This document shows positions 1 through 37,547 of a stretch of 37,547 bases of DNA, in pieces; position 1 is the stretch's first letter, and every line of letters starts with the position of its first letter. The notes below the pieces were generated by a model. It was not told the DNA's origin, did not search any database, and saw only the letters and a program-made list of their open reading frames with translations. Origin of the DNA: Oscillospiraceae bacterium (GTDB taxonomy: Bacteria > Bacillota > Clostridia > Oscillospirales > Acutalibacteraceae); NCBI GenBank assembly GCA_009777055.1, contig WRMQ01000017.1, forward strand, positions 1 through 37,547, read 5' to 3'. The position numbers and the translations under genes are program-made.

Positions 1-14
1 AGGCTAAAAAATGT

Positions 15-103
15 GTAGGGGCTAAAAAATGTAGGGGCTCAAATTTTTGAGCCCTGCCAACTAAGAGCAAGAATCAACAGGGCTCAAATTTTTGAGCCCC
101 TAC
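15..103. repeat. REP-like inverted pair of GTAGGGG palindromes
   Basis: A degenerate unit (15-30, GTAGGGGCTAAAAAAT) is followed by a full palindrome at 31-56 (GTAGGGGCTCAAA, then TTTTTGAGCCCTG) and its inverted copy at 78-103 (CAGGGCTCAAA, then TTTTTGAGCCCCTAC), with 21 bp between them. GTAGGGG/CCCCTAC lies at the outer ends. The same sequences recur near 17100, 18260 and 31370. GTAG beside a hairpin, in inverted pairs, is the layout of REP/BIME elements; I infer membership from form only. Confidence 0.8.
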
Positions 104-134
104 CCACAAAACAATGCAAAGGAGGGCGGGGCCT

Positions 135-1160
135 GTGTTTCGGCAAGCAAAATATGTCATTTCGCGCGTGCGCAAAATGGATACCAGACGAATGCGGGCC
201 GTCGCCCGCGAATTGAGCGGCAAAGCGCGCAAGCCAGCCTTCTGGCTGTTTATGGATATGGTATATTGCGGGTTCCGCTATGGCGCGGGGTATATGGATT
301 ACCGTCTGTTCGAATTCTACCGCCGCGGCCGCGCCCAGCGGGCCACCTATCTCACCCGGAGCAGGAGCAACGCCCTTATCGCGAAATATAACCGGCCCGA
401 CCGCGCGGCGCTGGTGGAAAACAAGCTGAGCTTCTGCCGCCTGTATGAGCGCTTCCTGGGCCGCGGCTGGCTGGATATCACGGTGGCCGGCGCGGAGGAG
501 CTGGCGGCCTTTCTCGCGAAAAACCCCGTCTTTTTCGCCAAAACCCCCGACGGCATGTGCGGCTCCGGGGTTTTAAAAATCACTGTTGACCACGGCGAGC
601 CCCCCGAAGCGCTGCGCGAACGAATGCGGAGCTCAAACCATACACTCTGGGAGGAGCCGATTCAGCAGCACGAGGCGCTGACGCGCCTGTGCCCCCTGGC
701 GGTGAACACCGTGCGCGTGATGACGCTGCGCCTGGGGGAGGAAACGCATTTTCTCAAAGCCTTTCTGCGCATGAGCAACGGCCGCGAGGTGGATAACCTC
801 AACGCGGGCGGGTTCGCGGCCCCCATAGATCTCGAAACCGGCGTGATTTCCCTTCCCGCCGCGGACAAGGACGGCCTCAGCTACGAAACGCACCCCGTCA
901 GCGGAGAGCCGATTGTCGGCTTTCAGATCCCCTTTTGGAAGGAATGCCTCGCCATGGTGCGGGAGGCCGCCCTGGCGGAGCCGGAGGTACGTTACCTGGG
1001 CTGGGACGCGGCCATTACGCCCCGCGGCCCTGTTCTGGTGGAGGCCAACAGCCTTCCCGGCCATGATATCTGCCAGCTGCCCGCCCACCTGCCGGACCAT
1101 CTGGGCATGCTGCCGCAAATCGAAAAGCTGGAGCGGGATTATGAACTTAGCATGAGGTGA
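135..1160 (+). CDS. Sugar-transfer-associated ATP-grasp family protein
   Basis: A 341-residue protein resembling the sugar-transfer-associated ATP-grasp family (ATPgrasp_ST). It carries the family's order of motifs: a basic N-terminus, a nucleotide-binding segment around FFAKTPDGMCGSGVLKI, a central region LCPLAVNTVRVMTLR, and the C-terminal GWDAAITPRGPVLVEANSLPG with the acidic/Asn metal-binding pattern of ATP-grasp enzymes. Members are thought to ligate a carboxylate and an amine or hydroxyl in cell-surface polysaccharide modification; the substrate here is unknown. The frame is open from an ATG at 114, but GGAGG at 121-125 lies nine bases before a GTG at 135, so I prefer that start. It begins just downstream of the REP-like pair. 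The next gene starts five bases after its stop. No glycosyltransferase cluster is visible, though the window edge is close. Confidence 0.85.
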   Translation: MFRQAKYVISRVRKMDTRRMRAVARELSGKARKPAFWLFMDMVYCGFRYGAGYMDYRLFEFYRRGRAQRATYLTRSRSNALIAKYNRPDRAALVENKLSFCRLYERFLGRGWLDITVAGAEELAAFLAKNPVFFAKTPDGMCGSGVLKITVDHGEPPEALRERMRSSNHTLWEEPIQQHEALTRLCPLAVNTVRVMTLRLGEETHFLKAFLRMSNGREVDNLNAGGFAAPIDLETGVISLPAADKDGLSYETHPVSGEPIVGFQIPFWKECLAMVREAALAEPEVRYLGWDAAITPRGPVLVEANSLPGHDICQLPAHLPDHLGMLPQIEKLERDYELSMR

Positions 1161-1165
1161 AGCGT

Positions 1166-1267
1166 ATGCAGAAAAAATCGAACTGGACCCGCATCGTCGC
1201 TGTCGTATTGGCGGCATTGATGCTTTTAGGCGTGTTCGGCGCGGGGCTGAGCGCCCTGCTCAGATGA
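1166..1267 (+). CDS. 33-residue single-span membrane peptide
   Basis: A short ORF between the ATP-grasp gene and metY, begun by ATG five bases after the upstream stop. The TGAGGTGA at the end of the upstream gene provides an SD-like sequence. It reads MQKKSNWTRIV, then an uninterrupted hydrophobic stretch of about 20 residues (AVVLAALMLLGVFGAGLSAL) ending in LR. Basic N-terminus plus one helix suggests a one-pass inner-membrane microprotein with the N-terminus inside. Peptides of this form are common in Clostridia but I know of no established function. Its placement suggests co-transcription with both neighbours. Confidence 0.6.
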   Translation: MQKKSNWTRIVAVVLAALMLLGVFGAGLSALLR

Positions 1268-1286
1268 CATAACGAGGAGAATTCGC

Positions 1287-2570
1287 ATGGAGAAGCAAAA
1301 ATATCAATTCGAAACCCTGCAGGTGCAGGTGGGCCATGAGCGGCCCGACCCGGCCACGGACGCCCACGAGATTCCAATCTATCTCACCAACGCCTATGTT
1401 TTCCCGGATTCCGAATCGGCGGCGGCGCGCTTTGCCCTCACGGAGCCCGGCAATATCTATACCCGCATTATGAACCCCACCTCAGACGCCTTTGAGCGGC
1501 GCGCCGCGGCTCTGGAGGGGGGCGTGGCCGCGCTTTCCATGGCCTCCGGCATGGCGGCGGTGGCCTACGCCGTGCAGAACATCGCCCGGGCGGGGGATCA
1601 TATCGTCTCCGACAAGCGCGTCTATGGCGGCACCTTCAACCTGTTTTCCCATACCCTGCCCCAACAGGGCCTGGAAACGACCTTCGTCGACGGCGGGGAT
1701 CCCGCCAGCTTTGAGGCAGCGATCCGCCCCAATACCAAGGCGCTTTTTTTCGAAACCCTGGGCAACCCCAATTCCACGGTGCCGGATATTGAGGCCCTGG
1801 CCGATATCGCCCACCGCCACGGCATTCCCCTGATCGCCGACAACACCTTCGCCACGCCCTATCTCCTGCGCCCCATCGAGTACGGGGCCGACATCGTGCT
1901 GCACTCCGCCACGAAGTTCCTGGGCGGGCATGGCACGGTTACCGGCGGCGTGGTTGTGGACAGCGGCGGCTTCGACTGGGCCAACGGAAAATTCCCCGGC
2001 CTGTCGGAGCCCAACGAAAGCTACCACGGCGTGGTATTTACCGAGGCGGCGGGGCCGGCGGCCTATATCGCCAAAATGCGTACGACGCTCCTGCGGGACA
2101 CCGGCGCCTGTATCAGCCCCTTCAATTCCTTCCTGCTCCTGCAGGGCATGGATACCCTCTCGCTGCGCATGGAGCGGCACACCCAAAACGCGCTGCGGGT
2201 GGTGGAATACCTCGCGGCGCATCCCGGGGTGGAGCGGGTGAACCATCCCGCGCTGCCCGGGCACCCCGACCACGCGCTGTATCAAAAATACTTTTCCAGG
2301 GGCGCGGGCTCCATCTTTACCTTTGAGATCAAGGGCGGGGCCGATGCCGCCCGGCGCTTCTGCGAAGGCCTGGAGCTCTTCGCCATGGTGGCCAACGTCG
2401 CGGACGTCAAGAGCCTTGTGGTGCATCCGGCCAGCACCACCCACGCCCAGCTGAGCGAAGAGGACCGCCTGGACTGCGGCATTCTGCCCGGCACCGTGCG
2501 GCTGAGTATCGGCATTGAGCATATCGGCGATATCCTCGCCGATCTTGAATTGGGCTTCAAAGCCGTATAG
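1287..2570 (+). CDS. metY: O-acetylhomoserine sulfhydrylase (aminocarboxypropyltransferase)
   Basis: A 427-residue PLP enzyme of the Cys/Met metabolism family, the usual length for MetY rather than for the shorter MetB/MetC (about 380). It should convert O-acetylhomoserine plus sulfide to homocysteine in the cytosol. Family signatures are [28 protein letters not shown], the segment [10 protein letters not shown] and the PLP-lysine motif [12 protein letters not shown] with K210. The MetY-type insertion ([18 protein letters not shown]) is present. GAGGAG lies eight bases or so before the ATG. It heads a sulfur cluster with cysK two genes downstream. No S-box or T-box is visible upstream; the interval is filled by the 33-residue ORF. 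Confidence 0.95.
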
Positions 2571-2637
2571 TACAAGACAGCAGCGAATAAATATAGCCTG
2601 TAAGCTCATTTTTGCAATCAGATGGGAGACAGGTTAT

Positions 2638-3459
2638 ATGGAGCGCAATCAGCCAAAGAACGTCTATGGCCTCGCGGTGGGCTTTTTCAGGCAGAGAACA
2701 GTTGAAAGCTTCAGAGCGGCTCTCGCCGCGGGCTTCACCGAGCTTGAGATGGGCATGAAAATGAAGCTGGGCACCGATGACATGTTCATCGACGCCCAGC
2801 GGGAGCTCAAGCTGCTGCGGGAAGCGGGCCTGCACGTGCGGTCCATTCACCTTCCCTACGGCGAGGCCTGGGATATTTCGGAGCCCGGCAAGGCAAAGCG
2901 GCGCGCGCGGCTGGAGCTGCTGCGGATTTTTTTGCACTGGGCGGCTTCGGAGGGCATCACGGCCGCGGTGCTGCACGCGAGCAGCGCGCCAATCCGCGCG
3001 AATGAGCGCGGGCTGCGCCTGCGGGTGGCGGAGGAATCCATCGGGCTGCTGGGGGCCTTCTCGCGGGAAGCGGGGATTCAGCTGGCGGTGGAAAACCTGC
3101 CGGGCACGGCCCTGGGCAACCAGTCGGGCGAACTGCTGACGCTTACGGGCGGCGGAAAGCACGCGGGCATTTGCTTCGACGTGAACCACCTGACCCTGGA
3201 GGCCCACGGGACCTTTCTGCGGCGGCTGGGGGAGCGGGTGATCACCACCCACCTTTCGGATTACGACGGCGCGCGAGAGCGCCACTGGCCCCCCGGCGAC
3301 GGCGTGATCGACTGGCCCGCGCTGCTGCGCGTTTTTGCGGAGCTGAACTACGCCGGCCCGTGGATTTTCGAGTTCGGCGCGTGCGCCTCGCCCTCGGGGC
3401 AGTGCGTCACGCCGGCGGCGCTGATGGACCGCTTCCTGCATTACCAGAAAGAGAGTTAG
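2638..3459 (+). CDS. Sugar phosphate isomerase/epimerase-like TIM barrel protein
   Basis: A 273-residue protein of the AP-endonuclease-2-like (xylose isomerase-type) TIM barrel family. Visible motifs at the ends of the barrel strands are SIHLPYGEAWD, AVLHASSAP, LAVENLPGTALGNQSGE, GICFDVNHLTLE, TTHLSDYDG...HWPPGDG and IFEFG; the Glu, Asp, His and Glu residues match the usual divalent-metal ligands. The frame extends upstream into metY (to 2515), but the ATG at 2638 follows GGGAG at 2624-2628 and gives the normal family N-terminus. It sits between metY and cysK, three bases before cysK, so it is probably in the operon although no sulfur role is known. The substrate cannot be read from sequence. 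Confidence 0.85.
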   Translation: MERNQPKNVYGLAVGFFRQRTVESFRAALAAGFTELEMGMKMKLGTDDMFIDAQRELKLLREAGLHVRSIHLPYGEAWDISEPGKAKRRARLELLRIFLHWAASEGITAAVLHASSAPIRANERGLRLRVAEESIGLLGAFSREAGIQLAVENLPGTALGNQSGELLTLTGGGKHAGICFDVNHLTLEAHGTFLRRLGERVITTHLSDYDGARERHWPPGDGVIDWPALLRVFAELNYAGPWIFEFGACASPSGQCVTPAALMDRFLHYQKES

Positions 3460-3462
3460 CCC

Positions 3463-4392
3463 ATGACCATACCCAATTCCATCACGGATATCATCGGCGG
3501 CACGCCGCTGCTGGCGCTGGACAGCTACGCGAAAAAGCAAAAGTCCGGCGCGCGCATCACCGCGAAGCTGGAATATCTCAACCCCGCCGGAAGCGTCAAG
3601 GACCGGGTTGCCCGGGCAATGATTGCGGACGCCGAGGCCAGGGGCATGCTGAAGCCCGGGGCGGTGATCATCGAGCCCACCAGCGGCAACACGGGCATCG
3701 GCCTGGCCGCCATCGCCGCCGCGAAGGGCTATGGAATCGTGCTCACCATGCCGGAGACCATGTCCATCGAGCGGCGGAACCTCCTGGCGGCCTACGGCGC
3801 GCAGCTGGTGCTCACCGAAGGGGCCAAGGGCATGAAGGGGGCCATCGCCAGGGCGGAGCGGCTCCATGCCGAAACGCCGGGCAGCTTCGTCCCCCGCCAA
3901 TTCAGCAACCCGGTGAACCCCCGGACGCACTTTGAGACCACCGGCCCGGAGATCTGGGCGGGCACACAGGGCCTGGTGGATATTCTGGTGGCGGGGGTGG
4001 GCACCGGCGGCACGATCAGCGGCGCGGGCGCTTATCTCAAGGGGATGAATCCTCTCCTCCGGGTCGTCGCCGTGGAGCCGGCGGATTCCCCCGTGCTTTC
4101 GGGCGGCGCGCCCGGCCCGCACAAGCTCCAGGGCATCGGGGCGGGCTTTGTGCCCGACACCCTGGACCAGGGGATCTATGATGAAATCATAGCCGTCGGC
4201 GAGGCGGAGGCCTGCGAGGCCAGCAGGACCCTCGCGCTGACCCAGGGCGTGCTGGCGGGGATTTCCTCCGGCGCGGCGCTGTGGGCCGCGGGGCAGGTGG
4301 CCGCCCGGCCGGAAAACGCCGGCAAGCTGATCGTCGTGATATTACCCGACAGCGGGGAAAGATATTTATCCACGCCGTTATTCGCGAAATAA
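3463..4392 (+). CDS. cysK: Cysteine synthase A (O-acetylserine sulfhydrylase)
   Basis: A 309-residue fold-type II PLP enzyme that should make cysteine from O-acetylserine and sulfide. The PLP lysine is K46 in [10 protein letters not shown]. The substrate loop [11 protein letters not shown], the phosphate-binding [12 protein letters not shown], the [10 protein letters not shown]-type segment ([10 protein letters not shown]) and GISSGAAL near the C-terminus are all present; length is typical. It begins three bases after the isomerase-like gene, so translation may be coupled. Its last codons (TTC GCG AAA TAA) are the beginning of an AT-rich tandem repeat. With metY and the downstream iscS it makes this stretch a sulfur acquisition and transfer block. 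Confidence 0.96.
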
Positions 4393-4469
4393 ATTTTAAA
4401 AAAGAAATTTGCGAAATAAAAATTAAAAAAAGAAATTGCGAAACAGAAACAAACTTCTTGCGAAACAGG
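4384..4469. repeat. AT-rich tandem repeat starting in the cysK 3' end
   Basis: GCGAAAT/C recurs at 4384, 4411, 4438 and 4460. The first two units are 27 bp and nearly identical (GCGAAATAAA..TTAAAAAA..GAAATT); the last two are shortened and diverged. The cysK stop codon TAA lies in the first unit. No hairpin with a T-run is obvious, so I do not call it a terminator. Confidence 0.7.
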
Positions 4470-4479
4470 TTGCTTTTTG

Positions 4480-4582
4480 CCAGTGGGCGACCGCAGGTCG
4501 CCCCTACTATGAATTCTGCCCTAATTTGATATCAATCCATCACGAAGGATCATCGTAGGGGCGCACTGTGTGCGCCCGCTGG
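4480..4582. repeat. REP-like inverted pair, GTAGGGG ends facing inward
   Basis: Two different hairpins share end motifs. The left one (4480-4507) runs CCAGTGGGCGACC, GCA, GGTCGCCCCTAC; the right one (4555-4582) runs GTAGGGGCGCAC, TGT, GTGCGCCCGCTGG. The outer ends are CCAGTGGGC and GCCCGCTGG, the inner ends CCCCTAC and GTAGGGG, with 47 bp between. The stems differ in sequence from those near 31 and 17125 yet remain self-complementary. Confidence 0.75.
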
Positions 4583-4653
4583 AACCAATCAATTTCGCAG
4601 GAAGTCAACAAAAAAACAGACATAAAGCAAAAGTCAGAAAGAAGGTTTTGCCT

Positions 4654-5850
4654 TTGCGCGCATATTTGGATAACGCGGCGACCACGCGGCTCAGCGACGC
4701 CGCCCGGGAGGCCATGCTTCCCTATTTTGACGGAATTTACGGCAATCCCTCCAGCCTGCATGACGAGGGGCAGCGGGCGGGCGCGGCCCTGCAAAACGCC
4801 CGGGAGCGCATCGCCGCGGCCATCCATGCCGATCCGGGGGAGATCTACTTCACCTCCGGCGGCACGGAATCCAACAACATGGCCATCTGCAGCGCCGCGA
4901 ATTGCAGCGCCGCGCGGCGCCCCGCGCCGGCCCCGGAGCGCCGGAAAAGGCACATCATATCCAGCGCGATTGAGCACCACGCGGTGCTGCATCCCCTGGA
5001 GGCGCTGCAAAAAGAGGGCTTCGAAATCACCCTGCTGCCCGTGGAGCCCGAAACCGGCCTGGTGAAGCCCGCCGACCTGGAGGCCGCCCTGCGGGAGGAC
5101 ACCGCCCTGGTCACCATTATGACGGCCAATAACGAGGTGGGCACGATTCAGCCCATCGCGGCACTGGGGGAGCTCTGCCGGGCGCGGGGCGTGGTGTTCC
5201 ATAGCGACGCGGTGCAGGCCGTGGGCCATATCCCGGTGGATGTGCGCGCGATGAATGTGGACATGCTCAGCCTTTCGGCGCATAAATTCCACGGCCCGAA
5301 GGGGGTCGGCGCGCTCTACTGCCGGCGCGGCGCGCCGCTGTGCCCGCTGCTGCTGGGCGGCGCGCAGGAGCGCTCCCGCCGGGCGGGCACCGAGAACATT
5401 CCCGGTATCATGGGCATGGCAGCCGCGCTGGAGGAATCCGCCGCGGAGCTGGCGGAGGTCTCTCTCCGCTTGACGGGCTTCCGTGATGAAATGATCGACC
5501 AGTTCCTGCGGCTGCCGCGCACACATCTCAACGGCGACCGGCTGCAAAGGCTGCCCGGCAATGCCAGCCTCTGCTTCGAGGGCCTGGAAGGAGAGGCCCT
5601 GCTGCTGCTGCTGGACGCCAAAGGCATCGCGGCTTCCTCGGGCTCGGCCTGCACCTCAGGCTCCCTGGAGCCCAGCCATGTGCTGCTGGCGCTGGGCAGG
5701 CCCCACGAGGTCGCTCACGGCTCCCTGCGCCTGAGCCTTTCCCGCTACACCACCCGGGAGGAGATTGACCTCGCGCTGGAGGCCGTGCCCCAGACGGTGG
5801 AGTACCTGAGAAGCATTTCGCCCGTGTGGGACCGGCTGCGCCGGGGCTAA
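4654..5850 (+). CDS. iscS: Cysteine desulfurase, IscS/NifS family
   Basis: A 398-residue PLP enzyme that removes sulfur from cysteine and hands it on as a persulfide. The N-terminal signature YLDNAATT, the PLP lysine K211 in LSAHKFHGPKGVG, and the active-site loop SSGSACTSGSLEPSHVL with C333 place it with the IscS/NifS type rather than SufS. The frame opens at a GTG at 4570, but that lies in a REP-like palindrome. GAAGG at 4641-4645 lies eight bases before the TTG at 4654, giving a protein that begins MRAYLDNAATT as the family does; I chose it. iscU follows after 72 bases. Likely clients in the same run are IscU, NadA, MnmA and Nth. Confidence 0.95.
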   Translation: MRAYLDNAATTRLSDAAREAMLPYFDGIYGNPSSLHDEGQRAGAALQNARERIAAAIHADPGEIYFTSGGTESNNMAICSAANCSAARRPAPAPERRKRHIISSAIEHHAVLHPLEALQKEGFEITLLPVEPETGLVKPADLEAALREDTALVTIMTANNEVGTIQPIAALGELCRARGVVFHSDAVQAVGHIPVDVRAMNVDMLSLSAHKFHGPKGVGALYCRRGAPLCPLLLGGAQERSRRAGTENIPGIMGMAAALEESAAELAEVSLRLTGFRDEMIDQFLRLPRTHLNGDRLQRLPGNASLCFEGLEGEALLLLLDAKGIAASSGSACTSGSLEPSHVLLALGRPHEVAHGSLRLSLSRYTTREEIDLALEAVPQTVEYLRSISPVWDRLRRG

Positions 5851-5902
5851 TGCCTTCGGCGCTTAGACGAAAGCGCATCGTAAAATCAAGGAGATTATCC
5901 AT

Positions 5903-5950
5903 ATGGCAAAGGAGAGTATCGTATGGCAATGGTATACAGCGAAAAAGTGA
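5903..5950 (+). other. Possible 15-codon upstream ORF overlapping the iscU start
   Basis: An ATG at 5903 follows an AAGGAG with good spacing and reads MAKESIVWQWYTAKK before a stop at 5948-5950. It overlaps the first nine codons of iscU in another frame, and the iscU ribosome site (AAGGAG, 5908-5913) lies inside it. Whether it is translated cannot be told; it could couple or throttle iscU translation, or be chance. Confidence 0.3.
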
Positions 5951-6378
5951 AGGATCACTTCATCAATCCGCGCAATGTGGGCGAAATCGAAAACGCCGAC
6001 GGCGTCGGCGAGGTCGGCAACGCCAGCTGCGGCGATATCATGAAGGTGTATCTTCAAATTGAGGACGGCGTTATCGCCGACGTGAAATTCAAGACCTTCG
6101 GCTGCGCTTCGGCCATCGCCACGAGCTCCATGGCCACGGAGCTCATCAAGGGCAGGGCCGTGGAGGAGGCTCTGACGCTCACCAATAAGGCCGTGGCCGA
6201 GGCCCTCGACGGCCTGCCGCCGGTGAAGATGCACTGCTCCGTGCTGGCCGAGGAGGCCGTAAAGACGGCGATCAAGGATTATTACGACCGCGCCGGCATT
6301 GCCTACGACCCGGCGCTCTTCGCGGATCTGGAGCGCGGCGGGCACGCGCACGACCATGGAGACCTTGTGGAGGAATAA
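5923..6378 (+). CDS. iscU: Fe-S cluster assembly scaffold, IscU/NifU N-terminal type
   Basis: A 151-residue scaffold protein on which IscS builds Fe-S clusters. The three cluster cysteines are C36 (NASCGD), C61 (TFGCASAIA) and C105 (KMHCSVLAEEA), and the conserved Asp after the first is D38. The N-terminus MAMVYSEKVKDHFINPRNVG is standard. Length is slightly above the 128-145 usual, because of a His/acid-rich tail (GGHAHDHGDLVEE) that could bind metal. AAGGAG seven to nine bases upstream fixes the ATG. It follows iscS and precedes an MNT gene by six bases. No iscR, hscA or fdx is visible, as is normal for simple clostridial iscSU pairs. Confidence 0.95.
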   Translation: MAMVYSEKVKDHFINPRNVGEIENADGVGEVGNASCGDIMKVYLQIEDGVIADVKFKTFGCASAIATSSMATELIKGRAVEEALTLTNKAVAEALDGLPPVKMHCSVLAEEAVKTAIKDYYDRAGIAYDPALFADLERGGHAHDHGDLVEE

Positions 6379-6384
6379 GCCGTT

Positions 6385-6702
6385 ATGGAAGTGGAATACA
6401 ACACGCGGGATGTTTACAGCGTAGACGAAATCAAGGACCGGCTTACGCCGGTGTTCCGCCAATATGGGGTGCGCCGGGCGGTGCTCTTCGGTTCGTACGC
6501 CAGAGGCGAGGCCCGGCCCGTCAGCGATGTTGACCTGCTGGTAGACAGCGGGTTGATGGGGCTTGCGTTTTATGGGTTTGGCTATGATGTTGAGCAAGCG
6601 CTTCGAAAAGAGATTGATCTAATTGATACCTGTGAGGTCATAAACGATTCCCGCATTGACCGGGAAATACAGAATACAGGGGTACAGATTTATGCCGCAT
6701 AA
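6385..6702 (+). CDS. MNT-type nucleotidyltransferase domain protein, no HEPN partner
   Basis: A 105-residue minimal nucleotidyltransferase of the polymerase-beta-like MNT family. It has the signature VLFGSYARGEARPVSDVDLL: the GS motif at residues 36-37, the catalytic pair D48 and D50, and a third acidic residue D78 in KEIDLID. MNT proteins usually pair with a HEPN (DUF86) gene, as in MntA/HepT systems where the MNT partner adds AMP to the HEPN toxin. Here no HEPN gene is adjacent: iscU ends six bases upstream and nadA begins ten bases downstream. The middle of the gene (about 6540-6700) is AT-richer than its neighbours. An orphan antitoxin, or a nucleotidyltransferase with another target, are both possible. 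Confidence 0.85.
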   Translation: MEVEYNTRDVYSVDEIKDRLTPVFRQYGVRRAVLFGSYARGEARPVSDVDLLVDSGLMGLAFYGFGYDVEQALRKEIDLIDTCEVINDSRIDREIQNTGVQIYAA

Positions 6703-6712
6703 AGGTTCGCCA

Positions 6713-7633
6713 ATGACCATCGCACAGCTCCAGGCCGAGATCCTGCGGCTCAAAAAAGAAAATGACGCCTGCATCCTCGCGCATAGCTACCAGGCGCGGG
6801 AGATCCTTGAAATCGCCGACGTGACAGGGGATTCCTTTGCCCTGAGCGCGGCCGCGGCGCGGCAGACGCAGGCCACGATGCTCATGTGCGGCGTGCGCTT
6901 TATGGCCGAAACCGTAAAGCTGCTTTCGCCGGAGAAAACCGTGATTCTCGCGAAGCCCGGCGCGGGCTGCCCCATGGCCGAGCAGATGGACCGCGAGATG
7001 CTTGCCGCCGCACAGGCCCGGTTTCCGGAACACACCACGGTCGCGTATATCAACACCACGGCAAGCCTGAAAACGCTCTGCGACGTCTGCGTGACCTCCT
7101 CCTCCGCGGTGGAGATCGTCCGCAGGCTGCCCAATGAAAAAATTCTCTTCGTCCCGGATTGCAACCTGGGCGACTATGTGGCGAAGCAGGTCCCGGAAAA
7201 GGAGATCAGGCTGCTGCAGGGCGGCTGCCCGATCCACGCCGCCGTCACGCCCGGGGAGGTGAAGCGCGCGAAGGCGGCCCACCCCGGCGCCCTCGTGCTG
7301 GCGCACCCGGAATGCGTGCCCGCCGTGGTGGCCCTGGCGGATTACGTCGGCTCCACCGCCGGGATCATGCGCTACGCCAAGGCGTCCTCCGCGCGGGAGT
7401 TCATCATCGGCACGGAGCTGAGCATCGCGGAGCATCTGCAATACGAATGCCCGGAGAAACGCTTCTACGGCCTCAGCGGCAAGCTCATCTGCCCCAACAT
7501 GAAGCTGACCACGCTGCCGGACGTTCTGCTGGCGCTGCGGGGGCAGGGCGGAGAAGAAATTATCCTGGACGGCGATACCCTGCGCGATGCCCGCAAGTGC
7601 ATCGACGAGATGATCCGGCTGGGAAATCATTGA
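6713..7633 (+). CDS. nadA: Quinolinate synthase
   Basis: A 306-residue 4Fe-4S enzyme that condenses iminoaspartate (from NadB) with dihydroxyacetone phosphate to quinolinate. Cluster ligands are C86 (GAGCPMAEQ), C172 (GGCPIH) and C260 (LICPNMK), spaced 86 and 88 residues apart as in other NadA proteins. YINTTASLK, VTSSSAVEIV and HPEC..VVALADYVGSTAGI are also present. The frame is open further upstream inside the MNT gene; AAAGG at 6701-6705 lies seven bases before the ATG at 6713. nadB and nadC lie far away on the other strand (18349-20726), so NAD synthesis is split and nadA is placed with its Fe-S suppliers. Its stop codon lies in a heptamer repeat. Confidence 0.95.
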   Translation: MTIAQLQAEILRLKKENDACILAHSYQAREILEIADVTGDSFALSAAAARQTQATMLMCGVRFMAETVKLLSPEKTVILAKPGAGCPMAEQMDREMLAAAQARFPEHTTVAYINTTASLKTLCDVCVTSSSAVEIVRRLPNEKILFVPDCNLGDYVAKQVPEKEIRLLQGGCPIHAAVTPGEVKRAKAAHPGALVLAHPECVPAVVALADYVGSTAGIMRYAKASSAREFIIGTELSIAEHLQYECPEKRFYGLSGKLICPNMKLTTLPDVLLALRGQGGEEIILDGDTLRDARKCIDEMIRLGNH

Positions 7634-7657
7634 GAATTGAGAATTGAGAATTGAGAA
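7630..7657. repeat. Four perfect TTGAGAA heptamers at the nadA/mnmA junction
   Basis: TTGAGAA is repeated exactly four times, with a partial fifth unit. The first copy contains the nadA stop (TGA, 7631-7633), and the fourth begins at the TTG used as the mnmA start (7651). As the unit is seven bases, gain or loss changes the spacing between stop and start and which TTG is in frame. Confidence 0.9.
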
Positions 7658-8694
7658 TTGTAATTGCCATGAGCGGCGGCGTGGATAGTTCCGCGGCCGC
7701 CGCGCTGCTTCTGGAGCAGGGCCATGAATGCCGGGGGATCACCCTGGAATTAAACCGCAAGACGCAAGGCGCGGTGAACAATGAAATTGCGGATGCCCGC
7801 GGCGTCGCGTCGCGGCTGGGCATCCCTTTTGAGGTGCTGGACCGGCGGGAGCTGTTCGGGGAGACTGTCGTGCGGGAGTTCTGCGAGAGCTATCTGCGGG
7901 GCGAAACGCCCAACCCCTGTGTCGTCTGCAACCGCTATGTGAAATTCGAGGCGCTGCTGCGGCGGGCGGAGGAGCTGGGCTATGACGCCGTGGCCAGCGG
8001 TCACTATGTCCGCCGGGAATATGACGGGGCGGCGGGCCGCTGGATTCTGCGCAAGGCCCGCGATCTATCCAAGGACCAAAGCTATGTGCTCTATTCCCTC
8101 ACGCAGGGGCAGCTGGCGCGCTGCCTGTTTCCCCTGGGCGAGCTGACCAAGCGGCAGGTGCGCGAATACGCCGCCGCCCAAGGCTTCGCCAACGCCGCCA
8201 AGCGCGACAGCCAGGATATCTGCTTTTTGCCGGAGGGCGATTACGGCGCGTTTTTGGAGCGTTATACCGGCGCGCCGCTGACGCCCGGCGATTTTGTCGA
8301 TCCGCAGGGAAACCGGCTGGGCACGCACAAAGGAACGGCCCGCTATACCCTGGGCCAGCGCAAGGGCCTGGGGCTCGCGCTGGAGCAGCCGGGCTATGTC
8401 TGCGAGATCCGCCCGGCGGAAAATATCGTCGTGGTGGGAGATCCCGCGCTGCTTTTTTCCCGGGAGCTCATGGCCCGGGAGCTCAATCTCATCGCGTATG
8501 AGCGCCTGGAGCGTCCGCTGCGCTGCAAGGCGAAGCTGCGCTACCGCCAGACGGAGCAATGGGCCACCGCCGAGCAAACGGGACCGAAGGAGCTGCGCGT
8601 GGTCTTCGACGAGCCCCAGCGGGCCATCACGCCGGGCCAGGCGGTTGTGCTGTATGAAGACGATATGATCATAGGGGGAGGGACGATCTGTTGA
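7651..8694 (+). CDS. mnmA: tRNA-specific 2-thiouridylase
   Basis: A 347-residue enzyme that thiolates U34 of Lys, Glu and Gln tRNAs using sulfur from IscS. Signatures are the PP-loop MSGGVDSS near the N-terminus, the catalytic cysteine C90 in NPCVVCN, KDQSYVLYSL, and the persulfide-carrying cysteine C191 in SQDICFLPEGDY, followed by TLGQRKGLGLA. No good Shine-Dalgarno is present. The start is taken as TTG 7651, the only one of the repeated TTGs whose frame is open into the protein; MRIVIAMSGG is a normal N-terminus. The GTG/ATG choices inside would remove part of the PP-loop strand. The gene ends overlapping nth by four bases (TTGA). Confidence 0.95.
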   Translation: MRIVIAMSGGVDSSAAAALLLEQGHECRGITLELNRKTQGAVNNEIADARGVASRLGIPFEVLDRRELFGETVVREFCESYLRGETPNPCVVCNRYVKFEALLRRAEELGYDAVASGHYVRREYDGAAGRWILRKARDLSKDQSYVLYSLTQGQLARCLFPLGELTKRQVREYAAAQGFANAAKRDSQDICFLPEGDYGAFLERYTGAPLTPGDFVDPQGNRLGTHKGTARYTLGQRKGLGLALEQPGYVCEIRPAENIVVVGDPALLFSRELMARELNLIAYERLERPLRCKAKLRYRQTEQWATAEQTGPKELRVVFDEPQRAITPGQAVVLYEDDMIIGGGTIC

Positions 8695-9338
8695 ACGCGC
8701 CATTATCTCCTTTGGCGGACAAGGCGGCGAAATGCGTGGCGCTTCTAAAAGAGGCGTACCCCGAAGCGCTGTGCTCCCTGACGGAAAAGGAGCCGTTTCG
8801 GCTGCTGGTGGCCGTGCGGCTTGCCGCGCAGTGCACCGACGCCCGGGTGAACCTCGTGACCCCCGCCCTGTTCGCGCGCTATCCCACACCGGATGCCATG
8901 GCCCGGGCGGAGCAGGGCGATGTGGAGGAGCTCATCCGCTCCTGCGGCTTTTTTCGCACCAAGGCGGCGGATTTGATTGCCCTTTCACAGCAGCTATGCC
9001 AGCGGCATAACGGCAAGGTGCCCGCCACCATGGAGGAGCTGACGTCCCTTTCCGGTGTGGGCCGCAAAACAGCGAACCTGATTCTGGGGGATATCTTCGG
9101 CCAGCCCGCCGTGGTGACGGACACCCATCTGATCCGCATAACGAACCTGCTGGGGCTGGTGAACACAAAAAATCCAGAGCGGGTGGAGCGGGAGCTGCGG
9201 GCGCTTCTGGACCCGGCGGAGAGCAACAACTTCTGCCACCGCTGCGTGCTGCACGGCAGAGCGGTCTGCGTGGCAAGAAGGCCGAAATGCGGGGCCTGCA
9301 CGCTGCGGGAGGTCTGTGACTTCGGGCGGGAGGCGTGA
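8691..9338 (+). CDS. nth: Endonuclease III (DNA glycosylase/AP lyase)
   Basis: A 215-residue base-excision repair enzyme for oxidised pyrimidines. The helix-hairpin-helix LSGVGRKTANLI carries the catalytic lysine K126, the aspartate is D144 in VVTDTHLIR, and the C-terminal 4Fe-4S site has the C-X6-C-X2-C-X5-C spacing (CVARRPKCGACTLREVC). The TTG start overlaps the mnmA stop, indicating translational coupling. It is the last gene of the iscS-to-nth run and a second Fe-S protein in it. Confidence 0.95.
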   Translation: MNAPLSPLADKAAKCVALLKEAYPEALCSLTEKEPFRLLVAVRLAAQCTDARVNLVTPALFARYPTPDAMARAEQGDVEELIRSCGFFRTKAADLIALSQQLCQRHNGKVPATMEELTSLSGVGRKTANLILGDIFGQPAVVTDTHLIRITNLLGLVNTKNPERVERELRALLDPAESNNFCHRCVLHGRAVCVARRPKCGACTLREVCDFGREA

Positions 9339-9359
9339 ATAAAAACACAAACGCCCCGC

Positions 9360-10163
9360 CTACACCACGCCGATCCGCATGCGATAACAAAAATCAATCC
9401 GCCGCGTTTGACTGCCAAAATGCCGCTCCACAGCTTGGTGGAACATGGCCAGCTCCTCCTCAATCAGCGTGGGACTTTGCTTCAAAACGGCCCGCAGCCT
9501 GCTCTGTGACAGCGCGATTCCGATAAAGCGTTCCACGTCGCTTGCTTCAACGCTGGCAAATACCAGCTCCCGTATATATCGAAAAGCTCCGGAGATCCGC
9601 ATATTTTCCAGGTGCCGGTTCTTCGGATATTGGATGAAGGCCTTTTTGAGCTTCTCATCTTCCCGCTCTATTTGGTAAACCTTTTCAAACAGCAATTGAT
9701 AAGCCAGATCTACGTCGGCGCAGCAAGCTGGCGGCCAGTCGCAGTCATATGCGGCGAACACGCCCCCCGGCTTCAGCAAACGGCGCACCTCACGCAGGGT
9801 GGAGACCGGCTCCATCCAGTGGAACGACTGCGAGCAGGTCACGATATCGGCGATCCCGCTTTCGAGGCCGATGTTATCCGAAAAGGCCTGCCCAAACACG
9901 ACGTTTGGCAGTTGCTTTGCGCTTTCCATTGCCTCGGCAAGCATATCGGCGCTGGGTTCTATACCGATCACCCGACCCGCCGCATCGCTCCATATAAAGG
10001 TGGAGAGCCCTGTGCCGCAGCCGAGGTCCACCACCGTTTCCGGGCGACGGCCAAGATAGCGGGTCAGGATTTCCACGACATATTGGGGACAAGCCGGGCG
10101 TACGGCGTTATAGGCGCCGGCAAAACCCATGAATCGGCCGGCGTTTTTGTGCGCGTCAGACAT
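9360..10163 (-). CDS. Class I SAM-dependent methyltransferase
   Basis: A 267-residue Rossmann methyltransferase of the Methyltransf_11/25 type. Motif I is VVDLGCGTGLST near residue 45, motif II IGIEPSADML, then ADIVTCSQSFHWM and the post-motif LKPGGVFAAYD. FHWM after motif II is common in small-molecule methyltransferases annotated near UbiE. The substrate is unknown. AGAAAGAAGG lies six bases upstream of the ATG. It follows comM on the same strand by 38 bases and may share its transcript; it ends 21 bases from the convergent nth. Confidence 0.85.
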   Translation of the reverse strand: MSDAHKNAGRFMGFAGAYNAVRPACPQYVVEILTRYLGRRPETVVDLGCGTGLSTFIWSDAAGRVIGIEPSADMLAEAMESAKQLPNVVFGQAFSDNIGLESGIADIVTCSQSFHWMEPVSTLREVRRLLKPGGVFAAYDCDWPPACCADVDLAYQLLFEKVYQIEREDEKLKKAFIQYPKNRHLENMRISGAFRYIRELVFASVEASDVERFIGIALSQSRLRAVLKQSPTLIEEELAMFHQAVERHFGSQTRRIDFCYRMRIGVV

Positions 10164-10201
10164 AGGCAGCCTTCTTTCTGCTAAAGCTTTTGGCTTTTTT
10201 A

Positions 10202-11749
10202 TTACCGCTCCGCCCAGAACTTCCGGTCCAGGCTGCGCAGCTGAATCGCCTCGGCGATGTGCTGCGCGTCAATGCTTTCCCGGCCCTCCAGATCCGCGAT
10301 GGTGCGGGCCACGCGGAGAATCTTGTCGTAGGCCCGGGCGGAAAGCCCCAGGGTATCGAAGGCGCGCCGGAGCAGCTCAAGGCTTTGGCTGTCCAGCTGG
10401 CAGTGGCTGCGGGTCATGGCGGCGCTCATCTGGCCGTTGGCGAAAATGCCGGTGTTCCGGAAACGCTCCTCCTGCACGGCCCGCGCCGCGTTGACCCTGG
10501 CGCGTATCGCGGCGGAGCTCTCGCTCGGCCCCTTGGCCGACAGGCGGGAAAAGTCCACCGGCGGCACCTCAATATGAATATCCAGGCGGTCCAGCAGCGG
10601 CCCCGAGGCCCGGGAAAGATAGCGCTGCGCCGCGCCCTGAGGGCAGCTGCAGCGTTTGGTGGGATGCCCGTAATTTCCGCAGGGACAGGGGTTCATGGCG
10701 CACACGAGCATCACGGTGCAGGGGTATTTCACCGTGCCGGCCACGCGGGCAATGGTTACCGTGCGGTTTTCCAGGGGCTGGCGAAGCACCTCCAGGGCGG
10801 CCCGGTCGAACTCCAGCAGCTCGTCCAGAAAGAGCACGCCGTTGTGGGCCAGGCTCAGCTCGCCGGGGCGCGGAATACTGCCCCCGCCCGAAAGCGCCGC
10901 GGCCGATACCGTATGGTGGGGCGAGCGGAAGGGCCGCGTGCGGATGAGGGAGGTGTCCGGCGGCATCTTGCCCGCCACGGAATAGAGCTTCGTGGTTTCC
11001 AGACTCTCCTCCCGGGTCATGTGAGGCAGAATTGTGGGCAGGCGCTCGGCCAGCATACTCTTTCCCGAGCCCGGCGGGCCGATCATCAGCACGTTGTGGT
11101 TGCCCGCCGCCGCGATCTCCAGGGCGTGCCGCGCCTCCTGCTGGCCCTTCACCTCGGCGTAATCCACCAGGGACAAAACCGTCTCCACGGGATCCTCCAG
11201 GGGTTTCGCGGGGTCGATTTTATTTTGCCCGCGCAGATGCGCCAGCAGCTCCCGCACATCATTGACCGGATAGACCGTGATACCCTCCACCACCGCGCTT
11301 TCGGCGGCGTTTTGCGCGGGAAGAAAAACCTCCCTCCAGCCGGCGTCCCGGGCCTGGATCACCATGGGGAGCGCGCCGTTGACCTTGCGCACCGAGCCAT
11401 CCAGGCTGAGCTCGCCGATGAAGGCGGTGCGCTGCCAGGCCTCGTCCTGCATCCCGCCCCCGCGCAGCTGGCCGCTGGCCGCCAGCAGGGCGATGAGGAT
11501 GGGCAAATCATAGAGAGGGCCTTCCTTGCGGCGGTCGGCGGGGGCAAGGTTGACAGTGATGCGGCTATAGGGAAAGTCGTAGCCGCTGTTTTTCATCGCG
11601 GAGCGCACGCGTTCCCGCGCCTCGCTCACGGAGGTGTCCGGCAGGCCGACGATATCGAAGCGGGGCAGCCCCTGCGGGATATCCGCCTCCACCTCCACGC
11701 AGAAGGCCTCCAGGCCGTAACAGCCCATGCTGTTGATACGGGCAAACAT
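10202..11749 (-). CDS. comM: YifB/ComM family Mg-chelatase-like AAA+ ATPase
   Basis: A 515-residue ATPase of the ComM/YifB family. In naturally competent bacteria ComM is a hexameric helicase promoting branch migration during transformation; in others its role is less clear. The N-terminal ChlI-like domain (MFARINSMGCYGLEAFCVEVEADI, DLPIL) is followed by Walker A MIGPPGSGKSMLAERLP, Walker B GVLFLDELLEF and the C-terminal Mg-chelatase domain (SGPLLDRLDIHIEVPPVDF, YDKILRVARTIADLEG). Four cysteines in AMNPCPCGNYGHPTKRCSC form the usual zinc-like site. A TTG nine bases upstream is also in frame, but GGGAGG lies too close to it, so I use ATG 11749. A 12-bp palindrome lies upstream. Confidence 0.93.
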   Translation of the reverse strand: MFARINSMGCYGLEAFCVEVEADIPQGLPRFDIVGLPDTSVSEARERVRSAMKNSGYDFPYSRITVNLAPADRRKEGPLYDLPILIALLAASGQLRGGGMQDEAWQRTAFIGELSLDGSVRKVNGALPMVIQARDAGWREVFLPAQNAAESAVVEGITVYPVNDVRELLAHLRGQNKIDPAKPLEDPVETVLSLVDYAEVKGQQEARHALEIAAAGNHNVLMIGPPGSGKSMLAERLPTILPHMTREESLETTKLYSVAGKMPPDTSLIRTRPFRSPHHTVSAAALSGGGSIPRPGELSLAHNGVLFLDELLEFDRAALEVLRQPLENRTVTIARVAGTVKYPCTVMLVCAMNPCPCGNYGHPTKRCSCPQGAAQRYLSRASGPLLDRLDIHIEVPPVDFSRLSAKGPSESSAAIRARVNAARAVQEERFRNTGIFANGQMSAAMTRSHCQLDSQSLELLRRAFDTLGLSARAYDKILRVARTIADLEGRESIDAQHIAEAIQLRSLDRKFWAER

Positions 11750-11782
11750 GTAGTGCAAAACCTCCCTATCCTATGAGCAAAC

Positions 11783-11812
11783 GATACTATACCGCCATCA
11801 CGGTATAGTATC
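11783..11812. promoter_or_regulatory. Perfect 12-bp palindrome upstream of comM
   Basis: GATACTATACCG, six bases, CGGTATAGTATC. It lies in the 81-bp gap between the 59-residue ORF and comM, with no T-run on either side, so it is more like an operator or an mRNA stem than an intrinsic terminator. The right arm, read on the minus strand, contains TATAGT, a possible -10 for comM without a clear -35. Confidence 0.5.
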
Positions 11813-11830
11813 GGTCTTCACTTGCATGGA

Positions 11831-12010
11831 TTAGCTTGCCTTTGTTTCGAATCTTAATTTCCTGATGTGCTCCGCGAGCAGGTCATTGTATTCTTCCCTG
11901 CTGATTTGGATCAATTCGCCTGTTTCCGGATCTCTCAAGATTTCGCCTGTCTCCAAATCGCGCTTAAAAGGGCGGTCGTCCAGCGTAAAGAATGCTTCGC
12001 TCTGATTCAC
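11831..12010 (-). CDS. 59-residue acidic protein, second gene of an AT-rich cassette
   Basis: I do not recognise this protein. It begins MNQSEAFFTLDDRPFKRD and contains two back-to-back related segments (LETGEILRD and PETGELIQI), then a helix-prone tail ending HIRKLRFETKAS. The frame is open from an ATG at 12025, but GGAGG at 12022-12018 is seven bases from a GTG at 12010, whose G is the last base of the final Met codon of the upstream gene. The two genes overlap by four bases, so translation is probably coupled. Base composition (about 45% GC) is well below that of comM. A small partner or antidote of the upstream HNHP protein is possible but unproved. Confidence 0.65.
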   Translation of the reverse strand: MNQSEAFFTLDDRPFKRDLETGEILRDPETGELIQISREEYNDLLAEHIRKLRFETKAS

Positions 12011-12516
12011 ATTAGCACCTCCCAAATGAATTCAATTTCGTATTTCTGACAGAGTTCTTGAATGGCTTTTTCCTGAATTTCATCCAGATAATAAAATATG
12101 CTTTTTCCCGAGGCGGCTGCAATATAACGATAATGAAAACCAATTCTATGATCAATCGCCCAGTACGCAGCAATGAGCGATTCTTGATCTTCAATGGAGT
12201 TTTTCCATTGATCCGGCGCTTTCAAGCTATAGCTTCCATATTTGTTACAGGTTCGAAGCTCTTTTAGTTTACAACGCCAGAGCATATAAACGTCCTTGGG
12301 AGCCGGGGGAGACATGTCAGGATGGTTGTGTGAAAAAATACGTCCATCCATAGATTTGATTTCCTGCCTGGTGAAGTCGATCCGATCTTTCTCTCCATTC
12401 TTTTTCCATAATATATTGCCCGCCAAATCAAAAAGAATCCCATGCTCAATTTTACTGCTTCTTATTTCATCTTCCGCACATTGTATCGCTGCTTTTCTTT
12501 TGTCTATGCCGGGCAT
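12007..12516 (-). CDS. JAB/MPN-like HNHP-motif protein
   Basis: A 169-residue protein whose first half resembles the JAB-like domain seen at the C-terminus of some phage head-morphogenesis proteins and in RadC-type proteins. Visible pattern: E24 (KIEHGILFD), GN at 33-34, then H63 and H65 in FSHNHP and D75. The canonical JAMM motif is E...HxHP...SxxD; here the Ser position is Ala (A72), though S69 lies nearby, so activity is uncertain. The second half (KAPDQW...YWAIDHRIGFHYRYI...) is not recognised. The frame is open to 12570 but AAAGGAAG precedes the ATG at 12516. A consensus promoter lies upstream. AT-rich composition suggests transfer. Confidence 0.6.
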   Translation of the reverse strand: MPGIDKRKAAIQCAEDEIRSSKIEHGILFDLAGNILWKKNGEKDRIDFTRQEIKSMDGRIFSHNHPDMSPPAPKDVYMLWRCKLKELRTCNKYGSYSLKAPDQWKNSIEDQESLIAAYWAIDHRIGFHYRYIAAASGKSIFYYLDEIQEKAIQELCQKYEIEFIWEVLM

Positions 12517-12581
12517 ATGCAAAGCTTCCTTTCTGCCGATAATTATAACATACTTGAATCTGTATTGCAAGATGCGAAACC

Positions 12582-12610
12582 ATTATCGCACATACGTTCT
12601 CATTTGTCAA
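12582..12610 (-). promoter_or_regulatory. Promoter for the HNHP cassette
   Basis: On the minus strand TTGACA (12610-12605), 17 bases, GATAAT (12587-12582). It points to the HNHP gene about 66 bases downstream and is back-to-back with the purO promoter. Confidence 0.7.
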
Positions 12611-12648
12611 GAAAAATATAAGTAAGAGAGGAATGAGACAGAAAGAAT

Positions 12649-12677
12649 TTGACAAACAGAGCGTTTTGTTGTAAAAT
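12649..12677 (+). promoter_or_regulatory. Promoter for purO
   Basis: TTGACA (12649-12654), 17 bases, TAAAAT (12672-12677), 28 bases ahead of the purO ATG. A short leader leaves no room for a PurR box or purine riboswitch downstream of it. Confidence 0.8.
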
Positions 12678-12705
12678 ATTCTTTGTATACGAAAGGAGTG
12701 GCAGA

Positions 12706-13416
12706 ATGAAAACACCCCAGACATATCTGAACGGAAACACCTATCCCGGGCGCGGCATTCTCATCGGATACCACTGCGATGGACAAAACGCGGTGGTCGC
12801 TTATTTCATTATGGGCCGCAGCGAAAACAGCCGCAATCGTATCTTTATCAAGGACGGCAGCGGGCTGCGCACACATCCCTACGACATGTCGAAGCTGCGG
12901 GACCCCTCCCTGGTGATCTATTCCCCGGTGCGGGTGCTGGGCAACCAGACCATCATCACCAACGGCGACCAGACCGATACCATCTATGAGTTTTTGCGGG
13001 ACGGAAAAACCTTCGCCGAGGCCCTGCGCACACGCAGCTATGAGCCGGATCCGCCGCATTATACCCCCCGCGTCAGCGCGATCTTCACGAAAGCGCGGCA
13101 GAGCTTTTCCTATCAGATGAGCGTCCTTAAGGCCAGCGAGAGCGCGCAGAAAACCTGCCAGCGCTTCTTCTACGAGTTCGATACCCCCGTTATCGGGGAG
13201 GGCCATCTGATTCATACCTACAAAAACGACGGCAACCCGGTCATCCCCAGCTTCGCGGGGGAGCCCGTGCGCGTAGCGCTCAGCGGCAGCATCGACTCCT
13301 TCACCCGCACCCTTTGGGCCGCGCTGGACGAAGAGAACAAGGTCGCGCTGTTCGTGCGCTACATCAACCTTCTCACCGGCGAGACGCAGACAAAGATCGA
13401 AAACAAGCTGCATTAA
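12706..13416 (+). CDS. purO: IMP cyclohydrolase, PurO-like
   Basis: A 236-residue stand-alone IMP cyclohydrolase of the type first described in archaea and also found in many Clostridia. It closes FAICAR to IMP, the last step of purine synthesis. Recognisable segments are NTYPGRGILIGYHCDG, YFIMGRSENSRNRIF, ITNGDQTDTI and DPPHYTPRVSA. The frame runs upstream through the promoter, but GAAAGGAG seven bases before ATG 12706 fixes the start. The AICAR transformylase gene follows after 23 bases, so the two activities normally fused in PurH are encoded as an operon of two genes. Confidence 0.9.
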   Translation: MKTPQTYLNGNTYPGRGILIGYHCDGQNAVVAYFIMGRSENSRNRIFIKDGSGLRTHPYDMSKLRDPSLVIYSPVRVLGNQTIITNGDQTDTIYEFLRDGKTFAEALRTRSYEPDPPHYTPRVSAIFTKARQSFSYQMSVLKASESAQKTCQRFFYEFDTPVIGEGHLIHTYKNDGNPVIPSFAGEPVRVALSGSIDSFTRTLWAALDEENKVALFVRYINLLTGETQTKIENKLH

Positions 13417-13439
13417 AATCAAGCTTTGAGGGTGATCGC

Positions 13440-14612
13440 ATGAAAGAATTCCAATTGAAGTACGGCTGCAACCCGAACCAGCAGCCCTCCAGAATCTTTA
13501 TGGAGGCGGGCGAGCTTCCCATTGAGGTTCTCAACGGCCGGCCGGGGTATATCAATTTTCTGGACGCCCTCAACGCCTGGCAGCTGGTGCGCGAGCTGCG
13601 GGAGGCCACAGGGCTTCCTGCGGCCGCCTCGTTCAAGCACGTCAGCCCCGCGGGGGCGGCGGTGGGCGAGCCGCTGAACGAAACGCTGCGCCGGGTTTAC
13701 CGGGCGCAGGGCATGGCGCTTTCACCCCTGGCCTGCGCTTACGCCCGGGCCCGGGGCTCCGACCGCATGTCCTCCTTCGGGGACTGGATCGCCCTGAGCG
13801 AGCCCTGCGATCTGCCCACAGCCCTGCTGATCCAGCCCGAGGTTTCCGACGGCATCATCGCCCCCGGCTACGCGCCCGAGGCCCTGGAGGCTTTAAAAGC
13901 AAAGCGCAAGGGCGCATACAGCGTCGTGGCCATTGACCCGGCCTACACGCCCGCGCCCATTGAGCGCAAGCAGCTGTTCGGCGTCAGCTTTGAGCAGGGC
14001 CGCAACGAGGTGAAGATCGACGGCGCCTGGCTGGAAAAGCTTGTCACGCGAAACACCTGCCTGCCGGCATCCGCCCGGCGGGATCTGCTCATCGCGCTGA
14101 TCACGCTGAAATACACCCAGTCCAATTCCGTTTGCTACGCGAAGGATGGCCAGACCATCGGCGTGGGCGCGGGGCAGCAAAGCCGGATTCACTGCACCCG
14201 TTTGGCGGGGGACAAGGCGGACATCTGGCATCTGCGGCAGCACCCGAAGGCGCTCGCGCTGCCCTTCCTGCCCCATCTGCCCCGCCCGGTATACGACACC
14301 GCCATGGACCTCTATGTCTCCGGCCACGAGGCGGACGTGCTCGGCGACGGCAAATGGCAGGGCTATTTTACATCAAAGCCGGAAGCGCTCTCTTTCGAAG
14401 AAAAGCAGGCCTGGCTCTCCCAATTCCATGATGTCGCCCTGGGCAGCGACGCCTTCTTCCCCTTCGGCGACAACCTGGAGCGGGCGGCCCGCTCCGGCGT
14501 GCGCTACATCGCCCAGCCCGGCGGCTCCATCCGCGATGGCCAGGTGATCGAAACCGCCGACCAATTGGACATGGTGATGGCATTCACGGGGCTGAGATTA
14601 TTCCATCATTGA
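13440..14612 (+). CDS. purH: AICAR formyltransferase, stand-alone PurH C-terminal domain
   Basis: A 390-residue protein matching only the transformylase half of PurH; it should formylate AICAR with 10-formyl-THF. Family motifs include LKYGCNPNQQPS, SFKHVSPAGAAVG (the Lys-His pair of the active site), the segment LKYTQSNSVCYAKDGQTIGVGAGQQSR and the C-terminal PFGDNLERAARSGVRYIAQPGGS. The N-terminal cyclohydrolase (MGS-like) domain is absent and purO supplies it. The frame extends upstream into purO, but GAGGGTG precedes the ATG at 13440. It ends 48 bases from the convergent repressor gene. Confidence 0.93.
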   Translation: MKEFQLKYGCNPNQQPSRIFMEAGELPIEVLNGRPGYINFLDALNAWQLVRELREATGLPAAASFKHVSPAGAAVGEPLNETLRRVYRAQGMALSPLACAYARARGSDRMSSFGDWIALSEPCDLPTALLIQPEVSDGIIAPGYAPEALEALKAKRKGAYSVVAIDPAYTPAPIERKQLFGVSFEQGRNEVKIDGAWLEKLVTRNTCLPASARRDLLIALITLKYTQSNSVCYAKDGQTIGVGAGQQSRIHCTRLAGDKADIWHLRQHPKALALPFLPHLPRPVYDTAMDLYVSGHEADVLGDGKWQGYFTSKPEALSFEEKQAWLSQFHDVALGSDAFFPFGDNLERAARSGVRYIAQPGGSIRDGQVIETADQLDMVMAFTGLRLFHH

Positions 14613-14660
14613 CCTCTTGCGTAATTTTGAATATTGGTTGCCAACGGGCGCACACAGTGC

Positions 14661-15026
14661 TCACAGCTGCTCTATATGCTTCTTGATCGCCGCGAAGCTT
14701 TGCCCGCTCATGGCATGCTCCATCCTGCAGGCGTCGCTGACGGCGGTTTCGCTGTCCACGCCCAGGGCGATGAGCCAATTCGAAATAAAAATATGCCGCT
14801 CATACATGGTTTCGGCAATGGTTTCCCCGCTTTCCGTCAGCGTGATATGGCCCTCGTCATCCATGGCGATATGCCCCGCAGCACGCAGATTTTTCATGGC
14901 TACGCTCACACTGGGCTTGGTGTATTCCAGCTCGTTGACAATATCGATGGAGCGCACGGGGGCTCCGCTTTTACGCAGCATCAAGATGGTTTCCAGATAA
15001 TTTTCCGCCGATTCCTGGGTTTTCAA
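14661..15026 (-). CDS. DtxR/MntR-family metal-dependent transcriptional repressor
   Basis: A 121-residue regulator with the family's N-terminal winged helix (ESAENYLETILML, then SIDIVNELEYTKPSVSVAMKNL as the DNA-recognition helix) and the dimerisation/metal domain (TESGETIAETMYERHIFISNWLIALGV). The SH3-like third domain of long DtxR proteins is missing, as in MntR-like and short IdeR-like members. Iron or manganese is the expected co-repressor; which one cannot be told. GGGAGG seven bases before TTG 15026 decides the start. A consensus promoter lies in the gap shared with the divergent GltD-like gene, making autoregulation and control of that gene plausible. Confidence 0.9.
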   Translation of the reverse strand: MKTQESAENYLETILMLRKSGAPVRSIDIVNELEYTKPSVSVAMKNLRAAGHIAMDDEGHITLTESGETIAETMYERHIFISNWLIALGVDSETAVSDACRMEHAMSGQSFAAIKKHIEQL

Positions 15027-15046
15027 AGCCTCACCTCCCAATGGAG

Positions 15047-15075
15047 ATTATAGCATGCGCGCCCGCTTTGGTCAA
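15047..15075 (-). promoter_or_regulatory. Promoter of the DtxR/MntR-type gene
   Basis: Minus strand TTGACC (15075-15070), 17 bases, TATAAT (15052-15047), 20 bases before the TTG start. It lies in the 88-bp divergent interval and overlaps the probable leader of the flavoprotein gene. Confidence 0.75.
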
Positions 15076-15114
15076 TCCATGATTTTCAGTTTTTTTCGCA
15101 CAGGAGGCGCAATC

Positions 15115-16371
15115 TTGAATAAGCACATCATCGACGACGCCAGGCGCTGCCTGCAATGCAAAAATCCCCACTGCATGCAGGGCTGCCCCGTGCGCACCCC
15201 CATAAAGGAAGCCATTCACCTGCTGCTGGGCAACCAGGTGGAGCTGGCCGGCCGGCTGCTGTTCGAAAACAATCCGCTGTCGATCGTCTGCTCCCACATA
15301 TGCCCGCAGGAAAACCAGTGCGAGGGGCACTGCGTTCTGGGCAAGAAATCCATGCCGGTGCATATCAGCGCCATTGAGCAGTATATTTCGGATTATTATC
15401 TGAACATCCACACGCCGGAGGTCTCCTCGGGAGAAAGCGGCAGGGTCGCCATCATCGGCTCCGGCCCGGCGGGGATTACGATCGCGTTTTTACTTTCCCA
15501 AAGAAACTACCACGTTACCCTGTATGAGGGGAACGACCAGATCGGCGGCATTCTCCGCTACGGCATCCCCGAGTTCCGCCTGCCCAAAAGCATATTGGAC
15601 CGGCTCAAGGCGAAGCTGCTGAGTTCCGGCGTAAAAATCAGGCCCAACACGACCATCGGCGCGTGCCTGAGCATCGACGACCTGTTCCGCGACGGGTTTC
15701 AGGCCGTTTTTGTGGGCACGGGCGTTTGGCGGCCCAACCGGCTGGGCATCAAGGGCGAGAGCCTGGGGCACGTGCATTTTGCCATTGAGTATCTGCGCAA
15801 CCCGGCGGTGTACGACCTGGGGGAGCGGGTGCTGGTCATCGGCGCCGGAAATGTGGCCATGGATGTGGCCCGCACGGCGCTGCGCCACAGGAGCAGGGAG
15901 GTCTATATCATCTGCGACCGGGGAGAATCCGCCGTCACCGCCCACGATGTAGAGCTGGCTTACGCCAAGATGGACGGTGTAAAATTTGAGTATTTTAAAA
16001 GCGTTGCGGCTTTTGTGGAAGAAGGGGTCCTGCTGGCGGATTCCCGCGTGTTCAGCGATGAGAACGGGCAGGAAAAAACAGAGCCTGTTCCGGGGACGCA
16101 GCGGCTGTACCCGGCGAATTCCGTCATCATCGCGGTGGGCCAGGGTCCAAGGGCGGTGATTGTGTCCTCCACAGAGGGCATTGACGTCAGCAGCACCGGC
16201 CTGGTGGTCGTGGACGAATGCGGCCGCACCACCAGGGAGGGCGTGTTCGCCTCCGGCGACGTGGTAACGGGCGCCAAAACCGTGGTGGAGGCTGTCCGGG
16301 TCTCCCGCCGCGTGGCGGACGCCATTGACGGCTATGTGAAGGGGCTTGCCCGCGGGGATTCAAAAGCCTGA
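15115..16371 (+). CDS. GltD-like NAD(P)-dependent flavoprotein oxidoreductase
   Basis: A 418-residue protein of the glutamate synthase small-subunit family. The N-terminal Fe-S domain carries RCLQCKNPHCMQGCPV and a second group CSHICPQENQCEGHC; the FAD site is VAIIGSGPAGITIAFLL, the NAD(P) site VLVIGAGNVAMDVARTAL, and the C-terminal FAD segment GVFASGDVVTGAKTVVEAV. AGGAGG seven bases before TTG 15115 sets the start. No gltB is adjacent and the protein is shorter than typical GltD (about 470), so it may pass electrons to another partner, as NfnB- or SudA-like proteins do. Divergent from a metal-responsive repressor. Confidence 0.88.
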   Translation: MNKHIIDDARRCLQCKNPHCMQGCPVRTPIKEAIHLLLGNQVELAGRLLFENNPLSIVCSHICPQENQCEGHCVLGKKSMPVHISAIEQYISDYYLNIHTPEVSSGESGRVAIIGSGPAGITIAFLLSQRNYHVTLYEGNDQIGGILRYGIPEFRLPKSILDRLKAKLLSSGVKIRPNTTIGACLSIDDLFRDGFQAVFVGTGVWRPNRLGIKGESLGHVHFAIEYLRNPAVYDLGERVLVIGAGNVAMDVARTALRHRSREVYIICDRGESAVTAHDVELAYAKMDGVKFEYFKSVAAFVEEGVLLADSRVFSDENGQEKTEPVPGTQRLYPANSVIIAVGQGPRAVIVSSTEGIDVSSTGLVVVDECGRTTREGVFASGDVVTGAKTVVEAVRVSRRVADAIDGYVKGLARGDSKA

Positions 16372-16381
16372 AGCCCGCGTA

Positions 16382-17029
16382 TCACCCCAAAACAATCCGT
16401 TTCAGCGCTCCGCAGTCCTCCGCGATATAATCGGCGCCGGCCTCCTCGAGCTCTTCGCGCCCGCCGAAGCCGTATAACACGCCCACGCTGGCCATACCCG
16501 CCGCGCGGGCGCCTTCTATGTCAAATTTGCGGTCGCCCACCATGAGGCAGCGCTCCGGCGGCACGCCGCACTGCCTGGCCGCCTCCAGGATGATGTCCGC
16601 CTTGCCGCTTTCCGCGTGGTCCTTATCCGTCCCGCACACGGCGTCGAGCAGCCGCCGCTTGCCGATGCCCCGCAGAATCTGTTCCAGATATACCGTTGGC
16701 TTGGAGCTGGCAATGCCGGTTTTGACTCCCGCGGCCCGCAGGCGAAGCAGAAGCTCCTCCAGGCCGTCATAGACGCGCAGGCGAAAACAGCCGCCGGCGG
16801 CATAGCCCTCTCTATAGAGCGCGACCGCGCGCTGAACCTCATTCTCGTCCATGCCGGCGAATTCCCTGAGGCTGTATTGGATGGGCGGGCCCAGGAACCG
16901 GCGGAACTCCGGCATGCTCCGCGGGGGATAGCCCATTTGCTCCAGCGCGGCGTTCAGGCACAGCAGAATGCCCTGGCTGGTATCGGCAAAGGTGCCATCG
17001 AAATCGAATAATACGGCGTTATAACGCAT
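16382..17029 (-). CDS. HAD-superfamily phosphatase, phosphoglycolate phosphatase-like
   Basis: A 215-residue HAD hydrolase. Motif I is VLFDFDGTFADTS, motif II TGIASSKP, motif III lysine in GKADIILEA and motif IV MVGDRKFDIEGA; a helical cap (subfamily IA) lies between I and II. Likely substrates are small phosphoesters such as phosphoglycolate; it resembles the PGP/Gph-like proteins of Firmicutes. A GTG 12 bases upstream is in frame, but GAGGAG sits correctly before the ATG at 17029. It converges on the GltD-like gene with ten bases between the stops. Confidence 0.88.
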   Translation of the reverse strand: MRYNAVLFDFDGTFADTSQGILLCLNAALEQMGYPPRSMPEFRRFLGPPIQYSLREFAGMDENEVQRAVALYREGYAAGGCFRLRVYDGLEELLLRLRAAGVKTGIASSKPTVYLEQILRGIGKRRLLDAVCGTDKDHAESGKADIILEAARQCGVPPERCLMVGDRKFDIEGARAAGMASVGVLYGFGGREELEEAGADYIAEDCGALKRIVLG

Positions 17030-17080
17030 GAAGCTCCTCACTCTGTGTTTGAGTAATTTTGTTTGGGTTTAAATAGGCAT

Positions 17081-17283
17081 GGACTCAAATTTTTGAGCCC
17101 CTACAGCCTCGGGAAACCACCCAGGTAGGGGTTCAAAATTTTGAACCCTGGGAACATTTTTGAACCATTCCAGGGCTCAAATTTTTGAGCCCCTACGGCC
17201 TCGGGAAACCATCCAGGTAGGGGTTCAAAATTTTGAACCCCTAGCCTGTGGTTTTGTTTTGGACTCAAGCTTTTGAAGCCCTG
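17081..17283. repeat. Cluster of five REP-like palindromes with a 92-bp duplication
   Basis: Units at 17081-17104, 17125-17150, 17171-17196, 17217-17244 and a degenerate 17261-17283 alternate between CTCAAATTTTTGAG and TTCAAAATTTTGAA cores, flanked by CCCCTAC or GTAGGGG. The block holding a CTCAAA unit, the linker (CCTCGGGAAACCA plus CCAG) and a TTCAAA unit occurs twice, 92 bp apart, with two differences in 65 bases. The last unit provides the stop codon of the DUF4349 gene. Confidence 0.85.
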
Positions 17284-18224
17284 CGCTTCCTCCGGCGCCT
17301 CCGGACCAGCAGCGCGCATACGGCGACAGCCGCGGCTGCCAGCAGCAGATACGGCAGATAGCCCAGGAGCCAGCCGAGGATATCCTGAATGCCCCGGCCA
17401 ATGGAGCGCAGGCTTTCCACAAAGGTGCTGCCCGCCCGTTTCCAGAAGCCATCGGGCCTGGGCGGCGCGATGCGCTGCACCTCCTGTACATCCAGGGTCA
17501 CGGTGCTCAGGTCAACAAGGTCGCCAAGCTGCCTCAGCTGGGATTCCAGGCTGTCGAGCCTGTAACGCACCTCGCTGAGACGCTCCTGCACGCGGATCAG
17601 ATCCTCCAGCGCGCCGGAGCGCTCCATCATGCCGAGCAGGGCGTCCCGCTCGGTTTGCAGCGCCCGGATATTGGCCTCCACGTCGGTGTATTCCATGGTG
17701 ACGTCCCGGATGGATTCGTTCATCCGGGTGAGGCGGGCCTCGTCCTCCAGGGCGGCCTGGAACGCTTCCAGTTGCGCCGCCGGGACGCGCAGCACAAGGC
17801 TCGCCCAGCGCAGGCTCTCATCCCCATAGCCGTAGCCGTTGATGCTGGAGCTCTGCACGTGCCCGCCCATGGCCGCGGCTTTTGCTTTGATCGTTTCGAT
17901 GTAGCTGTCGAATTGCTTGGTCTCCACAGCGGCGCTGACGTCCTTGATGAGCTTGCGGGCGCCGGTTTTCGGTTCGGCAGGGCCGCTGTCCGCCGGGCCG
18001 CCCGCCGACTCGACGTCCGCCAGGGCTCTTTGGAGGACCGCGTTTTGCTCAACGACATAGCCCACCTCCTCCATGTCCGCTTCATAATTGGCCGACGGAA
18101 CCGGCATGGCCAAATCTATGGTGTTTGGGTGCGATTTTTCCATCCTTACCCCGCAGGCGGCAAAGCCGCACAGCAGCGCGAGGGCAAGCAGAAGAATGAC
18201 AGTTGACCGGATATGTTTTCTCAT
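17265..18224 (-). CDS. DUF4349-domain lipoprotein
   Basis: A 319-residue envelope protein. An N-terminal signal with lipobox LLCGFAACG (C24) indicates lipid anchoring outside the membrane. DUF4349 spans roughly residues 88-305: KLIKDVSAAVETKQFDSYIETI, YGYGDESLRWASLVLRVPAAQLEAF, MNESIRDVTMEYTDVEANI, a coiled coil around residues 185-250 (LQTERDALLGMM...LSEVRYRLDSLESQLRQL) and VDLSTVTLDVQE. It ends in a membrane segment (about 285-306) and a basic RRRRRKRR-type tail. The function is unknown. GGGGG precedes the ATG by seven bases. The final codons and stop (AAA GCT TGA) lie in a REP-like palindrome, so the C-terminus may have been redefined by insertion. Confidence 0.88.
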   Translation of the reverse strand: MRKHIRSTVILLLALALLCGFAACGVRMEKSHPNTIDLAMPVPSANYEADMEEVGYVVEQNAVLQRALADVESAGGPADSGPAEPKTGARKLIKDVSAAVETKQFDSYIETIKAKAAAMGGHVQSSSINGYGYGDESLRWASLVLRVPAAQLEAFQAALEDEARLTRMNESIRDVTMEYTDVEANIRALQTERDALLGMMERSGALEDLIRVQERLSEVRYRLDSLESQLRQLGDLVDLSTVTLDVQEVQRIAPPRPDGFWKRAGSTFVESLRSIGRGIQDILGWLLGYLPYLLLAAAAVAVCALLVRRRRRKRRASKA

Positions 18225-18256
18225 GATAGGACCCCCTGTTCTGAAATGATCGCGGT

Positions 18257-18314
18257 GTAGGGGTTCAAAATTTTGAACCCTGGGAAAGCAGGGTTCAAAT
18301 TTTTGAACCCCTAC
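18257..18314. repeat. REP-like inverted pair upstream of the DUF4349 gene
   Basis: Palindromes 18257-18282 and 18289-18314 have TTCAAA cores and are mirror images, six bases apart, with GTAGGGG/CCCCTAC outermost. The flanks (TCGCGGT and ACCGCGA) extend the inverted repeat, so the whole could fold as one long stem or as two hairpins. It separates nadC (ending 18349) from the DUF4349 start. Confidence 0.85.
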
Positions 18315-18348
18315 GACCGCGACATGTATATAGTGTCAAAAAAAGCCC

Positions 18349-19215
18349 TTACTGTTGCGTTGGCGGGCGCACAATGCGAAAAGAAATATTCGCGGCCTTT
18401 ACGGAGTGCGTCAGCGCGCCCAATGAGATGATATCCACGCCGGTGAGCGCCACCTCGCGGACGTTTTCCGCCGTCACGTCGCCGGAGGCCTCCAGCAGAA
18501 CGCCGGCATTGCGCGCATCGGCGCGCGTCAGCTCCACGGCCCGCCGCGTTTCCTCCACGGACATATTGTCGAGCATAATGATATCCGCCCCCGCCTCCAG
18601 TGCCTGGCGGAGCTCTTCGAGATCGCGGGCCTCCACCTCAAGCTTGACCATGTGGCCGATGCGGGCCCGCAGGATTTCGACCGCTTTTGAGATAGAGCCG
18701 CAGGCGTCGATGTGGTTGTTCTTGAGCATCACCCCGTCAGAGAGGTTGAAGCGGTGGTTCCTTCCGCCGCCGCAGGTAACGGCGTATTTTTGCAGCGCGC
18801 GCAGACCGGGCAGGGTTTTGCGGGTGTCGCTGATGCGCGCCCCGGTACCCTCCACCCGCTGAACGATGTCCGCCGTCATCCCGGCGATGCCGGAAAGGTG
18901 CTGCAGGATATTCAGCGCCGTGCGCTCGCCCTGGAGCAGAACGGTTACCGGCGCCTCAATTTTGGCGAGGATTTCGCCGCTCTCGAAGCGCTCGCCGTCG
19001 TCCTTGCGCAGTGTAACAAGCGCGGATTGCTCCAACAGCGTGAACACGCGGGCAAATACCCCGCCACCGCAGAACACGCCGGAGCCTTTGGCAAGCAATA
19101 TGGCCTCCCCCCGCTGTTCGGGGGAAAAGAGCGCCGCGCTGGAAATATCGCAGCAGCCGATATCCTCCTTCAGCGCGCGCAGGATCACTTCATCAATGGT
19201 GAATTGAGGAATCAT
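18349..19215 (-). CDS. nadC: Nicotinate-nucleotide pyrophosphorylase (carboxylating)
   Basis: A 288-residue quinolinate phosphoribosyltransferase that makes nicotinate mononucleotide from quinolinate and PRPP. Signatures are ERTALNILQHLSGIAG, ARISDTRKTLPGLR, AVTCGGGRNHRFNLSDGVMLKNNHI, KLEVEARDLEELRQAL, DIIMLDNMS and LLEASGDVTAENVREVALTGVDIISLGALTHS. The ATG overlaps the nadB stop (ATGA), so the two are translationally coupled. nadA is absent from this operon and found near 6713. Confidence 0.96.
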   Translation of the reverse strand: MIPQFTIDEVILRALKEDIGCCDISSAALFSPEQRGEAILLAKGSGVFCGGGVFARVFTLLEQSALVTLRKDDGERFESGEILAKIEAPVTVLLQGERTALNILQHLSGIAGMTADIVQRVEGTGARISDTRKTLPGLRALQKYAVTCGGGRNHRFNLSDGVMLKNNHIDACGSISKAVEILRARIGHMVKLEVEARDLEELRQALEAGADIIMLDNMSVEETRRAVELTRADARNAGVLLEASGDVTAENVREVALTGVDIISLGALTHSVKAANISFRIVRPPTQQ

Positions 19216-20726
19216 TTCAACCGCTCCTTCGCTTCTTCTAAAATCAAACAGGCCACGCAGGCCAGGGAAAGCGTTTCCGCAAAGGCCTTGTTGGGCGCGT
19301 AATCCGCCCGCTTGAGGGACGCGTAGAGCTCCCGCATCCGCCGCGCGGCCTCCGGCAGCGCCTCCGGGTCCGGAAAAACAAAGTATGCCCGCTGCATGGT
19401 CTCCTGGATCATAGCACGCAGCTCCTCGGCTTTTTCCGGCGCGAAGGCCGGGCCGGTCACTTCAATGGGCTCCGCGGCCTCGTCTAATCGCGCATCGCGC
19501 ATTGCGCCTTGCGCATGGGAAAGAATCGTTTCAGCGGCGCGCCTGCCGAACACGAGGGCCTCCGGCAGGGAGTTGCTGGCCAGGCGGTTGCCGCCGTGCA
19601 GCCCGGTGTGGGCGCATTCCCCCGCGGCGTAAAGCCCGGGCACGTCCGTGCGGCTGTCCAGATCCACATCCACGCCGCCCATGGAATAATGCTGGCAGGG
19701 GAAAACAGGGATCAGCTCCCGCGTGATGTCTACCCCGCGCTCCAGGCAGGCGGCGTATATTCCCGGAAAGCGCGCGCGCACAAACGCCGCGTCCTGGTGG
19801 GTGATGTCCAGGTAAAACCGCTCCGAGCCCACCCGGCGGGCCTCCGATAGAATGGCGCGGGAAACGACATCCCGGGGCGCCAGCTCCAGGCGGGGGTCGT
19901 AGCTTTGCATAAAGCGCTCTTTATGGCTGTTGAGCAGCCACGCGCCCTCGCCCCGCACGGCCTCGCTGATGAGAAATTGCTCGTGGGTATCCGGCGCGTC
20001 GAAGGCCGTGGGGTGGAACTGCACGAAGCTCAGGTTTTTGATGCGCGCGCCCAGCTCATACGCCAGACGGATGCCATCCCCCGTGGAAACCGGCGGGTTG
20101 GTCGTGTGGCGGTAAACCCGCCCGATGCCCCCCGTGGCCAGCAGCAGGTAACGGCAGTGGATCCGGTAGTTTTTGCCCGCGTGGAGCAGCTCCACCCGGA
20201 AGCCGTCCTCCGTCCGCGCGGCGGCATAGGCGGTGGTATCCTCCAGCAGCGTGACGCTGGGCTGCGCGAGCACCCGGGGCAGGAGCTTGTCCACCATCTC
20301 CTTGCCGGTTTGGTCGGCGTGGTGCAGAATGCGGCGGCGGCTGTGGCCGCCCTCCAGGGTTTTGGCCAGCGTTCCTTCGGGGGTGCGGTCGAACTCCACA
20401 CCCATTTCCATCACCCGGCGCACATCCTCCGGGCCCTCCCGCACAAGTACCTCCACGGCGGCGCGGTCGTTGATATGGTTCCCCGCCACGAGGGTATCCT
20501 CCAGATGCAGCGCGAAGCTGTCGCCGCACTGCTCCAGCACGGCGGCAACGCCCCCCTGGGCAAGAGAACTGCCAGAGATTTCCCGGGAATCCTTTGAGAG
20601 GATGAGCACGCGGTGAGAAGCCCCGCGCCCGGCCTCCCCGAGCCGAAGGGCAGCATAGAGCCCCGCCAGCCCGCTTCCGAGGATGACGGCGTCATATTGC
20701 GCGCGCACGCGCAGCCGATCAGGCAA
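19212..20726 (-). CDS. nadB: L-aspartate oxidase
   Basis: A 504-residue FAD enzyme oxidising L-aspartate to iminoaspartate for NadA. The FAD fold begins AVILGSGLAGLYAALRL; other family segments are SGSSLAQGGVAAVL, GGHSRRRILHHADQTGKEM, RYLLLATGGIGRVYRHTTNP, VQFHPTAF, PCQHYSMGGVDVDLDSRT and AGECAHTGLHGGNRLASNSLPE. The start is a TTG preceded by GGGAGTG. A promoter lies about 32 bases upstream, making nadB-nadC a two-gene transcript. Fumarate is the likely oxidant in an anaerobe. Confidence 0.96.
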   Translation of the reverse strand: MPDRLRVRAQYDAVILGSGLAGLYAALRLGEAGRGASHRVLILSKDSREISGSSLAQGGVAAVLEQCGDSFALHLEDTLVAGNHINDRAAVEVLVREGPEDVRRVMEMGVEFDRTPEGTLAKTLEGGHSRRRILHHADQTGKEMVDKLLPRVLAQPSVTLLEDTTAYAAARTEDGFRVELLHAGKNYRIHCRYLLLATGGIGRVYRHTTNPPVSTGDGIRLAYELGARIKNLSFVQFHPTAFDAPDTHEQFLISEAVRGEGAWLLNSHKERFMQSYDPRLELAPRDVVSRAILSEARRVGSERFYLDITHQDAAFVRARFPGIYAACLERGVDITRELIPVFPCQHYSMGGVDVDLDSRTDVPGLYAAGECAHTGLHGGNRLASNSLPEALVFGRRAAETILSHAQGAMRDARLDEAAEPIEVTGPAFAPEKAEELRAMIQETMQRAYFVFPDPEALPEAARRMRELYASLKRADYAPNKAFAETLSLACVACLILEEAKERLK

Positions 20727-20758
20727 TACGGTTCACTCCCTGTGTTTGATGTGATGTT

Positions 20759-20787
20759 ATTCTAGCACAAATGCGGATAGATGGCAA
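20759..20787 (-). promoter_or_regulatory. Promoter of nadBC
   Basis: Minus strand TTGCCA (20787-20782), 17 bases, TAGAAT (20764-20759), with TG one base before the -10 (extended -10). The leader is short and holds no recognisable riboswitch. Confidence 0.65.
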
Positions 20788-20860
20788 GTGAATCATTTGT
20801 TGAAAAAATGGCGCTCAACGCCGTATTTTTGAGACAATAAACACCAAAATAATTTTTGAG

Positions 20861-20907
20861 AAAAACAAAAACGCTCAACCTCTTGAAAATCAAGACGTTG
20901 AGCGTTT
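20861..20907 (-). terminator. Intrinsic terminator of tRNA-Leu
   Basis: On the minus strand AAACGCTCAAC pairs with GTTGAGCGTTT (11 bp). A further six pairs (TCTTGA/TCAAGA) follow after a mismatch, with a three-base loop. The stem runs into TTTTGTTTTT. It begins seven bases after the encoded CCA. Confidence 0.9.
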
Positions 20908-20913
20908 GGCCGA

Positions 20914-20999
20914 TGGTGCGAGAGACGGGACTTGAACCCGTACAGGAGTTACCTACACGCCCCTCAAACGTGCGCGTCTGCCGATTCCGCCACTCTCGC
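20914..20999 (-). tRNA. tRNA-Leu (anticodon GAG)
   Basis: An 86-nt type II tRNA including encoded CCA (20914-20916) and discriminator A. The acceptor is GCGAGAG/CTCTCGC, the D-arm region TGGCGGAATCGGCAGACGC is typical of tRNA-Leu, the anticodon stem is CACGT/GCGTG around loop TTGAGGG (anticodon GAG, reading CUC/CUU), then a long variable arm and the T-arm ACGGGTTCAAGTCCCGT. Own promoter and terminator, so a single-gene unit. Confidence 0.97.
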
Positions 21000-21013
21000 G
21001 CGGGAACGTATGT

Positions 21014-21042
21014 ATTATAACAAGCATCGCGCGTTCTGTCAA
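21014..21042 (-). promoter_or_regulatory. Promoter of tRNA-Leu
   Basis: Minus strand TTGACA (21042-21037), 17 bases, TATAAT (21019-21014); perfect consensus 15 bases before the mature 5' end. Confidence 0.9.
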
Positions 21043-21086
21043 GCAAAAAATTTTTTTATCCTCCGGAAAGTCATCCGGAAAGCGCC

Positions 21087-22181
21087 CTAAGCGATATCAG
21101 ATTCCAGATTAAGCCACAAAGCAGGGCGCACACCGCCAACCCTGCTATTGACCCAGCGACCACCGAGGTTAATACTGCCTTCACCGAAGACATTCGCGGC
21201 GTCATACTGATTGATGCCGGGCGACCGCAGCCACCACCAGGCCGGTTCTTTACCATATTCCGCTGTCATCTCGTCGCTTTGTGGGTATGTCTTTGGCATA
21301 ACGTCATCCCAGTCAGATAGTATTTCCTTCTCTGTCGTGTGAAAGCACTGCTTCGCTTCCTCTATGCTTAAGAGGAAAACGCTGTCCCGCGTCGGGTTTC
21401 CGCCTCTGGTGTTTACCTCGGTTTTTCCGTCCGCCGTAACATACCTCGTATTGGGATTCTGGTTTTGGGTTGGTTCGATTCGCTTGCGGTCGTCCTCGCT
21501 GAACTCCCCGTAAAATTCGCCGTTCAGATACTTACGCAAGCTGCAATGCTCCCATGTGATATCCCCGTCAAACTCATGATACGGCATAAGCTTAACGATA
21601 TCTTTTGTAATCAGCAGGGCCCGGCCTTCTACTATCCTCAATACCAGCCAGTCAAGCCCGCCAAAGGGAATGACCATCCCTACGGTGGTTGTTCCGAACT
21701 GTTTGTATACCGCGGTTTCATATGTTGCCTTTGCTCTTGAGACATCGTCTTTCAACGCCTGGATGTCTCTTTTCATTTCCTCTACTTTTTCGAGGTTGCC
21801 TTTGAGCGCTGCTATTTTCTCATCAAATTCGTTCACCCGCTCCTTCGTCATAAACTGGTACTGCATGAGCGGGACGCCAATGGAAAACAGAGTGAAGATA
21901 ATCCCTGCAACAGCCAGGATGTTTTGCATGTCCGCCTGATATGTCGCGTATGCATCCTCTACGGCTTTGCTGATTCTCTGCTCGATTTTCAGCGCGGCCA
22001 GCTCGTCGTCCTTCGCGTAAACCAGCACATCCTCGCTCGCTTTGATCCGTTTGTTTTCCAGGCGGTACCGGTACGCGCTGTACGAGGACAAGCCTACAGC
22101 AAACGCCAATGCGCATGAAAGGGCGATCACCACAAGCCGTAAAGTAAAGTGCGTATGGTTTTCGCTTTTTTTGCCTGCCAT
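21087..22181 (-). CDS. Membrane protein with C-terminal DUF6273 domain
   Basis: A 364-residue protein in three parts. Residues 1-110 hold a basic N-terminus and two membrane helices (about 15-37, LRLVVIALSCALAFAVGLSS, and about 88-108, ILAVAGIIFTLFSIGVPLM). Residues about 110-160 are a charged coiled coil (EKIAALKGNLEKVEEMKRD). The rest is DUF6273: FGGLDWLVLRIVEGRALLITKD, CSLRKYLNGEFYGEFSEDDRKRIEP, SVFLLSIEEAKQCF, WWWLRSPG and GGVRPALWLNLE. Topology from the charges would put DUF6273 inside the cell, which is unexpected if it binds ligands like a lectin. Function unknown. GC is clearly lower than in nadB, so it may be acquired. ATG 22181 is preferred over an upstream GTG because GGAGGAGAGG precedes it. 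Confidence 0.8.
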   Translation of the reverse strand: MAGKKSENHTHFTLRLVVIALSCALAFAVGLSSYSAYRYRLENKRIKASEDVLVYAKDDELAALKIEQRISKAVEDAYATYQADMQNILAVAGIIFTLFSIGVPLMQYQFMTKERVNEFDEKIAALKGNLEKVEEMKRDIQALKDDVSRAKATYETAVYKQFGTTTVGMVIPFGGLDWLVLRIVEGRALLITKDIVKLMPYHEFDGDITWEHCSLRKYLNGEFYGEFSEDDRKRIEPTQNQNPNTRYVTADGKTEVNTRGGNPTRDSVFLLSIEEAKQCFHTTEKEILSDWDDVMPKTYPQSDEMTAEYGKEPAWWWLRSPGINQYDAANVFGEGSINLGGRWVNSRVGGVRPALWLNLESDIA

Positions 22182-22220
22182 GCCACCTCTCCTCCCCACG
22201 GAATATCTTTCCAGATATGC

Positions 22221-22249
22221 ATTTTATCACATTGCCCGGCAAAACGCAA
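22221..22249 (-). promoter_or_regulatory. Promoter of the DUF6273 gene
   Basis: Minus strand TTGCGT (22249-22244), 17 bases, TAAAAT (22226-22221). Just downstream a short palindrome (ATATCT TTCC AGATAT, 22203-22218) would form a stem in the leader ahead of the ribosome site. Confidence 0.65.
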
Positions 22250-22285
22250 GAAGTTTGGCGAAAAAAGCACCGCTGCTGAATTCAT

Positions 22286-22333
22286 AATTTAGCGGATGTT
22301 TCTATTGCAATTTAGCGGATGGCGTGATATACT
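22286..22333 (+). promoter_or_regulatory. Promoter with 13-bp direct repeats ahead of the DUF4143 ATPase
   Basis: TTGCAA (22305-22310), 17 bases, TATACT (22328-22333). AATTTAGCGGATG occurs at 22286-22298 and again at 22309-22321, 23 bp apart (about two helical turns); the second copy fills most of the spacer between -35 and -10. This is a good geometry for a repressor operator. Confidence 0.6.
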
Positions 22334-22369
22334 GGCATGGAATAAATCCCTGTTGCGAGGTGAAAGGCT

Positions 22370-23620
22370 TTGAATTACCATAAAAGATTTACGGACCAAA
22401 CGCTTGCCGAGCGCCTCCAAAGCGCGGGGGCGGTTCTCATTGAGGGAACGAAGGGCTGCGGAAAAACAGAGACGGCAAAGCAAATGGCCGCCAGCGTCGT
22501 TCATTTTGACGCGGACGAGCAAGTGAAAATCAAAATGCAAATCGATCCGAGGAGCGTTCTCACGGGCGCGGCGCCGAGCCTGCTTGATGAATGGCAGGAA
22601 TATCCGCAGATTTGGAATTATGTCCGCCGGGAGGTAGACGAGCGGAGGCTGAAGGGTCAGTTTATCCTCACAGGCTCCGCCACGCCCGATGACAAGGCGC
22701 GGCGGCATTCCGGCGCGGGAAGATTTTCTGTCATCAAGATGCGCCCGATGTCCTTCTTTGAAAAGGGCTGGTCTACCGGCGAAGTGGGCCTTGCCGCCCT
22801 GATGCGCGGGGAAGCGCCCGTATCCGAATCTGTGGCGTTCGAGCTTGGCGATTTCGCGGAAAAAATGACGTTGGGCGGCTGGCCGGGCATGATCGGCGAA
22901 AATGTCATGGACGGATTGCGTTTCGTCAGCGACTACATCGCCCTGATTGCCGAGGTGGACCTATCCAGGGTGTCGGAGAAACGCCGCGACCCATATAAGG
23001 TGAAACGCCTGCTGCAATCCCTGGCAAGAAATATTTCAACGGAAGCGACGCTTGCCGCCCTTTCCAAAGATGCCGGAGGCAGCGACGGGGATTTGGACGA
23101 CGAAACAACCGCCGATTACCTCTCCGCTTTGGAGCGGCTGATGGTCATCGATAACCTGCCCGCGTGGAATACTCACATCCGCTCGGCAGATATGCTGCGC
23201 AAATCGCCCAAGCGGCACTTTGCCGATCCCTCTCTCGCGGTAGGAGCGCTCGGCTTATCCGCTGACAAGCTGACGGCGGACCTGAACTTTTTCGGGCTTT
23301 TGTTTGAATCCCTGGTCATCCGGGACTTGCGAATCTATGCGGACGCAAGCGGCGGCAGCGTATTTCATTACCGCGATTCACGCGGCACAGAAGTGGACGC
23401 GATTGTGGAATACGCGGACGGCACCTGGGGCGCGTTTGAAATCAAGCTCGGCATCGGCGCTGCCGATGAAGCCGCGGCCAATCTGAAGAAATTCGCCGGA
23501 AAAATTGACACCGATAAAGTGAAGCCCCCGGCAGCGCTGACTGTGATCACCGGCAACGGCTTCGCTTACCGCAGGCCGGACGGCGTGAATGTCGTGCCGA
23601 TGTCTGCACTAACGGCGTGA
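22370..23620 (+). CDS. AAA_14/DUF4143 ATP-binding protein
   Basis: A 416-residue protein of the widespread AAA_14-DUF4143 family. Walker A is EGTKGCGKT at residues 25-33, Walker B SLLDEWQ near 70, sensor-like FILTGSATP near 98; the C-terminal DUF4143 part carries the nuclease-like core FHYRDSRGTEVDAIVEYADG.WGAFEIKLG (D/E-V-D, then E-x-K), characteristic of PD-(D/E)XK folds. These genes are common accessory ATPases, often of mobile origin, without a settled function. A TTG start at 22370 is supported by GAGGTG seven bases upstream. Own promoter with repeated operator-like sites; composition between island and backbone. Confidence 0.88.
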   Translation: MNYHKRFTDQTLAERLQSAGAVLIEGTKGCGKTETAKQMAASVVHFDADEQVKIKMQIDPRSVLTGAAPSLLDEWQEYPQIWNYVRREVDERRLKGQFILTGSATPDDKARRHSGAGRFSVIKMRPMSFFEKGWSTGEVGLAALMRGEAPVSESVAFELGDFAEKMTLGGWPGMIGENVMDGLRFVSDYIALIAEVDLSRVSEKRRDPYKVKRLLQSLARNISTEATLAALSKDAGGSDGDLDDETTADYLSALERLMVIDNLPAWNTHIRSADMLRKSPKRHFADPSLAVGALGLSADKLTADLNFFGLLFESLVIRDLRIYADASGGSVFHYRDSRGTEVDAIVEYADGTWGAFEIKLGIGAADEAAANLKKFAGKIDTDKVKPPAALTVITGNGFAYRRPDGVNVVPMSALTA

Positions 23621-23656
23621 AAATAGAAAAATAGCCGAAAAAACAGAAAAAAGTGC

Positions 23657-23685
23657 TTGCATTCCCGCCGTGGTTGTGCTATAAT
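23657..23685 (+). promoter_or_regulatory. Promoter of rpmB
   Basis: TTGCAT (23657-23662), 17 bases, TATAAT (23680-23685), with TGC before it (extended -10). It lies 46 bases before the rpmB ATG. Confidence 0.8.
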
Positions 23686-23731
23686 TCCAATGTTAATCTA
23701 TTGTCCGGCAATCAGCAAAGGAGGTGCCCCC

Positions 23732-23920
23732 ATGGCAAAATGTGAATATTGCGGCAAGCAAGTCGCTTTCGGCATCAAGGTTTCACACTCGCATCGCCGT
23801 TCGAATCGCACTTGGAAGCCCAATGTCAAGCGCGTGAAGGCGATTGTCAACGGTTCCCCGAAGCGGGTTTACGCCTGCACGCGCTGCCTGCGCTCCGGGA
23901 ACGTGATCCGTGCCGTCTAA
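23732..23920 (+). CDS. rpmB: 50S ribosomal protein L28, zinc-binding form
   Basis: A 62-residue large-subunit protein. It keeps the zinc-ribbon cysteines CEYC and CTRC (the C+ paralogue type), with the standard HRRSNRTWKPNVKRVK core. AAAGGAGGTG before ATG 23732 is nearly perfect, so the longer open frame is ignored. It is a single-gene unit with its own promoter and terminator. Confidence 0.97.
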   Translation: MAKCEYCGKQVAFGIKVSHSHRRSNRTWKPNVKRVKAIVNGSPKRVYACTRCLRSGNVIRAV

Positions 23921-23938
23921 TGCGTTCACGCATCACAG

Positions 23939-23972
23939 GCCGCTTGTCCATTCTTTTGGACGAGCGGCTTTT
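23939..23972 (+). terminator. Intrinsic terminator after rpmB
   Basis: GCCGCTTGTCC (23939-23949) pairs with GGACGAGCGGC (23958-23968) with one wobble, then TTTT and a T-rich tract. Confidence 0.85.
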
Positions 23973-24040
23973 GCCTTATTTATAACACAAAAAAGACAGC
24001 GCAAAAAAGAGCGCGAATTTTAAAGAAAAGAGTAGTGCCG

Positions 24041-25123
24041 ATGCCCAGCCCAATGGAGCGACTGTGCCAATCGCTGCCCAAACACGCCGCGGCGTTGATA
24101 GAGGACTCTGTCAGCCGCCGGTTTTTAACGGGCTTTTCCTCCTCGGCGGGAATGCTGCTGCTGTGCCGTGAGGGCGCGCGGCTGTATGTCGACAGCCGCT
24201 ATATCGAGGCCGCGCGGCGGGAGGTTAAGCTTTGCCCGGCGGCGGAGCTTACCGACAAAAAAGAGCAGCTGCTGGCTTTTTGCGGGGAATTTCACTGCGA
24301 CACGCTGCTGCTGGAACGCGCGCGCGTAACGGTCGAGCACGCGGAACGGATCCGGGCCTGGTGCGGCGGAAGCGTGCGGGTAAATCCGCGTTCACCGCTG
24401 TTGGATGATACCCTGCGGGAGCTGCGGCTGTGCAAATCCGCCGAGGCCCTGGCTGCCATCCAAAGGGCGCAGGGAATCGCCGAGGCGGCGTTTGCGCGGC
24501 TGCGGGGGCTCCTTCGGCCCGGCATGACGGAGCTGGAGATTGCCCTGGAGCTGGATTTCGCCATGCGCCGGGGCGGCGCGGAGGCCGTCGCCTTCGACAC
24601 CATCGCGGTGGCGGGGGAAAACGGCGCCAACCCCCACGGGGTTCCCGGGGCGCGCCCGCTGCGGGAGGGCGACCTGCTCACGCTGGATTTCGGCGCGGTG
24701 GTGGAGGGATATCACAGCGACATGACCCGCACGCTTGCCATCGGCGTGCCCGTCGGGGAGGCCCGCCGGGTCTATGACACCGTATGGGAGGCCCAGCGGG
24801 CGGCTCTGGCCGTGATCGGCCCCGGCGTTCCCTGCAAAGCCGTAGACACCGCCGCCCGGGAGGTGATCGCGTCCGCGGGATACGGCGAACACTTCCGCCA
24901 CGGCACAGGGCACGGCGTAGGCCTGGAGGTGCACGAAGCGCCCACGCTGTCGGCCAAAAGCGAGGAGATCCTCCGGCCGGGAAATGTCGTCACGGTGGAG
25001 CCGGGCATCTACATTCCCGGTTTTTGCGGCGTACGGATCGAGGACATGGTTTACATCACCGAAGCGGGATATGAAAATTTGACGCATGTGAGCGCGCGGG
25101 ATTTTGTGGTTGATGTGGGATAA
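24041..25123 (+). CDS. M24-family aminopeptidase (Xaa-Pro type)
   Basis: A 360-residue metallopeptidase that removes an N-terminal residue before proline. An N-terminal creatinase-like domain (ALIEDSVSRRFLTGFSSSAGML, LYVDSRYIEAARREV) precedes the pita-bread domain, whose metal ligands are seen in LTLDFGAVVEGYHSDMTRT (two Asp), GTGHGVGLEVHE (His), VEPGIYIP (Glu) and RIEDMV (Glu). Length suits clostridial Xaa-Pro aminopeptidases. GTG 24035, ATG 24041 and ATG 24053 are all in frame; AAAAGAG favours 24041 but weakly. It is often found just upstream of efp in Firmicutes, which is not the case here. Confidence 0.92.
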   Translation: MPSPMERLCQSLPKHAAALIEDSVSRRFLTGFSSSAGMLLLCREGARLYVDSRYIEAARREVKLCPAAELTDKKEQLLAFCGEFHCDTLLLERARVTVEHAERIRAWCGGSVRVNPRSPLLDDTLRELRLCKSAEALAAIQRAQGIAEAAFARLRGLLRPGMTELEIALELDFAMRRGGAEAVAFDTIAVAGENGANPHGVPGARPLREGDLLTLDFGAVVEGYHSDMTRTLAIGVPVGEARRVYDTVWEAQRAALAVIGPGVPCKAVDTAAREVIASAGYGEHFRHGTGHGVGLEVHEAPTLSAKSEEILRPGNVVTVEPGIYIPGFCGVRIEDMVYITEAGYENLTHVSARDFVVDVG

Positions 25124-25137
25124 ACGCAAACGCCCCT

Positions 25138-26313
25138 TCACTGGCCATCCATGCACGCAATCAAAATGTCAATCGCCTCTTCCAGCAGATCCCTCGGGAT
25201 GTTCAGGGCGGGGAGGAGGCGTACCTTGTCCTTTGCCGTGAGAACAACAACGCCTTTCGCCAGGCATTGCGCCGCGATTTCCTTTGCCGGGCGAGCCGTT
25301 TTGATGCCGAGCATCAAGCCCAGGCCGGTGAGGCCCAGCACGCCGGGGGCCGCCTGGAGCTTTGCCCGCAGCCACGCGCCGCTTTCCCGCACCCGGGCCA
25401 GCAGGCTGTCGTTCAATTGATCCAGCACATACAGCGCGCCTGCCGCGCAGGCGGGGTTTCCCCCGAAGGTGGAGCCGTGGCTGCCGGGGCCCAGCGTGCC
25501 GGAAACGGCTTCGCCGAAGAGCGTCGCGCCAAAGGGGAGCCCCCCCGCCAGACCCTTCGCCGTGCTGACCAGATCGGGCCGGATGTCATACTGCTCAAAG
25601 GCGAAAAGGGTGCCCGTGCGCCCGTTGCCGGTCTGAACCTCGTCCAGCAACAGCAGGAGCTCCCGCTCTTTCGCGAGCTTCGCCGCCTCCCGGACGAAGG
25701 CCTGCTCCAGCGCGACGACGCCGCCCTCCCCCTGCACCAGCTCCAGCAGGATGGCGCAGCACTGCCCGTCGTGCTCGTCCAGCTGCCGTCTCAGGCTTTC
25801 GATATCATTGGGCCTTGCGTGGGCGAAGCCCGCCGGAAAAGGCCCGAAGTCGTGGTGAAAATCCGCCTGGCCGGTGGCGGCGAGGGTGGCCAGGGTGCGC
25901 CCGTGGAAGCTGTTTTCCAGGCTTACGATCACAGGCCTGACGTTTTCGCCCCATTTGTCGGCGGCGTATTTGCGCGCGCATTTGATCATGCACTCGTTGG
26001 CTTCCGCGCCGGAGTTGGAGAAAAAAACATTTTGCATGCCGCTGCGCTCGCACAGCGCCTGCGCCAGCTTTGCCGCGGGCTGTGTATAATACAGGTTCGA
26101 GCTGTGGGCCAGCGCGCGTAATTGCGCGGCCACGGTCTCCGCCCAGCCGCTGTCGGCCAGACCCAGGGTATTCACGGCGATGCCGCTGCCCAGGTCGATG
26201 TATTCCTTGCCCGTATCGTCCCAGAGCCGCGAGCCCTCCCCCCGCGTAAACGTAACGGGAAAGCGGGCGTAGGTGTTGGCGATATATTGATTGGTGAGCT
26301 CCTGTGTAGTCAT
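25138..26313 (-). CDS. argD: Acetylornithine aminotransferase
   Basis: A 391-residue class III PLP aminotransferase converting N-acetylglutamate semialdehyde to N-acetylornithine. Motifs are YIDLGSGIAVNTLG, FFSNSGAEANECMIKCAR, ENSFHGRTLATLAATGQ, LLLLDEVQTGNGRTG and the PLP lysine K253 in STAKGLAGGLPFG. An in-frame upstream extension exists, but AGGAAAGGG precedes ATG 26313. It lies at the far end of the arginine cluster, separated from argB by the GNAT/small-RNA insert, and no clear promoter of its own is visible on this strand. A small RNA is transcribed in the opposite direction from its leader. Confidence 0.95.
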   Translation of the reverse strand: MTTQELTNQYIANTYARFPVTFTRGEGSRLWDDTGKEYIDLGSGIAVNTLGLADSGWAETVAAQLRALAHSSNLYYTQPAAKLAQALCERSGMQNVFFSNSGAEANECMIKCARKYAADKWGENVRPVIVSLENSFHGRTLATLAATGQADFHHDFGPFPAGFAHARPNDIESLRRQLDEHDGQCCAILLELVQGEGGVVALEQAFVREAAKLAKERELLLLLDEVQTGNGRTGTLFAFEQYDIRPDLVSTAKGLAGGLPFGATLFGEAVSGTLGPGSHGSTFGGNPACAAGALYVLDQLNDSLLARVRESGAWLRAKLQAAPGVLGLTGLGLMLGIKTARPAKEIAAQCLAKGVVVLTAKDKVRLLPALNIPRDLLEEAIDILIACMDGQ

Positions 26314-26342
26314 AACGATCTGCCCTTTCCTGAAAAAAATTC

Positions 26343-26371
26343 TTGACAAACGGCATAATTGCCGCTATAAT
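26343..26371 (+). promoter_or_regulatory. Promoter of small RNA 1
   Basis: TTGACA (26343-26348), 17 bases, TATAAT (26366-26371); perfect consensus, only 30 bases upstream of argD but reading the other way. Confidence 0.85.
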
Positions 26372-26377
26372 AGAAGT

Positions 26378-26478
26378 AGAAAGCGACGCTGCCGGAACAC
26401 GGCTGCCGTCTCTAATCCTCAAAGTGATTAAAGAAGTAACCGCCCGTGTTTTCGACGCGCGAGGGCGGTTACTTCTTT
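26378..26478 (+). ncRNA. Small RNA 1, par/RatA-like antitoxin candidate (orphan)
   Basis: A predicted transcript of about 100 nt between its promoter and a hairpin. The 5' module (26385-26424) folds as GACG..GCCG, loop GAACA, CGGC..CGTC and ends TCTAATCCTCAAAG; it is identical over 40 bases to small RNA 2. The 3' end is AAAGAAGTAACCGCCC (26430-26445) pairing perfectly with GGGCGGTTACTTCTTT (26463-26478); the terminal loop (TTTTCGACG) differs from that of RNA 2. No open reading frame. On the opposite strand, where a toxin gene would be expected, the GNAT gene ends instead, followed by a short relic-like frame ending AAG AAG TAA. Confidence 0.7.
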
Positions 26479-26505
26479 GCAACCGCCGCACCGGAAACCA
26501 AAAAG

Positions 26506-26937
26506 TCAACTGATTTCTGCTGTTCTCAAATTTCGGTAGAGAATGTCCTCCCGCCGCCGGGAGCCCAGAGCGTCCCAGAAGGCGTTGCCGGTTTCGTTGC
26601 CGCGAAAGACCATCATACCGCACTGCGCGATGCCCTCCCGGCGCAGCACGGCCAGGCAGGCGTTGATGAGCGCCTTGCCGATGCCTCTGCCCCGCCAATC
26701 CTCCCGCACGGCCAGATGGTTGATATAGCCCCGGCGGCCATCGTTGCCGCAGAGCACCGCGCCCACGGTTTCGCCGTGCTCGTTTTCCGCTACAAAGCAG
26801 GTCTCCGGGTTGCGTTTCAGATAGTAAGCGATCCCCTCGCGGGAATCCTCGCCCTCGTGCAGGCCGATACCCGGCAGGCTGGCCCAAAGGGCGTATACGG
26901 CGTCGTAGTCATCAATTGTCATCATGCGTATTGTCAT
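26506..26937 (-). CDS. GNAT-family N-acetyltransferase, YpeA-like
   Basis: A 143-residue acetyltransferase. The acetyl-CoA motif is VREDWRGRGIGKALINA; other family features are LPGIGLHEGEDSREGIAYYL, CFVAENEHGETVGAVLCGNDGRRGYINHLAV and the C-terminal NETGNAFWDALGSRRREDILYRN, typical of the YpeA-like group whose substrate is unknown. AAGGA lies nine bases before the ATG. It sits between the two small RNAs and within the arginine cluster. A role as N-acetylglutamate synthase is not supported: ArgJ already provides that and the motifs are of the general group. Confidence 0.88.
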   Translation of the reverse strand: MTIRMMTIDDYDAVYALWASLPGIGLHEGEDSREGIAYYLKRNPETCFVAENEHGETVGAVLCGNDGRRGYINHLAVREDWRGRGIGKALINACLAVLRREGIAQCGMMVFRGNETGNAFWDALGSRRREDILYRNLRTAEIS

Positions 26938-27026
26938 ATGAGCTTTTCCTTTTTTGCTTTTTCTTTTTTTGCTTTTTGCTCTTTCTTTATTCGCGAATTT
27001 ACTTTTTTAAATTTCGCGATTTGGTG

Positions 27027-27055
27027 TTGACAAAACGCTGGAAATCTGCTAAGAT
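27027..27055 (+). promoter_or_regulatory. Promoter of small RNA 2
   Basis: TTGACA (27027-27032), 17 bases, TAAGAT (27050-27055). It follows an imperfect inverted repeat (TCGCGAATTT and AAATTTCGCGA, near 26991-27019). Confidence 0.8.
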
Positions 27056-27061
27056 GTGAAT

Positions 27062-27166
27062 AGAGGTTGACGCTGCCGGAACACGGCTGCCGTCTCTAAT
27101 CCTCAAAGCTGAGTTTTAAAGAAGTAACCGCCCGTGTTTCTGAGGCACGAGGGCGGTTACTTCTTT
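27062..27166 (+). ncRNA. Small RNA 2, candidate type I antitoxin
   Basis: A predicted transcript of about 105 nt. Its 5' module (27069-27108) is identical to that of RNA 1; its 3' hairpin has arms 27118-27133 and 27151-27166 (16 bp perfect), extended by GTG/CAC, with loop TTTCTGAGG. The hairpin begins with AAAGAA and ends with TTCTTT, so it can end transcription in both directions. The convergent 47-codon mRNA uses the same DNA as terminator, and the two loops are therefore exactly complementary, which permits loop-loop contact as in the par (RNA I/RNA II) system. The ATCCTC in the 5' module can also pair with the GGGGAT ribosome site of that mRNA. Confidence 0.75.
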
Positions 27167-27300
27167 ATGTGTTCAACCAAAAGGCAGAACCGATGCAGGA
27201 CTGCTGAAAAAGCCGTGATGGCCAGCGATGGGTCGCTGAGCATCCCTGCGCTCAATAATTCGAGCGCCACCTGCAAAAAAGCACTGTATGTTGCTTTCAT
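27157..27300 (-). CDS. 47-residue peptide convergent with small RNA 2 (candidate type I toxin)
   Basis: The ORF reads MKATYSAFLQVALELLSAGM, then LSDPSLAITAFSAVLHRFCL, then LVEHIKK. It has two moderately hydrophobic, helix-prone stretches (about 5-20 and 25-42) and a Lys-Lys end. I do not recognise the family; it lacks the single strong membrane helix of Fst, TxpA and holin-like toxins. Its last codons, AAG AAG TAA, form the first arm of the shared terminator, as in holin-like type I toxin genes. It has a consensus promoter, an 82-nt leader, and AAAGGGG about ten bases before the ATG. The leader can hide that site (see findings). An ordinary short gene without toxicity remains possible. Confidence 0.65.
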   Translation of the reverse strand: MKATYSAFLQVALELLSAGMLSDPSLAITAFSAVLHRFCLLVEHIKK

Positions 27301-27388
27301 AAAGGCACCATCCCCTTTCGTTAGCGTTCCGAAAAGCGCTAAGAGGATTCAGGGACTGGTACAACCGCCGCTCCGGCAGCGTCAAGCC

Positions 27389-27417
27389 ATTTTACACCAG
27401 ATTTTGCAAAATGTCAA
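27389..27417 (-). promoter_or_regulatory. Promoter of the 47-codon mRNA
   Basis: Minus strand TTGACA (27417-27412), 17 bases, TAAAAT (27394-27389). The RNA should begin close to 27383, where the GACGCTGCCGGA module shared with the small RNAs starts. The promoter lies 22 bases beyond the argB stop. Confidence 0.8.
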
Positions 27418-27439
27418 CAAAAATACTTGAAGAAGCATG

Positions 27440-28297
27440 CTAAAAAAACATGGTGCCGATGCCCGCGTCCGTTAAGACCTCGATCAGGATGGAGTGGGGG
27501 ATCCGGCCATCCAGGATAAAGGCCCGGCGTACGCCGCCGCGCAGGGCCTCCACGCAGCACTCCACCTTGGGGATCATGCCGCCGGAGAGAATGCCATCCT
27601 CTATCAGCTGGGGGACGTCGTCTGTCTTTACCCGGCGGATAAGGCTGCTTTCATCGCTGACATCCCGCAGCAGGCCGGGAATGTCGGACATGGAGATGAG
27701 GCTTTCGGCCTTTAACGCCGCGGCGATATGGGCGGCGGCGGTGTCGGCGTTGATGTTGTAGGCGCCGCCGTCCCCGTTGCAGCCGATGGTGGAGATGATG
27801 GGGATGTAGCCGCTTTCCAGCAGGTCCAGCACCGGCGCGGGGTCTACGCCGACGATTTCGCCCACATAGCCCAGGGCGGGGTCCAGCTGCCGCACGCGGA
27901 TCATGCGGCCGTCCATGCCGCTCAGGCCGATGGCGTGGCGGCCGAAGGTTTCCATAAGGGCCACAAGGCCCTTGTTGATCTTTCCGGCCAGCACCATCAG
28001 AGCCACCTCGGCGGTCTCTTTATCCGTCACCCGCAGGCCGTTGATGAACGCTGTGGCCTTGCCCATGCGCGCGAGCAGGTCGGAGATCTCGGGCCCGCCG
28101 CCGTGCACCAGCACCACGCGGATGCCCACCAGGTGCAGCAGGGCGATGTCGCCCATCACCTGGCGCTTGAGCTCCTCGTTGAGCATGGCCGCGCCGCCGT
28201 ATTTGATCACGATGATCTTATTGTGATATTTTTGAATATAGGGCAGGGCCTCCACTAAAATAGTCGCCCGCTGCTCATGGCTGATCGTAAGATCCAT
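27440..28297 (-). CDS. argB: Acetylglutamate kinase
   Basis: A 285-residue amino-acid kinase phosphorylating N-acetylglutamate. Family motifs are IIVIKYGGAAM, VVLVHGGGPEISDLL, FINGLRVTDKET, GLSGMDGRMIRV, YNINADTAAAHIAAAL and ILSGGMIPKVECCVEAL. The arginine-sensitive type has an extended N-terminal helix; the short segment before KIIVIKYGG here (ILVEALPYIQKYHNK) matches that type, so feedback by arginine is likely. GGGAG precedes ATG 28297 (GTG 28309 is too close). Its first 23 bases overlap the end of the GH35 gene, suggesting translational coupling. Confidence 0.95.
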   Translation of the reverse strand: MDLTISHEQRATILVEALPYIQKYHNKIIVIKYGGAAMLNEELKRQVMGDIALLHLVGIRVVLVHGGGPEISDLLARMGKATAFINGLRVTDKETAEVALMVLAGKINKGLVALMETFGRHAIGLSGMDGRMIRVRQLDPALGYVGEIVGVDPAPVLDLLESGYIPIISTIGCNGDGGAYNINADTAAAHIAAALKAESLISMSDIPGLLRDVSDESSLIRRVKTDDVPQLIEDGILSGGMIPKVECCVEALRGGVRRAFILDGRIPHSILIEVLTDAGIGTMFF

Positions 28298-30080
28298 CTT
28301 TTTCCGCACTCCCTTTGTCCGCCCCGATATCGGGCGTATCGTCTATTGTAAGCTCCCGCGCCGCGCCGCCTTCCAGCTCCAGCACGAGAAGCTCGTTTTC
28401 TTTTTCGGTGAAAAGCCAGCAGCCGGGGCAGTACAGCGCCTGCTGCGGGCCGATCTCCCAGTAGCGGCCCAGGTTGCGGCCATTGACGAAGAGATAGCCC
28501 TTCTTCAGGCCGTCGCAGTGGATGAAGCAGTCGCCCCGGGATTTCGCCTGGAATGTCCCGCGCAGAATCTGGGGCTGGCTGGGGTCCACGGAAGCCGCGT
28601 CCTGGTATTCCAGGCCGCTGAAATCCTCCAGCTCCATGGAATAGACATCGAAATGAGACAGCAACTGGTTTTGGATACGAATCTGGCGCGCGCCCTTTCT
28701 GTCGTGCAGGTTCGGGCCGTAATTCGCCCGCCCCATGGCGTCCGTCAGCACGTCGATTTGCCCGCCCTTTGGCAGAATGCCCAGGGGGAGCTTTGTGTCC
28801 GGCGGGTCGTTGCGGTCCAGCTGGCCCGCCCGTTTGCCGTCCACAAACACGCTGGCCCGGTCGGCCAGGCCGTCGATATAGAGGTCGCAGTTTTCCTGCG
28901 GGCCCTCCAGCCGGCTTCGGTAGAGGATCAGGCCGAAGCTCTGGCCGTAATATTCCATGCTTTCGGGCATGACGCTTTTGTGATGCCTGGCCAGAGCATC
29001 CAGATGCTCAAACAGCGCGGCGCTTTGCCTGAGCTTTACCTTGCCTATCGTCTGAAGAACCGGCTCGGAGGGGAGCGGGGGCTCTTTTTCGATATCGCGC
29101 CCCTGGGCGTCCAATAAGAGCTTACGCACAGCGTGGTATTTTGGTGTATAGTTCCCGTATTCCCCCAGCAGGGTGTCGTAGTCGTAGCTCGTGACCATGG
29201 GCTCGTATTTCAGGCCGCAGTTGGCACCCGCGCCAAAGCCGAAATTCGTGCCCCCGTGGAACATATAGAGATTCGCCGTGCCGCCCATGTCCAGGATTTC
29301 CTTCAGCGAGGCGGCGGTCTCTTCGGCGGAGCGGGTATGGTGCTCCTCCCCCCAGTGGTCAAACCAGCCGTTCCAGAATTCGCAGCAGAACAGCGGGCCT
29401 TCCGGCTGATACCCGCGCAGCACGTCGAAGTTTTTCCGCGCGCCGCTGCCGAAGTTGGCCGTTTTGAACAAATGGGGCAGGGTGCCGCCGCTGAGCATGT
29501 TTTCCCAGCCGCCGTCAGAGGTGAACAGGGGCGCCTCGATCCCGTTTTCGCGCATGCTTTTTTCAAGAAAGCGCAGGTATTCCTTGTCGCTGCCGTAGCT
29601 GCCGTATTCGTTTTCCACCTGCATCATGATGATGTTGCCGCCGCGCGTGATTTGCAGCGGCGCGAGAATGGGCAGCAGCGTCTCATAATAAGACTTTACG
29701 GCGGCGAGATAGGGCGCATAGCTGCAGCGCAGGCGCATGCCGGGGTCCTTGAGCAGCCAGGCGGGCAGCCCGCCGAAATCCCACTCGGCGCAGATATAAG
29801 GGCTCGGCCGCACAATGGCATATAAGCCCAGCTTTTGCGCGAGCCTCAAAAAGCCCGCGATGTCCAGCATATCGCTGAAGTCGAACAGACCGGGCCTGGG
29901 CTCGTGCATGTTCCAGGGAACATAGGTTTCCACGGTGTTGCAGCCCAGGGCCTTCAGCTTTCGCAGGCGGTCCTCCCAATACTCCGCCGGCACGCGGAAG
30001 TAGTGAATAGAGCCCGCGTGCAGGGCGAATTTTTCATCGTCCAGATAGAACCCGTCGGCTCCGATGGTGAATTGCGGCAT
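28275..30080 (-). CDS. GH35 beta-galactosidase, cytosolic
   Basis: A 601-residue glycoside hydrolase family 35 enzyme that removes terminal beta-galactose. The (beta/alpha)8 domain carries GSIHYFRVPAEYWEDRLRKL, GCNTVETYVPWNMHEP, RPSPYICAEWDFGGLPAWLL, the acid/base region MMQVENEYGSYG (E156/E158) and the nucleophile region CCEFWNGWFDHWG (E234). C-terminal jelly-roll domains end in GYLFVNGRNLGRYWEIGPQQALYCPG. No signal peptide, so it acts on imported oligosaccharides. GGAGG eight bases before the ATG. It lies inside the arginine cluster, 27 bases after argJ and overlapping argB, an unusual place for a catabolic enzyme. Confidence 0.95.
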   Translation of the reverse strand: MPQFTIGADGFYLDDEKFALHAGSIHYFRVPAEYWEDRLRKLKALGCNTVETYVPWNMHEPRPGLFDFSDMLDIAGFLRLAQKLGLYAIVRPSPYICAEWDFGGLPAWLLKDPGMRLRCSYAPYLAAVKSYYETLLPILAPLQITRGGNIIMMQVENEYGSYGSDKEYLRFLEKSMRENGIEAPLFTSDGGWENMLSGGTLPHLFKTANFGSGARKNFDVLRGYQPEGPLFCCEFWNGWFDHWGEEHHTRSAEETAASLKEILDMGGTANLYMFHGGTNFGFGAGANCGLKYEPMVTSYDYDTLLGEYGNYTPKYHAVRKLLLDAQGRDIEKEPPLPSEPVLQTIGKVKLRQSAALFEHLDALARHHKSVMPESMEYYGQSFGLILYRSRLEGPQENCDLYIDGLADRASVFVDGKRAGQLDRNDPPDTKLPLGILPKGGQIDVLTDAMGRANYGPNLHDRKGARQIRIQNQLLSHFDVYSMELEDFSGLEYQDAASVDPSQPQILRGTFQAKSRGDCFIHCDGLKKGYLFVNGRNLGRYWEIGPQQALYCPGCWLFTEKENELLVLELEGGAARELTIDDTPDIGADKGSAEKDGSYDQP

Positions 30081-30107
30081 GTGATTTTCCTCCAGATTTA
30101 TATTAGG

Positions 30108-31340
30108 CTACGTTCTATAGTCCCCATTGATCTTCACATAGTCGTAGGTCAAATCGCAGCCCCAGGCGGTGGCGTCGGCCTTTCCGTCTCCGGCGGTGAT
30201 CAGAATCTCAATCTCTTTTTCATTGAGGATAGCCTTGGCCAGCTCCTCCGAAAAGGGGATGCCCGCGCCGTTTTCGCATACTGTGATCTCCCCGGCGGCG
30301 GAGTGGAAGGCTACGCCGATCTTCGTTACGTCCATCGCCGCGCCGGAATACCCCAGGGCGCATAAAACCCGGCCCCAGTTGGCATCCGCGCCGAACATGG
30401 CGGCCTTGAACAGGCTCGATGAAATTACGCCCTTCGCGGCCAGCCGCGCGTCCCGTTCTGACGCGGCGCCGGTGACCGTGCATTCAAGCAGCTTCGAGGC
30501 CCCCTCGCCGTCGGAGGCGAGCATGCGGCTCAGCGCCGCCATCACCTGGCGCAGCGCCGCCCGAAAGATATCCAGGGCGGGGCCCTCCCCGGTGATTTCG
30601 GCGTTCCCGGCCATACCGTTGGCCAGAATGGAAGCCATATCGTTGGTGGAGGTGTCGCCGTCCACACTGATCATGTTTAGCGTGCCTTCGGTCGTTTGGC
30701 TGAGCTCTTGCTGAAGAATGGCGGGGCTGATCGCGGCGTCCGTGGTGAGAAAGCAGAGCATCGTGGCCATGTCGGGGTGAATCATCCCCGAGCCCTTGGC
30801 CATGCCGCCGATCCGGCAGAGCGCGCCATCCAGCTCGAACTCCACGGCGGCTTCCTTGGGAAAGGTGTCGGTGGTCATGATGGCCCGGGCGGCCTCGGCG
30901 CTGTTTGCCGAAAGACCGGCGGCCAGAGCGGGCAGGCCCGCCGCGACAGGCGCAATGGGCAGCGGCTGGCCGATGACCCCGGTGGATGCCACGACGACGT
31001 CCCGCGCGGCCACGCCGGTGTGCTCCTGCACCAGGGCGCACATGGCCTCGGCGATCTCAGGGCCGTCGGCATTGCAAGTGTTGGCGTTGCCGCTGTTGCA
31101 GATAACGGCCCGCGCCCTGCCGTTTTGCAGGTGCGCCTGCGTTACCAGAATCGGTGCGCCCTTGACAAGATTTTGCGTGTATACCGCGGCGGCGGCGGCC
31201 ATTGTCTCGCTGACGATGAGGGCCAGGTCTGGCTTTTGCTTGTCGCTGTTTTTCTTAATACCGCAATGAATGCCGCTCGCCTTGAATCCCCTGGGGGCGC
31301 ACACGCCGCCGGGGACGGCTTTATATTTTGAATTGTTCAT
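30108..31340 (-). CDS. argJ: Bifunctional ornithine acetyltransferase / N-acetylglutamate synthase
   Basis: A 410-residue self-cleaving enzyme that recycles the acetyl group between N-acetylornithine and glutamate. The cleavage site and nucleophile is T193 in GMIHPDMATMLCF; upstream AVICNSGNANTCNG-type (NSGNANTCNADG) and VASTGVIGQPL, and downstream SVDGDTSTNDM, FGADANWGRVLCALGYSG and the C-terminal YVKINGDYRT complete the family. The presence of ArgJ means the acetyl cycle is used. ATG 31340 has GGAG ten bases upstream; the ATG at 31349 is too close to it. It is separated from argC by a 208-bp block of repeats. Confidence 0.95.
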   Translation of the reverse strand: MNNSKYKAVPGGVCAPRGFKASGIHCGIKKNSDKQKPDLALIVSETMAAAAAVYTQNLVKGAPILVTQAHLQNGRARAVICNSGNANTCNADGPEIAEAMCALVQEHTGVAARDVVVASTGVIGQPLPIAPVAAGLPALAAGLSANSAEAARAIMTTDTFPKEAAVEFELDGALCRIGGMAKGSGMIHPDMATMLCFLTTDAAISPAILQQELSQTTEGTLNMISVDGDTSTNDMASILANGMAGNAEITGEGPALDIFRAALRQVMAALSRMLASDGEGASKLLECTVTGAASERDARLAAKGVISSSLFKAAMFGADANWGRVLCALGYSGAAMDVTKIGVAFHSAAGEITVCENGAGIPFSEELAKAILNEKEIEILITAGDGKADATAWGCDLTYDYVKINGDYRT

Positions 31341-31368
31341 TGAATTCATTCTCCTTTATCATATCGGG

Positions 31369-31552
31369 GTAGGGGTTCAAAAATTTGAACCCTGGGAAAA
31401 TATACTTTGCATGAAAAATATAAATTGCATGGGAATATAAGATGTGCATGAAAATATAAGATGTGCATGAAAATATAAGATGTGCATGGGCTCAAAATTT
31501 TGAGCCCCTACATTTGAGCCCCTACGTTTGAGCCCCTACGTTTGGACCCTAC
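31369..31552. repeat. Repeat block between argC and argJ: REP-like units around an 18-19-bp tandem array
   Basis: A palindrome (31369-31394, GTAGGGGTTCAAAAATTTG, then AACCCTG) is followed by five tandem units ending in GCAT (31396-31412, 31413-31430, 31431-31449, 31450-31468, 31469-31487). The last two units are identical (GAAAATATAAGATGTGCAT) and the first two shorter. Then comes a second palindrome (31488-31511, GGGCTCAAAATTTTGAGCCC and CTAC) and three 14-bp repeats (A/GTTTGAGCCCCTAC at 31512, 31526; GTTTGGACCCTAC at 31540). The last one supplies the argC stop codon. Confidence 0.85.
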
Positions 31553-32490
31553 GGCACCAGCCCCTCCGTTTCCTTCGCGCCCAGCATGAGATTCATGCAT
31601 TGCAGCGCCGCGCCGGAGGCCCCCTTGCCCAGGTTGTCGAAGCGGGCGATCAGCGTCATGCGCTCGTCGTTGCCCTCCACGGTGATCCGCATGCTGTCCC
31701 GCCCCGCCATTTGGTTGGCGGACAGAACATCCTCTTCCGAAGCAGGGCCGACCCGTATCAGGGCCTCGCCGGCGCAGGCTTCTTCATAGCAGGCCAGCAC
31801 ATCGGCTCTCGCTGTGCCTGGCCGCAGCTGGGCGCGGTGCAGCGGCACGATAACCTCCATGCCCCGGGGAAAATCCGCGAGAACAGGGCAGAAAACCGGC
31901 GGGAGCTCCAGGCCCGCGACGCCCCGCATTTCGGGCAGATGCTTGTGGCTTTGCGCCAGGGCGTAAAGCCCCGGCGCGCGCAGGGCGTCGTCGTTTGTGC
32001 GTTCGGGGCTTTCGTAATCGGCGATCATCGCCTTGCCGCCGCCGGTGTAGCCGGTCAGCGAAAGGCAGTGCAGCGCCGCGTTTTTCGGCAGAAGCCCCGC
32101 CGACAGCAGCGGATACACAAGGGCCAGAAAGCCGCTGGCGTGGCAGCCCGGCACCGCGACGCGCCGGCTTTCCCGAATCGCCTCCCGGAACGCGCCCTTC
32201 CCCAGCTCCGGAAAGCCATAGGCCCAGCCGGGGGCGACGCGGTGGGCGGTGGAGGCATCGATAAGCCTGGTGTGCGCGTTTCGCACGAGCGCCGCGGCTT
32301 GACGCGCGGCCTCGTCGGGCAGACAGAGGAAGACCAGGTCCGCGGCGTTGATCATTTCAGCCCGCGCTGCCAAATCCTTGCGGCGCTCCTCCGGGAGCTT
32401 CAGCAGGGATATGCCCCTTCGGGTGGCAAGGCGCTGTTCTATTTTCAGGCCGGTGGTCCCCGCGCTTCCGTCAATGAATACTTTTTGCAT
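31549..32490 (-). CDS. argC: N-acetyl-gamma-glutamyl-phosphate reductase, type 2
   Basis: A 313-residue NADPH enzyme reducing N-acetylglutamyl phosphate. Length and motifs match the shorter type 2 AGPR group: VFIDGSAGTTGLKIEQRL, LVFLCLPDEAARQA, RLIDASTAHRV, the catalytic C116 in VPGCHASGF, and GYTGGGKAMI. GAGAG seven bases before ATG 32490 sets the start. First gene of the cluster, with a strong promoter and operator-like half-sites upstream. Its stop TAG lies in a GTAGGG repeat unit, so the C-terminus (EGLVP) borders the repeat block. Confidence 0.95.
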   Translation of the reverse strand: MQKVFIDGSAGTTGLKIEQRLATRRGISLLKLPEERRKDLAARAEMINAADLVFLCLPDEAARQAAALVRNAHTRLIDASTAHRVAPGWAYGFPELGKGAFREAIRESRRVAVPGCHASGFLALVYPLLSAGLLPKNAALHCLSLTGYTGGGKAMIADYESPERTNDDALRAPGLYALAQSHKHLPEMRGVAGLELPPVFCPVLADFPRGMEVIVPLHRAQLRPGTARADVLACYEEACAGEALIRVGPASEEDVLSANQMAGRDSMRITVEGNDERMTLIARFDNLGKGASGAALQCMNLMLGAKETEGLVP

Positions 32491-32527
32491 AAACAATCTC
32501 TCTTTGCATATATCGTGCATAATTTAT

Positions 32528-32567
32528 ATGAATATACGTATTATATCACATAATATTCATTTGTCAA
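32528..32567 (-). promoter_or_regulatory. argC: Arginine-cluster promoter with ARG-box-like half-sites
   Basis: Minus strand TTGACA (32567-32562), 16 bases, TATAAT (32545-32540). ATGAATAT (32528-32535) and ATATTCAT (32553-32560) form an inverted pair flanking the -10; ATGAATA is the half-site seen in ArgR/AhrC boxes. The 17-bp separation is wider than in a standard 18-bp box, so these may be halves of two boxes. Repression by arginine is inferred. Confidence 0.55.
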
Positions 32568-32625
32568 GAATAATTTCCAAAAAAAATTCAAAAAATTCAA
32601 GCTCGCGTTTTGGGCCGCCATATGT

Positions 32626-32631
32626 TATAAT
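32626..32631 (+). promoter_or_regulatory. Possible -10 of the GH32 gene
   Basis: TATAAT preceded by TGT (extended -10 form), with no good -35 at 17 bases. It lies 27 bases before the GH32 ATG, whose ribosome site AAGGAGG is strong. Confidence 0.5.
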
Positions 32632-32658
32632 AGACCATCAAAGCCAAGGAGGCCTTCT

Positions 32659-33972
32659 ATGTCCCCAAAAAACAACCGCGACTGCCGTCCCGCCTGGCAT
32701 TTTTGCGCCCGGGAGGGCTGGATCAACGACCCCAACGGCCTGCTCCGGGACGAGAGCGGGCGCTGGCACCTGTTTGCCCAATATACGCCGGGGGCGCTGA
32801 AGCCGGGCCCCATGCATTGGCTCCACGCCGTGTCGGAGGACCTGCTCCATTGGCGGGAGCTGGGCGTGGCCCTCGCGCCGGACGCGCTGGGGGAGATCTA
32901 TTCCGGCAGCGCGGTGGTCTCGCAGGGCAAAGCCGTGGCCGTTTTCACCCACCATGGCGAAACCGAGCGGCAATCCCTGGCGTTTTCGGAGGATGGGGTC
33001 CATTTTGAGAAATACCCCGGCAATCCCGTAATCGACAACCCGGGCCTGCGGGATTTCCGCGACCCGAAGGTTTTCCGCAACGATATTCTGGGCGGCTGGT
33101 CCATGGTTGTGGCGGCGGGAGATGATCTGCGCTTTTACCATTCCAGGGACCTGCTGCGCTGGGAGCAAACCGGCGCCTTCGGCAAAAAAGAAAACCGCAT
33201 GGGAGGCATCTTCGAGTGCCCGGACCTGTTTCCGCTGCCCGCGCCGGACGGCGGGACCCTCTGGGCCTTAACGGCCAGCATGGGCCTGCCCGCCTCCTAT
33301 GACGGCGGCAGGATGCAGTACTTCCTGGGCGCGTTTGACGGCTATGGCTTCCGGAGGACCATCGAGGCGGAGCGGCCGCTGCTCGTGGAGGCCGGGCAGG
33401 ATAACTACGCCGCCGTGACCTTTTACCGCGCGGACCCCGCAAAACACGCGCCGCCCATTCAGATCGGTTGGGCGAACAACTGGGCCTACGCGGGGGAAAC
33501 CCCCACGGGCGGCTGGCGCGGCTGCATGACCCTGGCGCGGGAGCTCTGTCTCATGAAAACGAAGGAGGGCCTGCGTCTGGCGGCGCGGCCGGTTTCGCCG
33601 CCTCTGGGAAAAAGCTGTTCCGTCAGCGGCGGCGCCGCACCCCTGCCCGGAGAGGGCTTTGTGCTCGATCTGGAGGCCCCGGGCGATTTTTCGGCGGCGC
33701 TTCGCAATGAACAGGGCGAGCGCTTCGCCTTCGGCTGCGCGGAGGGCGTTTTTTTCACCGACCGTTCCGGCACGGGCCGCCTGCCCTTTCCGCGCACAAG
33801 CCAAGCCCGTCTGCTGGAGGGTCCGGTTCGCGCGCGTCTGATATTCGACCGCTCTATCGCCGAAATTTTCGCCGACGGCGGCGTCTATGCCAATACCAGC
33901 TTGCTTTTTCCGGAAAAGAGATACGAAACGGTCGAGCTCCAAGGGGCCCGGGGTCATGTGACGGCTATCTAG
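32659..33972 (+). CDS. GH32 beta-fructosidase / sucrose-6-phosphate hydrolase
   Basis: A 437-residue glycoside hydrolase family 32 enzyme releasing fructose from sucrose-type or fructan substrates. The five-bladed propeller carries the nucleophile D24 in WINDPNG, the stabiliser D135 in FRDP, and the acid/base E187 in FECPDLF; a C-terminal beta-sandwich ends with ARLIFDRSIAEIFADGGVYANTSLLFP. No signal peptide, so the substrate is imported. No PTS or ABC transporter or regulator is adjacent; it is divergent from the arginine cluster. Whether it prefers phosphorylated sucrose cannot be told. Its stop is three bases from that of the convergent CPBP gene. Confidence 0.95.
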   Translation: MSPKNNRDCRPAWHFCAREGWINDPNGLLRDESGRWHLFAQYTPGALKPGPMHWLHAVSEDLLHWRELGVALAPDALGEIYSGSAVVSQGKAVAVFTHHGETERQSLAFSEDGVHFEKYPGNPVIDNPGLRDFRDPKVFRNDILGGWSMVVAAGDDLRFYHSRDLLRWEQTGAFGKKENRMGGIFECPDLFPLPAPDGGTLWALTASMGLPASYDGGRMQYFLGAFDGYGFRRTIEAERPLLVEAGQDNYAAVTFYRADPAKHAPPIQIGWANNWAYAGETPTGGWRGCMTLARELCLMKTKEGLRLAARPVSPPLGKSCSVSGGAAPLPGEGFVLDLEAPGDFSAALRNEQGERFAFGCAEGVFFTDRSGTGRLPFPRTSQARLLEGPVRARLIFDRSIAEIFADGGVYANTSLLFPEKRYETVELQGARGHVTAI

Positions 33973-33975
33973 CTT

Positions 33976-34944
33976 TTAATTTCCCATTGTCGTTGTCAAT
34001 ATAATCGACCCCAGGAAATACAGCAGGGCAATCACCATGGGCACGCTGCCGAAGAGATACCGCGGCGCGCGCTTTCCGGCGGGCTCGTACCGCGGCTGCG
34101 GCTGGGGCTGGGAATATGCCCAATACAGCGCGGCGCCGGCCAGCCCCAGCACAAAAATGACGACGACATAGAAGGACGAAAAGCGCTCCACGGCTTCCTC
34201 GGAATAATAGTTGTTCATGTAGCTGACGAGAACCGAAAAGCCATTGTTGATGAAGTGAACGACCATCGCCGGCCAGAGGCTGCCGCTGCGCACGGTGATA
34301 TAGCCCAGCGCCAGGCCGCAGACGAAGGCGAAGGGCGCCTGCACCATATTGCCGTGGAGCAGGGCGAACAGAAGCGCCGACATCGTGATGGCGAAGCCGT
34401 CGCCGTAACGCCGCAGCGGCTGCATCACCGCGCCGCGCATGAGCAGCTCCTCGATCACGGCGGGGCCCAGGGCCACGGCCAGCAGCTCCGCCAGCAGCAT
34501 GGGGATGTTGGTGGGCGAGCCGAATTCCGGCGACTCGAAGACCATGCCGGCCTCCTCCGCCAGCCACGAAATCAGCGCGGAGACGAGGCTCCCGGCGAAG
34601 CAGGCCGCCAGGCCGGCGAACACCAGGGCCACGCACAGCAGCCAGCGCTTTCCGTCCGCCCGGGGGAAAGGCCTGCCGAAGGGCAGCGCGTTGTTGCTCT
34701 CCAGGGGGGAAAGCAGGCGCAGCATGAGCAGCGCGCCGGGGCAAATGGTGAGCACCGTGGTCGCCAGCACGATAAGCGAGGCCCCGTAGGAGCTGCTTTG
34801 CAGCTCCGGAACCCACCGCAGGAGGGGGAGCAAGGCGAAACCGAGAACGGTTTGCAGCCCGCAGATGAGCAGAAGGCCTCCGCCCTGGATACTGGAAAGC
34901 CTGCGGATACCCTGCCGCTCCAGGCTTTTGCGCTGATCTATCAT
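33976..34944 (-). CDS. CPBP-family intramembrane metalloprotease
   Basis: A 322-residue polytopic membrane protein with about seven to eight hydrophobic segments. The CPBP (Abi/CAAX-like) motifs are VIEELLMRGAVMQPL (EExxxR), FALLHGNMVQAPFAF (FxxxH) and WPAMVVHFINNGFSV (HxxxN/D); the Glu pair and two His would hold the metal. Such proteins act in peptide maturation, bacteriocin self-immunity or unknown processing in Firmicutes; no bacteriocin gene is nearby. A Pro-Gln-rich stretch (SQPQPQPRYEP) precedes the last helix. ATG 34944 is used; an in-frame GTG at 34956 has no better ribosome site. Confidence 0.9.
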   Translation of the reverse strand: MIDQRKSLERQGIRRLSSIQGGGLLLICGLQTVLGFALLPLLRWVPELQSSSYGASLIVLATTVLTICPGALLMLRLLSPLESNNALPFGRPFPRADGKRWLLCVALVFAGLAACFAGSLVSALISWLAEEAGMVFESPEFGSPTNIPMLLAELLAVALGPAVIEELLMRGAVMQPLRRYGDGFAITMSALLFALLHGNMVQAPFAFVCGLALGYITVRSGSLWPAMVVHFINNGFSVLVSYMNNYYSEEAVERFSSFYVVVIFVLGLAGAALYWAYSQPQPQPRYEPAGKRAPRYLFGSVPMVIALLYFLGSIILTTTMGN

Positions 34945-34971
34945 CGACAAACCCACTTTCTGACTTTTTGC

Positions 34972-35000
34972 TTGCCATATTCAAAAATATATGCTATTAT
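34972..35000 (+). promoter_or_regulatory. Promoter of the 588-residue membrane protein gene
   Basis: TTGCCA (34972-34977), 17 bases, TATTAT (34995-35000), in an AT-rich divergent gap; 64 bases before the start codon. Confidence 0.6.
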
Positions 35001-35063
35001 TATATATGATTATGGCTCAATACGCAAGCAAAAAGTAAAATGATCGAACTGGAGGACAAACGA

Positions 35064-36830
35064 ATGGCAAATCCCAACCCGGGCAAGAGGCCAAAACCAC
35101 CCGTGATCCCGCCGGAGCGCGCGGGCAAAAAGATTGTGATCAGCGCGGCCGGCGCGCTTCTCACGGCGCTGGTGGGCTACTACATCATGCTGCCGCCGCT
35201 GAACCTCAAGGCAAAGGAGCTTTATCTCTACATCTTTGTGGTGCTGGCGTCCTTCGTGCTGCTGCTGTTCCTGCTTTCGGGCGCGAGCTCCAAGCCGGAA
35301 TACATGCCCTATGTGCGAAAGACCGTCCGCGTCCCCGTGGCCATCGGCCTGGCCGTGGCGGTATTCTTCGGCGTGGCCTGGGCGATCTCCTCGCCCTTCT
35401 TCCAGGCGAAACGCTACAGCGCGATCATGGAGGTGAAGCTGGACGCGAGCTTTCAGGAGGACCTGCCCGAGGCGGACTTCGCCATGATTCCCAAGCTGGA
35501 CGAAAGCTCCGCCAACCTGGTGGCCAACCGCGCCCTGGGCGATCTGGCGAAATATGTTTCGCAGTTCGTCATCGCCGAGACCAATACCCAGATCAATTAT
35601 AAAGAAAAGCCTGTGCGCGTGGTTACGCTGGGCTACGCGAATCTCATCAAGTGGTTCACCAACCGCAGCGAGGGGATTCCGGGCTACGTGATCGTGGACA
35701 TGGCCAATGAAAAATCGGAGCTCATCGAGCTGGATGAGCGCATCAAGTACACCGACGCGGAGCACTTCGGCCGGCTGCTCAAGCGCCATCTGCGCTTTCA
35801 GTATCCCACCACGATATTCGGCACGCCCAACTTTGAAATCGACGATGAGGGAAAGCCCTTCTGGATCGCCCCCATCATTGACATGACCATCGGCCTGCTG
35901 GGCGGCGAGGACATAGTGGGCGTTGTGCTGGTGGACGCCGTGACCGGCACGCATGTGCGCTATTCGCTGGAGGACGTGCGCGGCGACGAGAGCCTGCAGT
36001 GGATCGACCGGGTATTCAGCGCCACCCTGCTGACCACGCAGTACAACTACTACGGCAAATATAAGGACGGGTTCTGGAACTCCATTCTGGGCCAGAGCGG
36101 CGTGACCGTCACCACGGCGGGCTACAACTATATCGCCAAGGAAGACGATGTGTTCATGTATACCGGCATCACCTCGGTTGCCGGCGACCAGTCCATCATC
36201 GGCTTCATCCTGGTCAACCAGCGCACGAAGGAGACCACCTTCTACCGCGTCAACGGCGCGACGGAAAGCTCCGCCCAGGGGGCCGCCGAGGGTCTGGTGA
36301 GCGCCTACAAATGGACGGCCACCTTCCCGCTGCTGATCAACGTCGCGGGCGAGCCCACCTACTTCCTCACCCTCAAGGAGCCCGCCACCGGCGTGCTGCA
36401 GGGCTATTCCCTGGTGAACGTGGGGCAGTACAACAAGATCAAGGTCTGGGGCAAGACCATGGGCGAGTGTATCGACGAATATGTCAAAGCCCTGGCGTAT
36501 AACGGCATCAACACCGACAACGTGGAGATCCCCGACGAGCTGCCGGACGGCGAGACGGGGCCCGGCGGGCTTGGCTCTGTCATAGGTACCGTTGCCGATA
36601 TCCGCAGCGCGGTGATCAGCGGCAATACGATCTATTATATCAAGCTGGACATCGACCCCGAGGCCAGCGAAAGCAAAGACAGCGGCGACGATTACTACGC
36701 CATCGCGGCAAAGGATAACGAGATGGTGGTGCTGCTGAATGTGGGCGACCTCGTGAAGATCACCAGGCCCCAGGGGGGAGCCGGCATCATGATGCACAGC
36801 GAAGTAACATTCATTACCGCCGCGCAATAG
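35064..36830 (+). CDS. Large membrane-anchored protein of unknown function
   Basis: A 588-residue protein with a Pro/Lys-rich N-terminus (PNPGKRPKPPVIPPERAGKK), three membrane helices (about 22-42, 50-71 and 90-108) and a long soluble part that, with an N-in start, would be outside. I recognise related clostridial proteins by segments such as YKEKPVRVVTLGYANLIKWFTNRSEGIPGYVIVDM and FWNSILGQSGVTVTTAGYNYIA, which are often auto-annotated as CvpA family or Tat-signal proteins; neither name is supported by what I see. Other conserved-looking pieces are TSVAGDQSIIGFILVNQRTKE and WTATFPLLINVAGEPTYFLTLK. GGAGG eight bases before ATG 35064 decides the start. A clear terminator follows. Confidence 0.8.
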   Translation: MANPNPGKRPKPPVIPPERAGKKIVISAAGALLTALVGYYIMLPPLNLKAKELYLYIFVVLASFVLLLFLLSGASSKPEYMPYVRKTVRVPVAIGLAVAVFFGVAWAISSPFFQAKRYSAIMEVKLDASFQEDLPEADFAMIPKLDESSANLVANRALGDLAKYVSQFVIAETNTQINYKEKPVRVVTLGYANLIKWFTNRSEGIPGYVIVDMANEKSELIELDERIKYTDAEHFGRLLKRHLRFQYPTTIFGTPNFEIDDEGKPFWIAPIIDMTIGLLGGEDIVGVVLVDAVTGTHVRYSLEDVRGDESLQWIDRVFSATLLTTQYNYYGKYKDGFWNSILGQSGVTVTTAGYNYIAKEDDVFMYTGITSVAGDQSIIGFILVNQRTKETTFYRVNGATESSAQGAAEGLVSAYKWTATFPLLINVAGEPTYFLTLKEPATGVLQGYSLVNVGQYNKIKVWGKTMGECIDEYVKALAYNGINTDNVEIPDELPDGETGPGGLGSVIGTVADIRSAVISGNTIYYIKLDIDPEASESKDSGDDYYAIAAKDNEMVVLLNVGDLVKITRPQGGAGIMMHSEVTFITAAQ

Positions 36831-36863
36831 AGAATTTTTAAGCAAAAATAGTTTCAAGCAAAA

Positions 36864-36908
36864 AAGCCTGCCCGGGCGCGCTGTGCCCGGGCAGGCTTTG
36901 CTTTTTTC
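36864..36908. terminator. Bidirectional intrinsic terminator
   Basis: AAGCCTGCCCGGGC (36864-36877) pairs with GCCCGGGCAGGCTT (36885-36898) around a seven-base loop. On the plus strand it is followed by TTTGCTTTTTT-like sequence, and on the minus strand by a T-run from the preceding A6. It serves the plus-strand membrane protein gene and the convergent pheT. Confidence 0.92.
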
Positions 36909-36941
36909 TATCATAAGAACTCGAGAACTCGCGAGAAAAAT

Positions 36942-37547
36942 CTAAACGCCTTTTCTGGCAATCCCCGCCTTGCCCAGCGCCTCCACAATCCGCGCGACAT
37001 CCTCCTGCACCTCGTCCATGAGCAGGCTGCGCCCGCCGGATACAAAGGTCAGGCGAATGGCCAGGCTGGTCTCTCCCCCGGCCTCGTAGTAGTCCGCCAG
37101 GGCGGCGGACTGCAGCGTTTCGCAGCCCACGCTTTGGAGGATCCCCTCGATTTTGCCATAGGTATCCTCTTCGTTCAAAACAAGGGAAAGGTCGATGGCG
37201 ACGGAGGGGTAGCTGGAGGGCGCGGCGTAGCGGAAATTGGCGGCGGGAATCTCCGCGAAGGCGTCCATGTCCAGCTCCGCGACGGCCACGGCGGCCTTTT
37301 TCTCGATAGGGGCCTTGCGGTTGACAAGGTCCAGCTGCCCGCGAACCCTCGGATGCAGCACGGAAATCAGCCCCAGGGCCTGCCCGTCAAGGGATACGGC
37401 GGCGCTGTTGACCGGATGCAGCCAGTCGTGGGCGGGCGCTTCCAGGGCGCTGAACTCCAGCGGCTTGTGCTTCAGGCTGTCGGCGATATAAACAAGGGCC
37501 TCCTTCAGGCGGAAGAAGAGCGCGCGCTCCGTGGCCTCGCGGGCGTA
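36942..37547 (-). CDS. pheT: Phenylalanyl-tRNA synthetase beta subunit, C-terminal part
   Basis: The last 201 residues of PheT; the frame is open to the window edge, so the gene is cut by the window and not broken. The part seen comprises the end of the core (FFRLKEALVYIADSLKHKP, DWLHPVNSAAVSLDGQALGLI, VLHPRVRGQLDL) and the FDX-ACB anticodon-binding domain (SSYPSVAIDLSLVLNEEDTYGKIEGIL...ETSLAIRLTFVSGGRSLLMDEVQEDVARIVEAL). The domain's usual RRDLA is replaced by AIDLS, a small divergence. pheS should lie beyond the right edge. Confidence 0.94.
   Translation of the reverse strand, partial: YAREATERALFFRLKEALVYIADSLKHKPLEFSALEAPAHDWLHPVNSAAVSLDGQALGLISVLHPRVRGQLDLVNRKAPIEKKAAVAVAELDMDAFAEIPAANFRYAAPSSYPSVAIDLSLVLNEEDTYGKIEGILQSVGCETLQSAALADYYEAGGETSLAIRLTFVSGGRSLLMDEVQEDVARIVEALGKAGIARKGV

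Follow-up and report, generated by a model that had tools for sequence, protein, structure and literature searches.

Several small-peptide loci silenced by RNA resemble in design the one described here. In the par/Fst locus of pAD1, facing promoters lead to a bidirectional terminator, the leader hides the toxin Shine-Dalgarno sequence, the toxin loop has a U-turn, and the 5' repeats (DRa and DRb) are direct and give rise to antisense pairing (PMC7472228). TxpA/RatA of B. subtilis has a toxin of 59 residues, which is silenced by decay through a duplex at the 3' ends (PMC8167048). The type I modules of C. difficile comprise small peptides silenced by antisense RNAs and are mostly found in prophages (PMC6563280).

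Here we describe a locus in a 37,547-nt stretch of Oscillospiraceae DNA (the window, meaning this whole stretch at its full length) that looks like a small toxin gene with a facing silencing RNA, apparently inserted into an arginine-synthesis operon. The RNA-silenced toxin would be of a known general kind, but its peptide is unclassified and its layout, being mirrored, is unusual. Compared by description, the locus is like the C. difficile modules in having an RNA-silenced small peptide in Clostridia and unlike them in lying in the arg operon, and its 47-residue peptide is set apart, again by description, from the longer TxpA. The par/Fst design put forward in the original prediction holds in part: the convergent promoters and shared terminator are present as sequence features, the leader is predicted to hide the Shine-Dalgarno sequence, and the toxin loop has a U-turn, whereas the 5' repeats are inverted and same-sense rather than direct and antisense, and the peptide has no match to Fst. 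By the features tested, the module would not be a member of par/Fst.

We consider it probable that the locus is a type I toxin-antitoxin module of the chromosome. The original prediction of a type I pair whose partners share a bidirectional terminator, and whose peptide is of a new family, is supported by conservation, by covariation, by homologues of the peptide and by the module-free sites of relatives. The analysis in silico shows the layout, the covariation of the RNA structure, the peptide family, the homology of the leaders, the module-free junctions and the loss of a toxin with its RNA kept, whereas transcription, toxicity, inhibition of one RNA by the other, and the choice between decay and a translation block are inferred. 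The locus would add a toxin peptide family that no model in the searched libraries covers, and its RNA ties this family to Hol_Tox-like loci and suggests that one antitoxin layout serves several peptide families. Its solo copies and module-free sites are natural material for asking why antitoxins outlast toxins and by what steps these modules move and decay.

Layout of the locus

Four promoter-like sites occur in 26300-27500, as against 0.6 +/- 0.7 in shuffled sequence. Two of these face each other with 17-base spacing, as had been predicted: TTGACA-17-TAAGAT on the plus strand (27027-27055; 10 of 12 consensus bases, with a TG) and TTGACA-17-TAAAAT on the minus strand (27389-27417; 11 of 12). 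The separation had been put at about 355 bp, a figure we correct to 391 bp between the outer edges of the -35 elements and about 320 between the likely start sites. The plus-strand promoter would direct the putative antitoxin RNA (small RNA 2, 27062-27169, about 108 nt), in which GAGG at 27063-27066 pairs with CCTC at 27101-27104 to close a 5' domain. The minus-strand promoter is followed by a leader of about 80 nt (27301-27382), whose 5' part is homologous in the same sense to the antitoxin RNA and which contains the pyrimidine motif AATCCTC (27343-27349, minus strand; the second copy is in the antitoxin at 27098-27104, plus strand) and the Shine-Dalgarno sequence AAAGGGG (27312-27318, minus strand). 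The 47-codon open reading frame P0001 (27157-27300, minus strand) follows. The arrangement of a plus-strand RNA against a minus-strand ORF is thus present as originally proposed, and both RNAs are predicted to be structured, with fold z-scores of -6.5 (plus) and -5.5 (minus).

The two RNAs would end in one bidirectional terminator (27117-27167, both strands), the predicted shared hairpin, with arms at 27117-27133 and 27151-27167 that are 17 nt each and 100% complementary. The last codons of P0001 lie inside an arm, so that its C-terminus, IKK-stop, is encoded by the hairpin as the original prediction had it: the same A-rich bases are read as lysine codons on one strand and supply the T tract that ends the antitoxin on the other. 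A simple terminator scan did not flag the window hairpin, the T tract of which is broken and inside the stem. From the wider set 48 peptides were selected, and 39 of these end in two basic residues. Since both RNAs end in this one terminator, about 50 nt of their 3' ends would be complementary if both are transcribed. The terminator loops, TTTCTGAGG and CCTCAGAAA, are complementary, as predicted, because any shared hairpin requires this. The toxin-strand loop of the window contains the U-turn motif YUNR, which is present in 20 of the 48 toxin loops compared, where 9.1 would be expected.

The putative antitoxin RNA and toxin peptide across genomes

A family search with RNA and peptide models in other genomes, as the original prediction had suggested, recovered both partners. 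The RNA model found seven strong copies in the window's own genome and matches at E <= 0.01 in 31 of 148 genomes including this one; the genus has 14 genomes in the set, 9 of them with a match. Both counts are upper figures, because the fetched matches of three genomes (G007, G023 and G039) resemble plain gene terminators. In an alignment of 49 matches fitted to the model, two-sided pair changes were seen in 125 cells against 34 +/- 6 in shuffles (none of 500 shuffles equalled this), with a covariation score of 0.289 versus 0.037-0.048 in slid controls; seven of the 49 had built the model, three more read terminators in antisense, and any alignment fitted to a model favours the model's structure. 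In helix 1 of the model the CCTC motif pairs and covaries with the RNA's own 5' end.

For the gene contexts we collected 74 RNA loci, made up of 67 rows (E up to about 1e-4, two of them from the own genome; the selection took in most but not every row down to this E value, and no weaker row) and the seven strong own copies. Automatic sorting placed 48 as having an intact ORF with a Shine-Dalgarno sequence, 12 as altered or remnant, 12 as having none and 2 as cut by a contig end. Three of the 12 altered loci (the second copy in L118 and two in L123) are actually intact, raising the intact set to at least 51 of 74; at L067 the ORF is whole and has no stop in the arm. Five of the 12 loci without a toxin (L078, L089, L094, L112 and L121) were not counted as solo antitoxins, since what the model picked up there is probably a plain gene terminator, and a weak RNA-like match on both strands at 36831-36949 of the window was likewise rejected, as by eye it is an ordinary convergent terminator. 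L110 (G000:C18:1-1526) is a tandem pair of loci for 26-residue short peptides with the same type of RNA; in the second of the pair the start of the toxin has been lost.

Rfam held no relevant family, either at the gathering cut-off over the whole window (which returned only a tRNA) or at E <= 10 over 26300-27500. Plasmid and phage records contained no DNA similar to 26300-27480; among viral contigs, 42 stretches matched a pattern, none of them a relative of the peptide, and there was no exact match to 19 leader bases.

The peptides facing these RNAs fall into group A (about 46 residues, including that of the window), group B (26-30), group C (23-26) and group D (Hol_Tox-like). Group A was recovered at E < 1e-4 in 6 of 60 genomes, all of them among the 14 of the window's genus; the next match, outside the genus, has E 0.002 and an internal stop. 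An RNA match adjoins 18 of the 19 peptide matches at E < 1e-4, the 19th lying at a contig end. Among named genomes, 7 loci turned up in three MAGs called Oscillospiraceae or Bacillota bacterium, which come from termite guts. The window peptide is a divergent member of group A, with 21-38% identity. When a profile built on 10 other-genome peptides was run against the window and six own loci (1132 six-frame segments), it ranked this ORF first within the window (E 0.003), and the five best segments overall were all ORFs facing an RNA copy, although two of these five are one place fetched twice. In whole-genome searches a similar model of other-genome peptides gave the window ORF only E 0.02 and own C24 0.06, and own C2 was absent at E <= 1.

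P0001 had only sub-cut-off matches in Pfam and NCBIfam, each of which presumably contains an Fst model, and no match to Fst in either at E <= 10; own C6 had only sub-cut-off matches in Pfam, and PADLOC returned no match for six peptides. Together with the homologues in six genomes of the genus, this supports the suggested assignment to a new family. AlphaFold models the window peptide as two helices (3-19 and 24-46; pLDDT 74, pTM 0.36), and it has no clear single membrane helix, its maximal 19-residue hydropathy being 1.58 versus 2.01 for a Hol_Tox-like peptide.

We think it improbable that the locus is instead a regulatory RNA pair with a shared transcription stop in the arg operon and an unused ORF. 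Solo copies that keep the RNA and terminator and have no ORF would fit this, as would the dN/dS of 0.54 in group A (13 pairs; 0.23 in the 81 pairs of group B). In favour of the module, dN is below dS in 13 of 13 group A pairs. Against the unused ORF, an ORF with a Shine-Dalgarno sequence is present at the majority of RNA loci counted above, and the peptides are homologous between genomes, most ending at the identical base of the terminator arm.

Mirrored leaders and the putative silencing mechanism

The two RNAs were originally thought to be related only at the terminator. That is where their certain complementarity lies, but the homology of their 5' leaders in the same sense had been overlooked. 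Their first 14 nt, TTGACGCTGCCGGA, are identical (27067-27080 and 27372-27385), and downstream both have AATCCTC; the DNA therefore contains an inverted repeat. When the antitoxin 5' part was compared with the toxin leader in the 48 intact-ORF loci, 31 loci showed same-sense similarity at p <= 0.05 against dinucleotide shuffles and 2 showed antisense similarity, the same-sense match being non-significant in 17. In the window the corresponding p-values are 0.005 and 0.91, and the three intact own-genome loci of its family score 30, 40 and 42 in the same sense. Among titles and abstract beginnings outside the subscription literature, to which early type I family surveys belong, neither the window's peptide family nor a same-sense leader repeat was seen to be reported.

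The loci of Hol_Tox (PF16935), a putative holin-like toxin, show a comparable organization, with a facing leader-bearing RNA, a shared terminator and a lysine-rich end at that terminator. Of 13 such loci, from 17 matches, 12 have the same-sense leader repeat and 2 an antisense one, with the matched stretch taking in the -10 region in a few of the 13. Moreover, some RNA-model loci encode Hol_Tox-like peptides (best 20.8 bits against a cut-off of 23.3). The window peptide differs in its 47 residues and two predicted helices rather than a single hydrophobic span; it has no match to PF16935, for which the own genome gave 0 matches at E <= 10.

On the favoured reading the minus strand would yield an mRNA for a two-helix, 47-residue peptide, presumed toxic to the producing cell, and the plus strand a structured RNA of about 110 nt. 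The window's Shine-Dalgarno sequence is predicted to pair with the upstream leader with probability 0.68, versus 0.45 with shuffled leaders; a promoter was identified at 40 loci, and at 35 of these such pairing exceeded that of shuffled leaders (mean 0.75 versus 0.57, Wilcoxon p 2e-7); in group A, by eye, it involves the pyrimidine motif or its neighbour in 9 of the 11 loci listed. Given this predicted pairing, the toxin mRNA would be hard to translate from birth. First contact with the antitoxin would probably be made by the two terminator loops, with the U-turn in the toxin loop, and the resulting duplex would then remove or silence the toxin mRNA. We favour this route because the terminator is the one certain complementarity and a second contact is weakly supported.

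Such a second contact would arise if, in a par/Fst-like manner, the antitoxin pyrimidine motif (AATCCTC and its kin) blocked the toxin Shine-Dalgarno sequence in addition to the terminator contact. In the window's family the most pyrimidine-rich 5' 12-mer of the antitoxin does pair with the cognate Shine-Dalgarno sequence at -10.6 versus -9.2 kcal/mol for shuffles (1 of 200 shuffles equal), and across the 48 loci only 5 of 200 shuffles were as good, with a partner-permutation p of 0.0016. But the preference for the cognate partner is weak inside the window's family (p 0.12), in group B 79 of 200 shuffles did as well (p 0.07), and the antitoxin motif appears hidden, as it covaries with the RNA's own 5' end in helix 1. 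Whole-leader duplex energies between the two RNAs do not exceed those of shuffles (mean z 0.16, 48 loci), and we rejected them as evidence of pairing in trans. This additional block therefore seems to us rather unlikely.

To silencing as in TxpA/RatA, in which RNase III would cut the 3' duplex and the toxin mRNA would decay with no direct block of translation, we give roughly even chances. Complete complementarity at the 3' ends argues for it. So does the layout shared with Hol_Tox loci, since that family includes a B. subtilis match above the cut-off. The overlap here is, on the other hand, about 50 nt and wholly terminator, shorter than the RatA-TxpA overlap, and decay by this route leaves the leader repeat without a role. 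Between the two outcomes of the terminator-initiated duplex, we consider decay more likely than a direct translation block.

More speculatively, these loci might form a Clostridia-wide type I class with several unrelated-looking toxins, Hol_Tox included, and mirror-copy 5' leaders, in which the motif hides the toxin Shine-Dalgarno sequence and closes the antitoxin 5' end. The promoter-leader copies might bound the module like terminal repeats, and the module might spread as a unit between operon genes and leave solo antitoxins on deletion of the toxin. We regard this generalization as doubtful though conceivable.

Probable insertion in the arg operon and probable loss of a toxin

In the window, argB, argD and argJ were named by NCBIfam matches over the cut-off and a GNAT acetyltransferase by a Pfam match over the cut-off. 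The GNAT gene (143 residues, 26506-26937, minus strand) lies between argB and argD, and a role for its product in arginine synthesis would be a guess. An ORF at 28275-30080 (minus strand), between argJ and argB and overlapping the argB 5' end by 35 nt, has weak, sub-cut-off GH35 and glucosaminidase matches suggestive of a glycoside hydrolase.

We compared 11 argB loci from the same genus. In 6 of them the alignment ends of argB and GNAT are separated by 18-95 nt, versus 506 in the window, and those of GNAT and argD are 0-24 nt apart in 5 of the 11 versus 196. In the remaining five argB loci GNAT is absent from the compared stretch (four) or lies 1.2 kb off (L177). None of the 11 has an RNA match at E <= 1. 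Because argB and GNAT adjoin without the module in six relatives, the simplest reading is that it was inserted between them; its loss in all the relatives would be a less simple one. The many copies, the inverted leader copies and these module-free sites could also suggest a non-autonomous insertion element that has no toxin function and whose ends are promoter-like inverted repeats by chance. We judge this very improbable: by eye, the junctions show no target duplication, and promoter spacing, Shine-Dalgarno sequence and reading frame are preserved across loci.

Between GNAT and argD, a second copy of the module appears to have lost its toxin to leave a solo antitoxin. Its promoter (TTGACA-17-TATAAT, 26343-26371, plus strand) matches the consensus in 12 of 12 bases, and its RNA (small RNA 1, 26372-26481, plus strand) is 92% identical to small RNA 2 across the matched part, with no toxin ORF on the opposite strand. 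At 26480-26494 (minus strand) a deleted toxin leader has left a 15-base scar, which agrees with 27362-27376 at 14 positions (93%). The two inserted terminators would be expected to affect transcription of the arg operon.

RNA copies without a toxin also occur in the own genome (C17a, C87 and C16) and at L075 (twice), L101 and L119; leader-to-terminator deletions like that of the solo copy are seen at L075 (twice) and L101, and own C24 has a truncated toxin. Conversely, no group A toxin without the RNA was found among the 18 evaluable matches in 60 genomes. A harmful gene accompanied by a protective partner would be expected to be lost in this one-sided way. Homologues with a conserved hairpin and no conserved ORF had been named in the original prediction as evidence against a toxin; they exist at some copies, and look like secondary loss of the toxin at otherwise conserved loci.

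Two further loci show other arrangements. In L177 (G012:C44) the approximately 1.2 kb between argB and GNAT contains no RNA match. In L075 (G006:C90) the two solo antitoxins lie about 680 nt apart, and at each the toxin promoter and leader run directly into the terminator.
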